A stretch of 64,000 bases of DNA from Spirosoma panaciterrae DSM 21099 (GTDB lineage Bacteria > Bacteroidota > Bacteroidia > Cytophagales > Spirosomataceae): contig NZ_KB893172.1 of assembly GCF_000374025.1 (NCBI RefSeq), positions 310,001 to 374,000 of the forward strand, written 5' to 3'. Made by a program: the position numbers and the translations under genes. The notes below the pieces were generated by a model. It saw only the letters and a program-made list of their open reading frames with translations. It made no database searches and was not told the origin of the DNA. Positions 1-64,000 of the stretch are shown here, piece after piece (within the stretch, counting starts at the first letter, position 1; every line of letters begins with the position of its first letter).

Positions 1-1
1 C

Positions 2-1111
2 CGCCTGACGACCGATGCGGCTGGTAATCCTTTGCTAAGCTGGGTCGAAAAACTCAATGAGAAAGAAGCTGTTTTCTACTTCGCGACCTCAACCGATGGT
101 GGACAAACCTTTGGAGAGAAAATCCGGGTAAAAGCACCTGACGGACTGTCGGCTCATGCCGAAGGGATGCCCAAAATAGCTGTAAAAACCGATGGTACGA
201 TGCTGGCTGTTTTTGAAGTGCCGCGCCCTACTGCCGCGTCTCGTTTTGCGGGTGATCTGCTGTATACGCTATCGGCCGATGGTGGAAAAACCTGGTCGGA
301 TGCCCAGCCCGTACATCAGGATGCAACCCCCGGCAAAAGCCATTCATTTGCCGATATTACCCGCTTACCGAATGGAGAAATCGGTGCGGTCTGGCTTGAC
401 GAGAAATTGCCTGGGCAGGAGGGGCGTCCGGTCGTATTTGCTCAGACAACGAAAGGCAAGGGTTTTGGCCCGGCCGTACTGGTCGATGAAAATGCCTGCC
501 AATGTTGCCGTACCAACGTATTTGTCGATAGCCAGAAACGCATTCACCTGACTTATCGGGATATGATACCGACCCAGAAAGGGTCCCCCGCTGCCCGCGA
601 TATGAGCACAGCAGTATCGGCCGATGGGGGCAAAACATTCAGCAAACCGCAGGTTGTTTTTGCCGACAACTGGCAGGTAGCTGCTTGCCCGCACGCAGGC
701 CCTGTCGTAGCGCAGATGGGCAACGATATGCTGGTGACCTGGTTTTCGGGCAAGGAGGAATCGGCGGGACTTCGACTGGCCAGATTAGGTTCGGATAAGC
801 TCGTATCAAGTGTACTGACGAATCGCGCCAAACATCCACAAGTTTCGGCCGCCAACGGGCGGTTGACCTGGGTATGGGATGAATCGGTTTCGAAAGATGG
901 TTCCGGCGAGATGGGTTCGTTTGTGCAGCGGATCGGGATGCGCACCATGACCGGACAAGACGTCAGTACCACAACCTACCTGACGCCCGAAACCGTCGAT
1001 GGTACGTACCCGGCGGTTCTGTCGACGGATAAAGGAACGCTGGTCGCTTACGAACAGAGCAAAGACAAACAGAAGGCCGTGATCGTTGTTCGGTGGCTGG
1101 ATGCGTGGTAA
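2..1111 (+). CDS. Asp-box (BNR) sialidase-like protein, 5' end outside window
   Basis: The reading frame is open from base 2, so the N-terminus lies upstream; 369 residues are visible up to the TAA at 1109-1111. Three Asp-box motifs (STDGGQTF, SADGGKTW, SADGGKTF) are the hallmark of the BNR/sialidase beta-propeller fold. A compact cysteine motif, CQCC, encoded at 497-508, sits in the middle of the propeller. The spacing of the Asp boxes and the absence of membrane segments suggest a secreted or periplasmic protein. Asp boxes mark the fold and not the substrate, so sialidase activity is not established. A strong hairpin follows the stop. Confidence 0.75.
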   Translation, partial: RLTTDAAGNPLLSWVEKLNEKEAVFYFATSTDGGQTFGEKIRVKAPDGLSAHAEGMPKIAVKTDGTMLAVFEVPRPTAASRFAGDLLYTLSADGGKTWSDAQPVHQDATPGKSHSFADITRLPNGEIGAVWLDEKLPGQEGRPVVFAQTTKGKGFGPAVLVDENACQCCRTNVFVDSQKRIHLTYRDMIPTQKGSPAARDMSTAVSADGGKTFSKPQVVFADNWQVAACPHAGPVVAQMGNDMLVTWFSGKEESAGLRLARLGSDKLVSSVLTNRAKHPQVSAANGRLTWVWDESVSKDGSGEMGSFVQRIGMRTMTGQDVSTTTYLTPETVDGTYPAVLSTDKGTLVAYEQSKDKQKAVIVVRWLDAW

Positions 1112-1159
1112 TTTCAGGCATAGGGTAAGCCCTCAGCGGATCTTACCCTATACCTGAAA
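1112..1159. terminator. bidirectional hairpin terminator
   Basis: Arms at 1112-1129 and 1142-1159 pair over 18 positions with one mismatch around a 12-nt loop. It lies between two convergent genes, the Asp-box gene and the small secreted protein gene, and can serve both. Confidence 0.7.
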
Positions 1160-1171
1160 CGCCCCATTACG

Positions 1172-1570
1172 CTACCTACGCTGTTGGCTACTGTCGGCCT
1201 TGCTTCCGGTTCGGGGCAGGATTCGGTTGCCTTTCTTTTTGTTGAACTGAGTTTCATTATCCCGCTGCGGGTTGTGACTACCAACCGACATTTTACCCGC
1301 ATCCTGGCGGCTCCGATCCGATTCCGTACTGATCGATGATTCGGGAATGAGTCGGTTTGATTTTTTGCCTACCGTAGCGCCCTTCTGCTGCGCTTCCTTA
1401 TTGTACGGCACGCCCTTCCCTTTGAGCTGGCCGTTGTTGGCATTTCCGGCATGGCTGGTCGTGGCCGACCCCTGCTTGCCTGCATTGGTTTCGGTGTTGG
1501 ACGATTGAGCCTGGGCATTGATCAGCCCCGCAAAGAAGAATAGAGTCGAAAGAATCAGTAGGTTTTTCAT
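1172..1570 (-). CDS. small secreted hydrophilic protein
   Basis: Start chosen at the ATG at 1568-1570, which gives 132 residues beginning MKNLLILSTLFFFAGLINAQ, a typical signal peptide ending near AQAQ. The open frame extends further upstream but that part reads as non-coding. The mature part is rich in Ser, Asn, Gln, Lys and Arg, with little predicted order and no recognised domain. It is convergent with the Asp-box gene and divergent from the response regulator at 1743. Function unknown; probably an exported or envelope-associated low-complexity protein. Confidence 0.6.
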   Translation of the reverse strand: MKNLLILSTLFFFAGLINAQAQSSNTETNAGKQGSATTSHAGNANNGQLKGKGVPYNKEAQQKGATVGKKSNRLIPESSISTESDRSRQDAGKMSVGSHNPQRDNETQFNKKKGNRILPRTGSKADSSQQRR

Positions 1571-1742
1571 ACGTTGCATGCATTTATGTAGGTCAAAGAC
1601 GTACAGAAGCAAAACCGTTTGTACCGTGAATTGTCTTCGAACAAATGGGTAAATAAGGGAACGGGCTCGTTTAAAGGGGTGAGGCCTAACCAAAAAACAC
1701 GTAATTTCGCTGCGACCGGGTGAGTCGCTATCGGAGGGCAGT

Positions 1743-2426
1743 ATGCGAATTTTGATCGTAGAAGATGAATGGGAAGTTGCGTCGCTGATTAAAAATGGGC
1801 TGGAAGAGTACGACTTTAGCGCCGATATTGCAGGCAATGCCATGGAAGCGAACCAGCAACTGGCCGACCATGAATACGATACGGTTATTCTGGACGTGAA
1901 CCTCCCCGTCATCAGCGGATATGACCTGTGCCGCATGATTCGGAACAAATACGAAACCCTGCCAATCCTGATGCTGACGGCCTTTGGCAGTACCGAAAAT
2001 AAACTGACAGGTTTCGATGCCGGTGCCGACGATTATCTGGTAAAACCCTTTGAATTTCGGGAACTTGTGGCCCGGCTGCGGGCGCTGAACCGGCGAAATG
2101 GCGTTGTGGTTCAGGAGCCCACCGTACTCAAAATTGCTGATCTGGAACTCAACTTGCAGAGCAAAGCGGTGAAGCGGGGAAATCAAAAGATACTGCTGAC
2201 CGCCCGCGAACTGGCTCTGCTGGAGTTTTTTCTGAAGAATCAGAATCGGGCGCTCACCCGGCAGGATATTATGGAGCATGTGTGGGACCTTTCGTTCGAT
2301 ACAGGCACCAATGTGGTCGATGTGTACGTCAATTACCTGCGCAAAAAGATCGATAAAGATTTCCCGCTCAAGCTGATTCATACCCTTAGCGGGATCGGCT
2401 ACATTATGCAGGCCTCTGACGAGTAA
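1743..2426 (+). CDS. OmpR/PhoB-family response regulator
   Basis: A 227-residue DNA-binding response regulator. The receiver domain (about 1-115) has acidic residues Glu7-Asp8-Glu9, phospho-acceptor Asp51 in VILDVNLP, Thr79 and Lys101 in the VKPF motif. The C-terminal winged helix (about 130-225) has the OmpR-type block ending in VVDVYVNYLRKKID. The cognate kinase gene starts 5 bp downstream, so the two form one operon. The 11-bp phased repeat array at 3794-3855 is a candidate binding site. The inducing signal cannot be read from the sequence. Confidence 0.93.
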   Translation: MRILIVEDEWEVASLIKNGLEEYDFSADIAGNAMEANQQLADHEYDTVILDVNLPVISGYDLCRMIRNKYETLPILMLTAFGSTENKLTGFDAGADDYLVKPFEFRELVARLRALNRRNGVVVQEPTVLKIADLELNLQSKAVKRGNQKILLTARELALLEFFLKNQNRALTRQDIMEHVWDLSFDTGTNVVDVYVNYLRKKIDKDFPLKLIHTLSGIGYIMQASDE

Positions 2427-2430
2427 ACTC

Positions 2431-3798
2431 ATGAGAATACGCACGCGCCTTTCGTTTACGTTTGTGGGGGTCGTTGCGGCCATACTGCTCCTGTTCTCAT
2501 TTGTAGTGTATGCTACAGCTGAGTATTTCCGCCAACGGGATTTTTACCTTCGGCTGAGCGATAAGGCCAAAACGACGGCTCGTCTGTTGCTGGATGAAGC
2601 AGAGGTAGACACGCGTTTACTGCGAATTATCGAGCGGAACAACCTGACCGCCTTGCCTCAGGAGCAGATCAACGTATACGACCAGCAGGGGCGGCTCGTG
2701 TATTCAACCCAATCCCGATCCATTGTCGAACCTGTTGTCTTACAGCGTATCCGGCAGAAAAAAGAAATTTTTTTACGGCAGAATAAAGTCGAGATTGTCG
2801 GGTTTACGTACCTGCACCATAAGCAGGAGTATGTGCTGGTTGCGTCGGCCTATGACCAGTATGGCATCGAAGAAATGGGGCATCTGAGCACCATTATGGG
2901 CGTTGGGCTGGTTTGTAGTCTGGCGTTGGTCGGTATGGTGGGCTGGGCGTATGCCGGACGATCGCTGCGGCCCATTTCCAGGGTCATTCAGGAGGTCGAC
3001 CAGATCACGGCATCGAACCTGAACCGTCGGCTAACGGCGGGTAACGATCAGGACGAGCTGGCCCAACTGGCCCGTACCTTCAACCTGATGCTCGACCGGG
3101 TGCAGGAAGCGTTTGAAGTACAGCGAAATTTTGTGGCCAATGCGTCGCATGAACTGCGTACACCCCTAACGATCATTACCGGACAGATCGAAGTGACGCT
3201 GATGAAACGGCGCACCGTTGAAGAACACGAGGCCAAATGGCGGGCGGCTCTTGATGTGATTCAGCGGATGAACAAACTGACCAATAACCTGCTCAATCTG
3301 ACGCTGGTGAGTTTGGGGGCTACTCCGTTGAAATTCAGTGAGGTAGCGGTCGATGAAGTCATCTATCAGGCCGCACAGATGCTGATGAATCATCAGGAAG
3401 AGTACTCGGTCGTATTTTCGTTCGATGGCGAAGTGGAGTCGATTCAGCCTTCGCTGACCATCGCTGGTAATAAATCGCTGCTGTATTCGGCCTTTTTCAA
3501 TCTGATGGAAAATGGCTGTAAGTTTTCCGCGAACAAGCAGGTAAAGGTTACGCTGGGGGCCAACAATCGCTGGGTCACGATCCGGTTTGAAGACGAAGGA
3601 ATTGGGATTTCGGAAGCCGACCTGAAGCAGATTTATGAACCTTTCTTCCGGGCGCAGAACGTCAAGCGCATTCACGGGCATGGAGTCGGCCTGCCCCTGA
3701 CCTATCGGATTATTCAACTCCACTACGGCCAGATCGATGTGATCTCGCAACCCGAGCAGGGTACTACTTTTACCGTTCGTCTGCCTAAATCGCTCTAA
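2431..3798 (+). CDS. HAMP-domain sensor histidine kinase
   Basis: A 455-residue inner-membrane kinase. Transmembrane segments lie near residues 11-30 and 152-173 and flank a periplasmic sensor region of about 120 residues. A HAMP linker follows, then the HisKA domain with His240 in the NASHELRTPL motif, and an HATPase_c domain with N (LMENGCKF), G1 (DEGIGIS) and G2 (GHGVGLPL) boxes. It starts 4 bp after the regulator gene's stop and is presumably its partner. The first copy of an 11-bp repeat array overlaps its stop codon. Confidence 0.93.
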   Translation: MRIRTRLSFTFVGVVAAILLLFSFVVYATAEYFRQRDFYLRLSDKAKTTARLLLDEAEVDTRLLRIIERNNLTALPQEQINVYDQQGRLVYSTQSRSIVEPVVLQRIRQKKEIFLRQNKVEIVGFTYLHHKQEYVLVASAYDQYGIEEMGHLSTIMGVGLVCSLALVGMVGWAYAGRSLRPISRVIQEVDQITASNLNRRLTAGNDQDELAQLARTFNLMLDRVQEAFEVQRNFVANASHELRTPLTIITGQIEVTLMKRRTVEEHEAKWRAALDVIQRMNKLTNNLLNLTLVSLGATPLKFSEVAVDEVIYQAAQMLMNHQEEYSVVFSFDGEVESIQPSLTIAGNKSLLYSAFFNLMENGCKFSANKQVKVTLGANNRWVTIRFEDEGIGISEADLKQIYEPFFRAQNVKRIHGHGVGLPLTYRIIQLHYGQIDVISQPEQGTTFTVRLPKSL

Positions 3799-3855
3799 TC
3801 GATTTCTAATCAACTTCTAACAGTCCTCTCATTGACTTCTAACAGCCTCTTAATG
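3794..3855 (+). promoter_or_regulatory. 11-bp phased direct repeats, candidate PhoB/OmpR-type operator
   Basis: The pentamer TCTAA occurs at 3794, 3805, 3816 and 3838, a one-mismatch copy TCTCA at 3827, and TCTTAA at 3848. All are spaced by 11 bp (22 across the degenerate copy). OmpR/PhoB-family dimers bind direct repeats with an 11-bp period, and such a regulator is encoded just upstream. The array ends about 20 bp before a -7-like element GAACTTTG at 3876-3883, as expected for activation or repression of the next gene. Confidence 0.6.
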
Positions 3856-3908
3856 AAAGAGTAGGTTCGTTAAAAGAACTTTGTTGTCTGGAAAAGCACG
3901 CACGAACT

Positions 3909-4226
3909 ATGAACGGTTTTCGGGCTATGAACAACAAAAATGGCAGTGGGAGAACTTCCAGGAAATACATCAACTGGCTAACCGTCTGGGGGTTTATCGT
4001 GGGGTGTATCGCCTACAATCTATATGTCGATAATCGACAGAAGCAATTGATTACCAAAGCGTACCGGACACAGTATGAAATCGAAAGCCAGCGGGCCGAT
4101 TCCCTCTACAAAGAAACAATCCGGCTGGAACAACGCCTTCAACAGATCGAAACACCAACCGGGCGAAAACTGTCGACCCGACAGCCGGCCGGTTCACCAA
4201 CTGCATTGACCGCCCGCGAACTGTAA
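3909..4226 (+). CDS. small single-pass membrane protein with coiled coil
   Basis: A 105-residue protein starting at ATG 3909, with a second ATG at 3927. One hydrophobic segment (INWLTVWGFIVGCIAYNLYV, about residues 24-43) is followed by a charged, helix-prone region (about 45-85, rich in Gln, Glu, Arg) that could form a coiled coil. No domain is recognised. It sits directly behind the repeat array and -7-like box, so it is a likely target of the neighbouring two-component system. Function unknown. Confidence 0.65.
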   Translation: MNGFRAMNNKNGSGRTSRKYINWLTVWGFIVGCIAYNLYVDNRQKQLITKAYRTQYEIESQRADSLYKETIRLEQRLQQIETPTGRKLSTRQPAGSPTALTAREL

Positions 4227-4245
4227 GCGGTCGGTACGCAGAAGT

Positions 4246-4310
4246 CCTGCCCTAAGCGGTTGCTCTGAAATGCCTCGTACAGAGCTTCCGGTTTAGGGCA
4301 GGCACTATTT
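4246..4310 (+). terminator. hairpin terminator between small membrane gene and SulP gene
   Basis: CCTGCCCTAA at 4246-4255 pairs with TTAGGGCAGG at 4293-4302. Inside, GCTCTG pairs with CAGAGC. A run of six T follows shortly after, giving the form of an intrinsic terminator. It suggests the SulP gene has its own promoter or is reached by read-through. Confidence 0.6.
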
Positions 4311-4343
4311 TTTACCGAATGCAACTACATACGACATAGACAC

Positions 4344-5996
4344 ATGCTCAACGTGAATCAAGTTATAGAACCTAAAAACCGACTGGGCGATATTCGGGGC
4401 GGAGCCATTTCGTTTCTGGTCGCCGTACCCCTGTGCCTGGGCATTGCCCTGGCCTCCGGGGCTCCTCTGTTTGCGGGCATCATTGCCGGTATTGTGGGGG
4501 GGCTGATCGTCGGCATTTTCAGTCGGTCGGCGCTTAGTATTTCAGGACCCGAAGCCGGGCTGATCGTCGTTACCCTGGGTGCCATTCAGACCCTGGGGTC
4601 TTTTCCTGCCTTTCTGCTGGCCTTGTGCATAGCCGGGCTGTTTCAGATCGGATTTGGGTTTGCCAAGGCAGGTAATGTCAGCAATTTCTTTCCTTCGTCG
4701 GTCATTAAAGGCATGCTGGCTGGTATTGGTATCATGCTGATTATTAAGCAACTGCCACACCTGGTTGGGTACGATGCCGACGCGGCCGAAGGGCTGGTGC
4801 TGTTTCAACCCAACGGGTTCGACCTGAACGAGCAACTGCGTATGGCCATGAGCCAGTTTAGCCTGACGGCTATTCTGATTACGGTTGTTTCGCTTACGGT
4901 GTTCTATGTGTGGGAACGCCCGTCGTTCAAGCGGCAGGCGTTTGCCAAAAATGTCCCCGCAGCGTTGGTTGTCGTCGTGTTGGGGATTCTGACGAACGAA
5001 TTCATGAAACTGATGGCTCCGCAATGGGCCTTGTCGGGTAATCATCTGGTGCAGCTCCCCGTTTCCGACAGCGTAGAGGGCTTTTTCAAGCTATTTACCT
5101 TTCCTGATTTTTCGCAGTGGAACAACCCAATGGTGTATTCGTCGGCCATCGCCATTGCGCTGGTGGCCAGTCTGGAGGCACTGCTGGCCGTTGAAGCCTG
5201 TGATGAACTGGACCCGCTGAAGCGGAAAACACCCGCCAACCACGAGCTGAAAGCACAGGGTATCGGGAACGTGATTAGTGGCCTGATCGGGGGTATTCCG
5301 CTGACGTCGGTGATTGTTCGGAGTTCGGTGAGCATCAACGCGGGGGCTCGTACCAAACTGGCGGCTTTACTGCACGGATCGTTGCTGCTGGTTTGTGTGG
5401 TAACCCTCCCAGCGGTGCTCAACAAAATTCCCTGGGCGAGTCTGGCGTCGATTCTGCTGGTAACGGGGTATAAACTGGCGCGGATCGACATTTTCAAATC
5501 CACTTTTGCCGAAGGGCCCGCCAAGTTCATTCCTTTCTGCGTCACGGTATTGGCCGTTGTACTGACCGACTTGCTGACGGGGATTGGGATCGGGATGGTA
5601 ACGGGGGTTTTCTTTATCCTGCGCGATCATTACCGAAATACGCACCAGGTACGGACCGAGTGGGATAGCGACATCAAACGGATTCACGTGAGCCTGGGCG
5701 ATTATGTGTCGTTCTTGAGCAAAGCCCGCGTGATGAAGTTGCTGAAAAGTATCCCCGACAACGCGATTATCGAAATCGACGGGAGCCAGTCATCATATAT
5801 CGACAGTGATGTGGTTACGGCTATTCAGAATTTCGGTATCGGCGCTAAGCAACGGAACATTCGGCTCATTTTTCGCCCCAGCCCGAACGCCGATCTACCC
5901 CCCGTTTTCAATTCCAGCGATACCGGAAAGAGCCACCGCAAAAACTCAGAGTTTCACCTGCACGGTCAGATAAACACTGCGGCCGTCGGAAGGTAG
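4344..5996 (+). CDS. SulP-family inorganic anion transporter
   Basis: A 550-residue inner-membrane transporter. The N-terminal half is a run of hydrophobic helices with SulP features: AVPLCLGIALASGAPL near residue 28 and GIVGGLIVGIFSRSALSISGPEAG near residue 50, the latter being the family's substrate-site region. After the last helix a STAS-like domain follows (about 450-530, with IIEIDGSQSSYIDSD). SulP proteins carry bicarbonate, sulfate or other anions; the substrate cannot be told here. The last 51 bases overlap the 3' end of the convergent TonB receptor gene. Confidence 0.92.
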   Translation: MLNVNQVIEPKNRLGDIRGGAISFLVAVPLCLGIALASGAPLFAGIIAGIVGGLIVGIFSRSALSISGPEAGLIVVTLGAIQTLGSFPAFLLALCIAGLFQIGFGFAKAGNVSNFFPSSVIKGMLAGIGIMLIIKQLPHLVGYDADAAEGLVLFQPNGFDLNEQLRMAMSQFSLTAILITVVSLTVFYVWERPSFKRQAFAKNVPAALVVVVLGILTNEFMKLMAPQWALSGNHLVQLPVSDSVEGFFKLFTFPDFSQWNNPMVYSSAIAIALVASLEALLAVEACDELDPLKRKTPANHELKAQGIGNVISGLIGGIPLTSVIVRSSVSINAGARTKLAALLHGSLLLVCVVTLPAVLNKIPWASLASILLVTGYKLARIDIFKSTFAEGPAKFIPFCVTVLAVVLTDLLTGIGIGMVTGVFFILRDHYRNTHQVRTEWDSDIKRIHVSLGDYVSFLSKARVMKLLKSIPDNAIIEIDGSQSSYIDSDVVTAIQNFGIGAKQRNIRLIFRPSPNADLPPVFNSSDTGKSHRKNSEFHLHGQINTAAVGR

Positions 5997-8369
5997 AATG
6001 CCAGGACCTGGATAACCTGTGGCCCGTCGGGTAAAATAAACGGTGTTGGCGAGGTTATTCAGGCTACCTTCTACCCGAAACTTGCTAAACTGATACGACA
6101 GGCTGGCATCCAGAATGGTATAGGCCGGAATCAGACCGATAACGGCCGACACGCCCCCTTCGCGGGCATTGGTGGCATCCGAGAATTGGTCGGAGAGGTG
6201 GGTGTACTGGAGGGAGGCTTTCAGGTTTTTGTACCCCAGCCGAACCCCGCTTTTGAGGTTTACGTTGGGCACAAATTCAACCTGATTGCCTACCACTCCG
6301 GCCACTTCGCTGGCTTTGTATTCCGAATGAATCAGCGCTACGTTGGCAAACAAAACCCCGCTCAGATCGACATTGGCTGGATTCGCTATCCGTAGTAAAT
6401 CTGCTTCGGCATAAGATTCCAGCCCCATAATAACGGCCTGCCCGATGTTGCCCCGCCGACGGAGTACCCGCTGGTTTTCATCGTAGAACTGTACTTCGCC
6501 AATGCGGTTGTTGTAATTCAGGTAAAATGCGCTGATGTCAAAATTGTATAGCGTCGTTTGGGTACTGCGGATGCCCAGATCGAGCGAATAGCCTTTTTCG
6601 TCCTGCAAGTTCGGGTCGATCACCTGCGAGGGGTTCGCAATGCGCATATCGCTAAACGTGATGGAGCGGTAGTTCTGCGACAGGTTGCCGTAAAGGTCTA
6701 GCTGGCCCGTTGGCTTATAGCTGATACCCAGCCCTCCCAGCACAAACTGTCGGCCATTGGTACGGTACTCGCTGGTACGGGCCGAACTGATGATATTTCC
6801 CGCCAGGTCCCGAATCGTGGTGCCGTAAAAGCCATCGGCCGTGGTATAGATGTACTCGTAGCGCAGACCGGGCGTGATGGAGAGCTTGTTGCCCAGGTAA
6901 ATGATGTTTTCGGCAAATACCGATGCGTTTCGGTTCGGAAAACGGTAGTCGTAAGTAATGGCCTGCGCATCGCTGATAAAGTTGAAATTCGCATCGTTGC
7001 CCGTACTGCCCAGCCCCTGCGTACTGTGGTTGAACCCGTGATAATACCGGCTCCCAACCAGCAGAACAGCCTGTTGCTTGCCCAGGTAATACCGTTTTAG
7101 GTACCGGGCTTCGGCTCCCCAGTTCTGAAAATCGCCTTTGATCAGATCGCGTTCGCTGTTGTCATCAACACTGGCAACCCGGTTGGGCCGGAACCCCAGC
7201 GAATACCGATACGCATTCAGGCTAAATAGGCGTACGTTGACTTCATGGTTGGGGTTGAACTTATGATCGAAATGTAACGCAGGCATCGTCCAGTTGACCT
7301 TAAACCAGTTGCGCTCGCGGTTGCTCTGGCGCGCATCGTCGGCAAACATGGCATCCGTCAGGCCACCTGGTTGCTGGGCCAGGTAGCTCATCTGCGTAAG
7401 GTCGAAGCCCAGGGTGGTGTTTTCCGAGAAGTGGTAATCGATGTCGGCGTAGGCCGTGTAGTTGGTGAATTGGGAATTTGGTCGCCAGCCGTCCCCTTTT
7501 TTGTACTGGAAAAACGTGTAGTAACTCAGCTTGCCTACGGTTCCGCTGGCACTGGTAAAGGTGTTGTAAAATCCGAATGAGCCAATCGTTTGTCGGGCCG
7601 TCAGTTCCAGTTTTCGGTTGGTTACGGGCTTTTTCATCACAAAATTCAGCAACCCACCAAACTGCGTTCCGTACTGAAGGGAGGCTGCACCCCGAACAAT
7701 CTGAATACGCCCGACGGCTTCAATAGGTGGCGTGTAATAGCTTTCGGGATAGCCCAACGCATCGGCACTGATGTCGTAACCATTTTGCCGGACGTTGAAA
7801 TTGGAGCTACGGTTGGGGTCGAGGCCACGACCACCGATACTAAGCTGAAGTCCCGCTCCTTCATTTTCCCAGATGTTTAATCCGGCCACACGGGCATAAA
7901 TCTGACGGGCATTGTTCGTTGCCAGATTAGCCACCAGTTGTTCCGGTAAAATCACTTCTGTCTTTTTCCCTTCGTAAATCCCCATGCTTTCGACCCCGCG
8001 CATCCGCGTAAAGCCAAAGTCTGCCTGTTTATCTGTAACCGTTACCTCTTTCAGATTCTCCTGCCGGTTGCTAAGCCAGAGGGCTATGTACTGGTCCTGA
8101 GCCTGAATGGTTACCGCTTGTCGGGAGGTTTTAAAGTCAGGGCTGGTCGTTTGCAACAGGTGTTCGCCCGTCGGGAGATTGACGAATACGAATCGGCCTA
8201 GGCTGTCGGTGATCGTGCTTCGTTTGCCGTCGTTCAGGTAGACCGTACAGCCTTGCACGGCACTACTGTCGTGTCGGGCCCGTACCATACCCGTAATCCG
8301 GTATTGAGCGAGAACGGTGGTGGTAAGAAAGGTGCTGGCTAGAAAACTAAAAACCGTAAATCGTATCAT
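5946..8369 (-). CDS. TonB-dependent outer-membrane receptor (FecA-like)
   Basis: Start taken at the ATG at 8367-8369 (MIRFTVFSFLASTFL, a signal peptide ending near VLAQ), giving 807 residues; a start 15 codons upstream is possible. A carboxypeptidase-regulatory-like beta-sandwich (about 22-105) precedes the plug (about 115-250, with VRGAASLQYGTQFGG) and a long beta-barrel rich in aromatic strands. The protein imports a scarce ligand with TonB energy. The start overlaps the end of the gamma-carboxylase-like gene by 23 bp, so it is the last gene of the imelysin operon. Iron or an iron chelate is the likely cargo, by context only. Confidence 0.93.
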   Translation of the reverse strand: MIRFTVFSFLASTFLTTTVLAQYRITGMVRARHDSSAVQGCTVYLNDGKRSTITDSLGRFVFVNLPTGEHLLQTTSPDFKTSRQAVTIQAQDQYIALWLSNRQENLKEVTVTDKQADFGFTRMRGVESMGIYEGKKTEVILPEQLVANLATNNARQIYARVAGLNIWENEGAGLQLSIGGRGLDPNRSSNFNVRQNGYDISADALGYPESYYTPPIEAVGRIQIVRGAASLQYGTQFGGLLNFVMKKPVTNRKLELTARQTIGSFGFYNTFTSASGTVGKLSYYTFFQYKKGDGWRPNSQFTNYTAYADIDYHFSENTTLGFDLTQMSYLAQQPGGLTDAMFADDARQSNRERNWFKVNWTMPALHFDHKFNPNHEVNVRLFSLNAYRYSLGFRPNRVASVDDNSERDLIKGDFQNWGAEARYLKRYYLGKQQAVLLVGSRYYHGFNHSTQGLGSTGNDANFNFISDAQAITYDYRFPNRNASVFAENIIYLGNKLSITPGLRYEYIYTTADGFYGTTIRDLAGNIISSARTSEYRTNGRQFVLGGLGISYKPTGQLDLYGNLSQNYRSITFSDMRIANPSQVIDPNLQDEKGYSLDLGIRSTQTTLYNFDISAFYLNYNNRIGEVQFYDENQRVLRRRGNIGQAVIMGLESYAEADLLRIANPANVDLSGVLFANVALIHSEYKASEVAGVVGNQVEFVPNVNLKSGVRLGYKNLKASLQYTHLSDQFSDATNAREGGVSAVIGLIPAYTILDASLSYQFSKFRVEGSLNNLANTVYFTRRATGYPGPGILPSDGRSVYLTVQVKL

Positions 8370-9696
8370 GAAATGGTGTAATCCATGCTTTTGGCTTGAA
8401 TGAGTCCTGCTCATTGGCCAGGTTTATTGTGGGGTCGATGAGTGGTTTGCCGAGTCGACCGTTTAGAGCTACGTACGAATCGACATACACTTCCGGGTTA
8501 TGAAAACCGTTTTTCGCGTAGTAGTCTCGCAGAATGTGCGCGTATTGCAGAAGCATATCGGGCTGGGTCGCCATCATTTTCTCCTGCAAAGGGGTAAGAA
8601 ACCGGCTGTTGTTGACGATGGTTTGATGACCGAACCGATCTTTTATCATGAATTGGGCATAGCCCGCTTTCTCCATGAGCATCACCCGCCACGAAAATCG
8701 GTAGCCCTGCTCCGTCCAGAACAATTCGCCCGGATACAGCAGATAGCGGAAAGGAAACAGAAGCTGGACGATGAAAAAGAGGCCGAACAGGGTCAATATG
8801 GCCGTTTTTACGCCTGGTGAATACCGATACGTTCGGCGGGGGCGTAGAAACTGGGATGAGGCCGAAAGCCATTTGCCTAGCTGGTTGATGATCCGTTGAT
8901 GAACACTCGGCGAGAAAAAGATCAGCGCCGTCACCATCATGACGTAAGGGAACATCCCGATGGGAAACAGCAGCGCCGTAAGGCCATGAAAGACAACGAC
9001 AGCGACATAGGCAAACGGCCGGGTGGCGTGGTTCCAGAGCAGAAAGGGTATGCTCAGGTCGTATATACAGCCAAAGACGCTGAACACATAGGGTATCCAG
9101 GGGTAATTGAACAGAAATCCGATAAGCGGAAGGTCGTTATGCGCTGGTAACCAGATTCGTAACGGCTGAGCATGTAAAATCCAGTCGCTGTTGAGTTTGG
9201 CTAATCCGGCAAATACATACAACAGGGCGACAAATAGTTTGAGCGCGTCGATGCACCAGGCCGGAATCTGATCGGCCAGCAGCGCCCGGCTACGATACGC
9301 ATCGACCGAAAAATAGGCATGGGCGGGCAGGAACATGAGCAGCAGACAAATCATACTGACGAAGTAGTAGTGATTCAGATACGTGCTCTTGTCGATCAGT
9401 TCGATGTACGAAAAACTCAGAAACAGGCTGACAATGGCAACCCGATAAAATAACCCAATCGCCACCAGCAGCGCCGATACACCACAAATCATAAACAGAA
9501 GGCAGGTGTATTCGCCCAGTGGCTTTACAAATTCGAACCCATAAAACGGGAAGAAGTAATGCGGTTTTTCATACAGTTCCGCAATCCAGCCGTTGCTCCA
9601 GAAACGAACAATGCTCCCGAAGAGCATGAGCCCAAACAGAAGCCTGAAAAGGGCTAGTGGAGCGGCTGGTGTTGTTCTATGAAAATAAGCAGGCAT
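8347..9696 (-). CDS. HTTM / vitamin-K-dependent gamma-carboxylase-like membrane protein
   Basis: A 449-residue polytopic membrane protein. The block ELIDKSTYLNHYYF (Lys103), followed by a hydrophobic helix and HAYFSVDA, resembles the region of animal gamma-glutamyl carboxylase that holds the lysine proposed as catalytic base, recalled as DKTSWNNHSY...HYWSVDG. The C-terminal part (TEQGYRFSWRVMLME, then a basic beta segment) also resembles that enzyme, so it is longer than a bare HTTM domain. It lies between the imelysin and TonB receptor genes and is translationally coupled to the latter. Family membership is clear; enzymatic activity is not shown. Confidence 0.85.
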   Translation of the reverse strand: MPAYFHRTTPAAPLALFRLLFGLMLFGSIVRFWSNGWIAELYEKPHYFFPFYGFEFVKPLGEYTCLLFMICGVSALLVAIGLFYRVAIVSLFLSFSYIELIDKSTYLNHYYFVSMICLLLMFLPAHAYFSVDAYRSRALLADQIPAWCIDALKLFVALLYVFAGLAKLNSDWILHAQPLRIWLPAHNDLPLIGFLFNYPWIPYVFSVFGCIYDLSIPFLLWNHATRPFAYVAVVVFHGLTALLFPIGMFPYVMMVTALIFFSPSVHQRIINQLGKWLSASSQFLRPRRTYRYSPGVKTAILTLFGLFFIVQLLFPFRYLLYPGELFWTEQGYRFSWRVMLMEKAGYAQFMIKDRFGHQTIVNNSRFLTPLQEKMMATQPDMLLQYAHILRDYYAKNGFHNPEVYVDSYVALNGRLGKPLIDPTINLANEQDSFKPKAWITPFHDTIYGF

Positions 9697-9714
9697 TAGT
9701 AACGAAGGTTCAGT

Positions 9715-9789
9715 CTGCTGTTTCCTGCTTTCGGTCGGTGGGCGTAGCCACCGTTCTCACACGAACCCGCAAAAAACAGGAAACAGCAG
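9715..9789 (-). promoter_or_regulatory. intercistronic stem-loop in iron operon
   Basis: CTGCTGTTTCCTG at 9715-9727 is exactly complementary to CAGGAAACAGCAG at 9777-9789 (13 bp). A nested CGGTGG/CCACCG hairpin (9736-9753) lies in the loop. It fills the 107-bp gap between the imelysin stop and the carboxylase-like start. No T-run follows on the minus strand, so it is better read as an RNA-stability or attenuation element than a full terminator. Confidence 0.5.
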
Positions 9790-9803
9790 CCTGCAACCAT
9801 TAA

Positions 9804-10958
9804 TTAATCTCCATCATTATCCGTGTAGGTGATCGTGATGCTCATGGCCGAAGTCATGTCTACTTTGAGCATCCGAACGGCTTTCTGCATCTCGGTATAC
9901 ACTTGGGTCACAGCCGTATTATTGGTCTTTACGTCGTCGGACAGATCGGCTTTGAGAAGGCCAAGTTTTTGACTAACCAGGTCAAACTGCGCATTGATGA
10001 TCTCGACCAGCGATTTGCCGGTTTGGCTGTCTTTTGCCCCCAGACTCGTCAGATAGCTTTTCAGGCCAGGGCCTTCCTGTCCGGTTTTTACGCTCTTGCC
10101 ATTGAAGAAATCTACCGATGCCTGATGAGCGGTTTTGGCTAGTGCCAGGGAAAGGTCTTTTTTATAGTAAGCCTCAACTTTATCGGGCGATACGGTCCCG
10201 TTGGTCATGGCTCCTGATGGAATACCGATTTTGCCCGAACGAATGTACCGTTCGTAGTTGAGTACGTACCCATTGACGAGTTTGCCCGTGGAGCAACCCG
10301 CATTAAGGGCTGTACAGTTGATGAATGTATCCCGATAGCCCCCCGTGGTCCATTGGGTATATACCGTTGTGAACACCGAGTTCATCTGGGTGGTCAGGCG
10401 CTTCAGGTACGCGATTCGTTTGGCCGCATCGGCAGCCGTCGTATACCGCGCCACAATGGCGTCGTCTGTACTGCCCAGTCCGTTGATCAGGTAATCCAAA
10501 GCTGGGAATCCTTGTTTTGGATAGGAGAGCGGCACATCGAACGAACCTGAACCCGCCGTAATGTATTCTTCGATCCCGGTTGTATTGGCTGGGTAAATGT
10601 TGAAAAAATTGCGAAGGGTATACTGCTCGGCCGGGCCAACATCGAAGAGTTCCACTTTCTGCCATTCGGTGTAGGCATCCACCCAGGCCTGCCGAAAATC
10701 GGCCAGCGAAGCCTTGTCAGGTTTAGCCGAAAACGCATCCGATTTGGCAGTCATGGCATCCAGCTTCGTTTTGAAATTGGCGTAGGCCGGTACAATAATG
10801 TTGTCAGCGATGTTGGTGAGCATGGCCTTCCGGTCGCTGTCGGCCTGATTGGTAGGATTCGTGGGCGACGGTGTATCCGTTCCTCCCCCGGAGCAGGCCC
10901 AGAGCATCCCGAACAGGATGCCCGCAAAGCCGATCTGTTTCCACCTGATTTGTCTCAT
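9804..10958 (-). CDS. imelysin-family lipoprotein (peptidase M75-like)
   Basis: Start set at the ATG at 10956-10958 (MRQIRWKQIGFAGILFGMLW then ACSGGG), a lipoprotein signal with its cysteine before a Gly/Thr/Pro linker; 384 residues. The helical imelysin fold is suggested by blocks such as WVDAYTEWQKVELFDVGPAEQY and GIEEYI. Imelysin-like proteins are implicated in bacterial iron uptake. Where IrpA-type members have a GxHxxE motif, this one reads GFPALDYL, so the usual His and Glu are absent. Second gene of the operon. Confidence 0.88.
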   Translation of the reverse strand: MRQIRWKQIGFAGILFGMLWACSGGGTDTPSPTNPTNQADSDRKAMLTNIADNIIVPAYANFKTKLDAMTAKSDAFSAKPDKASLADFRQAWVDAYTEWQKVELFDVGPAEQYTLRNFFNIYPANTTGIEEYITAGSGSFDVPLSYPKQGFPALDYLINGLGSTDDAIVARYTTAADAAKRIAYLKRLTTQMNSVFTTVYTQWTTGGYRDTFINCTALNAGCSTGKLVNGYVLNYERYIRSGKIGIPSGAMTNGTVSPDKVEAYYKKDLSLALAKTAHQASVDFFNGKSVKTGQEGPGLKSYLTSLGAKDSQTGKSLVEIINAQFDLVSQKLGLLKADLSDDVKTNNTAVTQVYTEMQKAVRMLKVDMTSAMSITITYTDNDGD

Positions 10959-11029
10959 GAGTTCTAAAAAGTGACAGAGCGGCATTAAAAACACCGCCCT
11001 GTAGGCATTGCGTTAACGTGACTAAGCAG

Positions 11030-12205
11030 TTATTGGATATTAAACTTGGTTTTGATGGCAGTTGAAGCCGCATCAATTTTGGCATTCGTTAAACCCCAGA
11101 AGCCATTGGGGGATGAGTAAACCAGATTCGTCAGAAGACCGTCGGAGAAGGTAGCGTCGGCATTGTTCAGTTTCGCATACCGCAGGCTGTATATAAAACC
11201 TAGTCCTTCGCCCATCGCGTGAGCAGCCGCCGATGTGTTGGTACCGGCCGTTTTCCATTTGCCCAGATACCCCAGTGCCGCAGCCGCAATGGCTTTTTCC
11301 ATGGCCGAGCGGATAAAGGTAGCCTGGGTTTTCAGGGTGGTCATGTCGTTGTTTACAATAGCAGCCCGGCCCGTCAGAAGAGCTTTATGAATTTTCGGGA
11401 AATCATCCTTATTGTATTCCCACATATAGGAGCCAATAAAGCTCTCACCCGAGGAGGTAGAGGTCGCTTTCGAGCCGTAAACTGGGTTTGCCGTGATAAT
11501 GCCGAAAATCTGATCCCAGTTCTGTTCAAGCTGCGTATAGGTTTTACCGTTTACAACCGTTGCGTTATCGAGCGCCAGATTTTTGTCGCTCAGAAGTACG
11601 TTGGCGATATAATCGACCTGAAACGCGCCAATGAGCGATTTCTGAATGATCTGCGCCCATTCAATGCCTTTTTCATCGACCAGATAGGTGCCCAGTTTTC
11701 CCGGCTTTCCTTCCGAAGCGGTAGCTGTGGCCGATTGGCTGGCTGTAGCCATGGCCGAGAAGGCTGCTTCGATGGTCTGCCGCTCTTTTTCGGCATCCGA
11801 CGACGACAGCGAAGAAGCTGTTAAGGCCCGAAGCTGAACGCCTGACGTGTTTAAGGCGGCATTGGCCGTTCCCGAAAACGGATTCCCGGTATTTGCGAAC
11901 ATATTTTTCAGAACCGTAGCATCGAGCACGGCTCCGGCACTGGCAGCCGTACTGTTATAGGTGTTGATCGCCCGGAACATCGACAGAAGCGTACTACCTG
12001 TTGTTAGATCGACCGTTTTGGCACCCTTGTCATCGACAAAGAACGTAGCATAGGTCGTGGTGTCGGTCAGTTTGGCGTAGTCAACCGTTTTGCGAAGTTG
12101 AGGGCGGACAGTGGTTGGGTTTTCGTCTCCATCTTTACACGAAGCCAGAATGGCTGTCAAGGCAAAAACAGGAAGAAGTTGTGAAAGGCGAAAAAGCTTT
12201 AGCAT
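11030..12205 (-). CDS. DUF4856-family lipoprotein
   Basis: 391 residues beginning MLKLFRLSQLLPVFALTAIL then ASCKDGDEN: a lipoprotein signal peptide with the lipobox cysteine near residue 23. The rest is helix-rich, with a YAKLTDTTTYATFFVDD segment near the start that I associate with DUF4856, a family found next to imelysin genes in Bacteroidota. It is the first gene of the minus-strand operon, 71 bp upstream of the imelysin start, in a gap holding a short imperfect hairpin (10974-11002). Probably an outer-membrane- or periplasm-anchored component of metal acquisition. Confidence 0.82.
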   Translation of the reverse strand: MLKLFRLSQLLPVFALTAILASCKDGDENPTTVRPQLRKTVDYAKLTDTTTYATFFVDDKGAKTVDLTTGSTLLSMFRAINTYNSTAASAGAVLDATVLKNMFANTGNPFSGTANAALNTSGVQLRALTASSLSSSDAEKERQTIEAAFSAMATASQSATATASEGKPGKLGTYLVDEKGIEWAQIIQKSLIGAFQVDYIANVLLSDKNLALDNATVVNGKTYTQLEQNWDQIFGIITANPVYGSKATSTSSGESFIGSYMWEYNKDDFPKIHKALLTGRAAIVNNDMTTLKTQATFIRSAMEKAIAAAALGYLGKWKTAGTNTSAAAHAMGEGLGFIYSLRYAKLNNADATFSDGLLTNLVYSSPNGFWGLTNAKIDAASTAIKTKFNIQ

Positions 12206-12233
12206 GAATCAATCGGTTGTCTGATTTCGCCCG

Positions 12234-12241
12234 CAAAGGTA
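12234..12241 (-). promoter_or_regulatory. -7 promoter element of the imelysin operon
   Basis: On the minus strand these bases read TACCTTTG, matching the Bacteroidota -7 consensus TAnnTTTG. They lie 29 bp upstream of the DUF4856 start. No clear -33 TTTG is seen; the expected region is instead occupied by the dyad at 12249-12265. Confidence 0.55.
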
Positions 12242-12248
12242 TTTACTA

Positions 12249-12265
12249 TTTAGACTAAGTATAAA
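12249..12265. promoter_or_regulatory. 17-bp dyad, candidate Fur-like operator
   Basis: TTTAGACTAAGTATAAA is a near-palindrome of the form TTTAxACTxAGTxTAAA, with one non-complementary pair (G/A) flanking the matching half-sites. It sits immediately upstream of the -7 element of an operon with iron-uptake content, where a repressor would block transcription. A second AT-rich inverted repeat (TTATTTA...TAAATAA) follows at about 12269-12291. Assignment to Fur is an inference. Confidence 0.4.
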
Positions 12266-12567
12266 ATTTATTTAGATTTTTTTTAAATAAGCCTGTGGCT
12301 GATGATGTTTTCAGAAGTTGGAAAATGATTAAAGTATTGTTAAATAATTGACAGATTGGTAGTTTATTATTCGGTAGGTTGGTATATTTGACTCCGCTCA
12401 GATACCACACATCAGCCACCTGGAAGCAATCCTGCGATAACCCTACAACACGATTCGTAATAAATCGACGCTTTATCCCAGGATTCACTTTGTCGTTTTA
12501 AGGCCTTTTTCGCACCGTAATCAGTCGGTGAATTGCTAAGTACTCAACATCACCAGCGTATTTTAAC
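12266..12567. other. AT-rich intergenic region
   Basis: The 362-bp gap between divergent genes (12206-12567) is much more AT-rich than its surroundings. Apart from the operon promoter and the dyads near 12234-12291, it holds no gene I can support. A 77-codon minus-strand frame at 12255-12488 has no coding character. Confidence 0.6.
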
Positions 12568-13008
12568 GTGAATAAAGTCATGGCTTTTCACCTGTCAGCG
12601 AGTTATATTCCGGTTAATCCGCCCTCCGTCTGGGTGGTTGATGACGATGAGGATGATCGTCTTTTTATCCGTTCTGCCTTCGAAGATCTGAAAACGCCCG
12701 TTAGTGTACTGATGCTTACGGATGGAGATCAGGTGTTGCCTCGCCTGACGGTTGCAGAAACCATTCCTCAGTTGATCTTACTGGATATCAATATGACGCG
12801 GCAGAATGGGTTCGAAACCCTGACCCAATTGCGGAACACCCCTACCTATGCCGAACTGCCCGTTGTGATGCTGACCACGTCATCGGATAAATCTGATCGG
12901 CAGCGGAGCCTGGCTCTTGGAGCCAATCAATGCCTGACCAAGCCCGCCAGTTATCAGGAACTGGTAACCATGGTAACTTCCCTCAGCGAACGCTGGGCGC
13001 TGGCCTGA
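12568..13008 (+). CDS. single-domain response regulator
   Basis: A receiver-only protein. Acidic pocket VVDDDEDD near residues 24-30, phospho-acceptor Asp73 in LILLDINM, Thr103-Thr104 in MLTTSS and Lys125 in LTKP are all present; no output domain follows. The open frame begins at GTG 12568 (146 residues); an in-frame ATG at 12580 gives 142. Such Rcp1-like proteins usually pass phosphate between kinases or act by protein contact. No kinase gene is adjacent, so its partner is encoded elsewhere. Confidence 0.87.
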   Translation: MNKVMAFHLSASYIPVNPPSVWVVDDDEDDRLFIRSAFEDLKTPVSVLMLTDGDQVLPRLTVAETIPQLILLDINMTRQNGFETLTQLRNTPTYAELPVVMLTTSSDKSDRQRSLALGANQCLTKPASYQELVTMVTSLSERWALA

Positions 13009-13092
13009 TCGGTTTCTGCCGGGAAGCAGACCCTTGCCAGCTATTTTCAGAGCGATTTTGAACCAACTTTTTAGGGATCCGATTCTGTACGT

Positions 13093-14166
13093 ATGTCGTT
13101 ACGTTTAGAATTGAATACGCCTGTTCACGATGACCGTCCGGTATTTGTGTCGGGTGGTTTTTGTGACTGGTATCCGGATGTTGACCAGTTTCGGATGCAA
13201 TCCCTAGGGCCAGGGCAGTATGTGTACGAGTTTCCTGATGCCTGGTCGCTTCCCCATCAATTCGATTATAAATACACCCGTGGTGGCTGGGATCATGTCG
13301 AACTGGATGCATCCGGCGAGGCAGTGCCTAACCGAACGGTTTTGGCCAATGCAGGGCTTAAATCGGATTTTGTGCCTCATTGGCGCTGGTACGGCATGCC
13401 TTTCAATCCCGCGTGGCTGCCTAAAATTGAATTGCTTGGCAACACGTTCGACGCCCCTAAAATTAACCAGACTCGGCGGGTCTATGTGCTGCTGCCGCAC
13501 GATTATACCCAAACCGACAAGCGGTATCCGGTGCTGTATCTACACGATGGGCAAAACCTGTTCGGCGGGGGAGTGGGGTACGGAAGCTGGGAAATCGACC
13601 AGAAAATGGCCTTGCTGGCTGCGCGGTATCACCATGAAGTTATTCTGGTTTCGATCGACCATGCCGAAGAAGCCCGCATCCGGGAGTTTACCTTTCAGAC
13701 CACCCGAGCTGGAAAAGGGCGAGGCCAGTACTACCTCGATTTCATTCGTCATGTGATCAAACCCGTTGTCGACAGCCGATATCGTACCTTGCCCGATGCC
13801 GAGCATACCGGCATTGGAGGTAGTTCGCTGGGCGGGCTAATCAGTATCTATGCGGGCCTGATGCATCCGAATGTGTTTGGTCGTTTAATGGTCTTTTCGC
13901 CTTCGCTCTGGATTTCGCCTAAAATCTACTTCGATGCCATTCGCTTCAAAGCGCCCGTATCCATGAAAATTTATGCTTATGGCGGTGAGCAGGAGTCCCG
14001 TTTTATGATTCCGAATATTGAACGTTTTCGGGAAGCACTGGCGCGTCAACAGTATGGGGGCAATCCAATCGATATTTATTTGTCGGTCGATCCTACGGGG
14101 ACGCACCAGGAAGCCCACTGGAGTCGTGAGTTTCCGAAAGCGGTGGAGTGGCTGTTTTATGAATAA
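13093..14166 (+). CDS. putative esterase with N-terminal carbohydrate-binding-like domain
   Basis: 357 residues in two parts. The first 90 or so resemble a CBM20/48-type beta-sandwich (FVSGGFCDWYPD, YEFPDAW...FDYKYTRGGWDHVELD). The rest is an alpha/beta hydrolase of the esterase D / enterochelin esterase type, with PVLYLHDGQNLF forming the oxyanion region, nucleophile Ser245 in GGSSLGG, and a late histidine in GTHQEAHW. No signal peptide is visible, so it is probably cytoplasmic. Members cleave acyl esters of sugars or siderophores; the nearby iron operon makes a siderophore ester conceivable but not shown. Confidence 0.85.
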   Translation: MSLRLELNTPVHDDRPVFVSGGFCDWYPDVDQFRMQSLGPGQYVYEFPDAWSLPHQFDYKYTRGGWDHVELDASGEAVPNRTVLANAGLKSDFVPHWRWYGMPFNPAWLPKIELLGNTFDAPKINQTRRVYVLLPHDYTQTDKRYPVLYLHDGQNLFGGGVGYGSWEIDQKMALLAARYHHEVILVSIDHAEEARIREFTFQTTRAGKGRGQYYLDFIRHVIKPVVDSRYRTLPDAEHTGIGGSSLGGLISIYAGLMHPNVFGRLMVFSPSLWISPKIYFDAIRFKAPVSMKIYAYGGEQESRFMIPNIERFREALARQQYGGNPIDIYLSVDPTGTHQEAHWSREFPKAVEWLFYE

Positions 14167-14224
14167 GTTTGGGGTTTGAACTACTTTTACCGCCAAACGT
14201 CAGAATTCCGAACGTCAAAACAGT

Positions 14225-15703
14225 ATGCTCGTGAACATTGCACTACAAACAACAAACCCGCCGACAGGCGATTTGATTATTCCGGTTGTACAGACCGAAC
14301 TGAGCAGTCGCCTAACCGAGCTTGCTCAGCAACTACCTATTCCGCTGGCGGTTCTGCAACGTGATTTTAAAGCGGATGCGAAGGAAATTTTTACGCTCTA
14401 TAGCGCGGAGGGGGCCAAAACGTATCTGCTTGGAATGGGGGCTGATCCGAAGGGAATGGATTGGTTACGGGTATTCCGAAGGTTTTTTTTCGACCAGAAA
14501 GCAAAGCTATCGGCACAGGTTGCGATTGATCTGACCCAGTTTGAAGGGGATGTAGCCGAAAATGTGGTTGTGGGTGTTCGGTGGGGTGGGTATGATTTGA
14601 AGTTGTACCAGACCGATAAGCCCGACGTTCCCGTTTTCTTCTCCGAGTCGGGCCAGCTTACGCTAAGGGTGTCGCCCGAAGTGGAGCCTGTTGCGCAGGA
14701 AGCGCTGGCTCGGGCCGAAGCCATTGCCCAAACGCAGCGACAAATACTGGATCTGATGAATGCACCTGCCAATTACAAGCAACCGCAAACTCTGGCCGAC
14801 TGGGCACAGGCTTCGGGTAAGCAGTATGGGTATACCGTAACGGTGCTGGATAAAGCGGAACTGGAGCGGCAAAAACTGGGGGCTTTGTTGAGTGTGAGTC
14901 AGGGCAGCGATGTGCCTCCGGTGCTCATCATCACAGAATACAAACCGGCCGATAGCAGCTCTGTATTAACTGTTGGGCTGGTCGGAAAAGGCGTCACGTT
15001 CGATACGGGCGGGGTATCGATCAAGGCCTCATCAAACATGCACCTCATGAAAAGCGATATGGGTGGTGCTGCGGCTGTGTTGGGTACGGTAGAAGTTGCG
15101 GCCAAGCTGAAACTGCCCATTCACGTAGTGGGTATAGTGCCTGCTACCGAAAATGCCATTGACGGCCGCTCCACCAAACCGGGTGATGTGATTACTTCCT
15201 ACATCGGCAAAACCATCGAAATCATCGATACGGATGCGGAAGGACGCGTCATTCTGGCCGATGGCCTAGGATATATGGTGCGTCATTACAGCCCGGATGT
15301 TCTGATTGATCTGGCTACGCTGACGGGTAGTGTCATTGCGGCTTTGGGATACCATGCTGCCGGGTTATTTACCGCCAATGATGCGCTGGCGGGTAAACTT
15401 ATCGACGCAGCGAATCAAACGGGCGAACACCTCTGGCGGTTGCCGATCTGGGACGCGTATACGGAAGATATTAAGTCGGATGTGGCCGATGTGAAAAACT
15501 TCAGTGGTAAGCCAGTAGCGGGAGCCATCAGTGCCGCCAAATTCCTGGAAGTATTTACGGAAAACCACCCGGCCTGGGCGCACCTCGACATAGCCGGAAT
15601 GGCGTTTGCCGATACTGAATTCGGTTCACAAAAGAATGCAACGGGCTTTGGAATTCGACTGCTAACGTCCTATTTACAAACGCTTATTGCAGAAAGTCGC
15701 TAA
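14225..15703 (+). CDS. pepA: leucyl aminopeptidase, M17 family
   Basis: 492 residues, close to the usual 480-500. The C-terminal catalytic domain carries the M17 metal and active-site motifs: VGKGVTFDTGG (metal-binding Lys and Asp), KSDMGGAA and the signature DTDAEGRVILAD with its Asp, Glu and Arg. The N-terminal regulatory domain is more divergent. It removes N-terminal amino acids from peptides in the cytoplasm using two divalent metal ions. It starts 58 bp after the esterase gene. The pepA symbol follows the family and does not imply the DNA-binding role of the E. coli protein. Confidence 0.93.
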   Translation: MLVNIALQTTNPPTGDLIIPVVQTELSSRLTELAQQLPIPLAVLQRDFKADAKEIFTLYSAEGAKTYLLGMGADPKGMDWLRVFRRFFFDQKAKLSAQVAIDLTQFEGDVAENVVVGVRWGGYDLKLYQTDKPDVPVFFSESGQLTLRVSPEVEPVAQEALARAEAIAQTQRQILDLMNAPANYKQPQTLADWAQASGKQYGYTVTVLDKAELERQKLGALLSVSQGSDVPPVLIITEYKPADSSSVLTVGLVGKGVTFDTGGVSIKASSNMHLMKSDMGGAAAVLGTVEVAAKLKLPIHVVGIVPATENAIDGRSTKPGDVITSYIGKTIEIIDTDAEGRVILADGLGYMVRHYSPDVLIDLATLTGSVIAALGYHAAGLFTANDALAGKLIDAANQTGEHLWRLPIWDAYTEDIKSDVADVKNFSGKPVAGAISAAKFLEVFTENHPAWAHLDIAGMAFADTEFGSQKNATGFGIRLLTSYLQTLIAESR

Positions 15704-15815
15704 GAAAAATTCGCGATTTAATCTTTTGGCCGTATCTTTTTCGGTGAAAACACGAACAGGTTTTATGGTGCTCAGTTTATAATTTGCCTGCCGTAAGCTG
15801 AGCACTACAAACTAC

Positions 15816-17033
15816 ATGCCTATGAGCCAGTTGTCATTTTTGTGCATCGCCACCTTTTTCAAGGGGCACGAATTCATGCGAGCCTGTAAGGAATTGGGCA
15901 ATACGGTCTATTTACTGACCGATCAGAAACTGGCTAACGAAGCCTGGCCGCGCGAAGCAATCGATGAGTTTTTTTACCTGCCATCGCCTAGCAACGAACC
16001 GAATGATCTGGAACAAATGATCGTCGGGTTGGCCCATGCCATGCGTTCGCGACGGATCAATCGGGTGGTGGCGCTGGATGATTTTGACGTGGAAAAGGGG
16101 GCGCTCATCCGCGAAACCTTTCGGATCGATGGGATGGGACAAACCACCGCCCGTTACTTCCGGGATAAACTGGCGATGCGGATGCGAGCGGCATCGGCCG
16201 GTATTCGGGTTCCAGCGTTTAGCCCACTTTTTAATGACGAGGCTATTACGGCTTTTCTGCAAACGACGGAATCGCCCTGGCTCCTCAAACCCCGTTCCGA
16301 AGCGTCGACAACGGGTATCCGAAAAGTACACTCCCTCGAAGAAGCCTGGTCGGCCATACACCTGCTGGAAGATAAACGGCATCATTACCTGATCGAAGAA
16401 TTTAAGCCGGGTAAAGTCTATCACGTCGATGCACTCTCGGTTGATGGGAAGGCCGTTTTTACCCGGGTGAGCCAATATCTGGCAACGCCTATGGAAGTGG
16501 CGCATGGGGGTGGTGTTTTCCGAACGGCTACTTTACCGCTTGGGACGCCCGAAAACTCAGCCTTAAGCCAGATAAACGATCAGGTGCTGGCGGCTTTCGG
16601 GATGCGGTACAGTGCCTCACATTCGGAGTACATCCGGGGTGATCATGATGGGGAACTCTATTTTCTGGAAACGTCCTCGCGTGTGGGGGGGGCAAACATT
16701 GCCGAGATGGTCGAAGCCGCATCGGGCGTGAACCTCTGGCGCGAATGGGCTAAGCTGGAGATCGCGATGGCCCGTAAAGAGCACTACATTCCACCAACAG
16801 ACCACTCCCGCTATGCAGGGTTAATTATCTCACTGGCCCGGCAGCAATGGCCCGACCTGTCGGTGTTTACCGAGCCAGAGATCTGGTGGCGTATGAAAAA
16901 GGAATATCATGTCGGAGTGATTGTCCGCTCCGACGATCGGTCGGAGATTTTAAATCTGCTGGACAATTACATGCACCGAATTTATCAGGAGTTCCACGCA
17001 TCGGCCCCCCTGCCCGACAAACCGACGAATTAA
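15816..17033 (+). CDS. orphan ATP-grasp ligase
   Basis: 405 residues. The N-terminal Rossmann-like part (FLCIATFFKGHEFMRACKELG) leads into an ATP-grasp fold with WLLKPRSEASTTGIRKV (ATP-binding lysine and glycine-rich loop), YLIEEFKPGKVYHVDAL, and the metal-binding block LYFLETSSRVGGANI. This resembles the carbamoyl-phosphate-synthase / biotin-carboxylase-like ATP-grasp set that ligates a carboxylate to an amine or thiol. A second ATG at 15822 is possible. No partner gene is adjacent, so substrate and product are unknown. Confidence 0.8.
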   Translation: MPMSQLSFLCIATFFKGHEFMRACKELGNTVYLLTDQKLANEAWPREAIDEFFYLPSPSNEPNDLEQMIVGLAHAMRSRRINRVVALDDFDVEKGALIRETFRIDGMGQTTARYFRDKLAMRMRAASAGIRVPAFSPLFNDEAITAFLQTTESPWLLKPRSEASTTGIRKVHSLEEAWSAIHLLEDKRHHYLIEEFKPGKVYHVDALSVDGKAVFTRVSQYLATPMEVAHGGGVFRTATLPLGTPENSALSQINDQVLAAFGMRYSASHSEYIRGDHDGELYFLETSSRVGGANIAEMVEAASGVNLWREWAKLEIAMARKEHYIPPTDHSRYAGLIISLARQQWPDLSVFTEPEIWWRMKKEYHVGVIVRSDDRSEILNLLDNYMHRIYQEFHASAPLPDKPTN

Positions 17034-17053
17034 TCGTTATTAAGTAGTCATTA

Positions 17054-17114
17054 ATTGTCAGTAGGTGCTCACTGTTAGTCGATTAATGGCTAATAATGAC
17101 CTACTACTGACAAT
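17054..17114. terminator. nested palindrome between convergent genes
   Basis: ATTGTCAGTAGGT (17054-17066) is complementary to 17099-17114 apart from a 3-nt insertion. The loop contains a further near-palindrome centred on ATTAAT (about 17075-17093). It lies between the ends of the ATP-grasp gene and the small secreted gene, so a shared terminator is likely. Confidence 0.5.
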
Positions 17115-17134
17115 CAATGCCTACTCAATGACCG

Positions 17135-17428
17135 TTAATTTCTAAGGGTATCTTTCTTCGCTTTGTCTTTCTCGATAGGTATCGCTACACCAAACCCTCG
17201 TGGATCGCTGGGAGGCTGAGTTCTTCGTTTTTTGCGCCCATTTTGGGGTGGAGGGGGCGTAGTAAGGGGGACCTGCGCCGTAAGACCCGGACCCGATACA
17301 GGCGTGTCGACGCCAGGAATCGCAACCTGCCTGTCCGCAGGCTGCTGAATGACTTTTGACGAGTCGGCCTGGGCAAAGCAAAGAGTGCCAGACAGGCATA
17401 AAATGGAACAAATCAGGACCGTGCGCAT
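17135..17428 (-). CDS. small proline-rich secreted protein
   Basis: 97 residues. The N-terminus MRTVLICSILCLSGTLCFAQ is a clear signal peptide. The mature chain is short, rich in Pro, Lys and Arg (TTPPPPQNGRKKRRTQPP), and without a recognised domain. It stands alone downstream of the ATP-grasp gene in convergent orientation and 90 bp after the GH9 gene on the same strand. Probably an exported low-complexity protein; function unknown. Confidence 0.55.
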   Translation of the reverse strand: MRTVLICSILCLSGTLCFAQADSSKVIQQPADRQVAIPGVDTPVSGPGLTAQVPLTTPPPPQNGRKKRRTQPPSDPRGFGVAIPIEKDKAKKDTLRN

Positions 17429-17518
17429 ACGTAAAGCGGTTTCGTTGAGTAAGGCGCTGTCAATGGATTGACGGCTTGTATATCAACTCACTTTCATGCG
17501 TAAAGTTTCAGTCTGGCA

Positions 17519-20086
17519 TCACAACGCATCGACTCGTACAAACTGATACCCTTTCTGCTGAAGTTCGGTCAGGAGCGTATCCAGGTGCGCATATAGTTTA
17601 TCGGTTCGGCTAGGAGCAGTGCCAATATGCATCAACAGGATAAAGCCATTCAGCCCATTGGTATGCCGGGTTTCGTAAGTACGAATGGACTCCAGAATGG
17701 TTTCGCTACTGCGGTAGTTTCGGTCGTTGGGCGTAGTGTAATCGGCATGACTGAGCGTACCGGGTGTATAATTGATCAACTGGATACCTTCGGCTCTGGT
17801 CCAGGCAGCAATAGGTTCGTTATACCATTCATAGGGTGGCAGGAACATTCGCCGGGCGACAGGCTGCTGCCGAAAAGGGGTCAATGCCGCATAATTGGCC
17901 CGGAGGTCGGCTGTAAATTGCTCATGGCTAACAAGTAAGCTATCCCGTTTGCTCCAGTCGCAATAGAGCAAATGCTGGTCGGAGTGTGGACCAAGATAAT
18001 GCCCTTCCTGAGCCAGTTGGTGGATGGTAGCGGCAAACGCTGGGTTTCGGAGAAAGCGCCCCGTCAGAAAAAACGATGCCCGAACCTCATGCTTTCGCAA
18101 CGTTCGGGCAATTACGGAACCCCCATCGGCAAACTCATCGCCTGTAAAAACCAGCGCGAGCCGTCGGGTCGTGGTGTCGCCCCGTATCCGGGCTCCTTTA
18201 AAATACGTTGATTTTCTGTCTGGCTGTGTGGGCTGAATTGGTCTGGAATCTGGTTGGACTTTGCGATTCGGTTTGGCCGATTTACCGGATGGAAGTAGTC
18301 GTTCAGCTTGTTTGGCTGCCAGCAGATAAATGAGTGAAGCCGTACCGTCCATGGTGGGTTCATTCGTGCTGTAGTCGCCATAATCGTCGTGATAAACGGC
18401 TACATCGCTTTGAAAAGCGGCATATTCGTCGGGCTGATAAAGGGTTATGCCGATCAGATTTTTGTAAATACGTCCTTTCACCGGCCCGTCGACCAGTCCG
18501 CCATCAATAGGGTATTGTTTAAGATGGGTAAAGGCCGAATGAGGGTCAGATGGCGTATCGGCGTTGGCGGGCAGACCATATACAAAACTGGTTCCCCAGG
18601 GATTGCAACCAAATAGCCAGTCAAAATTGGCCTGTTCGAGGGCCGCGTACTGCTTGTCTCCGGTAAGTTGCCGATACCAGAAGCATTGGGTGGCAAATGA
18701 AGCCGTATAATTATTACTGCACCAGGTAAACTGAACTCCCCGGTAAAAGGCGTTCTGTTTGGCTCGGTTCCAGACCGTTTCGATCCCTTTTTTATAAAAA
18801 TCCGTGACCGTTTTCCGCTGATTGGCGGGGAGTTTTTTGGCCAGTTCAGCATGGCCCACATTCACAAAGGGATACCACTGATAATGCCGGGCGGTGTCGT
18901 TCAGGATCCAGGGAGTAACGGGTTCCTGCCGGGCAAAATTCAGCGCTTCTTCCTGGAGTTGAGCTGCTTTTTTGCCCGTTGGACTCTGTAAGTTAAGCTG
19001 CTCCACGGCCGCTAGTTCCATATCGTCGACATAATTGTCTTCTTCATAAAAATACGGTGCGCGGCCAGGGGCTGTCTGACAATTACCAGGCTTCTGTAAA
19101 CCAAGCTGATAAGCCGACTGCGATCGCTGCCGCAACGTTTGGGCATATTCCGGCTGCCGATTGCGCAGTAGCTGATACCCCAGTGATAGAGCACTGCTCA
19201 CTTTTCCAGCTGTAGACGCCACGCCCGTAGCCCGGTTTTTGTATTTAAACATCCCCTGCGGCTGGCCCGTTGCAAAATAAACGGGTCGTTCCAAACCTTT
19301 GCCGTAGAAATTATCTTCTTTCGGAATGCGCATCCCGGCATGATCGCGGTCGTCGCCAAGCTGATTGAACAGCCAGTCTTCTTTGGGGTGCATTTTCAGC
19401 AGCCAGTCCAATCCCCAGTGGGCTTCGTCGAGCGCATCGGGCAGGCCATTGGAACCAGTTAGCCCATTGGCCTGGTACGCATCGGTAAAGGCGGTGGGGA
19501 AATCGCGAACGGCAGCCAGCAGGTGATAGGTGGCGTTGGCCGAGGTCGTTACGTATTGCAGGTAGTCAGATGCATCGTGCCAGCCACCCACTACGTCGAT
19601 ATGGGTACTGTCGGGCATAGGACCGTAGAGGGTGTAGCCGTCATGGGTATGGCAGGAGTCGTTCAGAAACGGATTAAAGCCACTTCGTTGCTGCCGCATG
19701 TAGCGCAGGCAGAAGTCAGCCGCCCCTTTATACACATCCTCATCGATCCGAAAGCTCGGCGAACGGGTACCGTCTTCAGCCTGCAGGAAGTACCGACCGG
19801 GCTTTCGAAACTCCGAAAAATCGAGCCGATACGTTTGCCGGAAAGGCCCGTAGCTGCCGAACGCTTTGCCCGACGGCCATTCGCTGACGGACCGCTGTGT
19901 CTGTTCGTCGATAAGCTGGAACTTATGGATGGTTTGCTCGTTTAGACTGCCCCAGACGGCGATTTTAGGGCTATTGGGTCGATAGCCCATTAGATTGATC
20001 CGAATAACCGCCGATTCGTCGGTATGGACAATAAAGGCGATTAAACTTATAGCTAACGCACTGATTAGTAGTAGGCGAATGGGCAT
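17519..20086 (-). CDS. GH9 cellulase-type domain fused to NodB-like polysaccharide deacetylase
   Basis: 855 residues from the ATG at 20084-20086 (an upstream TTG is less likely). After a signal anchor or peptide (about 1-22) comes a CelD-type Ig domain (about 25-115), then a GH9 (alpha/alpha)6 domain with catalytic acids Asp171 and Asp174 in GGWHDASDY and Glu576 in STNEPTMDG. A Lys/Pro/Arg linker (about 595-640) joins a NodB domain: FTGDEF (Asp650 with Glu in place of the second Asp), metal histidines 701 and 705 in HSDQH, and PPYEW. It would cut beta-1,4-glucan-type chains and may deacylate sugar chains. Spaced 19 bp from the ceramidase-like gene. Confidence 0.9.
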   Translation of the reverse strand: MPIRLLLISALAISLIAFIVHTDESAVIRINLMGYRPNSPKIAVWGSLNEQTIHKFQLIDEQTQRSVSEWPSGKAFGSYGPFRQTYRLDFSEFRKPGRYFLQAEDGTRSPSFRIDEDVYKGAADFCLRYMRQQRSGFNPFLNDSCHTHDGYTLYGPMPDSTHIDVVGGWHDASDYLQYVTTSANATYHLLAAVRDFPTAFTDAYQANGLTGSNGLPDALDEAHWGLDWLLKMHPKEDWLFNQLGDDRDHAGMRIPKEDNFYGKGLERPVYFATGQPQGMFKYKNRATGVASTAGKVSSALSLGYQLLRNRQPEYAQTLRQRSQSAYQLGLQKPGNCQTAPGRAPYFYEEDNYVDDMELAAVEQLNLQSPTGKKAAQLQEEALNFARQEPVTPWILNDTARHYQWYPFVNVGHAELAKKLPANQRKTVTDFYKKGIETVWNRAKQNAFYRGVQFTWCSNNYTASFATQCFWYRQLTGDKQYAALEQANFDWLFGCNPWGTSFVYGLPANADTPSDPHSAFTHLKQYPIDGGLVDGPVKGRIYKNLIGITLYQPDEYAAFQSDVAVYHDDYGDYSTNEPTMDGTASLIYLLAAKQAERLLPSGKSAKPNRKVQPDSRPIQPTQPDRKSTYFKGARIRGDTTTRRLALVFTGDEFADGGSVIARTLRKHEVRASFFLTGRFLRNPAFAATIHQLAQEGHYLGPHSDQHLLYCDWSKRDSLLVSHEQFTADLRANYAALTPFRQQPVARRMFLPPYEWYNEPIAAWTRAEGIQLINYTPGTLSHADYTTPNDRNYRSSETILESIRTYETRHTNGLNGFILLMHIGTAPSRTDKLYAHLDTLLTELQQKGYQFVRVDAL

Positions 20087-20105
20087 CAAGTATGGCGGTT
20101 GAAGA

Positions 20106-21461
20106 TTATATTTTTTTCAATAGCCCCATCATCATTTCCTCGAAATAGGCACCGTTGTAAGGGCCGAACCAGTTCATGTCGCGGGTTTCGTAGGTTGGTC
20201 GGTTGTAGTAGGCATCGGGCGTCACGTAGCCGATATAACCACCGTCGAAGCTGGTTATCATCAGGTTTACGCCTTTTTGCTGCGCCAGTGGTTTGAAATC
20301 GGCAACGAATTCGCCCGAGTAGTCGCAGGGGGTGCCGAGCAGAACGGTATGTCCGATGCGCAGCGCTTTCAGATCGGATGGGTAATCGCCATAGATGGCG
20401 TAGAATAGCCAGGGCCGGACGCGCCAGTTGCCAATTACGCGGGGGTGCGGCTCGCGCAGGCTCAAGGGTAAGGTCAGTACGGCCAGAGCGCTATCGGATT
20501 TAAGCTGGATAGTGGGCAAAGTCCGTTCGATCCGCGCGGCTAAATCACCCGCATAATTTCGGATCTCCTGAAAGTCAGTCTTGCCTTTGGCTTCGGGGCC
20601 TGTACTGCCAACCGCGCCCGCCAGAAAGACCGCGAAATCCGCCGATTTTTTCTCCAGCCGATCCACCAGCGAACCGGGATAATCGCGGCTAAGGTAGTTC
20701 CACATACTATCTTCAAACAGGGTAGCATGACCCGAAAAGGAACACAGCAGTGCCGATTCGCCAGAGTTTTTCTTAAACCTCACCAGGTGAATTTTTCCAT
20801 CAAGGGGTTTGGTTGGCCCTGACCAGCCGATGCGGTTATAGATATGGTCTGTAGCGTCGGTTTCGCCATAGCCAATTTGTACGGGGGCCAGGTTTGTCTG
20901 AGCTGCCCGAATGGCCTGTAGCACCCCCTCCGTAATCCGGGTAACGATCTTCTCGTCGTAGCCACCGGCTATCAACTGTCCAACCAGCCCTGGTGCCCAG
21001 CCACCCATGCTATTGTGCGAGTGAATCGCGCCCGTATACACGTTCTCCCACCGAAGTCCGACTTCGGGCAGACGTTTTTTTAGCGCTTCGGTGACCGTGG
21101 GTGGTGTAATGAGCAAGTCCAGACCAACGACGGCTACTTTAGTGGTCCCATTGTCGAGGACTATAGCCCGCGCAAAAATAGAATCGCTGATGATGTGCCA
21201 ATGTTTACCACGCCGGGCTCCATAGCCACCTGTAGGGGTAGAGTATGGAGGAGTAATGCTGACTTTCGCCCAACCGGCACGAAGCGGAGCTTTAGCCGTA
21301 AGCGGAGTGGGAAGGGCGTCCAGCCGCTGTTTGGTTTGGCTATAGTAAGGCATTTGCTGGTAAGGCGTTTCATCGACGGGGGCCAAACTAACGGCCAGAA
21401 ACAGCAGGATGACAACAACCAGACCGAGCAGGGCTTTTAAAAGAATACGGACAAATTTCAT
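20106..21461 (-). CDS. neutral/alkaline ceramidase N-terminal-domain protein
   Basis: 451 residues from ATG 21459-21461. A membrane anchor (about 6-25, LLKALLGLVVVILLFLAVSL) precedes one domain resembling the catalytic part of neutral ceramidase: GWAKVSITPP near the start, AVVGLDLL, the zinc-type block GAIHSHNSMGG and a second histidine in FSGHATLF. Full ceramidases are longer and end in an Ig-like domain, which is missing. It would hydrolyse ceramide-like amides at the envelope; Bacteroidota make sphingolipids, so an own-lipid role is possible. Likely co-transcribed with the downstream GH9 fusion. Confidence 0.82.
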   Translation of the reverse strand: MKFVRILLKALLGLVVVILLFLAVSLAPVDETPYQQMPYYSQTKQRLDALPTPLTAKAPLRAGWAKVSITPPYSTPTGGYGARRGKHWHIISDSIFARAIVLDNGTTKVAVVGLDLLITPPTVTEALKKRLPEVGLRWENVYTGAIHSHNSMGGWAPGLVGQLIAGGYDEKIVTRITEGVLQAIRAAQTNLAPVQIGYGETDATDHIYNRIGWSGPTKPLDGKIHLVRFKKNSGESALLCSFSGHATLFEDSMWNYLSRDYPGSLVDRLEKKSADFAVFLAGAVGSTGPEAKGKTDFQEIRNYAGDLAARIERTLPTIQLKSDSALAVLTLPLSLREPHPRVIGNWRVRPWLFYAIYGDYPSDLKALRIGHTVLLGTPCDYSGEFVADFKPLAQQKGVNLMITSFDGGYIGYVTPDAYYNRPTYETRDMNWFGPYNGAYFEEMMMGLLKKI

Positions 21462-21532
21462 GTACAATTGCTTAGACCAGCGAATTTCGGTAAAAGGAAT
21501 GAAGATGTGGTAAGGATAGCCAGTAACTAAGG

Positions 21533-22543
21533 TTAGGTGAATGAACTTACTTTAGAAAGCTGCTTTGGAGCTCTCGCTATGTACTCCTGAACAGGTCGGC
21601 TTCCGGGAAGGGCCTTGTCAGAAAGGGTGTTCTTACATCGTTCAGCGTTAGGTTTGCTGGAGGCTGGCAAGGCCGACTGATAATCGCATTGATAACAGAG
21701 ACTTGACGATTGAATAACCAGCGCAATCGGAATGAGAGAAGCGGGGCGGATAACGTTTCGTAAAAGTAGAATCAAGCCGAGCAAAATGGCCGGTATACTC
21801 AAGAGTTGCCCCATATTAAAGTTCATGCTGTCTTCAAAAGCGACCTGATTTTCTTTGAAAAATTCCCAGACGAAGCGCAGGCTAAATACCCAAATCAAAA
21901 AGATACCAGCCATAGTGCCCGGTGCCGCCTGGTTACGATACGTTCGCCAAAACCAGAATAGCCCAATGGCTAAAATCAGACAGGATAACGATTCATAGAT
22001 CTGAGTGGGATGACGAGGCACCTGGCTAAACTCATGATCTCTTACAAAAACAAAAGCCCAAAGGACCGTAGTTGGCTTACCGAAAATTTCGGAATTCATG
22101 AGATTGCCGAACCGAATAAAGGCCCCACCCAGGGCCGCTACAATGCTAATACGGTCGATGACCCAGAGAAAACTTTGCCCGGTTGCCTGACTGGCTGCTC
22201 GACGGGAGTAAATCCATAAGCCCAGAAGGATACCAATGATGGCTCCATGACTAGCTAATCCGCCATAGGGAGGGGTAATAATGCGTAGCGGGTCATCAAT
22301 AAACACAGCTGGCTCGTAAAATAGAAAGTGACCTAGCCTGGCACCCAGGACGGTGCCCAGAACCATTGTCATCAGAAGCGAATCGGTGTCGGTTTGGGGT
22401 TTTCGTTCAGTTTTGAATATGTATGTCATAATCTGCATACCGAACAGAAACCCAGTGGCAAACAACAAACCGTACCATCGCACTGGCCAGGAACCTATAC
22501 GGAAAATTTCAGGATCAACATTCCAGATGATGTAATGGAGCAT
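21533..22543 (-). CDS. lgt: prolipoprotein diacylglyceryl transferase
   Basis: 336 residues with about seven membrane helices. Lgt hallmarks are present: PVRWYGLLFATGF near the N-terminus, the HGAIIGILLG segment, the signature FIRFGNLMNSEIFGKPT with its Arg, Asn and Glu, and RHPTQIYE. It attaches diacylglycerol to lipobox cysteines, the first step in maturing the many lipoproteins of this window. After the last helix an unusual hydrophilic tail of about 60 residues carries several cysteines (CYQCDYQ) and lacks Lgt similarity. Confidence 0.95.
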   Translation of the reverse strand: MLHYIIWNVDPEIFRIGSWPVRWYGLLFATGFLFGMQIMTYIFKTERKPQTDTDSLLMTMVLGTVLGARLGHFLFYEPAVFIDDPLRIITPPYGGLASHGAIIGILLGLWIYSRRAASQATGQSFLWVIDRISIVAALGGAFIRFGNLMNSEIFGKPTTVLWAFVFVRDHEFSQVPRHPTQIYESLSCLILAIGLFWFWRTYRNQAAPGTMAGIFLIWVFSLRFVWEFFKENQVAFEDSMNFNMGQLLSIPAILLGLILLLRNVIRPASLIPIALVIQSSSLCYQCDYQSALPASSKPNAERCKNTLSDKALPGSRPVQEYIARAPKQLSKVSSFT

Positions 22544-22632
22544 ATCGTCTTGGTTTATAGGGGCTAAAATGGGGGGGGATTTTACCGTGTAGTAATTAGT
22601 TGAACTGCATCAGTCAGTCGAAACAGTATGCA

Positions 22633-23013
22633 TCAAGGGCATTTTTCGAGTACCTGATAGGGGGTATTCAACACGAATTCATTGGCTGTGATGGCTATAA
22701 TTCGGCGACGAATATCAGGTATAGAGACTAAACCATTCGTTATACCTTCATACCGCATCACTAAATGGTCGCCTTCCAGCCAGTATCTGTAATAAGATAA
22801 ATTGGTAACTGGCTGACACTTTTTCAATGCATCATCGACAACGTACACGGAATCTGATTTAAACGTCCATCGCGAGTACGGTTTTTTACTGCCGGAAACT
22901 GACTGACTAGTCCAGGTGCCAATCAACTGAGCAGGATTGATGGATAAAACGGGTTCTTTTGAGCGGCACCCCAGGGTAATAAGCACAATTATCCAGACTG
23001 TATTTCTCATCAT
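22633..23013 (-). CDS. small putative lipoprotein, lipocalin-like
   Basis: Start taken at the ATG at 23011-23013 (MMRNTVWIIVLITLGCRSKE), giving a lipobox-like LGC at about residue 16; the frame extends 10 codons further up. The mature part has alternating beta-strand-like segments (LIGTWTSQSVSGSKK, WTFKSDSVYVVDD, YWLEGDHLVMRYEG) typical of small lipocalin-like domains in which GTW marks the first strand. 126 residues. Function unknown; possibly ligand binding at the outer membrane. Confidence 0.6.
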   Translation of the reverse strand: MMRNTVWIIVLITLGCRSKEPVLSINPAQLIGTWTSQSVSGSKKPYSRWTFKSDSVYVVDDALKKCQPVTNLSYYRYWLEGDHLVMRYEGITNGLVSIPDIRRRIIAITANEFVLNTPYQVLEKCP

Positions 23014-23350
23014 GCGTAGTATGGAACGGATGCCTTTTCCCATGAAACAGGGATTCGTTTTCAGCCAAAAACGTTGGATTTAGATGGAGATAAAATCCGT
23101 AGTAAAAGTTCTTAAAGCTTTACCTGGCAAGGTATATCAATCTGTAGTGTTCGGTAAGATTCATAAAACCGATTCAACTAGTTGGATGCGTTCGGTTGAT
23201 TAAACAAGCGAGAGGCAGACCGAGCAGGGCAATCAAAAAAGGGGCGAAACAATCAGGATATATGGGGGAATGTTGCCGAATTGCGCAGACCTGAATAGAA
23301 ACCTTGATTGATAAGTTCTCTAGTGTTTTCGTGAGTCATTTTACGGCATT
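23014..23350. other. intergenic region without supported gene
   Basis: Between the lipocalin-like gene and the palindrome that follows the CPBP gene I see no coding frame, RNA gene or repeat. The stretch can hold the promoter of the lipoprotein gene, but no TAnnTTTG element stands out. Confidence 0.5.
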
Positions 23351-23404
23351 TTGTCCAGTTAGGGTGAGGCCGACTTGAGAATCGGCCTCACCCTAACTGG
23401 ACAA
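23351..23404 (-). terminator. perfect 23-bp inverted repeat after CPBP gene
   Basis: Arms 23351-23373 and 23382-23404 are perfectly complementary over 23 bp around an 8-nt loop; the outer bases read TTGTCCAGTT and AACTGGACAA. It starts 4 bp beyond the CPBP stop codon. No T-run follows, so it is a long RNA hairpin of terminator or stabiliser type rather than a classic intrinsic terminator. Confidence 0.55.
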
Positions 23405-23408
23405 CTTC

Positions 23409-24314
23409 TTAATACAGATGTACCGTACGCCTATAATTTAATCGGTGAAAGAAAAAGAGTAGAATTGTTGCGCCAATAGCGGACAGCATGGCCCAAAACC
23501 AATTGTTTGTATCAAGCTTTAAGCCAAGGTCCAAGCAAGCGGGCTGCTGAATATAGGCATTAATAACAATTAGACTGTTATTAATAAAATGAGCGACTAC
23601 GGCTACCCATATATTGCCTGACCAGAAGTATAAATAGCCGAACAGTACGCCAAGTAAGATTCTTGGAAAAAAACCAGAAAATTGAAAATGAACTGCACTG
23701 AATATAATAGCCGCTAACCAAATGCCAGCATGAGCATTAACTGTCCATTTCATGAGCCAGCGCTGAATTATGCCTCGAAAGAATACCTCTTCACCGATTG
23801 AAGCAACAAATCCAACAACGAGAATGGCAATCAATAATTGATCTGCTGATTTAAAGGCGACCAACAGCTTGGTTTGCAGGGTGCTTTCTTGTTCCTTGCG
23901 ATGTATCCAATCGGCAAGATTTTCAATAAGTCCAGGTAGTTCGAGATGCTGATTCCAGTTGATAATCAACTCGTTGAAGGGTAGAATAACAATAATACTT
24001 AGAAGCCCTAGCCATAGTCCAGAAACAGCCTTTAAGGAGTTAGTTTGAAAATCAGCCCATCGACGGTGCTCAAACAAATACCAGTAGGCCAAGGCCGGAA
24101 ACAAGTAAGTAAACAAATGACTAACGGCTTGAACGGATATGAAAATATACCATCCGTTAGGCAATTGAGCAACTTGTTGTATAAATATGGGTAAGGAGCT
24201 GATCTCCTTTAGATGGCCTGCTGAGTAGGCAATTAATAGCGTCAAAGCCGATCCAACTGACATACCCAGAATTGTACAACCAAAAAAGAGTAAAGCGGCT
24301 CTTAATTTGTACAT
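23409..24314 (-). CDS. CPBP-family intramembrane protease (type II CAAX-like)
   Basis: 301 residues, about eight membrane helices. The conserved core is intact: Glu175-Glu176 with Arg180 in GEEVFFRG, His209 in FSAVHFQF, and His242 with Asn246 in VAHFINN. This is the glutamate/histidine site of the CAAX protease / bacteriocin-processing family. Members cut membrane-embedded substrates or act in resistance to peptides; no bacteriocin gene is nearby, so the substrate is unknown. It is lower in GC than its neighbours. It has its own 3' hairpin. Confidence 0.88.
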   Translation of the reverse strand: MYKLRAALLFFGCTILGMSVGSALTLLIAYSAGHLKEISSLPIFIQQVAQLPNGWYIFISVQAVSHLFTYLFPALAYWYLFEHRRWADFQTNSLKAVSGLWLGLLSIIVILPFNELIINWNQHLELPGLIENLADWIHRKEQESTLQTKLLVAFKSADQLLIAILVVGFVASIGEEVFFRGIIQRWLMKWTVNAHAGIWLAAIIFSAVHFQFSGFFPRILLGVLFGYLYFWSGNIWVAVVAHFINNSLIVINAYIQQPACLDLGLKLDTNNWFWAMLSAIGATILLFFFHRLNYRRTVHLY

Positions 24315-24390
24315 AGGCGATAGCTGTAGTATAGTGTATTCAAAAGCGTTGAGTTAGAAAGATATAACTAAGGGTAAAGCAATGGCAATC

Positions 24391-24422
24391 AAAAAGGCAC
24401 CGGAGAAACTCCCCGATGCCTT
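24391..24422 (-). terminator. intrinsic terminator of the ferritin-like operon
   Basis: On the minus strand AAGGCATCGGGG pairs with CTCCGGTGCCTT over 12 positions including two G-T pairs, closing a 5-nt loop, and is followed by five T. It lies 40 bp beyond the second ferritin-like gene. Confidence 0.75.
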
Positions 24423-24461
24423 CCGTCACCCAATGCCGGTTGCCCGGCCTCCCTATGTCAT

Positions 24462-25205
24462 TTAGCCAAGAAATGGCGCTGCAATGGCCAGAACCTGCGC
24501 TTTGGTTAGCGGCTCGTCAAAGGCCCCCCGTAGGTTATCGTCCGAAATGCCGGATACGTTCGGGAGCGTTTTCAGGTTGACTCCGCCCTGTGTAAATGTC
24601 GTTTGGGTTGTGTCAGATACCCAGCTTTTCAGGCCCAGAATTCGCCGGATTTCGGCGGCATGGCGGGCTTCCACCGAGTGGATTTGTAAGGCTACTTTCA
24701 GGATGGCTTTATCGTTGATCAGGGCGGCTGCCTGGCCTTTGTAGGCTTGCACACCCGTATCTTCCAAAGCCCGTGCGGTTGCCAGAAAGGTCGGGTAGCT
24801 CGTAAACGTTCCGGTTGGGTACTTAAAAGTTGGTTTGGCCACGGCCAATGTGCCCAAAGCCGCTTTCAACAGATTGACGTGGGCCGTTTCGTGCTTGCTG
24901 ATTTGGGAAATTACCCGCTGGTCTTCCGTGGGAATCAGTCCTTGGGCCGCCAGACCCATACGATAAAATTCATCTTCCAGGTATTCCAGCGTCAGCGCAT
25001 AATTAGCTATGTCGATAGCCGCCTGCGAGGGTGTAGTGGACTGGGCCAATGCTTTATTGAGCGAACCTGCTACAATAGCCGGAATGCCCGCAGCAATCAA
25101 TTTGGAGCTGAATTTGAGTAAGTTTCTGCGGGAGTGAAAGCTATATCGGTCGCCGAATTCAGGATCTGCCTGTTCGATGTCGGCGATTAATTTTAATAGA
25201 TTCAT
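24462..25205 (-). CDS. Tat-exported ferritin-like protein
   Basis: 247 residues. The N-terminus carries a twin-arginine motif SRRNLLK (Arg26-Arg27) about 25 residues in, followed by a hydrophobic stretch ending at ALAQ, which points to folded export to the periplasm. The mature part is a four-helix ferritin-like domain with metal-ligand-type residues in LEYLEDEFY, KHETAHV, LEDTGVQAY and HSVEARHAAEI. Such proteins bind a di-metal centre; storage, detoxification or an enzymatic role are all open. It follows its paralogue by 15 bp and is co-transcribed with it. Confidence 0.85.
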   Translation of the reverse strand: MNLLKLIADIEQADPEFGDRYSFHSRRNLLKFSSKLIAAGIPAIVAGSLNKALAQSTTPSQAAIDIANYALTLEYLEDEFYRMGLAAQGLIPTEDQRVISQISKHETAHVNLLKAALGTLAVAKPTFKYPTGTFTSYPTFLATARALEDTGVQAYKGQAAALINDKAILKVALQIHSVEARHAAEIRRILGLKSWVSDTTQTTFTQGGVNLKTLPNVSGISDDNLRGAFDEPLTKAQVLAIAAPFLG

Positions 25206-25220
25206 AGGAGTGTGTCCGGT

Positions 25221-25934
25221 TTACTTAGGAAGATTGTTGGCGGTGATCTGCGTTTTGACATACTTCTGCGCGATTGGCAGAACAACCGATGGTGCATTCG
25301 CTGCATCCAGCCCCGTTGTCGGGTCAACGACATCATCGCCCGCAAAATCGGCCGATTTGGGATTGAGCAAGTCCCGTATAGCCGCAGCATGACGAGCTTC
25401 GACCGATACAATCTTTCCGGCAATCGTAATATAATCAGGATTTGTAATCAGCGTTCCGGCTCCGTTGTAGGCCGATACGCCCAGATCTTCAAACGCTTTG
25501 GCTGCGCCCAACACGCTGGCCCGGTCGGTAAAATTGACCGATGTGAAATTCGGTGTTAAAGCACCTATCGCATTAGCTCCCAGCGCTGCTTTGAAAAATT
25601 CGCGGTGTACAATTTCGTGGTCGCGAATATCGGTCAGCAGTGTTTTTTCGGCATCAGTCATGCCGCTAAAAGGCGAAGCGATAACCTGTGTATAAAAAGC
25701 CGCTTCTAGTTGTTCGAGTGCGTACGCATAGTTTAAGATACCCGTGTCGCCCGAACCCAGGTCGACAGGCGCGGTAACTGTAGTCGGGTTCTCTTCATCG
25801 CCACAGGCTGTCAAAAGCATTCCGCCAGCCGTTAAGGCGCCAGCGTAGCGTAAAAATAAACGACGCCCCACCCATACTGGCTCTAACTGGCCAGGCAGCA
25901 TCGACAAGCCTGGTTTAAGCTGTTGTTTTTCCAT
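25221..25934 (-). CDS. Tat-type ferritin-like lipoprotein
   Basis: Start set at ATG 25932-25934 (MEKQQLKPGLSML), giving 237 residues; the frame runs on upstream without coding character. A twin-arginine motif GRRLFLRYAG and a hydrophobic core end in a lipobox (LLTAC), so it is probably exported folded and then lipidated. The ferritin-like domain shows LEQLEAAFY, RDHEIVHREFF, FEDLGVSAY and SVEARHAAAIRD, matching the next gene block by block. First gene of a two-gene operon; the pair arose by duplication. Confidence 0.85.
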   Translation of the reverse strand: MEKQQLKPGLSMLPGQLEPVWVGRRLFLRYAGALTAGGMLLTACGDEENPTTVTAPVDLGSGDTGILNYAYALEQLEAAFYTQVIASPFSGMTDAEKTLLTDIRDHEIVHREFFKAALGANAIGALTPNFTSVNFTDRASVLGAAKAFEDLGVSAYNGAGTLITNPDYITIAGKIVSVEARHAAAIRDLLNPKSADFAGDDVVDPTTGLDAANAPSVVLPIAQKYVKTQITANNLPK

Positions 25935-26088
25935 ATTGTTGATTGATACGATCTCAGCAGGTATAACCGCTATTCCATCACTTGGTTTGAACGATATACG
26001 TGACTTGCGGAAATTTAGATTTCCAGACGCGGTTTGGAAGGCTGAATTATCACGGCCTATGGATCGGACCAAAGGCCTGTAGGGCGAA

Positions 26089-26124
26089 TTTGACTGGAAA
26101 AACCAACGTTACCGACTACTTTTG
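26089..26124 (+). promoter_or_regulatory. candidate promoter for the 60-aa gene
   Basis: TTTG at 26089-26092 and TACTTTTG at 26117-26124 fit the Bacteroidota -33 and -7 elements, although the 24-bp spacer is slightly long. The -7 box lies 48 bp upstream of the start at 26173. Confidence 0.4.
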
Positions 26125-26172
26125 CGAGCCGCTTTTTGTTGCTAATTTTAGTCATCCTACTCAGCAGATTAT

Positions 26173-26355
26173 ATGAATATCAATCAGGTTCGCGAACAAC
26201 TCCATCGACTCATCGACGAGGTCGACGATATTTATGTACTTAATGGCCTCTACCGCAACCTGATTTCCGACAAACGGCAACGGGAAGCCTACGAAAAAGA
26301 ACAGGCCGAAAAAGCAAAACGGCAGGCTGCCAGCCGTCGGACCAATGGAGATTAG
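26173..26355 (+). CDS. small helical protein, 60 aa
   Basis: 60 residues, highly charged. An N-terminal helix-turn-helix-like pair (VREQLHRLIDEVDDIYVLNGLYRNLIS) is followed by a Lys/Glu/Ala-rich tail. The pattern recalls small antitoxin-like or regulatory proteins of Bacteroidota in which a 'LIDEIDD..LL..LY' block recurs, but no toxin gene is adjacent. A candidate promoter stands upstream. Function unknown. Confidence 0.55.
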   Translation: MNINQVREQLHRLIDEVDDIYVLNGLYRNLISDKRQREAYEKEQAEKAKRQAASRRTNGD

Positions 26356-26398
26356 GGGATATTAACGTGTTGAATACTGTCGTTTTGAGCGACTTTCA

Positions 26399-26716
26399 AT
26401 GAGAAAAACGCTATTTGGACTGCTACTAATTGAACTGATGTGGCTAACGCTATCACTCGCCATCAGTTTGCTGGTAAGCCTGTTTCTTTTCGGACAGGGT
26501 TTGTTGACAGGCAGTATCGACCTCCAACTGTACGATACCTATTTTGTTCTGTCGCCATTCTGGGCGATTTTTCCACTGTTCCTGATTGTCGGCTTCCTGG
26601 TTTTCCTGATCAAAGAATGGCGTAATCGGTTTAGGAGGAAGCTTCCTACTCTGATTCTTTGTACGCTAGGTCTGATCCTGATCGTATTGTTCGTTGTTAT
26701 TTGGAGATTCCGCTAA
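26399..26716 (+). CDS. small membrane protein with oxidase-like motif
   Basis: 105 residues with three hydrophobic helices (about 5-33, 51-72 and 84-102). Between the first two lies DLQLYDTYFVLSPF, which resembles the DxxLHDTYFVVAHFH segment of haem-copper oxidase subunit I, but the two histidines of that motif are replaced. It therefore cannot bind haem or copper in the same way. The 3' end overlaps the convergent DUF1345 gene by 20 bp. Function unknown. Confidence 0.6.
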   Translation: MRKTLFGLLLIELMWLTLSLAISLLVSLFLFGQGLLTGSIDLQLYDTYFVLSPFWAIFPLFLIVGFLVFLIKEWRNRFRRKLPTLILCTLGLILIVLFVVIWRFR

Positions 26717-27365
26717 TGGTCAGGGCAATGATAATGGCGTTGAACCCAAACGACAGTACCCCATGTGCCAATGCCGTACGGCGCATGAGTTTAGAACTAA
26801 TGGCTACGTCGGACACCTGGCTGGTCATGCCAATCACAAACGAGAAATACGCAAAATCCAGGTAATCAGGTTCCGACTCATTAGGGAACTCCAGCCCTTT
26901 GGGGCGTTTGCCTTTCTCAAGGCCGTTGCCGTAGTACAAGTGCGCGTATCGAAAGACAAACACGGTATGAACCAGGCTCCAAGAACTGGCCACCGCTATA
27001 AGAACCAGTGCCATATAATATGGCTTAAGATAGGCTGGTAGATTTTCATCGGCCGAGTTCAGAAGAGCCACGATGGCAATTAAGCTGGCTGTGGCGGCTA
27101 CAATTACTAATATCAGAAAAACAGTACGATTCGAGTCTTCACTACGCGAAAGTTTAGGCAGTTCGCGCGGGTGTACGTTGGCGATGATGACCCACATAAT
27201 CAGTAGGTGGGTTAGGGCGTAGGCTACCCAGGCAATGGTGGTGCGAGCGGGAAGATTAAACGCATCAGGTACGATAAAACTGGCCAGTACAGCTACAAAT
27301 AAACCAGCCAGAAGTCGCTGATAAGGCTTAAGATGAATTATATAATGGCGTAGTTGATCAAACAT
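26697..27365 (-). CDS. DUF1345 membrane protein
   Basis: 222 residues with five or six hydrophobic helices. The block YLDFAYFSFVIGMTSQVSDVAISSKLMRRTALAHG near the C-terminus is characteristic of DUF1345, which also shares a fold flavour with two-pore ion-channel-like proteins. It is an inner-membrane protein of unknown role. Convergent 20-bp overlap with the small membrane gene leaves no room for a separate terminator. Confidence 0.85.
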   Translation of the reverse strand: MFDQLRHYIIHLKPYQRLLAGLFVAVLASFIVPDAFNLPARTTIAWVAYALTHLLIMWVIIANVHPRELPKLSRSEDSNRTVFLILVIVAATASLIAIVALLNSADENLPAYLKPYYMALVLIAVASSWSLVHTVFVFRYAHLYYGNGLEKGKRPKGLEFPNESEPDYLDFAYFSFVIGMTSQVSDVAISSKLMRRTALAHGVLSFGFNAIIIALTISGISK

Positions 27366-27808
27366 AATGACGTATAATGGGCTCAGTTTTCCGGCTGGTT
27401 CAGTCTATAAAACAAAGACGGTGGCAGAGCTTGACCGGCAATTTACGCATTACCCCACCATAGCCAAACGCATCCGGTAAATAGCGGCACTGGGCTCTTG
27501 AATGGATGGGCTACTACTATAGGGCGAATTGCGGAAAATGAATTACTCCTCTGAACGATGATGCTTATCAGGCAAAATCAGCATTAAATTAGGAATTTAA
27601 CGTAACCAGTATGTGCTGAAGGCTGCCCTCTACACCTTCGAGTGCAAGGAAGCCACAAGGGCAGATTTTTGCAGCATATGTAATATTCCCTGAAAAAGAT
27701 TAATTCTCCAAAGATTGTACCGTGCAGGAGAGCTTTTTCGAAATTTTCAACCATCTTGCCATGTTTTTTGACAGGCTCATACTCAAAAGCCGCTTTCATT
27801 AAGATTCC
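27366..27808. other. intergenic region upstream of pyruvate carboxylase
   Basis: 443 bp between divergent genes. It must contain the promoters of DUF1345 and pyc, but no convincing TAnnTTTG was found. A 71-codon minus-strand frame (27584-27799) reads as chance. No RNA gene or repeat is evident. Confidence 0.5.
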
Positions 27809-30800
27809 ATGAAAGAATACATCCGACCGATTAAACGTCTGCTTGTCGCCAACCGGGGCGAAATCGCTATCCGCATCATGCGGGCTGCTACCGAACTCGG
27901 CATTACAACGGTTGCCGTTTACACGTATGAAGACCGTTATTCACTCCACCGCTATAAAGCCGATGAGGCTTATCAGATCGGCCGCGATGAAGATCCGCTT
28001 AAACCGTATCTGGATGTTGAAGGAATCATTATGCTGGCCAAACGGCACAAAATCGATGCCATTCACCCCGGTTACGGATTCCTGTCAGAAAATGTAAAGC
28101 TGGCCCGGCGCTGTCGTGAAGAGGGCATCATATTCGTTGGGCCTTCGCCTGAGGCTATGGATGCCCTGGGCGATAAGGTTCGGGCCAAGAATCTGGCAAC
28201 GACGGCCGGAGTTCCACTGATTCCTGATTCACGGGAAGAGAATATGTCGCCGGAATTTGCCCTGACCGAAGCCGAACGCATCGGATTTCCGGTGATGGTA
28301 AAAGCGGCAGCCGGTGGCGGTGGGCGTGGAATGCGCGTCGTTCGTAATGCTGATGATTTCCCGAAAGCGTTCACCGAAGCAAAAAACGAAGCCCGTAACG
28401 CCTTTGGTGACGACACGATTTTCCTTGAAAAATTCATTGAAGATCCCAAGCACATCGAGGTGCAGTTGCTGGGGGATCAGCACGGAAATATCGTTCACCT
28501 CTACGAGCGCGATTGTTCGGTTCAACGTCGGTTCCAGAAAGTGGTCGAGGTGGCACCGTCGTTTGGGCTACGGCAGGAAACCAAGACGAAGCTCTATGAA
28601 TACGCGCTACAGTTAGGCCGGGCAGTTAATTATTCCAATGCCGGTACGGTCGAGTTTCTGGTCGATAAAAACGAGAACATCTACTTCATTGAGGTTAACC
28701 CACGTATTCAGGTTGAGCATACGATTACGGAAGAAGTAACGGGTATCGACATCGTCAGAACCCAGATTCTGATTGCCATGGGCTATCGGCTTTCCGACAA
28801 TGGCATCTACATCAACCACCAGGACGAAATCCCGCTAAACGGATACGCCATCCAGTGCCGGATTACGACCGAAGATCCGGCCAATGGATTTAAACCCGAT
28901 TTTGGTACCATTACGGCCTATCGGAATGCGGCTGGGTTCGGTATCCGGCTCGACGAGGGGAGTAGCTACGCGGGTATGAAAATCTCGCCCTACTTCGACT
29001 CGATGATCGTGAAAGTTTCGGCACGCGGACGGACGCTCAAAGGAGCCTGTCAGCGGCTGATGCGGGCACTGGTCGAGTTCCGGATCCGGGGGGTTAAAAC
29101 CAACATTGGCTTTCTGGAAAATGTAATCCGTAATCCGATTTTCCAGCGGGGCGAAGCGCGGGTATCGTTTATTGAAACGCACCCCGAACTGTTCAATTTC
29201 CGGAAGCCACAGGACCGTTCGACGCGGGTCTTGAACTACCTGGCCGAAGTAATTGTAAACGGAAATCCAGAAGTTAAAAAGAAAGACGACAGCAAGGTGT
29301 TTCGGACGCCGGTGGTTCCAACATTCGATACGTATAGCGCGTACCCCAAAGGGAACCGTGATCGGCTCAAAGAGTTGGGTCGGGATAAATTCAGCGAATG
29401 GGTGCGGGATCAGAAAGGGATTCTGTACACCGACACCACCTTCCGCGATGGCCATCAGTCGCTGCTGGCTACGCGGGTTCGGACGCAGGATCTGCTGAAA
29501 GCGGCCGAGGGATTTGCTAAAAATCATCCCGAACTGTTTTCGATGGAAGTGTGGGGGGGCGCTACCTTCGATGTGTCCATGCGTTTCCTGTACGAAAGCC
29601 CCTGGAAGCGGCTGGCGGCCCTGCGTGAAGCCATGCCGAATATGCTCCTTCAAATGCTGTTCCGTGGTTCGAATGCCGTTGGCTACTCTGCTTACCCCGA
29701 TAACCTGATCGAAAAGTTCGTTGAGAAATCGTGGGAAACAGGGATTGATGTCTTCCGCATTTTCGACTCGCTGAACTGGGTCGAAGCCATGAAAGTGAGC
29801 ATCCGCGCCGTTCGCGAACGGACCGATGCGCTCTGTGAAGCCGCCATTTGCTATACGGGCGATGTACTTTCGCCCAATCAGCATAAGTACACGCTCCAGT
29901 ATTACCTCGACATGGCCCGTCAGTTGGAAGACGAAGGGGCACATCTGCTGGCTATCAAAGACATGGCGGGTTTGCTCAAGCCCCTGTCGGCCGAAGTGCT
30001 GGTTCGTGAACTGAAAAAAGCGGTGAGTATTCCGATCCACCTCCACACACACGATACAGCAGGTATTCAGGCCGCTACCTATCTGAAAGCCATCGATTCG
30101 GGAGTCGATATTGTTGACTGCGCTCTGGGAGCGTTGTCGGGCCTGACGTCGCAACCGAACTTCAACTCAGTGGTTGCTATGATGCAGGGCCACGAGCGCG
30201 AATGCCCCATGAACCTGTCGTCGCTGAACGATTATTCCAACTATTGGGAAGATGTTCGGGAATACTATTACCCATTCGAGTCGGGTATGAAAGCGAGTAG
30301 TGCCGAAGTGTACGAGAATGAAATACCGGGTGGTCAGTATTCCAACCTCAAGCCACAGGCGATTGCTACCGGATTAGGCGATAAGTTCGAAACGCTCAAG
30401 AAGAACTATTCGGTAGCTAACCAGCTATTCGGCGACATTGTGAAAGTGACCCCATCCTCGAAAGTCGTGGGCGATATGGCCATTTTTATGACGGCCAATA
30501 ACCTGACGGCCAAAGATGTGATTAATCGGGGTGAATCGCTGTCGTTCCCGGAATCGGTAAAAGAACTGATGAAAGGGATTCTGGGCCAACCCGTGGGCGG
30601 TTTCCCGGAAGACATTCAGCGCGTGGTCCTCAAAGGCGAAGAGCCTATCACCGACCGGCCCAACAGCCACCTAAAACCCATCGACTTCGATGCCGATTTT
30701 AAAGCCTTTCAGGAGAAATACCCGCTCAATGATGGCTTCGTAGATTACCTGTCGTATCAGATGTACCCAAAGGTCTACGACGAATACTACAAAGCCAATG

Positions 30801-31258
30801 AGCAGTATGGTAATGTCAGCATTATTCCAACGCCCGCTTTCTTCTATGGCCTGAAGGAAAATGAAGAAATCCTGATCAATATTGAAGAAGGCAAAAATAT
30901 TCTGGTTCGACTGCTCTTCAAATCGGAACCCGACGAGTTTGGGATGCGGACCATTACCTTCGAATTGAACGGACAGAGCCGTCAGGTAAAGGTACGGGAC
31001 AAAGCTTCGAAGGTCGAAAAGCAACAGCACGCCAAAGTCGCTAACGCAGGTGATGTGGGGGCTCCGCTACAAGGACGTTTGACACGAATTTTGGTTAAAC
31101 CGGGTGATGTGGTGAAGAAAAACCAGCCCCTGTTTGTGATCGAAGCCATGAAGATGGAAAGTATTGTAGCCGCTTCGAAAGAAGGGACAATTGCCAATAT
31201 CAAGCTCAAAGAAGGCACGGTTGTCGAACAGGACGACTGCATACTGGAAATGGCCTGA
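27809..31258 (+). CDS. pyc: pyruvate carboxylase
   Basis: 1149 residues, the full length of a single-chain enzyme. Biotin carboxylase (about 1-460) has the ATP-grasp glycine loop KAAAGGGGRGMR and the EVNPRIQVEHTITEE block. The carboxyltransferase TIM barrel (about 540-830) begins TDTTFRDGHQSLLATR and holds the metal-binding HLHTHDTAG. A C-terminal carrier domain has the biotinyl lysine, Lys1115, in EAMKMES. It makes oxaloacetate from pyruvate, bicarbonate and ATP. It stands alone, with a strong terminator downstream. Confidence 0.97.
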   Translation: MKEYIRPIKRLLVANRGEIAIRIMRAATELGITTVAVYTYEDRYSLHRYKADEAYQIGRDEDPLKPYLDVEGIIMLAKRHKIDAIHPGYGFLSENVKLARRCREEGIIFVGPSPEAMDALGDKVRAKNLATTAGVPLIPDSREENMSPEFALTEAERIGFPVMVKAAAGGGGRGMRVVRNADDFPKAFTEAKNEARNAFGDDTIFLEKFIEDPKHIEVQLLGDQHGNIVHLYERDCSVQRRFQKVVEVAPSFGLRQETKTKLYEYALQLGRAVNYSNAGTVEFLVDKNENIYFIEVNPRIQVEHTITEEVTGIDIVRTQILIAMGYRLSDNGIYINHQDEIPLNGYAIQCRITTEDPANGFKPDFGTITAYRNAAGFGIRLDEGSSYAGMKISPYFDSMIVKVSARGRTLKGACQRLMRALVEFRIRGVKTNIGFLENVIRNPIFQRGEARVSFIETHPELFNFRKPQDRSTRVLNYLAEVIVNGNPEVKKKDDSKVFRTPVVPTFDTYSAYPKGNRDRLKELGRDKFSEWVRDQKGILYTDTTFRDGHQSLLATRVRTQDLLKAAEGFAKNHPELFSMEVWGGATFDVSMRFLYESPWKRLAALREAMPNMLLQMLFRGSNAVGYSAYPDNLIEKFVEKSWETGIDVFRIFDSLNWVEAMKVSIRAVRERTDALCEAAICYTGDVLSPNQHKYTLQYYLDMARQLEDEGAHLLAIKDMAGLLKPLSAEVLVRELKKAVSIPIHLHTHDTAGIQAATYLKAIDSGVDIVDCALGALSGLTSQPNFNSVVAMMQGHERECPMNLSSLNDYSNYWEDVREYYYPFESGMKASSAEVYENEIPGGQYSNLKPQAIATGLGDKFETLKKNYSVANQLFGDIVKVTPSSKVVGDMAIFMTANNLTAKDVINRGESLSFPESVKELMKGILGQPVGGFPEDIQRVVLKGEEPITDRPNSHLKPIDFDADFKAFQEKYPLNDGFVDYLSYQMYPKVYDEYYKANEQYGNVSIIPTPAFFYGLKENEEILINIEEGKNILVRLLFKSEPDEFGMRTITFELNGQSRQVKVRDKASKVEKQQHAKVANAGDVGAPLQGRLTRILVKPGDVVKKNQPLFVIEAMKMESIVAASKEGTIANIKLKEGTVVEQDDCILEMA

Positions 31259-31263
31259 ATATG

Positions 31264-31298
31264 AAAAAGGGGAATCGGATGGTTCCCCTTTTTTATTC
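31264..31298 (+). terminator. intrinsic terminator after pyc
   Basis: AAAAGGGGAA pairs with TTCCCCTTTT around an 8-nt loop and is followed by further T. It overlaps the stop codon of the convergent hydroxylase gene and probably serves both directions. Confidence 0.85.
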
Positions 31299-32012
31299 AC
31301 GATGTACGTCCCGAAATCGGAGCATATCGCCTAAGCGTTGCTCCTTATCGTTATCGAAGCCACAGGTCGACCGAAATTCTTTGGGGTTCTGGTAGGTTCC
31401 GAACAGCATATCCCACCAAACGATGTCGCCGTAGTTGTGGCTGTGTTTTTCGTATTCATGATGAATGCGGTGCATTTCCGGCCGTTGAAAAATATAGCCG
31501 ACCCACTGGGGTGTTTTCACATTGGTATGGTAAAAAAACTCACCTAACGCTGTACAAAGCGTATAGATAGCCCCTGCTTCGGCATTAAGGCCCAGGGTTG
31601 TATAGACCAGCAGACTACCGATAATGGAATTCACAACCATTTCGAGGGGGTGTTTGTAAAACGATGTAATCACTTCCAGTCGCTGAGGGCTATGGTGAAT
31701 CTGGTGAAAATGCGTCCACAGAAAATCGACCGTATGCCGCCAGCGATGCCACCAATAGAAAACGAACGTAGCAACGATGTAGGCAATAACCCCGCCCAGG
31801 GCATTACTGACATATCTGGAGAGATGAAAAAGCGAATAGGCTGATAGCCATTTTTCCCAGGTATAGCCAGCCAGCACGACAACAATGAGCTGAACGAAAT
31901 TAATAGCCAGCACGCGGATTGTCCAGGTAGGGACTGTGGGGAGCTTCCAGCCCGGAACCAAACGTTCCAGAATAAAACAGAGGGCGAAAACGCCAAAAAT
32001 AACAGGCAGCAT
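31293..32012 (-). CDS. sterol desaturase / fatty acid hydroxylase family protein
   Basis: 239 residues with four hydrophobic helices. The eight-histidine di-iron signature is present: HRWRH, HQIHH and HRIHHEYEKHSH. These enzymes hydroxylate or desaturate lipid chains at the membrane using oxygen; the substrate (for example a fatty acid or carotenoid) cannot be told. A Crp/Fnr-type regulator is encoded 69 bp upstream on the same strand and may control it. Confidence 0.9.
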   Translation of the reverse strand: MLPVIFGVFALCFILERLVPGWKLPTVPTWTIRVLAINFVQLIVVVLAGYTWEKWLSAYSLFHLSRYVSNALGGVIAYIVATFVFYWWHRWRHTVDFLWTHFHQIHHSPQRLEVITSFYKHPLEMVVNSIIGSLLVYTTLGLNAEAGAIYTLCTALGEFFYHTNVKTPQWVGYIFQRPEMHRIHHEYEKHSHNYGDIVWWDMLFGTYQNPKEFRSTCGFDNDKEQRLGDMLRFRDVHRE

Positions 32013-32081
32013 GTGTATACGGTTTGTAGGAAATATTTTTCCAAAGGAAGTGCCTTACAAACCCCTAAACATTGACGAATA

Positions 32082-32648
32082 TCAATTTCGCTGCCCGCGC
32101 AGTCGGCTTAAGGTTTCGGGTGAAATGCCCAGATGCGAGGCAATGTACTTGAGCGGAACCCGACCAAAAATATCTGGAAAATCCTTTAGCAATTGCTGAT
32201 ACCGTTCGGGAGCAGTCTGCATCCGTAAATTCTGCGTTCTCAACTCACTAAGAACGTAGTACTTTTCGGTAAGCAGGCGTCCGACGACATTAAATTCGGG
32301 AAACTGCCGATAGAGTTGCTGGAGTTGCAGGTAGGTTATTGACCATAGTGTACTGGTTTCCAGTAGTTCGACGTATTCCTGTGTGGGTTGGCGCGTATAA
32401 AAACTGGCAATCGACATCAGAAAATCACCTTCCCGCATAAACCACGACGTAACTTCCCGGCCGTCTTTCAGATAATATCCCCGCACTAAACCCGTTTCAA
32501 CAAAGTACAACCGATCCGAAACCTGATTTGGCTGGAGCAGCCAGTGTTTTCTAGGAAAGGTGTCGCAACGGAGTATCTGGCTTAATTCGGCCTTCAACTC
32601 GTCGGACAGCGGCTGCATGCTTTGAATCAGGGAGAGCAAACGTTCCAT
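32082..32648 (-). CDS. Crp/Fnr-family transcriptional regulator
   Basis: 188 residues. The cyclic-nucleotide-binding-type beta-roll (about 20-120) has RLYFVETGLVRGYY and EGDFLMS; the arginine and glutamate that contact cAMP in Crp are not clearly retained. A helix-turn-helix near the end reads YIASHLGISPETLSRLR. This is the short form common in Bacteroidota. The regulated genes are unknown; the downstream hydroxylase gene is the nearest candidate. Confidence 0.88.
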   Translation of the reverse strand: MERLLSLIQSMQPLSDELKAELSQILRCDTFPRKHWLLQPNQVSDRLYFVETGLVRGYYLKDGREVTSWFMREGDFLMSIASFYTRQPTQEYVELLETSTLWSITYLQLQQLYRQFPEFNVVGRLLTEKYYVLSELRTQNLRMQTAPERYQQLLKDFPDIFGRVPLKYIASHLGISPETLSRLRGQRN

Positions 32649-32697
32649 GGGCTTTATCGATTTATCTTCTGCGCGTGAATAAGGATTTGAGTAAGCC

Positions 32698-32883
32698 GTG
32701 AGTTCAGTTGTGACTATTCAAATAGTCTGCTTCGTTTTACTTATTATTGCCCCGCAAAAGCTGACAGGCGCAGACCATCTGCAGATAAATCAGACGGGAA
32801 AGCCAGCCGGATCATTCCTGGCTGAACAGCTTTCAAAACGTATACAAACAGCAAAAGAGACTGCAATTAACAGAACTGAGTAA
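32698..32883 (+). CDS. possible small secreted peptide (doubtful)
   Basis: 61 codons from a GTG start. The N-terminus (MSSVVTIQIVCFVLLIIAPQ) resembles a signal peptide, and the rest is hydrophilic. Nothing else supports translation. It lies in the gap between the divergent Crp-type gene and the DUF3467 gene and could be chance. Confidence 0.2.
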   Translation: MSSVVTIQIVCFVLLIIAPQKLTGADHLQINQTGKPAGSFLAEQLSKRIQTAKETAINRTE

Positions 32884-32916
32884 GGTAGTGTTCGCTAATT
32901 GCCACTTATACCAATT

Positions 32917-33246
32917 ATGGCTACACAGCAGCAAAATCCAAATCCTGAGGGAGCAATTGACGTTGAATTGAGTGAAGAAATTGCCGAAGGCGTCTATGCC
33001 AATCTGGCAATGATTGCCCATTCGAACAGTGAGTTTATTCTTGATTTTATTCGCCTGATGCCGGGCGTTCCTAAAGCGAAAGTCAAAGCCCGTATTATCC
33101 TGACGCCCGAGCATGCTAAGCGGCTGTTGGACGCTCTTCGGGAGAACATCAGTCGCTACGAAGAAGCCTATGGCGGCATCAACCAGCCTACGGATTCGTT
33201 TCGGTTCCCATCGGGCGGTTTTGGTGGCCCCGTAGGACAGGCCTGA
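32917..33246 (+). CDS. DUF3467 protein
   Basis: Start at ATG 32917 (MATQQQNPNPEGAIDVELSE), giving 109 residues; an upstream start at 32899 is less natural. The blocks EGVYANLAMIAHSNSEFILDF and ILTPEHAKRLLDALRENISRYE define DUF3467, a small widely distributed protein in Bacteroidota. No signal peptide, so cytoplasmic. It sits just upstream of rpsL, separated by the ribosomal promoter. Role unknown. Confidence 0.88.
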   Translation: MATQQQNPNPEGAIDVELSEEIAEGVYANLAMIAHSNSEFILDFIRLMPGVPKAKVKARIILTPEHAKRLLDALRENISRYEEAYGGINQPTDSFRFPSGGFGGPVGQA

Positions 33247-33300
33247 TTTCACTGGGTTTCGGCTTCAAGTTAATCCTGCCGGAAAACTTTAAACATTGGG

Positions 33301-33333
33301 TTTGAAACTTGAAACAATTTTTCCGTATCTTTG
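33301..33333 (+). promoter_or_regulatory. rpsL promoter
   Basis: TTTG at 33301-33304 and TATCTTTG at 33326-33333 are separated by 21 bp and match the Bacteroidota -33 and -7 consensus exactly. Transcription would begin about 33340, some 40 nt upstream of the rpsL start. Confidence 0.8.
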
Positions 33334-33379
33334 CACCTCAAAATTCGGGAAGACTGTTTTTTCGTAACCAAAATCAATA

Positions 33380-33811
33380 ATGCCTACTATACAACAATTA
33401 GTGCGTAAAGGGCGTGAGAAGCTGATCGACAAGTCGAAGTCGCCAGCTTTGGATGCCTGCCCGCAACGTCGGGGTGTGTGTACGCGTGTATACACAACGA
33501 CGCCGAAGAAGCCAAACTCGGCTCTTCGTAAAGTTGCCCGGGTTCGTTTGACGAACGGCCGGGAAGTGAACGCTTACATTCCAGGTGAAGGCCATAACCT
33601 GCAGGAGCACTCAATCGTGCTGATCCGGGGTGGTCGGGTAAAAGACCTGCCGGGTGTTCGTTACCACATCGTTCGGGGTGCCCTCGATACGGCTGGTGTA
33701 AACGGCCGTCTGCAAAGCCGCTCGAAATATGGTGCCAAACGGCCGAAACCAGGTCAGGCTCCAGCGAAAGGTGGCAAAGGTGCTCCTCCAGCAAAAGGTA
33801 AGAAGAAGTAA
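33380..33811 (+). CDS. rpsL: 30S ribosomal protein S12
   Basis: 143 residues. The S12 core is intact, with [16 protein letters not shown] and [17 protein letters not shown]; the lysines matching streptomycin-contact positions 43 and 88 are present. After the usual end (about 124) it has a Lys/Pro/Gly/Ala tail of roughly 20 residues ending GKKK, longer than in E. coli. It decodes in the 30S A site. It is followed by rpsG after 130 bp. Confidence 0.98.
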
Positions 33812-33817
33812 TTAATT

Positions 33818-33867
33818 ATGTATGATATACGATATATGATATAGTGATAAGAGCATATATCATACAT
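33818..33867. repeat. inverted repeat between rpsL and rpsG
   Basis: ATGTATGATATA (33818-33829) and TATATCATACAT (33856-33867) are perfect complements, with further ATAT-rich symmetry inside. A similar tract (ATCATATATCC) follows. In the rpsL-rpsG mRNA it would form a weak AU-rich hairpin. Confidence 0.5.
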
Positions 33868-33941
33868 CCTGCATCATATATCCAAAAATTGACTGCCCGT
33901 TGAAAAACACGGCAGAGTAAGACCAAAAATCTGAAGAACAC

Positions 33942-34409
33942 ATGAGAAAGGCGAAACCGCCCAAGCGTTACGTGTTACCTGATCCAAAATTCAAGGAGGT
34001 CCTCGTAACCAAATTTGTTAACAATCTGATGTACGAAGGCAAAAAAAGCCTGGCGTACGGAATTTTCTACGATGCCCTCGATGTAGTGGCTAAGCGCACG
34101 AACGAAAACGGGCTCGATACGTGGAGAAAGGCATTGAACAACGTAATGCCATCAGTCGAAGTAAAAAGCCGTCGCGTCGGTGGTGCTACCTTCCAGGTGC
34201 CAACCGAAGTACGGGCAGACCGGAAGGTCGCGGTAGGCATGAAATGGCTTATCCGGTACGCTCGTTCGCGGGGTGAGAAAACCATGGTAGACCGTTTAGC
34301 AGCCGAAATCATCGCAGCCGCAAAAGGCGAAGGTGCTGCTGTTAAAAAGAAGGACGATACGCACCGTATGGCTGAAGCCAACAAGGCGTTCTCGCACTTC
34401 CGGTTCTAA
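33942..34409 (+). CDS. rpsG: 30S ribosomal protein S7
   Basis: 155 residues, the standard length. It opens [17 protein letters not shown] and contains the [21 protein letters not shown] and [16 protein letters not shown] blocks of S7. It binds 16S rRNA and nucleates assembly of the 30S head. In most bacteria fusA follows; here a terminator and an unrelated epimerase-like gene follow, so the str operon ends with rpsG. Confidence 0.98.
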
Positions 34410-34452
34410 TCCAACTCAACAGGCTCAGTTCCCGAAGGCTGTTGAATCTGAC

Positions 34453-34490
34453 AAAAGCCGCCCACTATTGGGTGGCTTTTGTTATTTTTG
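34453..34490 (+). terminator. intrinsic terminator after rpsG
   Basis: AAAAGCCGCCCA pairs with GGGTGGCTTTT across a short loop (34453-34480, one mismatch), followed by GTTATTTTT. The same T-rich tail contains TATTTTTG (34483-34490), which fits a -7 element and lies only 5 bp before the next start. Confidence 0.8.
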
Positions 34491-34495
34491 GCCCT

Positions 34496-35365
34496 ATGAC
34501 AACCTTAGAAAATGACTTCCTACGCGTTTCAATTCGTCCGAAAGGGGCCGAACTGACGTCTATTTTGCATAAGCCAAGCGGCATTGAACACCTTTGGCAA
34601 GCCGACCCAATGGTCTGGAACTGGCATGCGCCTAATCTGTTTCCGGTGGTGGGCGGCTGCCTGAACAATCAGTTGCTGGTAGATGGGAAAACGTATCCGA
34701 TTGAACGGCATGGCTTTACCCGGCAGTCGCTTCTCGAAACCGTCGAATCATCGGCTACCCATGCGGTGCTGCAGTTGCGTTCGAGCAGCGTTACAAAGGT
34801 GCACTATCCTTATGCCTTTGAGTTTCAGATCATCTATGAAATTGAAGGCCCTCGGCTGACGGTAACCTATCGGGTTGTGAATCAGGATAACCAAACGGTT
34901 TTTTTCTCGGTGGGAGCGCACCCGGCCTTCAACGTTCCATTTTATGTGAACGAAGAGTACGAAGACTATTTTATTGAATTTGAGAACGAGGAACCACTAG
35001 AAACTCATATGCTTTCGGCTGCAGGGTATTTTACGGGTGAGACTAAATCCATCCCCACCGAAGGCAATCGGTTGCCGTTGACCAGACATTTATTCGATCA
35101 GGATGCGTTGGTTTTCAAAAACCTCTCTTCCCGCTGTGTAGCCATTCGGAGCGAACGACATGACCATGCCGTAACGGTTAGTTTTCCTGATTTTCCATAT
35201 TTAGGCTTGTGGGCCAAGCCGGGGGCGTCGTTTGTTTGTATTGAGCCCTGGTTAGGCTGTGCCGATAGTGAGGGAGAACTAAAACCCATTCAGGAAAAAG
35301 AAGCCATTCAGCAGGTGGCCGAGGGCGACGTATTTGAAGCCGCCTTTACGATCGAAATCGCCTAA
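34496..35365 (+). CDS. aldose 1-epimerase-family protein
   Basis: Start at ATG 34496 (MTTLENDFLRVSIRPKGAEL), giving 289 residues; the longer frame runs through the terminator. The galactose-mutarotase-like fold is marked by RHGFTRQ, VGAHPAFNVPF (catalytic-type histidine) and VCIEPWLG (catalytic-type glutamate). It would interconvert sugar anomers in the cytoplasm. The -7-like TATTTTTG at 34483 would give an almost leaderless message. Confidence 0.88.
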   Translation: MTTLENDFLRVSIRPKGAELTSILHKPSGIEHLWQADPMVWNWHAPNLFPVVGGCLNNQLLVDGKTYPIERHGFTRQSLLETVESSATHAVLQLRSSSVTKVHYPYAFEFQIIYEIEGPRLTVTYRVVNQDNQTVFFSVGAHPAFNVPFYVNEEYEDYFIEFENEEPLETHMLSAAGYFTGETKSIPTEGNRLPLTRHLFDQDALVFKNLSSRCVAIRSERHDHAVTVSFPDFPYLGLWAKPGASFVCIEPWLGCADSEGELKPIQEKEAIQQVAEGDVFEAAFTIEIA

Positions 35366-35406
35366 CAGTTTATCGTATTCGGAGGCATTTTGGTCATGGC
35401 GACGCA

Positions 35407-35457
35407 GGAGCAGTCTTCAGGGAAAGATGTTTTCTTCCTATTTCCGAAGATTGCTCC
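35407..35457. terminator. imperfect hairpin between convergent genes
   Basis: GGAGCAGTCTTC...GGAAA pairs with TTTCC...GAAGATTGCTCC with about two interruptions. It lies between the epimerase-like gene and the cadherin-like gene ends and can terminate both. Confidence 0.5.
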
Positions 35458-35514
35458 TTGCTCTCTATGATAAACCGCACAGATTATGGCTCAATTACAG
35501 GAAGCTTAAGCAGC

Positions 35515-37086
35515 CTACTGTGTTTCTTCGAGTGGGGTAAAATCCTTGAAGGTTCGTTTAATGGCTTTATCGGACGAATCTTTTTTGCTTTGCCAGTTGG
35601 CGTCCAGTTCGAGTGCTACCAGTCCGCTTAAACTCATTGAATTACGGAAATCATCTAGCTTTTTGATGAAGTCACCAGTCCGCCGGGACGATTTCAGGGC
35701 AAATTCACGAGCAAAGACATCCCCTTTATTCTGCAATTCGCTTTTCTTGCCCAGCACATAGTTATAGCGATCGAGCAGATCTTTCATCGATTTACCGATT
35801 ACCTCGGTTGCTTCCAGGGTGCCCATCGTAAGCACCGCCGTACCGCCAACGGCCGAAATTATCTTTTGCGAACTTGGGTCATTGGCCGTAATGGCAGGCG
35901 AAACGCCCGTTATGGCACCCAGCGACGCGTTGGCTACCGACCGATTGCGTTTTCCGCCCTTGGCTTTTCGATAGTCGCGTTTGAGTTGCTCCTCCTTTTC
36001 GCTCAATTGTTCTACCAAACCCCACGCCTGCACCAGCGCCTGACGGTACTGGGCATAATAGTAGCGGTCTTTTTCAGCCTCATTGACCGTGTTTAATATG
36101 GTGAACGTAATACGTCGTTCTTCACGATTTTGCTCTTTATCCAGCACATAAAACGTAATCTGAACATTCAGCGAGTCATACGGGTCTTTGACGAAATCGT
36201 AGCCCGGTTGCCAGATAAATTCGTACTGGTTGTTGGTATTTTTAATTAAGGCCGACTTTGGAATGTTCTGGTTATCTGATAAAAAGCCAAAAGCCGCTAC
36301 GTCATCTTCGCCATTTAGGTCGGAGAGATAAAACTTTAGATTTACCGTTGCGTTCTCGCGCAGTTTGTAATGCGATTCTTTCGGAATGATATCTATGCTA
36401 GGGGGGAGGTCCATTTGCGTAACCTCAACCTTAAGCCGACCTTTGGTGCGGACTTTCGAGGGCTGATCTTCTACCCAAAATTCGATATACTGCGGATTTT
36501 GTTTCAACCGATTGAATTGGTTGAGCGACAGTGTCCAGGTCAACTCACCCTGTGATGATAGCTTACTACCTTCGGGCATCTGGTCGGCAATCGGAATGAA
36601 CACGATTGGGTCGCCATCGTCGTCGTGTACCATCTGCGCATCCATTTTATAGGTATTCTGCGTTCGGTAGCTCACGTAAAAGGGACGTAACTCGCCAATT
36701 ACGGGCGGGCGATTGACATGCTGAACTTTGAAATCGACCGTGTGTGAGGCCGTTTGGCCATGAGTGTTCCGCACCTCAAAAGTTACGGGATAGGTTTTTG
36801 TAGTCTGAATCCGATCGGCCAGATCGAATCCGGGATTCCAGGAGAAATGGCCCAGCGAATCCAGGTGCATGCCTTCTACAGGATCACTGCCGAATGCAAA
36901 CAATAGGGTATCCGTTGTAGAGCCAGTAGCTTTGAGATCAAACCGGACAGGCGTTCCTTCCGAAACGATATTCCAGTTATTCTGAGTTGGGAAAACGAGT
37001 TGTAATGGTTTCGACTCTTGCGCATAGCTGCTAACGAAAGGTACGAGCACCAACAGCCATGATACTAAACCGACAGTTCGGGTCAT
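35515..37086 (-). CDS. secreted protein with cadherin/Ig-like repeats
   Basis: 523 residues. A signal peptide (MTRTVGLVSWLLVLVPFVSSYAQ) precedes about three beta-sandwich repeats of the putative-Ig/cadherin kind (for example FGSDPVEGMHLDSLGHFSWNPGFD near 67-92 and the paired MPEGSKLSSQGELTWT and FIWQPGYDFV blocks). A charged helical region (about 330-400, WGLVEQLSEKEEQLKRDYRKAKGGKRN) then leads to a C-terminal helical part. No enzyme motif is seen. It lies downstream of the bamA/ompH block but behind that block's terminator. Possibly a surface or periplasmic structural protein. Confidence 0.7.
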   Translation of the reverse strand: MTRTVGLVSWLLVLVPFVSSYAQESKPLQLVFPTQNNWNIVSEGTPVRFDLKATGSTTDTLLFAFGSDPVEGMHLDSLGHFSWNPGFDLADRIQTTKTYPVTFEVRNTHGQTASHTVDFKVQHVNRPPVIGELRPFYVSYRTQNTYKMDAQMVHDDDGDPIVFIPIADQMPEGSKLSSQGELTWTLSLNQFNRLKQNPQYIEFWVEDQPSKVRTKGRLKVEVTQMDLPPSIDIIPKESHYKLRENATVNLKFYLSDLNGEDDVAAFGFLSDNQNIPKSALIKNTNNQYEFIWQPGYDFVKDPYDSLNVQITFYVLDKEQNREERRITFTILNTVNEAEKDRYYYAQYRQALVQAWGLVEQLSEKEEQLKRDYRKAKGGKRNRSVANASLGAITGVSPAITANDPSSQKIISAVGGTAVLTMGTLEATEVIGKSMKDLLDRYNYVLGKKSELQNKGDVFAREFALKSSRRTGDFIKKLDDFRNSMSLSGLVALELDANWQSKKDSSDKAIKRTFKDFTPLEETQ

Positions 37087-37312
37087 AAGGACGTTCGAGG
37101 GTAGTCTGTCTTAAAAAACGCAAAAATACGACCAAGATTTCGTCTAACGGCTGATAATCGTCAGTTTTAAGATTTTTCTTATGAATTACTTACTTTTATC
37201 TTGAAATAATTGATTTTTTTAAAGATTTCCAGTCTCAATGTTTGGTAGCTTATTCAGGAAAATCTACGGATTGGACTTGCAGCATATACGCATAGTTGAA
37301 ATAGAGGGTATA

Positions 37313-37347
37313 AAAAAACGCTTTACCAACCTGGTAAAGCGTTTTTT
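37313..37347 (-). terminator. intrinsic terminator after the ompH genes
   Basis: CGCTTTACCA pairs with TGGTAAAGCG, extended by six A-T pairs on the outside, around a 3-nt loop; the A-tract gives a T-run on the minus strand. It closes the uppS-bamA-ompH-ompH block. Confidence 0.85.
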
Positions 37348-37362
37348 CTAGGATAAAGAAAT

Positions 37363-38037
37363 CTAGTTTTTCTTCGGAGCGGTACCGCCTGCGGGAGTAG
37401 GTGCAGGCTTAGTGGCCGGAGCTGTGCTACCACCTGTTGTAGCAGGCTTAGCGGCTGCGGCAGCTTTAGCAGGATCGATCCCTAACTTTTTCAGCACCAG
37501 TTCGGTGATGTTGTTTTCTTCAGGCGCTACCAGCAGAATGGGGATGGTGTTGGCACCAGCGTCCAGATTAAATACATACTGGAAGCCACTTTCTTTAGCA
37601 ACCGCATCAATGGCTTTCTGAATTTTCTGAACAACCGGGTTCACCAATTGCTGATACTTACTCTGCAACGATTGCTGCGATGTCTGGCCAAACTCCTGAA
37701 TTCGGGCCTGTAGGCTTTGCAATTCCGTTTCACGGTCTTTGCGAATCACATCCGACATTTGCGCAGCTCCCTTTTCATAGGCGCTGTATTTGTCTTCCAA
37801 CTCTTTCTGCATCCGCTTCAGTTCGTTTTCTGATTGCGTACGCTGGATGGTCAGTTGGTTTTGAATATCTTTTGCTTCGGGTGTTTGCGACAGAACGTAA
37901 TCGATGTTCGTATAGCCTAACTTCAGCGGACCCGCTGCGGAGGTCGTAGTGGGCGTTGTTGTTGGGGCTTGTGCCTGTGCGTTTAAACCGCCCATCAGTA
38001 GAGCAGCAGCAAACGCCATGACGAGGTTTTTCTTCAT
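37363..38037 (-). CDS. OmpH/Skp-family periplasmic chaperone (second copy)
   Basis: 224 residues. Signal peptide MKKNLVMAFAAALLMGGLNAQAQ, then LGYTNIDYVLSQTPEAKDIQNQL, a long coiled-coil arm rich in Glu/Gln/Lys (about 60-130), and the return FQYVFNLDAG block typical of Skp. A Pro/Ala/Thr-rich tail (about 190-224) is extra. Skp-type trimers hold unfolded outer-membrane proteins for the BAM machine. It follows the other ompH gene by 23 bp. Confidence 0.9.
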   Translation of the reverse strand: MKKNLVMAFAAALLMGGLNAQAQAPTTTPTTTSAAGPLKLGYTNIDYVLSQTPEAKDIQNQLTIQRTQSENELKRMQKELEDKYSAYEKGAAQMSDVIRKDRETELQSLQARIQEFGQTSQQSLQSKYQQLVNPVVQKIQKAIDAVAKESGFQYVFNLDAGANTIPILLVAPEENNITELVLKKLGIDPAKAAAAAKPATTGGSTAPATKPAPTPAGGTAPKKN

Positions 38038-38060
38038 TTCGAATTTTTAGTTGTGTTAGC

Positions 38061-38636
38061 TTACTTCGGTTTTACTATGGTTGTTTTGTTTGTTGGATTA
38101 GTTGGGGTAGCTATTGGTTTAGTATCCAGCCCCAATTCTTCCATTACGTAATCGGAGTAATCGTGTCGGGGGTTCGTATAAAGCATAACAAAATCAGAGG
38201 CTTTATCGAACATGAAATCTAATTTTTTTTGCAGGCATATTTTTTCAACGGCCCGGTTTATCAACTCCATCGGAGCCTTCATCAACTCCTTCTTCTTCTC
38301 ATATAAAAGCCCTTGATAGCCAAAGACTTTATTGTTGTATTCACGAGCCTCCCGTTCTTTGTCACTGATGATGCGCTGGCGATCCCGCTTCATATCTTCA
38401 GTCAGCAGAATTTCTTCGGCCTGATACGCCTTTTGCAATTTTTCAATGTCGACGTATTTGTCCTGAATATCCTTTGACCATTTATCAGCAAACTTGTCGA
38501 TTTCGCTGAGCGCTTTTTGGTATTCAGGCATTTTGCTGAAGATGTATTCCGAATCAATGTAGCCAAACTTCTGGGCCTGAGCAGGAATACTCAACGCAAT
38601 AGCATACAAAAATACAAAAAACAGGACTTTTTTCAT
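38061..38636 (-). CDS. OmpH/Skp-family periplasmic chaperone (first copy)
   Basis: Start at ATG 38634-38636 (MKKVLFFVFLYAIALSIPAQAQ), giving 191 residues. It has the Skp-type FGYIDSEYIFSKMPEYQKALSEIDKF opening, a charged coiled-coil arm (about 50-120) and a C-terminal block LDFMFDKASDFVMLYTNP. It is a diverged duplicate of the gene 23 bp downstream. Both are transcribed behind bamA and are expected to deliver barrel proteins to it. Confidence 0.9.
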   Translation of the reverse strand: MKKVLFFVFLYAIALSIPAQAQKFGYIDSEYIFSKMPEYQKALSEIDKFADKWSKDIQDKYVDIEKLQKAYQAEEILLTEDMKRDRQRIISDKEREAREYNNKVFGYQGLLYEKKKELMKAPMELINRAVEKICLQKKLDFMFDKASDFVMLYTNPRHDYSDYVMEELGLDTKPIATPTNPTNKTTIVKPK

Positions 38637-38775
38637 CAGGAGCCAGCTAAATTTTGCGGGAAGGTGTTGATTGTCAAATGGATTTATGAGCAATTGGCGA
38701 ACAAACCGTTACAAAAACCGTACCGCTCCGGTAGCCAGACTCGTAAATCCATTTAACGTCGATTCTTCTAAAATC

Positions 38776-41370
38776 TTATCTGATTTGCTGCCCAATTGTA
38801 AAGTGGAACTGACCTGATGCCTTGTCTTTAACGCCCGGAATCTTGTCGAAGCCATAGCCGTAGTCAATCCCAATCAGACCAAAGGCGGGCATGAAAATAC
38901 GAGCCCCAAAGCCCATCGACCGCTTCAGGTCGAACGGATTGTATTGCTTATAACTAGCCCAGTTGTTACCGGCCTCCAGGAAGGTCAGCACAAAAATGGT
39001 AGCCGATGGGTTCAGCGATACAGGGTAGCGAAGTTCAGCAACGAACTTGTTGTACACGACACCGCCCTGACTACGAGAAGTTTGATCGACAGCCCGGTCG
39101 TAATCGGCTGTGTACACACTACGGTCGTCGTACCCACGCAGACCGATGATGTCCTGGGCCAGCGCAAACTGGCCCTGGCCAGCCAAGCCCGATCCGCCTA
39201 ATACGAAGCGTTCAAACGGCCCAATTGATGTGCGTTTGTTATAGCTACCCAGGAAGCCGAGGTGCGCACGAGTATTTAGAACCAGTTTGCCAAATACTGT
39301 CTGGAACCAGCTTGCATCGAACATCCATTTGTGGTATTCGACAAACTTATATTTATCTCGTGGTGCCTCTGCCGCAGTGGTTGTGCGCCAGGCTGAATAC
39401 GGAGGAGTAAACGAACCGCTCAGTGTGAACGAAGAACCATTCCGTGGGAACTGCGGATTGTCGATGCTATTGCGCGATAAGGTTGTGTTGAACGTAATAT
39501 TATTTGAAATACCATCCTTATAACCAATATAGAATAGGTCAAGGTTGTTCAGGTCATATCGTTGATACGAAAGGGAATTGGTCAGCGAGAAGTAATCATC
39601 CGGAATTTTCAACTGACGACCCAGGCCAATCGTAATGGCTGTGTTGGTATACGAACCCGTTGGGGTGCGGCCCTGCAAACTTTGATAGATACTGTACGGG
39701 TTGAGCGGGTCGTAGAACGTCCGGTACACCGTGTGGCTGGCACTTACTGAAAAAGCGTTTGGTTTGCGCCCGCCTAACCAGGGTTCGGTAAACGACAGGG
39801 AGTACACCTGATACTGGCTACCATTGGCCTGGAAGCGTAACTGGACCCGTTGACCATCACCCGCAGGCAGGGGTTTCCAGGCACTGAAGTTCGGAATATT
39901 ACGGGCCGAGAAGTTGTTGAACGTCAGACCCAGGGTTCCGACGAAACCAACGTAACCACCCCAGCCACCCGACAATTCGATCTGATCGGAAGGCTTTTCT
40001 TCAACCGAGTACTCAATATCTACCGTTCCGTCGCTCTGTGGAACAGGGTTAATACCAATTTTTTCGGGGTCAAAATAGCCCAGTGTGGCCAGCTCACGCT
40101 GTGTACGAATCAGGGCGGTTTTTGAGAATTTCTGGCCGGGCAGCGTCCGGATGGTACGCATTACCACGTGATCACTGGTTTTAGTATTTCCGTTCAGAAT
40201 AACTTTGTTGATTGTCGCCTGCTTCCCTTCGAAAATCCGGATTTCAAGGTCGATAGAGTCCCCTTCGATCGCCCGTTCGATGGGTTGGGCATTGTAATAC
40301 AGATACCCCAGATCCATGTACTGCGAACTCAAATCCTGCCCTGGGTTTCCGTTCAGGCGTTTCTCCAGGTCTTCCGGGTTATAGATATCGCCTTTCGTGA
40401 TACCCAGTACCTGCCGAAGCTGATCGGCGGTATAGAGGTAGTTGCCCGAAAAATCAATTTTACGATAATAATACTGATGGCCTTCATTCAGCTTCATGTT
40501 GATGCTGATGGTCCGGCCTCCGTTATTGATGACGGTATCGTGCTCGATGGCAGCATCGCGGTAGCCGAGCTTGTTATAGTATTCGAGCAGTTTTTGCTTA
40601 TCCTCTTCGTACTTTTTGGGAATGAACTTCGATGGCGAGAAGAGTCGTCCGAAACGCATTTCTTTGGTACTTTTCATCTTCATTCGGACAGCATCTTCGT
40701 CGACTTCATCGATCCCTTCGAAATTGATTTTTGCAATTTTGATTTTCTGACCTTTATCGACCGATACCCGCATGGTCGCGTTGTTGCGCGTGCTATCGGG
40801 AATGGTTGTGATTTTGACTTTCGTGTTCAGATACCCCTTGTCGACGAAGTATTTACGGACGGCCAGTTGGGTATTTTTTGTAATGGTGTTCGTTACAATC
40901 TTGCCCAGATTGAGCTTGATTTTGTCTTTCAGGTTATCCTGTTCCCCTTTTTTAACACCAATGAAATTGACCCGGTAAAGACGGGGCCGTTCCTGAACGC
41001 GGAACATAAGCGAGATTTTTTCGCCGTTGACGTTGGTAGCGAACAACTCTACATTGTCGAGCAAGCCTGACTCCATCAGCTTACGTACCGATGAACCAAC
41101 CGCTTCGCCCGGAATTCGTATTTTGTCGCCCATTTTTAAGCCTGCCAGCGATACCAGCGAGTTAGGGTCGAGATAGCGGGTACCTGTTACGGTCAAACCA
41201 ACAATTTCGTACTCTTTGGGGCTGGCGTAATTGAGCAGATCGTTACTTTCAGTGGATGCAGGCGGTGTATCGCGACCTACACCTACGCGTACCTGAGCCC
41301 TTAGCTGAGCGGGTAATAAGCTCATGAGCAGACAAACGGCTCCTAATATAACTTTTATACGGTGTTCCAA
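38776..41370 (-). CDS. bamA: outer-membrane protein assembly factor BamA
   Basis: 864 residues. Signal peptide, then POTRA domains (about 50-440) with blocks such as VRKLMESGLLDNVELFA and LREMRFGRLFSPSKF-type segments, and a C-terminal 16-strand barrel (about 450-864) with GGSGLAGQGQFALAQDIIGLRGYDD near strand turns. It inserts beta-barrel proteins into the outer membrane. The only plausible initiator for a full signal peptide is TTG at 41368-41370; no in-frame ATG lies upstream before a stop. It sits between uppS and the ompH pair, the usual Bacteroidota order. Confidence 0.94.
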   Translation of the reverse strand: MEHRIKVILGAVCLLMSLLPAQLRAQVRVGVGRDTPPASTESNDLLNYASPKEYEIVGLTVTGTRYLDPNSLVSLAGLKMGDKIRIPGEAVGSSVRKLMESGLLDNVELFATNVNGEKISLMFRVQERPRLYRVNFIGVKKGEQDNLKDKIKLNLGKIVTNTITKNTQLAVRKYFVDKGYLNTKVKITTIPDSTRNNATMRVSVDKGQKIKIAKINFEGIDEVDEDAVRMKMKSTKEMRFGRLFSPSKFIPKKYEEDKQKLLEYYNKLGYRDAAIEHDTVINNGGRTISINMKLNEGHQYYYRKIDFSGNYLYTADQLRQVLGITKGDIYNPEDLEKRLNGNPGQDLSSQYMDLGYLYYNAQPIERAIEGDSIDLEIRIFEGKQATINKVILNGNTKTSDHVVMRTIRTLPGQKFSKTALIRTQRELATLGYFDPEKIGINPVPQSDGTVDIEYSVEEKPSDQIELSGGWGGYVGFVGTLGLTFNNFSARNIPNFSAWKPLPAGDGQRVQLRFQANGSQYQVYSLSFTEPWLGGRKPNAFSVSASHTVYRTFYDPLNPYSIYQSLQGRTPTGSYTNTAITIGLGRQLKIPDDYFSLTNSLSYQRYDLNNLDLFYIGYKDGISNNITFNTTLSRNSIDNPQFPRNGSSFTLSGSFTPPYSAWRTTTAAEAPRDKYKFVEYHKWMFDASWFQTVFGKLVLNTRAHLGFLGSYNKRTSIGPFERFVLGGSGLAGQGQFALAQDIIGLRGYDDRSVYTADYDRAVDQTSRSQGGVVYNKFVAELRYPVSLNPSATIFVLTFLEAGNNWASYKQYNPFDLKRSMGFGARIFMPAFGLIGIDYGYGFDKIPGVKDKASGQFHFTIGQQIR

Positions 41371-41535
41371 GTTGGTATTTATATTAATGATCTACTGACC
41401 AGACGAGAGGGTAGAATGTAGGCTTAGCCAATTGCTACCTCGTTTTCGATCAGTTGTTTAGATTCCGTTTTTATCGTAAGCGTTGGAATAGACAGACGCT
41501 TATCTCTCTGCTCCAACCTGTATTTCGTATAGTCC

Positions 41536-42273
41536 TTATTTGACAAGTTGCTCACTGATTTTGCCAAACCGGCGCTCACGTTGCTGGTAGTTGACAATTG
41601 CTTCGTACAGATGAACTTTCCGAAAGTCGGGCCAGAGTACATCGGGCATGTATAGTTCTGCGTACGCCAGTTGCCAAAGCATAAAGTTACTGATGCGCAT
41701 CTCGCCACTGGTTCGGATCATCAGTTCCGGGTCGGGTATACCCCCCGTGGTCAACTGTTGACTAAAGGCCGTCTCATCAATCTGGTCAGGCGTCAGCTTG
41801 CCATCCCGAACATCTTCAGCCAGTTTTTTTGCGGCTTCCACGATTTCCCAACGACCGCTGTAGCTCAGGGCCAGAATGAGGGTTAAACCGGTATTCTGGC
41901 TTGTTTCACGGATGGCTTCAGCCAGTTCTCGTCGGCAGTCGGATGGCAGACTGTCGGTATTTCCGATGGTTGCCAGCCGAACATTATTGTTCATCAGTGT
42001 TTTTATCTCATCCCGAATGGTATGGACCAGGAGCGTCATGAGCGCGTCTACTTCGAATTTCGGACGATTCCAGTTTTCGGTTGAAAACGCGTAGAGGGTA
42101 AGGTATTTCACGCCCAGTTCGGCGCATCCTTCCGTAACTTCACGCACGGCCTTGATGGCACTGCGATGACCAAATACCCGGGCTGCTCCCTGTCGTTTTG
42201 CCCAGCGTCCATTTCCATCCATGATAACGGCTATGTGCTGGGGCAGATTGCTCGGGTTAATATGTTCCTTCAT
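41536..42273 (-). CDS. uppS: isoprenyl transferase (undecaprenyl diphosphate synthase)
   Basis: 245 residues. The catalytic aspartate Asp19 lies in IAVIMDGNGRWAK, and the downstream motifs LYAFSTENWNRP and DPELMIRTSGEMRISNF are intact. The cis-prenyltransferase makes the C55 carrier for peptidoglycan and O-antigen. It heads the minus-strand envelope block and has a recognisable promoter. 165 bp separate it from bamA. Confidence 0.96.
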   Translation of the reverse strand: MKEHINPSNLPQHIAVIMDGNGRWAKRQGAARVFGHRSAIKAVREVTEGCAELGVKYLTLYAFSTENWNRPKFEVDALMTLLVHTIRDEIKTLMNNNVRLATIGNTDSLPSDCRRELAEAIRETSQNTGLTLILALSYSGRWEIVEAAKKLAEDVRDGKLTPDQIDETAFSQQLTTGGIPDPELMIRTSGEMRISNFMLWQLAYAELYMPDVLWPDFRKVHLYEAIVNYQQRERRFGKISEQLVK

Positions 42274-42344
42274 CCCAAGTGGGGCGTTTTAACAAGAATT
42301 AAGATATATGCCTTTAGATCGCCTATATTCGACTGCCTAGTCTG
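42274..42344. other. uppS leader and intergenic region
   Basis: The 320-bp gap 42274-42593 contains the uppS promoter (42345-42373) and its leader of about 65 nt. The remainder up to 42593 is AT-rich and holds nothing else I can support. Confidence 0.5.
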
Positions 42345-42373
42345 CAAAGTTACTAAATTCTATTAGATCAAAA
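42345..42373 (-). promoter_or_regulatory. promoter of uppS-bamA-ompH block
   Basis: On the minus strand TAACTTTG (42345-42352) matches TAnnTTTG, and TTTTG (42369-42373) stands 16 bp upstream as a -33 element. Initiation would fall near 42338, about 65 nt before the uppS start. Confidence 0.6.
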
Positions 42374-42593
42374 GAATAGAGATGAAGCAAGCGAGAGGGT
42401 CTTAACTTATTTTAATAAGTAAGTAGTGGTTCTCCGTATCGTTATTGCAGCTCTGAGGGCGTTTGGTCAACTAATAATTCGTTGAGGTTAGGATTAATTT
42501 ACATACCTTTAGAAAAAAATAGTTGTTTATCGACTACTTCTCCTTCTCCTCCCTTTGAGTTGACGGTCTAGCACGTCCTTTAGCCATCAACTC

Positions 42594-42911
42594 ATGCAGT
42601 TTTTTATCCCCTTTGCGGCTAGTGAGGCCCAGGCTCAACGCATCCTGAAACGAATAAGCGATAATTTGCGGGCTTATGGCTACCCATTGAACCAAGGTTT
42701 TTTCTATCAGGTCAGCTATCTCTTTGAGGGGGCTGTGGTGTCGGATACGGTTGGAGAAGCCTCTTGTCAGAATAATGAAATCGTGCTGGCAATCTTCAGG
42801 CAATCTGAAGAGTACCTGATTTGTACCTATAGCCGAGGGGTAACCTGGGGTACGCCAATGGTGGCTCAATGTAAAGATGTCCAGCTTGCTACGGCCTTCA
42901 ATAGTGAATGA
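42594..42911 (+). CDS. hypothetical protein, 105 aa
   Basis: 105 residues from ATG 42594 (MQFFIPFAASEAQAQRILKR). Mixed alpha/beta character with aromatic residues spread through the chain (YGYPLNQGFFYQVSYLFEG), no signal peptide, no recognised domain. An overlapping minus-strand frame (42534-42869) is less protein-like. Alone between the uppS promoter and the cold-shock genes. Function unknown. Confidence 0.55.
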   Translation: MQFFIPFAASEAQAQRILKRISDNLRAYGYPLNQGFFYQVSYLFEGAVVSDTVGEASCQNNEIVLAIFRQSEEYLICTYSRGVTWGTPMVAQCKDVQLATAFNSE

Positions 42912-43119
42912 CGCATAGAGACTTAGATCGATTGATCAACGTATAATTCCAGACGGTAGGTGAGTGCTTCTGATTGAAAGACAGAGGGTTAGTGGTTTTC
43001 GGCTAGCCATTTTCTGTTTAGGGATTCTAAGAAATTGCCTCGTTTTTATAACCATTCTACATCCAGGACTGCGCTTTGGTGGAGTTCGGCATTAAAATTC
43101 AGTACTATAAATTCTCTAT

Positions 43120-43563
43120 ATGAGCACATCCAAAGAAACATTTAACAAACGAGAGAAAGAGAAAGCAAGACAAAAAAAGAAACTGCAAAAGCAGGAAAAG
43201 AAGGAAGACCGGAAAGCGAACCTCAATAAAGGCAAGAGTTTGGACCAGATGTTGGCGTACGTGGATGAAAATGGTAATTTATCGTCTACGCCCCCTATCT
43301 ACAAGCCCTCTGAATCGAAAGAGAATGGGGCTACCAATGGCCAGCAGCATCGGGTAAGAAATGAAAGCAGTCGGGAGGGAGTTCTTACCCGGTTTGATCC
43401 CGTAAAGGGGTACGGTTTCATTCGGGATACGCAGAGTCGGCAAAGTGTTTTTGTTCACCAGAATGAATTGATCGAACCAATCAGCGAAAATGATCGTGTC
43501 ATTTTCGAAATAAAAAATACTCCTAAGGGAGCGAGTGCTGTTCAGGTAAAAAAACAGGTATAA
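43120..43563 (+). CDS. cold-shock-domain protein with basic N-terminal extension
   Basis: 147 residues. The first 50 or so are extremely Lys/Glu-rich (KEKARQKKKLQKQEKKEDRKANLNK, shown in part), likely an RNA-interacting, disordered arm. The C-terminal 65 residues form a cold-shock domain with RNP motifs KGYGFIRD and VFVHQNEL. It probably binds single-stranded RNA, as the sister gene at 43960 would, but with an added tether. A 56-codon gene follows 71 bp downstream. Confidence 0.85.
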   Translation: MSTSKETFNKREKEKARQKKKLQKQEKKEDRKANLNKGKSLDQMLAYVDENGNLSSTPPIYKPSESKENGATNGQQHRVRNESSREGVLTRFDPVKGYGFIRDTQSRQSVFVHQNELIEPISENDRVIFEIKNTPKGASAVQVKKQV

Positions 43564-43634
43564 GCCAGCGCTTATGTCAACGTGAGCATGAACAGCCTTC
43601 GCGAATTCAGGGTGTTAACGAGTTACTGACTATC

Positions 43635-43805
43635 ATGAGAGAATATTCAAAATTAACGGCTAAAGAGCGGCAGGTAGTGGCACGCCAACAGGCAGAAGCA
43701 GCTAAAAAGCCGTATCTGGTAAAAGGTATGCCCAAAACAATTCTGTATTTAAGCGACGAACAGGCAACAAAACGGGTCGATTTGATTCCTCAATTTGGTC
43801 GATAA
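43635..43805 (+). CDS. small basic protein, 56 aa
   Basis: A 56-codon frame, ATG 43635 to TAA 43803-43805. It reads MREYSKLTAKERQVVARQQA near the start and ends in DLIPQFGR. It is basic and helix-prone with no signal peptide. It follows the cold-shock-domain gene by 71 bp on the same strand and could be co-transcribed. Coding character is plausible but modest. Confidence 0.4.
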   Translation: MREYSKLTAKERQVVARQQAEAAKKPYLVKGMPKTILYLSDEQATKRVDLIPQFGR

Positions 43806-43901
43806 GTCGGTTTATCAACCCGAATAGGTGCAGATAAAGGGTACTTGCCGGCGTTGGTGCTCTAGGTAGCCTATGGCCCTGATTATAGTCACTATAAAAT
43901 A

Positions 43902-43935
43902 AAAAAAGCATCCCATTGAAGGGATGCTTTTTTTA
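43902..43935 (-). terminator. intrinsic terminator of the cold-shock gene
   Basis: GCATCCC pairs with GGGATGC, flanked by seven A and seven T, around loop ATTGAA. In minus-strand orientation it closes the 63-aa cold-shock gene; it can also stop transcripts from the plus side. Confidence 0.85.
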
Positions 43936-43959
43936 TGACTCAATACGTATATCGCACAA

Positions 43960-44151
43960 TTAAGCTCGCTCGACATCAACAGCATTCAAGCCTTTCTTTC
44001 CCTGCTCGACGCTGAATTTTACTTTGTCGTTTTCACGGATAAGATCAATGACACCCGAAGCGTGAACAAAAATATCAGCACTACCGTCATCAGGTTTAAT
44101 GAAGCCAAACCCTTTGGTCTCATTGAAGAATTTTACAGTTCCTGTTTGCAT
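43960..44151 (-). CDS. cold-shock protein CspA family
   Basis: 63 residues, MQTGTVKFFNETKGFGFIKP at the start, with RNP1 KGFGFI and RNP2 DIFVHAS. This is a complete minimal cold-shock domain acting as a single-stranded nucleic-acid chaperone. It has a long upstream region without a gene, which may include a structured leader as in other csp genes, though none could be verified by eye. Confidence 0.95.
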   Translation of the reverse strand: MQTGTVKFFNETKGFGFIKPDDGSADIFVHASGVIDLIRENDKVKFSVEQGKKGLNAVDVERA

Positions 44152-44601
44152 TTTTTTCTAATTTAGTACGAAGTACGTGACTATAAATGGTAATTCCAAG
44201 GTATTGGCCTTAACATCGTAATATTATTTTATTGATAGTCAGACATTCTCTTCTATATTCTTCAGCCAACATCCGTGTATCATCGTAGAATTGAGGACAA
44301 TGGTGGTTTACTGAAAGTGGTTCAAAGGGTATGGAAAATCGGATCGGGAGCGGAAGCAGGCTCCGCCGTTACTGGCAGGTCCATATGGGTAAAACTTCCT
44401 GTGCCTTGCTGGGGGCTGGTTGTCGTAAACGCGTCTTAAGTACTCAATCTGAACGAAAAGCGTGAAAAAAGTTGATATACACTATTCACTTGTTTCGTCG
44501 TTCATTCTTTCGCTGTTTGTTGGGTATCTTTGTGCCCGCAGAAAACATAAAGTAGGGCGGTACGTTGTTTGGGTACGAACCTATTTTTTCCATTCATTGT
44601 A
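44152..44601. other. intergenic region between cspA-type and fasciclin genes
   Basis: About 450 bp between divergent genes. It holds the csp upstream region and, on the plus strand, a -7 element TATCTTTG at 44525-44532 for the fasciclin gene; no matching -33 box is evident. A 44-codon frame from ATG 44331 has no supporting features. Nothing else is recognised. Confidence 0.5.
44525..44532 (+). promoter_or_regulatory. -7 element upstream of fasciclin gene
   Basis: TATCTTTG matches TAnnTTTG exactly, 70 bp before the proposed start. The -33 partner is not clear. Confidence 0.45.
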
Positions 44602-45555
44602 ATGATCACTTCGTTTTTGATGTCTCTAAGTCGTCTTTCGGTGCTTGTGCTCCTGCTCGTTACATTTGGCTGTCAGAAGCGTGAGGAGGCCGTTGCGGAA
44701 CCACAAACCATAACCGATCGGCTGTTGGAAGATAGCCAGTTTGGCTTGTTGCGGGCGGCTGTTGCATATGCCGGTGTCAGTGATGCACTTAAAGATGGTA
44801 ACATGACATTGTTTGCACCAACCGATGCCGCTTTCCAGGCATCAGGCATTACGGCCGAATCGATTCGGGCTATGACGCCTGCCCAGGCGCGGGCACTGGT
44901 GCTCTATCACGTCCTATATGGCCAGGTTGCCATTAGTGCTATTCCTTCAGGAGCGAACTCAGTAGAAATGGCTAGTAAAGGCATTGCGTTCATCAATAAA
45001 TCGACCGATGGGTCAGTGTCGATCAACGGTGCCAAACTAACCCAGACGACCATCACAGTCGCCAATGGGTACATACATACCATTGACCGGGTGCTGGTTC
45101 CGGCTACGGGTACGATGCTGGCCGCTATCCAGAATAACCCGAATCTGACTTACCTGGCAACCGCCCTCAAGCGTGTAAGCACAAGTAGCCCGGCGCTGGT
45201 CGATATGCTGACGAGTACAACAGCCGCCAATGGGGTAACCGTATTTGCTCCAATCGATGCTGCTTTTATGGCCGACAAGGTATACAACACAAAAACGGCG
45301 ATTGAGTCGGCCAATGTCCAGACACTGACCAACACGCTATTGTATCATGTGATACCGGGAGCGGTTTTTTCAAATCAGCTTCAGTCGGGTACCTACAATA
45401 CATTATTGAGTGGCAGTAAGCTTATTGTGACGGTAGGGGCGGGGCAGATTACCGTGAAAGGGGCAAAGAACGCGACCCTGTCAAGTGTGAAGCAAGCCGA
45501 TGTACTCACCAATAATGGTGTCCTTCATTTGATCGATCAGGTGCTGTTGCCCTAG
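44602..45555 (+). CDS. fasciclin-domain lipoprotein, two FAS1 repeats
   Basis: Start at ATG 44602 or 44620; both keep the hydrophobic signal SVLVLLLVTFGCQKR with a lipobox-like cysteine. Two FAS1 repeats follow (about 38-175 and 178-317 of the 317-residue form). Each has a hallmark MTLFAPTDAAF or VTVFAPIDAAF block and a later YHVLYGQ or YHVIPGA block. FAS1 domains mediate adhesion. First of three plus-strand lipoprotein genes, 97 bp before the next. Confidence 0.92.
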   Translation: MITSFLMSLSRLSVLVLLLVTFGCQKREEAVAEPQTITDRLLEDSQFGLLRAAVAYAGVSDALKDGNMTLFAPTDAAFQASGITAESIRAMTPAQARALVLYHVLYGQVAISAIPSGANSVEMASKGIAFINKSTDGSVSINGAKLTQTTITVANGYIHTIDRVLVPATGTMLAAIQNNPNLTYLATALKRVSTSSPALVDMLTSTTAANGVTVFAPIDAAFMADKVYNTKTAIESANVQTLTNTLLYHVIPGAVFSNQLQSGTYNTLLSGSKLIVTVGAGQITVKGAKNATLSSVKQADVLTNNGVLHLIDQVLLP

Positions 45556-45652
45556 TTGGCTTCCGCTTTATACCAATAAATTTTAATCTCTTTCCCAACG
45601 TTTTGCCACGTTTGTGGATCAATTAGCGTAGTTCTTATATTGTATTGTGTTG

Positions 45653-46564
45653 ATGCCTAACGTTCAGTTACTCATTTTGAGCTTCTTAGCCCTGGTTGGG
45701 ATGGCTTCCTGCTCCGACAGTTCAGTGGACCCTACAAATACGTCGAATCTGGAAGTTATTCAAAGCTATATTGATACACAGCCCCTGTCGTTCTCGGCTA
45801 CGGGGAGTGGATTGTATTTCGTAACCACAAAAGCGAGTTCATCCACGGTGCTTCCGGCTTTTGGCCAAGAGCTTGAACTACGATATACGTTATCGGTCCT
45901 GACGCGCAGTACCAGCAATACCAATGTTATCGTATCGCAGGCTGTTGATACGGCTTATGATACAACCTCGACTTTTTTTCCCTTTTTCAACGGCTCGCTC
46001 AAGGCAGGTTTGCAGGAGGGAGTTCTGAAAATGCACGAAGGGGAAAGTGCTGCCATGCTGATGCCCGCGAGTCTGGCATTTAAGGATGTAGGGTCGCCCG
46101 ATAAAACGGTGGCTGCCAACTCGTCCGTTCGGTACGATGTGACGCTCGTGCGCGCACGAACAGAGGAGCAGCAGATTAACGAGTACATTGCCGCTAATAA
46201 CCTGACGGTGACTACTACCACCACAAACGGTGTGCGCGTGATTCGAACGACGGCCAATCCGACAGGAGCGGCCGTAAGTGGAAATACCGTAATCGCCACA
46301 ACGGCTTTGGTGAAGCAACTTCGCGGGAAAACAGCGGTGGATTTTGATACAACCGGAGCTAATGTCAAGAATCTAAACGGTTATACGGAGGGGATAAACC
46401 AATTGCGTGTGGGCGAAACGGCTACACTTATTTTCCCGTCGGCCAGAGGGTATGCTGAGGTTGGGGTTAAGACAACGACAACCACCAGCAATGGAAACTA
46501 TCTATATCGGGTAGCGCCCTATACCCCGTTGTTGTACACCGTAACCGTGGTTTCGGCCAGGTAA
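45653..46564 (+). CDS. FKBP-like lipoprotein (tandem copy 1)
   Basis: Start at ATG 45653 (MPNVQLLILSFLALVGM, then ASC lipobox), giving 303 residues. Two FKBP-like units are visible by the block LKAGLQEGVLKMHEGESAAMLMPAS in the first and INQLRVGETATLIFPSARGYAEVG in the second; the second lacks the usual Tyr/Asp core. The helix-then-RT-E linker (RARTEEQQINEYIAANNL) sits between. Proline isomerase activity is doubtful. It resembles the next gene closely. Confidence 0.8.
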   Translation: MPNVQLLILSFLALVGMASCSDSSVDPTNTSNLEVIQSYIDTQPLSFSATGSGLYFVTTKASSSTVLPAFGQELELRYTLSVLTRSTSNTNVIVSQAVDTAYDTTSTFFPFFNGSLKAGLQEGVLKMHEGESAAMLMPASLAFKDVGSPDKTVAANSSVRYDVTLVRARTEEQQINEYIAANNLTVTTTTTNGVRVIRTTANPTGAAVSGNTVIATTALVKQLRGKTAVDFDTTGANVKNLNGYTEGINQLRVGETATLIFPSARGYAEVGVKTTTTTSNGNYLYRVAPYTPLLYTVTVVSAR

Positions 46565-46599
46565 TGTAAGAATTCAAACGATTATCAATTCAATTTTTC

Positions 46600-47544
46600 A
46601 TGCGTACAATACCTTTCTTTTTTTTAGGTCTTCTGCTCGTTTGCGGATTGACTTCCTGCTCGAATAGCGTTGTCGATCCGAGCCAGGATGCTAATACTAT
46701 TTTTCAGGCCAATGTAGCTGACATTAATACCTATACAAGCGCTAAAGGATTGACGGGGACAACCAGTAGTACAGGCCTTTTCTTCGCCCCACTGAAAGTG
46801 AACTCCACGGGGGTTACTGCTACGTACGGTACAGAAATAGAGTTCAATTATCGACTCTATGCCCTGTATGGGCCTAGCAATTCGAGTGGGGCTGTTACGG
46901 TTACAGATCGTCTGCTGGATACAACCTACATTAGCACACCGTTGTATCGGTATTTATATCAGGGGGTGCTGCTGCCTGGTCTGGAAGAGGGACTGCTAAA
47001 AATGCACGAAGGTGATCAGGCGGTTATGATTATGCCATCGATCTTAGCGTTTGGGAATGGGTCAACATCCGATCTTCCGGCCAACTCGCCCGTGCGGTTC
47101 GATGTAAAGCTCAACCGGGTACGCACCGAAGATCAGCAGATGGATGAGTACCTGACCACCCAGAAAATGACGCCAACGGAGGTGACATCGACCGGATTAC
47201 GGTTTATTAAAACCCAGTCGAACCCTACAGGTATAACGCCAGGCCCGACGCAAACGCTGGTGATCAAGTACAGAGGCCAATTGCTGCGAGCTACGTCTAA
47301 CCTGAAACTAGGAACCGCCTTTGATAGTACGGGTACAGGTACACTCGCTTCGACCGCTTCTCAATTTATACCTGGTTTCTCGGAAGGCTTATCGAAACTA
47401 AAAGTAGGCGAAAAAGCAACGATTGTGTTTGCTTCCAAACTAGGATACAGCAGCAAGGGCGTAACAAATTCGAGTACGGCCAGTTATATAATCCCGCCTT
47501 ATGCTCCATTGCGGTTTGACATAGAACTGGTTTCTGTGCAGTAA
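46600..47544 (+). CDS. FKBP-like lipoprotein (tandem copy 2)
   Basis: 314 residues with signal MRTIPFFFLGLLLVCGLTSC (lipobox LTSC). Same architecture as the gene 35 bp upstream: GLEEGLLKMHEGDQAVMIMPSILAFG in unit one, the linker VRTEDQQMDEYLTTQKM, and GFSEGLSKLKVGEKATIVFASKLGYSS in unit two. It has more FKBP-like residues in unit two (LGTAFDSTG) than its neighbour. Anchored to the envelope; role in folding or assembly is possible. A terminator follows. Confidence 0.82.
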   Translation: MRTIPFFFLGLLLVCGLTSCSNSVVDPSQDANTIFQANVADINTYTSAKGLTGTTSSTGLFFAPLKVNSTGVTATYGTEIEFNYRLYALYGPSNSSGAVTVTDRLLDTTYISTPLYRYLYQGVLLPGLEEGLLKMHEGDQAVMIMPSILAFGNGSTSDLPANSPVRFDVKLNRVRTEDQQMDEYLTTQKMTPTEVTSTGLRFIKTQSNPTGITPGPTQTLVIKYRGQLLRATSNLKLGTAFDSTGTGTLASTASQFIPGFSEGLSKLKVGEKATIVFASKLGYSSKGVTNSSTASYIIPPYAPLRFDIELVSVQ

Positions 47545-47568
47545 GCCATGCATTGTGCTAAATCTTTG

Positions 47569-47599
47569 AGCGACTTGCGGATTCCGTAAGTCGCTTTTT
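47569..47599 (+). terminator. intrinsic terminator of the lipoprotein cluster
   Basis: AGCGACTTGCGG pairs with CCGTAAGTCGCT (one G-T pair) around a 3-nt loop and is followed by T-rich bases, 24 bp beyond the second FKBP-like gene. Confidence 0.8.
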
Positions 47600-47700
47600 G
47601 TTACAGCGGTTTTGATAAGGCAGTCATTTATTGTATTCCGGAGTAGGCCGTCGGCAGCGGTTAGCTACGAAGAATGCAATCAACGGATTATCGCTTCGCT

Positions 47701-48969
47701 ATGCTAAAAACAGCTTCTTTTTATGCCCTGTTGCTCAAGCTTCTTTGCCTGGCTTGGGTAAGTACTGCCCAGCCCGATACGCTGGTGAGTGCTAAAGAGT
47801 GCAGACCACGTGGGGGACTGCCTAATTTCTTTGAGACAGTAAAAGCCGGTCAACCTGTCAAAATTGGGTATCTGGGAGGTAGTATTACCGAAGCTATCGG
47901 AGGGTGGCGAGACCAATCACTCAAGTGGTTTCAACAACAATACCCAAAATCCAGAATCGAACAGATTGCGGCTGGTGTTGGTGGTACAGGGTCCGATCTG
48001 GGCGTTTTTCGACTCAAAGATCAGGTATTGGCTAACAACCCTGACCTGGTTTTTGTGGAGTTTGCCGTAAACGACAATGGTAAAAAGCCCAGGCCAATTG
48101 CGGTAGCGATGGAGGGGATTGTCCGGCAAATCTGGCGAGCCAATCCGCAGACAGATATTTGTTTTGTCTATACGCTTTCGGCACCAATGGCTCCTACGTT
48201 GGCAAAAGGCTATTTTCCCCTGTCGGCTTCGGTGATGGAAACCATTGCTGATCACTACGACATTCCATCCATTCATATGGGGCTGGAAGTGGTACAACTG
48301 GTCGAAAAAGGTGAACTGATTTTTAGCGGTAAGCCCGACGATTACCCTGGTAAGCTGGTTTTTTCGGCCGATAATGTACATCCGTATCCACAAACGGGTC
48401 ATCGGCTATATACCGAAGCGCTGATTCGGGCGTTTGGCGTGTTGGCCAAAACAACTACCCTGCGAAAACCCCAGCTTAAAGAGCCACTGTATCCAGACAA
48501 TTGGGAAAATGCACAAATGGTGAGTGCCGAACAGGCTACGCGATCGCCGGGCTGGCAGGTGATTACGCCAGCCACCGATTCAGTAGCCCGGAAACTCGCC
48601 AATCGCTTCACTTTTCTGTTGAAAGCAGCTAATCCTGGCGAACAACTGAAGGTCCGGTTCCGAGGGACTCATTTTGGTATTTATGATGTGATGGGTCCGG
48701 GTTGTGGTCAGTACCGGGTGATTATCGATGGAAAGGAGCCCGTTTTATTTCCCCGATTCGACGGTTTCTGTACGTATTATCGGTCCAACTACTTTCTGCT
48801 TCCCCCTCTTCCCGGTGGAATTCACACCATCGAACTCATCGTTGATTCACAAACGCTGGATAAAGCCGCGATTTTAAAACAACGAAATCAGATCATTACA
48901 GATCCAGCTCAATATGCACCTAAGAATTGCTACGCTGGGCAATTGCTGATTATTGGGGAGGTGTTGTAA
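47701..48969 (+). CDS. secreted SGNH/GDSL hydrolase
   Basis: Start at ATG 47701 (MLKTASFYALLLKLLCLAWV), giving 422 residues with a signal peptide; the frame extends nine codons up. The SGNH domain shows block I GYLGGSITE (nucleophile Ser), block III EFAVND (Asn) and block V SADNVHP (Asp and His). A C-terminal beta-rich module (about 270-420) may bind carbohydrate. These enzymes remove acyl groups from polysaccharides or lipids. It stands alone after the lipoprotein terminator. Confidence 0.85.
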   Translation: MLKTASFYALLLKLLCLAWVSTAQPDTLVSAKECRPRGGLPNFFETVKAGQPVKIGYLGGSITEAIGGWRDQSLKWFQQQYPKSRIEQIAAGVGGTGSDLGVFRLKDQVLANNPDLVFVEFAVNDNGKKPRPIAVAMEGIVRQIWRANPQTDICFVYTLSAPMAPTLAKGYFPLSASVMETIADHYDIPSIHMGLEVVQLVEKGELIFSGKPDDYPGKLVFSADNVHPYPQTGHRLYTEALIRAFGVLAKTTTLRKPQLKEPLYPDNWENAQMVSAEQATRSPGWQVITPATDSVARKLANRFTFLLKAANPGEQLKVRFRGTHFGIYDVMGPGCGQYRVIIDGKEPVLFPRFDGFCTYYRSNYFLLPPLPGGIHTIELIVDSQTLDKAAILKQRNQIITDPAQYAPKNCYAGQLLIIGEVL

Positions 48970-49053
48970 AGTGCCAACTCGTTCCCGTGGTCTATCTCCT
49001 CACTGACCACAGTATATGAAGTCAATGCGTTCCAGTCAACGTCAGATCGGGTC

Positions 49054-49833
49054 TTACTTCGGAGCCATACGAATTGCCCCATCCAGCCGGATCACTTCGC
49101 CGTTGAGCATAGGGTTTTCGATGATGCTTTTGGCCAACATAGCGTATTCGCTCGGGCGACCCAGCCGGGAAGGGAACGGGACCTGCTGGCCTAGCGATAA
49201 TCGGGCTTCTTCGGGTAGGCTGGCGAGCAGGGGCGTTTCGAATAAACCGGGCGCAATGGTCATCACCCGAATGCCGGAGCGGGCCAGGTCGCGGGCAATG
49301 GGTAAGGTCATACCAACAATACCTCCTTTGGACGCCGAATAAGCTGCCTGACCGATCTGCCCATCGTAGGCCGCCACAGAAGCGGTATTGATAATGACAC
49401 CACGTTCACCTTCCTCATTCGGCTGATTAGCCTCCATAGCCAACGCAGCCAGCCGGATAACATTGAAGGTGCCGATCAGATTGATAGAAATTACTTTCTG
49501 GAAAGCGGCCAGTGAATGGGCGCCATAGACACCATCGACTTTGCCAACCGTTTTTCGGGCTTCGGCCACGCCAGCACAGTTGATGTTGATGTGCAAGCTA
49601 CCAAACGTTTCTATAGCCAGATTGATCGCTTCCTGTACGTCGGCTTCATCCGTAACATTGGTTCGGTGGAAACGTACCTGAGCCCCGAGTTCGTCGGCCA
49701 GCGCCTGTCCACGGCTGTCATTCAGGTCCAGAATCACAACATTAGCTCCGTTTGCTGTCAGCATGCGCGTAGTGGCTTCGCCTAAGCCCGAAGCACCTCC
49801 CGAAACGATGGCCGTTTTATTGGTTAAGTTCAT
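49054..49833 (-). CDS. SDR-family dehydrogenase (3-hydroxyacyl-CoA type)
   Basis: Start at ATG 49831-49833 ([20 protein letters not shown]), giving 259 residues. The cofactor loop [32 protein letters not shown] with catalytic Ser, Tyr and Lys, and the GLFETPLLA block near the end match the type-2 3-hydroxyacyl-CoA dehydrogenase (HSD10-like) subgroup. It would oxidise a hydroxyacyl-CoA or related alcohol with NAD. It lies 43 bp after the YjjG-type gene on the same strand. Confidence 0.9.
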
Positions 49834-49876
49834 GGGTTGGGTTTCGTTTATGGTGTTTGAAAACAAACTTCACATT

Positions 49877-50569
49877 CTACAAAATAGCCCTAAGTTCATT
49901 CCAGTGGCGAATCTCATACGTAGGTTTGTCGTCGGCAGGAATACCCTCAGGGTTGTAAAATAACGTGTCGAGCCCTACGCTTTTAGCGCCCAGAATATCG
50001 GCCTCGTAGTTATCGCCAATCATCAGGCTTTCGGCGGCTGTAGTGCTACTAATCTCCATGGCGTACTGGAATACGCGTGGATCGGGCTTTTTGGCGTTGG
50101 CTTTCTCGCTGGTGATTACGTTCACGAAATAATGGGCAATCGCAGAACTGTTCATCTTGATGGCCTGAATTTCTGCGAAGCCGTTGGTGATGATGTGCAT
50201 GACATATCGGCCATTCAGATAGTCCAGAATATCGCGGGCCGATTCCAGAAGGTGCGGTTTGTAAGGCAGGAGATTCAGGTATTCGGCATTCAGATCGGCC
50301 TGAACAGCCGACTCATCGATGCCCAATGCCCGAAATACCATCGGAAACCGATGTTGCCGGATGTAGCTGTGTTCAATCAGGTTTTTGTCGTAGTCGGCCC
50401 ATAGTTTTCGGTTGACGGCAATAAATTGCCTGCTGAATTCGGCCGCTGATTCGATACCCAGATCGGCGAGCCGGAACGTATCGAACAACTCAGCGATACA
50501 CTCGGCTGAGTTTCGGTCAAAATCCCACAGCGTATGATCCAGGTCAAAAAACAGGTGCTTGTACTTCAT
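49877..50569 (-). CDS. YjjG-type HAD nucleotidase
   Basis: 230 residues. HAD motif I FFDLDHTLWDFD (Asp9 and Asp11), motif II ITNGFAE, motif III Lys in KKPDPRVF and motif IV MIGDNYEADI are complete. The cap domain pattern fits the noncanonical pyrimidine nucleotidase YjjG, which removes phosphate from damaged or modified nucleotides. Located between the ferredoxin gene and the SDR gene, all on the minus strand. Confidence 0.9.
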   Translation of the reverse strand: MKYKHLFFDLDHTLWDFDRNSAECIAELFDTFRLADLGIESAAEFSRQFIAVNRKLWADYDKNLIEHSYIRQHRFPMVFRALGIDESAVQADLNAEYLNLLPYKPHLLESARDILDYLNGRYVMHIITNGFAEIQAIKMNSSAIAHYFVNVITSEKANAKKPDPRVFQYAMEISSTTAAESLMIGDNYEADILGAKSVGLDTLFYNPEGIPADDKPTYEIRHWNELRAIL

Positions 50570-50591
50570 AGAGTTATAAAGCTGGATGGGT

Positions 50592-50638
50592 ATAGCGTTA
50601 TAAAGTGCCTGCCAGTTGCCTTCACATTATAACGCTAT
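50592..50638 (-). terminator. hairpin between ferredoxin and YjjG-type genes
   Basis: ATAGCGTTATAA (50592-50603) and TTATAACGCTAT (50627-50638) are perfect 12-bp complements around a 23-nt loop. It begins a few bases beyond the ferredoxin stop. No T-run is present, so partial termination or message protection is likely. Confidence 0.45.
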
Positions 50639-50645
50639 GGCTACC

Positions 50646-50951
50646 TTAAAACTCCAGTTTCAACCGCTCGACGGGCTGGTTGTTCACCAGGTGACTGTCA
50701 ACAATTTCATCCACATCGGAAAGTTGTACATTGCCATAATACGTCCCTTCAGGATACACCACCAGACTAGGACCGAAGGCGCAGGCATCGAGGCAGCCGG
50801 TTCGCTGAGCCCGCATTTCTTTCAGCAACCCGCGTTCGGCCAGAGCGGCCTTGAACGCATCGACTAGTTCATTACCATGGGCTTCGCCACACGACTTCTT
50901 GGGGGCTGGCTTCTGGTTATTGCAAATGAAAACGTGCTTCTTGTATTTCAT
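50646..50951 (-). CDS. thioredoxin-like [2Fe-2S] ferredoxin
   Basis: 101 residues. Cys10, Cys21, Cys53 and Cys57 follow the spacing of the thioredoxin-like 2Fe-2S family (FICNNQ...KKSCGE, then GCLDACAFGPSLVVYPEG). It is a small electron carrier, probably cytoplasmic. It is the first of three close minus-strand genes, with YjjG-type and SDR genes following; a functional link among them is not established. Confidence 0.92.
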   Translation of the reverse strand: MKYKKHVFICNNQKPAPKKSCGEAHGNELVDAFKAALAERGLLKEMRAQRTGCLDACAFGPSLVVYPEGTYYGNVQLSDVDEIVDSHLVNNQPVERLKLEF

Positions 50952-51193
50952 AAAGTCAGATTGAATGCAGGTTCAAAGGTACAAACGAACCGTCTGGCAA
51001 TCCTACTGTCGTTCGGATAAAGGGGAGAAAAGAATGGTTGATCTGCCACAAAAAAAATTAATTAAACTTAATTCTGAACAAAAGGTTAGGAGCCAATAGT
51101 ATTCTGATAAAACGACTTCAGATGACCTGCCCGTTCTGCCGTAATGCCCCAAGGATTTTCTAATCAACATGAACAATTTTTCCCTACATACGT

Positions 51194-51739
51194 ATGAAAA
51201 TCCCTATTACGCTCCCGCGGAAGCAGGGATTATTGGGTCAGTCGGAAGCCGATAATCAACTTACATTGTCAGCCGTTTATGATCGGTACGCGGCTGCGTT
51301 GCTGGGAGTAATCACAAAAATTATTTCGGACAAAGCAGAGGCTGTGCTGCTGCTGGAGACAACATTTAGCCGAATACGTTCTGAGCTTCCCTATTTTAAG
51401 CCGACCAAACAGCCCCTGTTTGTATGGCTTCTGCAGATTGCCCGAAGCACCGCTCTGGATGCCCTTAAAGAGCGTACGCCCATATCCAGGCCAGCCCTTC
51501 AGCTAACTAAAACGGGGCAGGTAATTCGTCCGCTTTGGGGCGAAAATAAGGCAACGGCTCCAGGGCCACAGTCTACCATATCACTCGACCCGCAGCAAAA
51601 CCAATTGCTGGATATGATTTTATTTAAAAACTGCACGCCCGAAGAAGCGGCCCGGTCCTTGGGGATACCTGTCGAAACCGTTCGGCAGCAATTACGACTG
51701 GCTATGCAACAGGTACAGAGCCGCAAAAAGGCATCCTAG
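51194..51739 (+). CDS. ECF-type RNA polymerase sigma factor
   Basis: 181 residues. Region 2 (about 25-90; LSAVYDRYAAALLG, then TKQPLFVWLLQIARSTALDALK) binds the -10-like element and core polymerase. Region 4 (about 130-178; QQNQLLDMILFKNCTPEEAARSLGIPVETVRQQLRLAM) holds the helix-turn-helix. No anti-sigma gene is adjacent, so the activating signal is unknown. Confidence 0.92.
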   Translation: MKIPITLPRKQGLLGQSEADNQLTLSAVYDRYAAALLGVITKIISDKAEAVLLLETTFSRIRSELPYFKPTKQPLFVWLLQIARSTALDALKERTPISRPALQLTKTGQVIRPLWGENKATAPGPQSTISLDPQQNQLLDMILFKNCTPEEAARSLGIPVETVRQQLRLAMQQVQSRKKAS

Positions 51740-51767
51740 AATTCAGCAGCGAATCCAGGATGCCTTT
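51727..51767 (+). terminator. terminator overlapping the sigma factor stop
   Basis: AAAGGCATCCT (51727-51737) and AGGATGCCTTT (51757-51767) are perfect 11-bp complements around a 19-nt loop that includes the stop codon. It can also act on the convergent oxidoreductase gene. Confidence 0.6.
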
Positions 51768-51825
51768 CCTGACGTTACTCACCCTAGTTAAATGAGCCCG
51801 TAATGGGCTATCTGCCTCTATGGCC

Positions 51826-53280
51826 TTACGATTTCTTCGCTTTCGACGAAGCCGTAGCGGATGGCTTCTTTTTTCCCGATGTCGAAGCAGATGGATTCTT
51901 CTGCGTCATTGTGACCGGGTCCCAATACACTACTTTTTGCTCGAAATAGCTTTCGTTGCAGGCCAGTACAGGAGCTGCTGCCCGGAAGCCGAACACGGGG
52001 TCTTCGACCGTACCCTGACTGCCTTTACGAACGTTTTCGAAGAAATTGCCAAAGTGTTTTGCGTGGGCGTCGTCGTCTTTCGGAGCCGTAAACTTCACTT
52101 CTTTTACGGGCTCAGCGGTTCGGGTATCGGGTGGATATTTGGCGTCGTATTGCTTGACAAATTCCTGCTGAACGGGCTCCGTAAACGTGAAGAAGCTATC
52201 GTAGTTACCATAGCCGGGTGCTATGGGTAGTTTCTTCTTGGTCATGATGAGGTTATCTTCCGAAAACTCAATCTGCCCTTCGTTGCCAATAATACGGGTC
52301 ATATTACTGATTTTACCTGCATTGGCGAAGTTTACCCGCAGCACCATCTGGAATGCTTCATGCTGGTCGGTTTTGGGATAGTCCATGATGCACGACATGA
52401 CATCGGGTACATCACGCCCGTCTTTCCAGTAGGCCAGGTTGCCCGACGAAAAAATACGGGTTGGCCCCAGGGTGTTGGTTACGAAGTGAACCCCGGTAAT
52501 GAGGTGGATGAACAGATCGCCCGCAACGCCTGTGCCATAGTCCTTATAATTTCGCCAGCGGAAGAACCGGGTGGCATCGAACGGCCGCTTGGGGGCATCG
52601 CCCAGGAATCGGTCCCAGTCGACGGTTTGGGGAGACGCATCGGGTGGAATCGAGTAGTTCCAGGCCCCGATTGCATTAAACCGATCACTGTTCGATTCGA
52701 TGTAATTGATGGCCCCGATTTCGCCCGCTTCAACCAGCCGTTTGGCTTCCTGAAACGCAGCACTGCTGATGCGCTGGCTACCCACCTGCATTGTTTTGCC
52801 CGACTTTTTCCAGGCGTCGATCACGGCTTTGCCTTCATTCAGATGCTGAACCATCGGCTTTTCACAATACACATGCTTTCCGGCTTTCAGGGCGGCTATG
52901 GTAATATGATCGTGCCAGTGGTCGGGCGTTACGATCAGTACGGCATCTACATCGGGCCGGGCCAGAATCTCCCGGTAATCGCGGGTTGTGAAGAGGGTTT
53001 TATCCTTCCCATATTCAGTTTTGGCGTGTTCGAGCCGGCCTGTGTATAAATCAGCGACGCCAACCAGTTCAATGTCTGGGTTTCGTAAAGCGGCCCGCGT
53101 ATCGAAATTGCCCTGAATACCCATCCCGATCGTGGCAATCCGAATTTTGTCGTTTGGGCTGATTTTCATCAGATTGGGGATGTAGGCAGGGGCACCGAAT
53201 GGCTTCGCAATACCCTCCGTTGCGACGATGGCCGAGGCTGCCGACAGGGTCCTGATAAACGTGCGTCTATTGGATTGCAT
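51826..53280 (-). CDS. Tat-exported Gfo/Idh/MocA oxidoreductase
   Basis: 484 residues. A twin-arginine motif SNRRTFIRTLS at the N-terminus is followed by a hydrophobic stretch. The Rossmann fold has ATIGMGIQGNFD and the family block EKPMVQHLNEGK. It would act on a sugar or sugar alcohol with a bound nicotinamide cofactor. The last 25 or so residues form a basic, low-complexity tail (ASTSGKKKPSATASSKAKKS) that has no counterpart in most members. Confidence 0.9.
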   Translation of the reverse strand: MQSNRRTFIRTLSAASAIVATEGIAKPFGAPAYIPNLMKISPNDKIRIATIGMGIQGNFDTRAALRNPDIELVGVADLYTGRLEHAKTEYGKDKTLFTTRDYREILARPDVDAVLIVTPDHWHDHITIAALKAGKHVYCEKPMVQHLNEGKAVIDAWKKSGKTMQVGSQRISSAAFQEAKRLVEAGEIGAINYIESNSDRFNAIGAWNYSIPPDASPQTVDWDRFLGDAPKRPFDATRFFRWRNYKDYGTGVAGDLFIHLITGVHFVTNTLGPTRIFSSGNLAYWKDGRDVPDVMSCIMDYPKTDQHEAFQMVLRVNFANAGKISNMTRIIGNEGQIEFSEDNLIMTKKKLPIAPGYGNYDSFFTFTEPVQQEFVKQYDAKYPPDTRTAEPVKEVKFTAPKDDDAHAKHFGNFFENVRKGSQGTVEDPVFGFRAAAPVLACNESYFEQKVVYWDPVTMTQKNPSASTSGKKKPSATASSKAKKS

Positions 53281-53548
53281 AGAGTTGAGAGGTTTTTATA
53301 TAAAGCTGACAGACGACCCGATTTACCCGATGGATGCGAACCCGGCTAAGCAGGCAGAACCACATTTTAATGGATTGTTAAAATCATTTTTAGTTCATCC
53401 TAATCTGACCGGCGCAAGTTTGCACAGCAAGCGGCAAACGACTCATAGCCGCATCATTACCGAAGGATGATACAACGCTACCAGACCGTATAAGCAGGTT
53501 GCCACTCAGCGAGTGGGTTCATTTATTTTGTTTCATTTTTAGTCATCA

Positions 53549-54130
53549 ATGGGTATGAAAACGATTGTCTTTGCAATGCTTGCCGCATTGCCCTTTTCAG
53601 TTCTGGGTCAGCAAAATAGCCAGCGAATTTCCTTTCCTGACAACGGGATTTATCGGTCAGCTTCCGATTTCGCATCGCGTACTTTAACCGATGGGTTCAA
53701 TACAGGCCAGCCTGGGTATCGGCTTAAGAATGAATTATTTGAGCCGGTGGTGAAGGTCGATGAGCCCAACCAGCAGGAGGTTAAGCTGGCAATGGCTACT
53801 GTATGGGGCGAACGCAAACTTGGGGTTGACTACCGAATTGTGGATGGTCAGCTTTATCGGGTTGAGCATGCCGATCGGGTAATTATTTACAGTTTGCCCG
53901 CCAATACGATTATCGGGTCAGGATGGAATACCTACTATTTTAGCCGGGAGCTTAATTCGCCAGTTTATTTGATCACAGCGCATAACCTCAACGATGTGTA
54001 TTATGACCAGCCTGGTAAATTAGCTGCATTTGATCGTATTGACTGGCATGATGAACATCCATCGGTTCGGGCCCGGCAATTGGTCGAATCCTTCTATAAA
54101 TCAGGAGCTGCAACGCAGGCTGCGGAATGA
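53549..54130 (+). CDS. secreted protein of unknown function
   Basis: 193 residues from ATG 53549, with a second start at 53555. The signal peptide MKTIVFAMLAALPFSVLGQQ is followed by a compact mixed fold with FPDNGIYRSASDFASR near the start and WGERKLGVDYRIVDGQLYRV in the middle. No enzyme motif is recognised. It is followed by a perfect hairpin. Function unknown. Confidence 0.65.
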   Translation: MGMKTIVFAMLAALPFSVLGQQNSQRISFPDNGIYRSASDFASRTLTDGFNTGQPGYRLKNELFEPVVKVDEPNQQEVKLAMATVWGERKLGVDYRIVDGQLYRVEHADRVIIYSLPANTIIGSGWNTYYFSRELNSPVYLITAHNLNDVYYDQPGKLAAFDRIDWHDEHPSVRARQLVESFYKSGAATQAAE

Positions 54131-54147
54131 AGCCAGGGCTAAAGGCA

Positions 54148-54184
54148 CGAAATGGGAATCCAGCTTGAGTGGATTCCCATTTCG
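54148..54184. terminator. perfect 15-bp hairpin terminator
   Basis: CGAAATGGGAATCCA (54148-54162) pairs exactly with TGGATTCCCATTTCG (54170-54184) around a 7-nt loop, just beyond the secreted-protein gene. It is shared with the convergent gene ending at 54292. Confidence 0.7.
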
Positions 54185-54291
54185 TATAAAAAACCGTTTT
54201 TCTTAGAAAAAAATAGTTTGAAGTTTCGAGTACGAAGATTGATACGAACGCATACAGATACGGTAAAAAGCCTCGTACTGCCCTCTCCAAA

Positions 54292-54630
54292 CTATTTATC
54301 GAACTGCATAGCTACCCACTGGCGGTCGGTTGGGACTTTATGGGTAGCATTCCAAACAAATAAAGCCTGTTCGAGCGCTACGTTTAGTTGCTTCTTGGTT
54401 TGTAGGCGACGGATGTTCAATTTTCGATGGATGATTTCCTGATAAATCAGGCGTTGGTCGTTCGTATAAAAACGAACCGTTGATACAGTACTTTTCGGAG
54501 CCGTTTCGATCACCCAGAACCCATCCTGTGGGGGTATGGATGGGTTTAAAGACTGGGCTTTTGTACCGGATGAGATAACCAGCAGGAAAAGGCCGATAAA
54601 GGTCAGGCAGAGGTGTTTACGTGTGTTCAT
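54292..54630 (-). CDS. small secreted protein, 112 aa
   Basis: 112 residues with signal peptide MNTRKHLCLTFIGLFLLVIS. The mature part contains GFWVIETAPKSTVSTVRFYT and a basic helix IHRKLNIRRLQTKKQLNVALE. No domain is recognised. It is convergent with the gene ending at 54130 and divergent from the LytS-type kinase gene. Possibly envelope-associated. Confidence 0.55.
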   Translation of the reverse strand: MNTRKHLCLTFIGLFLLVISSGTKAQSLNPSIPPQDGFWVIETAPKSTVSTVRFYTNDQRLIYQEIIHRKLNIRRLQTKKQLNVALEQALFVWNATHKVPTDRQWVAMQFDK

Positions 54631-54879
54631 TGGTTTACGTTTATGTGTTTTCGATTTGTTGTTAACTGGGTCAAACGTACTGCCTGAATTGATTGGCTGC
54701 CAGGAAATTCGCCAGTTTACAGCCGTTTATCGCCATACGTCAGCGAGCGGTCTATTAATGGGATTTTGGCCGAAAAGCTGCTGTTTAGCGACGAGAGTAG
54801 GTCGTATGTCGACTTTTCGGTTGTTCGGTAGGCGAAGCAGTTCCGTTTGTCTATCTTCGGGTAGGTAATCGGATGCGCT

Positions 54880-56040
54880 ATGCAACGACTGAACAAAGAA
54901 TTTGTCTTCTCCAATCACCCCCGGCAACGATTGATCCGGCATGGATTGTTCTGGTCGGTCTGGATGCTTTTTTTTACGCTGACCTACGGATTTCTACCCG
55001 CCAATTACCTGCTGCATGAAGGCGTTGCGTGGCCAATGGCTTTTCTGACAGGATTTACCGTTGCGGGTATCGATTCGATCCTGTTCATGCCTGCGCATAT
55101 GTTTCTGTCCTACACCCTTATGTACTGGGTAGTGCCGCGTTATCTGATGCGGGGGCAGTATTTGATCGCTATCCTGAGTACTATTTTACTGGTTGTGGTT
55201 ACGGCCGCTATATCGGCGGTACTGGCCGAGTTTGTCGTGTATCCGATTCGTATGGCGGTCTTCAACCGCAACTCGGGAAACAGTTTCTTTTTTGCCATGA
55301 TGGCGGGTATGCGCGGAGCTACAACCATTGCGGGGTTTGCGGTAGCGATCAAGCTGGTGAAAATCTGGTATCAGAAGCAGGAAGCGTATCAGCAGATCGA
55401 GCACGAAAAGTTACAGGCCGAGTTGCAGTTGCTGAAATCGCAGGTACACCCGCACTTTCTGTTCAATACCCTGAATAACCTGTATGGCCTGACCCTGCAT
55501 AAGTCCGACCATTCGCCCGAGGTAGTCCTGAAGCTGTCGGAATTATTGAGCTATATGCTGTATGACTGCAACGCGGCTGAAGTGCCGCTTCAGAAAGAAA
55601 TTGCTTTCATGCGCAACTACATCGGGCTGGAGCAACTTCGGTACGGTGAGCGGCTCGATTTATCCCTCAGCATTACCGGCGATTATCAGACCAAACTGAT
55701 TGCTCCACTGTTACTGATTCCTTTTCTGGAAAACGCGTTCAAGCATGGGGCCAGCGAACAACTGGAGCAGGCCTGGATGCACATTGACCTGTCGGTTCAG
55801 GATAATCAATTGAAATTCAAGTTGATCAACAGCCGGGAAGCGCCCGGTAAAGCCGAGGGGTATGTAGGAGGAATTGGTCTGCAAAACGTAAAAAAACGCT
55901 TGAAACTACTGTACGAAAATCGGCATGATTTACGAATTGTGGTCGAGGAAGAAACCTTTATGGTATTGCTGACCCTTGAGTTACAATCGGCCAAACCGAT
56001 CGCCCAAACGCCTGTTGCTCAGTTGGTAGAAACCGTCTGA
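54880..56040 (+). CDS. LytS/YehU-family sensor histidine kinase
   Basis: 386 residues. Four hydrophobic helices (about 25-165) form a membrane sensor without a large periplasmic part. A coiled linker leads to the His_kinase domain with phospho-acceptor His190 in VHPHFLFNTLNNLYGL, and an HATPase with FLENAFKHG and GGIGLQNVKKRL. Its response regulator gene begins about 40 bp downstream. Senses an unknown envelope or membrane cue. Confidence 0.93.
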   Translation: MQRLNKEFVFSNHPRQRLIRHGLFWSVWMLFFTLTYGFLPANYLLHEGVAWPMAFLTGFTVAGIDSILFMPAHMFLSYTLMYWVVPRYLMRGQYLIAILSTILLVVVTAAISAVLAEFVVYPIRMAVFNRNSGNSFFFAMMAGMRGATTIAGFAVAIKLVKIWYQKQEAYQQIEHEKLQAELQLLKSQVHPHFLFNTLNNLYGLTLHKSDHSPEVVLKLSELLSYMLYDCNAAEVPLQKEIAFMRNYIGLEQLRYGERLDLSLSITGDYQTKLIAPLLLIPFLENAFKHGASEQLEQAWMHIDLSVQDNQLKFKLINSREAPGKAEGYVGGIGLQNVKKRLKLLYENRHDLRIVVEEETFMVLLTLELQSAKPIAQTPVAQLVETV

Positions 56041-56081
56041 TTCCCTATCTTGGCTATTTTGCTAATTGTTGTACATTGTCC

Positions 56082-56831
56082 ATGCCTCCGATTCGTTGCT
56101 TACTGGTTGATGATGAACCCCCTGCGCTGGCTGTGATTGAGTCGCACATTGCGATGATCGATGGACTCGATATTGTGGGCAAATGCCACAATGCCATTCA
56201 GGCTTTTGGGGTATTACAGTCTACGCCCGTTGATCTGTTGTTTTTAGACATAAAAATGCCCAAGTTGCTCGGCACCGATTTTATCCGGAGTTTGCGGCAG
56301 CCTCCCAAAGTTATTTTTACGACTGCCTATCGGGATTATGCTTTGGATGGGTTCGAACTTGATGCGGTCGATTATCTGCTGAAACCGATTTCATTTGAAC
56401 GCTTTTTACGGGCGGTATCCAAAGTTATGCGGATTGAGCCCAGTACCATTGGCGCTGTACCTGCCGAGCATGGGCTGGTGTCGCTGGACGAAAAACCAGC
56501 CTCCACCGTGGCCGAAAATTCATTTCTTTACTTCCGGGCCGATCGCAGGATGGTAAAAGTCTTCATCCGCGATATTTTATATGTGGAGAGCCTGAAAGAT
56601 TATGTCAAGATCGTAACCACTTCGGCTAAACCCTTAGTGGTCAAGCAGAGCATCAGTTCGCTGGAGGAGATGCTGCCCGAGGCTAGTTTTTTACGGATTC
56701 ATCGGTCGTATATCGTTGCCGTCGATAAGATTACTGCCTACACTCCCAGCTATGTCGATATAGCTGGTCAGGAGCTGCCTATTGGCCGGTTGTACCACAA
56801 AGAAGTGGGGCGTGTGCTCAAAATGGAGTAG
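56082..56831 (+). CDS. LytTR-family response regulator
   Basis: Start at ATG 56082 rather than the TTG six bases earlier; 249 residues. The receiver has VDDEPPA, phospho-acceptor Asp56 in LLFLDIKMP and Lys in YLLKP; the C-terminal LytTR domain (about 145-249) has FLYFRADRRMVKVF and FLRIHRSYIVAVDKI. LytTR proteins bind pairs of 9-bp direct repeats about 21 bp apart. Partner of the upstream kinase; the following two sugar-related genes are close enough to be co-transcribed. Confidence 0.93.
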   Translation: MPPIRCLLVDDEPPALAVIESHIAMIDGLDIVGKCHNAIQAFGVLQSTPVDLLFLDIKMPKLLGTDFIRSLRQPPKVIFTTAYRDYALDGFELDAVDYLLKPISFERFLRAVSKVMRIEPSTIGAVPAEHGLVSLDEKPASTVAENSFLYFRADRRMVKVFIRDILYVESLKDYVKIVTTSAKPLVVKQSISSLEEMLPEASFLRIHRSYIVAVDKITAYTPSYVDIAGQELPIGRLYHKEVGRVLKME

Positions 56832-56880
56832 AAACGGCTGATTAAGGTATTCAGATACCATGAATGTATTAATTGATTTC

Positions 56881-57720
56881 ATGGCATCTTCTCCGAGAAA
56901 ATTTGCGTATAGCCTGATAGTATGCCTGTTTTGGCTGATAACCGGATTACAGGCCCAGCAAAATCCTAAGTTTCGGGTTGTTGCGTTTTACACGGCTCAA
57001 AACGATCGCGCTCACATCAGCTTTGTGCATGAAGCCAACCGCTGGTTTCCAAAAATGGGTGAGAAATACGGGTTTTCGTATGATTCGACCGACAACTGGA
57101 CGAACCTGAATCCGACGTTTCTGGCCAGGTACCAGGTCGTGCTGTTTCTGGATACCCGCCCCGATGAACCGGCCCAGCGGGAGGCCTTTCAAAAATACAT
57201 GGAAAACGGCGGAAGCTGGCTGGGGTTTCACTTTGCCGCATTTGCGTTGACTCCTTCCAAATATCCGCAAAACTGGGACTGGTATCACAACGAATTTATT
57301 GGGGCCGGATCGTACAAAAGCAACACCTGGCGACCCACATCGGCTATTCTACGGGTAGAGGATCGGAAACACCCGGCCACGAAGCGGTTGCCCGAAACGT
57401 TCAAAGCCGCTCCCAATGAGTGGTATCGGTGGACCAATGATCTGAAAGCCAATCCCAACATCGACATCCTAATGTCGATCGATTCCACTAGCTTTCCGTT
57501 AGGTACAGGACCGAAACCGCATGAAATCTGGCATAGCGGTTATTATCCGGTGGTCTGGACGAACAAAAAGTATAAAATGCTCTACGTGAATATGGGGCAC
57601 AACGATATTGATTACGAGGGTAAGACCAACAAAGAACTTTCGTCCTCGTTCAGTAGCGAAATCCAGAACCGCTTTCTGATCGATGCATTACTGTGGTTAG
57701 GAAATAGTAAAAAACGTTGA
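56881..57720 (+). CDS. ThuA-domain secreted protein
   Basis: Start at ATG 56881 (MASSPRKFAYSLIVCLFWLI, then LQAQQ signal-peptide end), giving 279 residues; ATG 56860 is also possible. The ThuA-like glutamine-amidotransferase fold is marked by YTAQNDRAHISFVHEANRWF, VLFLDTRPDEPAQREAFQKYMENGGSWLGFHFAA (shown as two blocks) and the late YVNMGHNDIDY. In other bacteria ThuA helps trehalose or related sugar use. It is 10 bp before the isomerase gene. Confidence 0.87.
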   Translation: MASSPRKFAYSLIVCLFWLITGLQAQQNPKFRVVAFYTAQNDRAHISFVHEANRWFPKMGEKYGFSYDSTDNWTNLNPTFLARYQVVLFLDTRPDEPAQREAFQKYMENGGSWLGFHFAAFALTPSKYPQNWDWYHNEFIGAGSYKSNTWRPTSAILRVEDRKHPATKRLPETFKAAPNEWYRWTNDLKANPNIDILMSIDSTSFPLGTGPKPHEIWHSGYYPVVWTNKKYKMLYVNMGHNDIDYEGKTNKELSSSFSSEIQNRFLIDALLWLGNSKKR

Positions 57721-57730
57721 TTGGTAAATT

Positions 57731-58666
57731 ATGGCCCTGCTCTCCCGTCGTAAATTTCTGCAATCGTCGTCTGTTCTGGCGAGTAGTGCTGTATTCTCTG
57801 ATCTTATTGTCGGTCAGTTAGTTAAACAAAGTCCGTTACGACTAGGTGGCCCCATCTTTCTGAAAAGTGATGATCCCGACGAGCTAGCGCGGGAGCACCG
57901 TCGCCTACGTTACAGTGCGGCTTACGTGCCAAAGGTAGAATTGGCCGATACGGTGCGAATTGACACCATTCGAAAAGCTTTTGCCGCCCAGAACGTACTG
58001 ATTGCTGAGGTAGGGGCGTGGGTGAATATGCTGGAGGCCGATCCGGCAAAACGGAAGACAAACCTGGACTACGTGACCGAACGGCTGGCACTGGCCGAAG
58101 CCGTTGGCGCCCTGACCTGCGTGAACATCGCGGGCTCGTTCAATCCAAAACAGTGGGACGGGCCCGATGCCCGAAACCTGACCCAGGACTACATCGATGC
58201 CACGGTTGAAAACTGCCGGAAAGTGATCGATGCCGTGAAGCCTAAACGAGCCAGATTTGCCCTCGAAATGATGGGCTGGAGTTTACCCGATGGACCGGAT
58301 TCGTATCTAAAATTTATCAGGGCCATTGATCGACCTGCCTTTGCAGCTCACGTCGATATAGCCAACATCATGAACAGTCCGGCACGGTATTACAACAACA
58401 CCGCACTCATTAACGAAACGTTTCAGAAGCTGGGGAAATGGATCGTCTCCGTTCATGCCAAGGATATTTACGGAAAAGACGGCCATTTTGCCGAAACCAT
58501 GCCTGGGCGAGGGCAGATGGATTATCAGACCTACATACGTAACGTAACGGCTCTGCCGCGCGAAGTACCCCTGATGCTGGAGCACCTCCGCACAGCAGAG
58601 GAATACGATGAAGCCCGTCAGTTTGTTATTGGTCAGGCCGATAAAGCGGGTATTTCGCTGGCCTGA
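57731..58666 (+). CDS. Tat-exported sugar phosphate isomerase/epimerase-like protein
   Basis: 311 residues. A twin-arginine motif LSRRKFLQSSS followed by a hydrophobic run suggests periplasmic export. The TIM-barrel part has LIAEVGAWVNML, FALEMMGWSLPDG (Glu ligand), AAHVDIANIMNSPARYY (His and Asp ligands) and VSVHAKDIYG, the metal-site pattern of the xylose-isomerase-like AP_endonuc_2 superfamily. Last gene of the LytS-LytTR-ThuA cluster. The sugar is unknown. Confidence 0.87.
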   Translation: MALLSRRKFLQSSSVLASSAVFSDLIVGQLVKQSPLRLGGPIFLKSDDPDELAREHRRLRYSAAYVPKVELADTVRIDTIRKAFAAQNVLIAEVGAWVNMLEADPAKRKTNLDYVTERLALAEAVGALTCVNIAGSFNPKQWDGPDARNLTQDYIDATVENCRKVIDAVKPKRARFALEMMGWSLPDGPDSYLKFIRAIDRPAFAAHVDIANIMNSPARYYNNTALINETFQKLGKWIVSVHAKDIYGKDGHFAETMPGRGQMDYQTYIRNVTALPREVPLMLEHLRTAEEYDEARQFVIGQADKAGISLA

Positions 58667-58671
58667 GCGGG

Positions 58672-59118
58672 TCAGTGGCCCACTCGGCTCATTTCACCGT
58701 ATACGATGGTTTTGGGTAAACCCGGAATCGACATTCCATGACTGGTTTCCTGTTGCGAACGATAAGTCCGATTTTCATAGACAACGCCCTGCTGTAAACT
58801 TAACTGAGCGATTACATGGTTTACGCGTCGACGGGAGATCAGAAGTTGAGTCTGGTCACGCATGATGAGGTAGCTGGGTAAGGTTAACCGAGCCCCTCGT
58901 TTCACCCGAGATGCGTGTTGAGGATTAATCAGGGTGTGCTTATGGACGCGCAAAAAGGAAGGCCAGCGTTTCTCAAACCATTTTAAGGTGCGCGACATCA
59001 AAATAACCTTCCCATTCATCAGATGGACGTGGCTATAGTTTTCTTCGCCGGTCAGATACAGGATCGTGCGTTGGTCGAATCGGTTGTGACAGCCTTTGGG
59101 TCGTAATGGTGTTTTCAT
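58672..59118 (-). CDS. LytTR-only DNA-binding protein
   Basis: 148 residues. There is no receiver domain; the LytTR fold occupies about residues 15-105 (TILYLTGEENYSHVHLMNGK, FEKRWPSFLRVHKHTLINP, then ARLTLPSYLIMRDQTQLLIS). The C-terminal 40 residues are Ser/Gln-rich. It is divergent from the giant hybrid sensor gene at 59468, and the 349-bp gap holds 21-bp direct repeats. A close paralogue lies at the window end. Confidence 0.85.
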   Translation of the reverse strand: MKTPLRPKGCHNRFDQRTILYLTGEENYSHVHLMNGKVILMSRTLKWFEKRWPSFLRVHKHTLINPQHASRVKRGARLTLPSYLIMRDQTQLLISRRRVNHVIAQLSLQQGVVYENRTYRSQQETSHGMSIPGLPKTIVYGEMSRVGH

Positions 59119-59298
59119 GCAAGTTGGATGGGGGGTGAGTCGGGTATTGTGACTAGCCAGGCCAGCGATAGTGAAGTCAGGAACTAAGGCAGGATAGCGG
59201 TGCGCAAAGACTTTTCAGGGGTATTGGGCTGCGACCTGATTCAACTGCATGACTACTCCGTTTTAGCTGGTACAAAGGACGGAATTCTGGTACATCCA
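59119..59298. other. upstream part of the LytTR-hybrid sensor intergenic gap
   Basis: The 349-bp gap (59119-59467) separates divergent regulator genes. The motif CTGGTACA occurs at 59267-59274 and 59287-59294, 20 bp apart, just before the tandem repeats at 59299. No TAnnTTTG element could be assigned with confidence, and no gene is seen. Confidence 0.5.
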
Positions 59299-59370
59299 AT
59301 CCTGCCAAACGATAGTCCGATCCTGCCAAATGATAGTCTGATTTGGACAGAATAGCCTGATCCTGCCGGG
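59299..59370 (+). repeat. 21-bp tandem repeats, candidate LytTR operator
   Basis: Two nearly identical 21-bp units (59299-59319 and 59320-59340; common part ATCCTGCCAAAYGATAGTCY) are followed by a degenerate 19-bp unit (59341-59359) and a truncated fourth (ATCCTGCCGGG, 59360-59370). LytTR dimers bind direct repeats about one to two helical turns apart, close to 21 bp. The array stands between a LytTR-only gene and the hybrid sensor gene. Confidence 0.6.
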
Positions 59371-59467
59371 TTTATCTGTTTTTAATTGATTTATCGGTTT
59401 TGGCTACTTAACTTGACCCAGTTGGAGATTGTCTAGTCCCAACAAGCACTATTCGTCACCGTAACCA

Positions 59468-62400
59468 ATGAAATTGTTCCACCGAGTTTACAGCGGCTGT
59501 CTGGCTTTATGCCTTTGCGGTATGTTGTTCAGGGCGTATGCACAGGCCCAGGATGTTCCCGTTGTGGTTGGTGTACGACATTTCTCGCTCGAACAGGGAT
59601 TGCCAAGTAGGGGTGTTCTCACAGTAGGGCAGGATCGGGAGGGATTTGTCTGGATGGGGACATTGCAGAGTGCCTATCGGTTCGATGGCCAGCGCTTTGC
59701 GCCATTATCCTTGCCCACCCACCTGGCCCGGCAGCAGTCCTTTAATCCGAGTATCAATGTGGTTAAGCCCGACCGACAGGGCAATCTATGGGTAGTAAGC
59801 AGCGTGTTATCGGGAAAGCGGCAGAAATACATCATTAAACCAGGGCAGACTCAGGCTCAGTTGGTGACTCAGGCATTTGGCCATCCAGACCCTCTACAGG
59901 CCGACGCCGTTTATGAGTACGTCTCCGCTCCTGATAACTCATTTCAGTATGTCTGGACGCAGAGCGGGGCTGTGTGGTGGCATAAGGGGCAAGATCAATT
60001 TCGGAACGTGTTTCAACGGTCCGGCCCCGGTGATTTATTCCTGCACGAAACGGCTCAGCAGACGCTGCTGATCACCTATTCGACTGACGAAACAGAACAG
60101 AATGGTGAGCTGTTTGAGGTCGATTCGCTTGGCCATGTTCTTCGACACCATACCTTGCCCCGGCTATTTCGTCCGGTCTGGAAAGAGGCCGATGGGACGA
60201 TTTACCTCCGGCGGCATTTTAAGCACGGTGAGCTTGTGTCGGCCTCTACCCCTTTTCTCGACGGTTTTCTGTATCGGCTCGAGCCGACGGGTAAGTTGTC
60301 GCCCATGCCCATTACATTACCTCGCAAGCCAGTTTCCGACCTGGCGCATTATCCGATTTCGGAACTGGCTGCGTATTTTGATGCCCATCATGGATTGTTC
60401 TGGGTATTTGGTCCGCAGATGTTGCTGGCCTGGCACCCTCAGAAAGGTGTTGTCTTCGATCTGGCAACGACCCGTTTTTCATTGGAAAGTATCCAGAAGT
60501 TTAATCAGGTGGTGGTAGACCGGACGGGAGCCGTTTGGGTTTGCACCACCAATGGGGTGCTGCTATTAAGCCTGGAACTTATTCATTTTCAGCGGTATCT
60601 TCATCAGAACAGTACGAGCCCGGTAGGACTCCGGTGGTCTACGCGGGGAATGGTGCAATTAGGCAATCGCCTGTTGGTCAATGCGCAGGAAACTCAACGG
60701 GTCGATCTAAAGACGGGACACAGTCAGTTTGTTTTTCAGAATGTACCCATCAGCCGATCGTATACAGTTAACTTATGCCCTTTGGTTCAGGACCAGCATG
60801 GCACCGTCTGGTCGGCCTTTAGTGAACTCCTTCGGATTGAGCCCGGCACACTCAAACCCTTTGCGTATAAACTCCGCTGGGATAATACCTGCGTGACGAT
60901 CTGGCCCGATGGGCGGTCGAAGCTCTGGCTGGGGCATCAGCAGGGGATATCTATTTTTAACACCCAACGAGGGGAGCATGAAGCATTTACCCTCTACAAT
61001 CATTATCCCGAACTAGCGCAAAGTCGGGTCAATGGTTTCTTCCCCGATAAACGGACGGGAATAATTTGGATAGCAGCTTCTTCAGGTTTGTATCTGCTCG
61101 ATACCTTGAGGGGTATTCAGGCAAGATACCGATTTCAGGGAAAAAATAGCACCACGTCCTTATTGGACCATATCACGTATGTTCACCCCGATCCGGAGCA
61201 GCGAGCCATCTATTGGCTGGCCACCCGGGGTGGGCTTATTCGCTGGGATAAGCAGCAGGGAACGTTCCAGGTATTTACCCAGAAGCAGGGGCTTTCGGAC
61301 AATAGCCTTCATGCCCTCTACGAAGATCGCCATCAGCGCTTATGGTTACCGAGCAATTATGGCCTGATGAGTTTCCATCGTAAAACTCATCAGGTACATA
61401 TTTACCATGTCAAGGATGGTATTGCCGACGAAGAGTTCAATCTGATCTCACATTACCGCGCCCCCGACGGTCGGTTGTTTTTTGGGGGCGTCAATGGGGT
61501 TACGGCTTTCTATCCAGACCAGATTCAGGAGCGTACGCTCACTCCGGTTCCGTTATTATTGACGCAGTACCAGAAGCTGAATACCGAAACCGGACAGATG
61601 GATAACCACTTTGCCGAGTTTAGCGAGCAGAAGGGGCTTCACTTAACAGCCAGCGACCGATTGTTTAGCCTGGGCTTTTCGTTGCTGGACTACCGTTACA
61701 TAGGGCAGGCCCGGTTGTGGTATCGGATTGAAGGCTGGCAGGACAAATGGGTGGCTCAGAATCAATTAGAGCTTCGGCTCAATAGTCTGCCTGCTGGTGA
61801 CTATACGATACAGGTGCGTGCCCAGACCAGCAATGGGAATTGGGCATCGTCGATCCTGAGTATACCTGTTACGGTCGATAAACCCGTTTATTTGCGCGGT
61901 TGGTTTCTGGTGCTGTGTGTACTGATGCTGGCAGTAGGGGTAGTTGTGGTTTTTCGCTGGCGTAACCGGCAACTGATGCAGGATAAGCTCCAGCTTGAAG
62001 CCGAAGTAGCGCGTCGGACGGCTCAGATCGAGGAAGATAAAGCAATCATTGAACGGCAGGCTGCCGATTTGCAGGCCAGCGTTACGCTTAAGTCCCGGTT
62101 TTTTGCCAATGTATCGCATGAATTACGTACTCCATTGACATTGATGCTGGGGCCGATTCAGTACCTGACCAATCGGGTTTCCGACAACTCAGCTCAACAG
62201 TTGCTGAACGTTATGGATCGTAATGCCCGACAGTTGCTTACGCTGGTCAATGACCTGCTCGACTTAACCCGACTCGATAATCGACAGACCCAACTGGTGG
62301 AGCAACCTGCCGATCTGGCTCTGCTGGTTCGTCAAACCATTGATAATTTTATACCCCAGGCTCATTATATGGGGGTTTATCTTCAGGCCATTGGCCTGGA

Positions 62401-63682
62401 TGAGCCAGTCTGGATGGCACTTGACGCTCCTAAAATGGAAACCGTTCTGCGGAATCTGCTGGCCAATGCGCTCCATTATACGTCGGCAGGAGGTACGATA
62501 CAGATTCAACTCTCGGAAGCAGACGGTTTGGCCGAAATCAGGGTGACAGATTCTGGGAGTGGTATTCATGCTGATGATCTGCCGCATATTTTTGAACGAT
62601 ACTTTCAGTCGAAGCAGATCGATAAGCCGCTACGGGGTGGTACAGGTATTGGGCTGGCGATCTGCCAGGAGTACTGTTTGCTATGGGGAGGAGAAATCAG
62701 GGTTGGCAGTGAGTTGGGTAAAGGAAGTACATTTACCATTACGTATCCCATTCGAAAGGTGCCGGAGACTAGCTGGGCTGATCGACCCCTTGAAATCCAG
62801 CCGAAGGATGGCGAGACAACCTCACCCGCTTTAATACGGGCAAATGCGTTTGAGGAACTGGTGTTACCGGCAACGGGTAAATCGGTATTGATTGTAGAGG
62901 ATCATGCCGATATGCTGCTCTACATTCAGATGGTGCTATCACCGCAGTATGCGTTGCTCATTGCCCGTAATGGGCGGCAGGCACTCGATCTGTTGCATCA
63001 ACTGGCTGCCGATCAACTTCCCGATTTGATTGTTTCGGATATTATGATGCCCGAACTCGATGGAATGGCTCTGGTAAATGCACTTCGTGAAACTAAATCT
63101 TTCGCTCATATCCCCATTATACTGCTGACGGCGCGGATAGACCTGGAAACCCGATTGCAGGCGCTACGGCTGGGTATTGCCGATTACCTGACCAAGCCGT
63201 TCAACGAAACCGAACTGCTGGTAAGGTGCCAGCACCTGATTGATCGGGCCGATGAGCAGGCTCGTTTGCGTGGTCAGGTGCCCGACGAAAGCGAGGGACT
63301 AGTGGAAACAACCTCAGATCAGGACGCCGAATGGATCGATTCCCTTCAGCAACTCATTCGGAAAAATCTAACGAGTTCGGTATTAACGATTCATTTTCTG
63401 GCTGAGGTAAGCTCCCTGAGCGAACGACAGTTGTATCGGCGTATCAGAGAATTAACGGGCATGTCGCCCAATCAGTTTATTCAGGAAGTGCGGCTTCAGG
63501 TGGCCCAGGAACTACTCAACACCCAGCCCCAGGCTATGGTCAAATCGATTGGCTATCAGGTGGGGTATCAGAATACGTCCTACTTCATCCGTATTTATCG
63601 TGAACGGTTTGGTATCAGTCCGGGCGAGCGCTCGTATGCGCGGGTTAAAGGCCTTACCGATAAAGGGTTGATCGAGAACTGA
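59468..63682 (+). CDS. hybrid two-component sensor/AraC regulator (HTCS)
   Basis: 1404 residues. A signal peptide (to about 28) leads into a periplasmic two-bladed beta-propeller sensor (about 30-720) and a Y_Y_Y domain (about 725-800). One transmembrane helix (about 806-830) follows, then HisKA with His884 in NVSHELRTPL, HATPase (GSGIHADDLPHIFERYF and GGTGIGLAI), a receiver with Asp1191 in IVSDIMMPELDG and an AraC-type DNA-binding domain (about 1290-1400). Such proteins sense glycan fragments and induce polysaccharide-use genes. No such locus lies within the window; it may be farther away. Confidence 0.95.
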   Translation: MKLFHRVYSGCLALCLCGMLFRAYAQAQDVPVVVGVRHFSLEQGLPSRGVLTVGQDREGFVWMGTLQSAYRFDGQRFAPLSLPTHLARQQSFNPSINVVKPDRQGNLWVVSSVLSGKRQKYIIKPGQTQAQLVTQAFGHPDPLQADAVYEYVSAPDNSFQYVWTQSGAVWWHKGQDQFRNVFQRSGPGDLFLHETAQQTLLITYSTDETEQNGELFEVDSLGHVLRHHTLPRLFRPVWKEADGTIYLRRHFKHGELVSASTPFLDGFLYRLEPTGKLSPMPITLPRKPVSDLAHYPISELAAYFDAHHGLFWVFGPQMLLAWHPQKGVVFDLATTRFSLESIQKFNQVVVDRTGAVWVCTTNGVLLLSLELIHFQRYLHQNSTSPVGLRWSTRGMVQLGNRLLVNAQETQRVDLKTGHSQFVFQNVPISRSYTVNLCPLVQDQHGTVWSAFSELLRIEPGTLKPFAYKLRWDNTCVTIWPDGRSKLWLGHQQGISIFNTQRGEHEAFTLYNHYPELAQSRVNGFFPDKRTGIIWIAASSGLYLLDTLRGIQARYRFQGKNSTTSLLDHITYVHPDPEQRAIYWLATRGGLIRWDKQQGTFQVFTQKQGLSDNSLHALYEDRHQRLWLPSNYGLMSFHRKTHQVHIYHVKDGIADEEFNLISHYRAPDGRLFFGGVNGVTAFYPDQIQERTLTPVPLLLTQYQKLNTETGQMDNHFAEFSEQKGLHLTASDRLFSLGFSLLDYRYIGQARLWYRIEGWQDKWVAQNQLELRLNSLPAGDYTIQVRAQTSNGNWASSILSIPVTVDKPVYLRGWFLVLCVLMLAVGVVVVFRWRNRQLMQDKLQLEAEVARRTAQIEEDKAIIERQAADLQASVTLKSRFFANVSHELRTPLTLMLGPIQYLTNRVSDNSAQQLLNVMDRNARQLLTLVNDLLDLTRLDNRQTQLVEQPADLALLVRQTIDNFIPQAHYMGVYLQAIGLDEPVWMALDAPKMETVLRNLLANALHYTSAGGTIQIQLSEADGLAEIRVTDSGSGIHADDLPHIFERYFQSKQIDKPLRGGTGIGLAICQEYCLLWGGEIRVGSELGKGSTFTITYPIRKVPETSWADRPLEIQPKDGETTSPALIRANAFEELVLPATGKSVLIVEDHADMLLYIQMVLSPQYALLIARNGRQALDLLHQLAADQLPDLIVSDIMMPELDGMALVNALRETKSFAHIPIILLTARIDLETRLQALRLGIADYLTKPFNETELLVRCQHLIDRADEQARLRGQVPDESEGLVETTSDQDAEWIDSLQQLIRKNLTSSVLTIHFLAEVSSLSERQLYRRIRELTGMSPNQFIQEVRLQVAQELLNTQPQAMVKSIGYQVGYQNTSYFIRIYRERFGISPGERSYARVKGLTDKGLIEN

Positions 63683-63747
63683 TCGGGTGCTGAAGAACGC
63701 AAAAGGGGGTAATGCCTATTGAATGGCCTGCGTCATGAGTTTGTTGT

Positions 63748-63776
63748 CATAAAGCCGTAGTATGAACGGCTTTATG
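63748..63776. terminator. hairpin terminator after HTCS
   Basis: CATAAAGCCGT (63748-63758) and ACGGCTTTATG (63766-63776) are perfect 11-bp complements around a 7-nt loop, between the HTCS end and the convergent LytTR gene end. Confidence 0.6.
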
Positions 63777-63842
63777 GCATTCTGTGATAGAGTGTATGAT
63801 GGAGGGATTGGAAACGCGGCTAAACAGGTATAGGTTGGCTTT

Positions 63843-64000
63843 TCAGGACACGGCAGCGCGATGCCGTTTGGCATAAACAACTTTGTGCAGTGGACTCAAC
63901 TGCTCCACAACATCCGACAAGCGTCGACGGGAGATCAGAAGCTGGGTCTGATCGCGCATGATCAGATAGCTGGGTGAGGTTAACCGAGCGGCTCTATTTA
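63843..64000 (-). CDS. LytTR-only protein, C-terminal part (cut by window edge)
   Basis: The minus-strand frame is open to the window end and stops with TGA at 63843-63845; 51 residues are visible. They read LTSPSYLIMRDQTQLLISRR near the visible start, almost the same as the gene at 58672-59118 (LTLPSYLIMRDQTQLLISRR), then diverge. It is a second LytTR-only gene, on the other side of the hybrid sensor and in the same orientation as the first. Confidence 0.8.
   Translation of the reverse strand, partial: NRAARLTSPSYLIMRDQTQLLISRRRLSDVVEQLSPLHKVVYAKRHRAAVS

Follow-up and report, generated by a model that had tools for sequence, protein, structure and literature searches.

The DNA analysed here (the window: the whole stretch of 64,000 nucleotides, G000:C1:310001-374000, within an 8.13 Mb genome) harbours a cassette that is arranged, with all genes on the plus strand, in the order of regulator, kinase, putative operator and promoter, small membrane protein and SulP transporter. 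The four genes are as follows (positions are those of the window):

1743 to 2426, plus strand: OmpR/PhoB-family response regulator of 227 aa, the presumed binder of the array described below (Pfam Response_reg, 1.3e-28; Trans_reg_C, 4.3e-23)
2431 to 3798, plus strand: membrane sensor histidine kinase of 455 aa (Pfam HAMP, HisKA and HATPase_c)
3909 to 4226, plus strand: small protein of 105 aa with one predicted membrane span (open reading frame)
4344 to 5996, plus strand: SulP-family anion transporter of 550 aa (Pfam Sulfate_transp, 7.1e-54)

The regulator is of the OmpR/PhoB family, as its receiver and winged-helix Trans_reg_C domains both score above the Pfam cut-offs; its homologues with solved structures include DrrD, PrrA, PhoP, KdpE and BasR/PmrA. 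The best NCBIfam models for it are of the heavy-metal/CopR-CusR type, with none of the 25 matches listed reaching its own cut-off. The transporter scores above the cut-off of the broad Pfam family only, and reached 139, 165 and 159 bits against the named BicA, DauA and SulP models, whose cut-offs are 880, 614 and 380 bits, respectively. No family match was found for the small protein in Pfam or NCBIfam. It carries a single hydrophobic stretch and, in an alignment of 29 orthologues, a conserved NWxTVWG / W-x-x-V/I-W-G core; an ATG at 3927 suits the start of the orthologues better. As a guess, it could be a partner or a brake of the kinase.

From the end of the kinase gene onward, six copies of one word follow each other at a spacing of exactly 11 bp throughout and precede a promoter element:

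3794 to 3859, plus strand: putative operator of six 11-bp phased half-sites of the TCTAATC type (read from the sequence and conserved in 36 of 36 orthologous loci)
3794, plus strand: half-site 1, TCTAATCGATT
3805, plus strand: half-site 2, TCTAATCAACT
3816, plus strand: half-site 3, TCTAACAGTCC
3827, plus strand: half-site 4, TCTCATTGACT
3838, plus strand: half-site 5, TCTAACAGCCT
3849 to 3859, plus strand: half-site 6, at the place of a -33 element, CTTAATGAAAG
3876 to 3883, plus strand: -7 promoter element GAACTTTG, of the Bacteroidota TAnnTTTG type, conserved in register

The original prediction had placed six 11-bp repeats at 3794, 3805, 3816, 3827, 3838 and about 3849, the first of them inside the kinase stop codon. 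Both parts were borne out: the stop codon TAA (3796-3798) lies within half-site 1, and none of 20,000 local shuffles attained the column-agreement score of the six copies. This motif-free score, taken over the best six columns of six copies, comes to 67 of 90 and exceeds that of every other period-11 stretch in the 64 kb, whereas the best score in 20 dinucleotide shuffles of the whole window was 52. The span first proposed, 3794-3855, holds in that it ends with the core of copy 6, yet the register extends to 3859. Tandem Repeats Finder reported copies 1 to 2.5 only (3794-3820, score 40), which are 87% alike, and missed the later copies because what the copies have in common is the core and not the spacer. 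The period was also rightly ascribed to OmpR/PhoB regulators, as the neighbouring regulator carries Response_reg plus Trans_reg_C and 11 bp is the half-site period of PhoB; half-sites in tandem, in the same orientation and about 11 bp apart, are the arrangement of a direct-repeat operator of the OmpR/PhoB type. In the window sequence no array precedes the regulator's own gene, thus autoregulation is not indicated.

The -7-like element that was expected after the array was recovered as GAACTTTG at 3876-3883, with one mismatch to TAnnTTTG (seven of eight positions compatible); other orthologues have the full TAnnTTTG, and the TTTG is present in all 35 aligned orthologue rows. Since TAnnTTTG is placed at -12 to -5 relative to the transcription start in Flavobacterium (available text of PMC9723704), transcription would be expected to start near 3888. 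This -7 box is shared with the Bacteroidota sigma-A promoters as outlined in the accessible parts of PMC9723704, PMC7366714 and PMC2483708 (TAnnTTTG at -7, TTTG at -33). Unlike them, the window promoter is without a TTTG at the -33 distance: none occurs in 3849-3860, and the place is occupied by half-site 6 in 36 orthologues. For Bacteroides promoters, the -33 TTTG is described as needed for full activity, though not essential (excerpted text of PMC2483708), and in F. johnsoniae it could not be found genome-wide (as cited in the available part of PMC7366714). A sigma-70 promoter scan of 3600-4400 found none, with 0.6 expected.

Orthologues of the kinase, defined by E <= 1e-150 with the best seven candidates per genome scored, were found in 36 of 222 family genomes at 54-100% identity, and the next match is clearly apart (E 1.3e-115, 41% identity). 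The orthologous loci include Spirosoma (7), Larkinella (8), Siphonobacter (2) and Fibrisoma (2). Within the genus, the kinase is present at 76-100% identity in 17 of 36 genomes, while the other 19 have only paralogues at about 44% or less. For the 19 named loci, kinase and SulP are displayed in all and the regulator in 18; the genes flanking the cassette vary between genera.

Conservation of the motif 3′ of orthologous kinase genes had been proposed as a check, and six in-register repeats were kept in all 36 loci; loss of the array from relatives that keep the operon, which would have spoken against its reading by the regulator, was thus seen in none. Over six copies, 35 of the 36 arrays deviate only once or twice from the six-position word; the remaining one (L086) does so five times and has extra copies. 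In 34 loci, the array start lies at -5, counted from the end of the kinase stop codon; it lies at +4 (L235) and +1 (L237) relative to the stop codon in the other two, where the array is therefore conserved as DNA and not as coding sequence. The distance from repeat 6 to the TTTG is 31 bp in 35 loci (34 by script and L096 by alignment, the script having picked an earlier TTTG at 18 bp there while the alignment has another at 31 bp) and 42 bp, one period more, in L086, a fixed distance to the served promoter as is characteristic of an OmpR/PhoB-type operator. The 35 orthologue rows align over 90 columns with no gap, and majority identity falls from 0.953 in the core to 0.829 at position six, 0.64 in the spacer and 0.429 in the DNA between array and -7 box. 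In one genome only (G032; L010 / L061), about 130 extra bases lie between promoter and small gene, with array and -7 box intact.

An ATG-started small open reading frame (at least 60 aa and related to that of the window) lies between promoter and SulP in 29 of the 36, and SulP is downstream in all 36. The small gene is absent in five loci of one genus (L090, L092, L097, L233 and L234; two of that genus are named Siphonobacter), where SulP, 142-145 nt past the TTTG, is itself the first open reading frame of at least 60 aa downstream of the promoter. L055 and L059 also have no small open reading frame of at least 60 aa, a match to the small gene nonetheless being found in the genome of L055. In nine of 17 Spirosoma loci (L051, L053, L054, L056, L057, L058, L060, L061 and L062), the small gene and SulP are at most 43 nt apart. 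In the window, one further feature stands between the two genes:

4243 to 4313, plus strand: terminator-like hairpin followed by a U-run (-48.7 kcal/mol, z -6.9)

None of 200 shuffles folds as well as this hairpin. A simple terminator scan of 3600-4400 reported none, missing the hairpin because its 12-base loop exceeds the scan's loop limit of 3-8. The window shares this arrangement, a hairpin followed by six T that separates the small gene from SulP, with L048 and L049, the two closest relatives. The predicted control of the small membrane gene is supported by the fixed distance from array to -7 box. That of SulP, at first offered with a 'perhaps', is strengthened by its presence in 36 of 36 loci, in five of them as the first gene after the promoter, a reading that the hairpin qualifies for the window, L048 and L049.

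The array and its promoter were sought at other places with a sequence-only model built from the 35 orthologue rows. In its own genome, the model scored 72 bits at this site and 23 bits at the next best. Across the 36 genus genomes, 17 matches of 67-76 bits were obtained, one for each genome with a kinase orthologue, and the 19 genomes without one had no strong site (best 30.2 bits); as the 17 strong-scoring arrays are part of the model, their high scores are given by construction and the absence of other strong sites is the informative part. A further 44 weaker matches at E <= 0.01 occurred in the genus genomes, of which at least seven (G001, G005, G006, G017, G019, G022 and G024), as compared by eye, begin no more than about 105 bp downstream of a kinase paralogue.

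Similar arrays recur in the genome of the window. The exact triple YYTAA at 11 bp gave 27 matches (17 distinct arrays) versus five for the reversed pattern, and triples with two mismatches allowed showed no excess (40 versus 35 in the reversed control). Within 2 kb of the 19 Trans_reg_C genes, 19 YYTMA triples were counted at period 11, versus one at period 7 and none at periods 8, 9, 10, 12, 13, 14 and 15. Arrays lie near nine of these 19 genes, with a one-mismatch array right after the C11 kinase as a tenth. Other loci have the same phase between array and TTTG. Some of the 17 distinct arrays are without an adjoining regulator (C1:13314, C26, C38, C39 and C71); that at C1:13314, with no regulator beside it, looks like chance and was set aside.

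In a 25-kb region (G000:C4:41194-65631; L081 and L082), six 11-bp arrays ring one regulator-kinase pair (L081, 15412-17481). They are made of TCTAAG and CTTAAG words, with TCTAAG the commonest, and precede genes for a trehalose-phosphate synthase/phosphatase, an alpha-amylase-family enzyme, a TPR protein and an HlyD-type membrane fusion protein; the cluster is likely a local stress regulon. The array at G000:C46:285604-285652 (L077) lies between a kinase and an efflux-type gene set with the TTTG phase seen elsewhere. The one at G000:C5:179386-179423 (L112) is right after a kinase gene but lies on the opposite strand, its half-sites reversed relative to the next gene. A TTTAATC-type array at G000:C26:51320-51357 (L114) precedes a second SulP gene, with no adjoining regulator and a poor -7 fit.

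In the class, a strict pair followed by TAnnTTTG was found in 25 of 247 genomes (30 rows, 28 distinct arrays), with a kinase or regulator within about 1.5 kb in 10 of 25 loci, four of the 25 ending at contig ends. The match counts alone (30 rows versus four in the reversed control at period 11; 18 versus 20 at period 12) are not strong evidence; the phase is. In the 28 class arrays, the gap from the second TCTAAY to TAnnTTTG takes only the values of 9-12, 18, 21-24 and 32-34, so that 25 of 28 fall in three bands 11 bp apart, compared with three of 18 in the period-12 control; the bands were set after the gaps had been seen, and the class genomes are partly related. Rayleigh R is 0.78 at period 11 (p about 4e-8; 0 of 200,000 simulations), and with one array per genus over 18 genera the median p is about 4e-5. 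Periods of 10.5 to 12 fit about equally in this test, and the period-12 control clusters weakly (p about 0.04). In the class sample, then, the distance from array to promoter is helically phased. Three class loci (L125, L126 and L130) carry a longer conserved promoter block, TCTAAT three times and then TATTTAGATTAAATATAA, with no regulator in view.

In the phylum, the strict triple was found in 23 of 395 genomes, with 33 rows versus five for the reversed pattern. A kinase or regulator lies within about 1.5 kb in 12 of 23 loci outside the genome of the window, a count that covers the fetched loci and leaves out the array G625:C1:4170482. Over the class and phylum scans, neither gene is in view in about half of the loci. 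Six genomes outside the class (L137-L142) have TCTAAY-TCTAAY-TCTCAY followed by a fourth word, TAAGATC; a kinase is in view in four of them and none in L140 and L141. L135 and L136 look like plain TCTAACC tandem repeats and were discarded.

Tandem 11-bp half-sites of OmpR/PhoB regulators are a kind already known. The half-sites of PhoB measure 11 bp, with seven conserved and four loose positions, and are bound head to tail (available text of PMC2648988). The array resembles the Escherichia coli pho box in its 11-bp direct repeats with a conserved 7-bp and a loose 4-bp part and in the family of the regulator; the fourth repeat, TCTCAT, even shares TCAT with CTGTCAT. It differs from the pho box in its consensus (TCTAAT(C) rather than CTGTCAT), in having six half-sites versus two in the basic pho box, in the Bacteroidota -7 box and in the position of the operator on the kinase stop codon, and the regulator falls below the cut-offs of the PhoB models (177 versus 296 bits for TIGR02154; 160 versus 270 for NF053854).

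Three tandem dimer sites before one promoter, as proposed here, are found in the OmpR sites F1-F2-F3 before ompF, where a graded response is possible; the ompF system differs in its half-sites, its sigma-70 promoter and a target that is not adjacent to the regulator genes. The boxes of PmrA/BasR have CTTAA-type half-sites, two as a rule, at gammaproteobacterial promoters, and thus share with the array a TTAA-containing half-site at an 11-bp repeat, with two versus six half-sites. The regulator is homologous to PmrA/BasR (E about 1e-30; solved structures 4s04 and 8jo2), and lies below the cut-off of the NCBIfam PmrA model. The boxes of CusR are inverted repeats. Among the NCBIfam models, those of the CopR/CusR-SilR group (TIGR01387, NF007346 and TIGR01386) score best for regulator and kinase, all below cut-off (for the regulator, 219 versus 279 bits for TIGR01387 and 223 versus 420 for NF007346), and the output here is a SulP transporter rather than a metal efflux set. 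In the open-licence PubMed Central literature, we did not find a description of a six-fold TCTAAT placed on a kinase stop codon, of one strong site per genome, of a SulP output or of the class-wide -7 phase. Two matches in the passages available are irrelevant: an '11 bp direct repeat' mentioned in PMC10197871 refers to a tolC deletion footprint, and the TCTAAT found in PMC3646045 belongs to a primer.

The array is, with high probability, an activator operator of the OmpR/PhoB kind within a self-contained two-component cassette. We infer that it is bound by the cassette's own regulator. The kinase would phosphorylate this regulator, dimers of which would bind head to tail on the six half-sites, three dimers in all; the promoter-proximal half-site would take the place of the missing -33 element, the regulator standing in for the -33 contact, and RNA polymerase would be recruited by the bound protein to the -7 box (3876-3883). 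This would switch on the small membrane protein and may also switch on the SulP transporter, via read-through or past a partial terminator.

An operator of the same type could instead repress the promoter, or act as a switch that activates it at one occupancy and represses it at another. A protein bound at repeat 6, which overlaps the -33 region, could also keep polymerase out, and many half-sites permit graded occupancy; against repression, a promoter without a -33 TTTG fits one that needs help, and in the other loci the nearest half-site is about 20 bp before the TTTG, leaving the -7 box free. This alternative is improbable, and we consider it somewhat less probable still that the operator is read by another OmpR-family regulator (the genome has 19 Trans_reg_C genes) or is common to several. 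Arrays near other regulators do have similar TCTAA words, but within the genus the full array is restricted to the genomes in which this kinase is retained (17 of 17 versus 0 of 19), and it stays beside the kinase in 36 of 36 loci while the flanking genes vary between genera.

A role of the repeats at the RNA level, whether in a leader or at the 3′ end of the message for regulator and kinase, is very unlikely. The array begins on the stop codon and is thus probably transcribed with the kinase gene; however, RNAalifold on the 35-row alignment gave 0 conserved pairs, on which an RNA element was rejected, and an 11-bp phasing and a constant spacing to the promoter box characterise a DNA site. Similar arrays also precede genes that have no kinase before them. 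Chance, or the slippage relic of a tandem repeat, which the likeness of the first 2.5 copies might suggest, has a negligible probability and was rejected on the local shuffles, on a core kept over 36 orthologues while the spacer diverged and on the retention of the array in every one of these loci.

Beyond activation through the array in the window, there may be a general Bacteroidota cis-code, a proposition for and against which we find the case evenly balanced. In such a code, OmpR-family regulators would read 11-bp TCTAA-type arrays in fixed register with the -7 box, which would follow the start of a half-site by about 16 bp plus a whole number of periods, at promoters without a -33 element; the operator would often lie at the end of the regulator's own kinase gene, and the identity of the regulator would be specified by the bases that follow TCTAA, which are T/C here and G in the C4 cluster. 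Few direct targets of Bacteroidota two-component systems are known. An operator that is conserved, readable from sequence and linked to the kinase gene beside it points to a dedicated sensor-to-transporter circuit; should the phase rule hold, many uncharacterised kinases throughout the class would be assigned targets by the same search, and if the code is true, the private targets of many orphan two-component systems would become readable in the same way.
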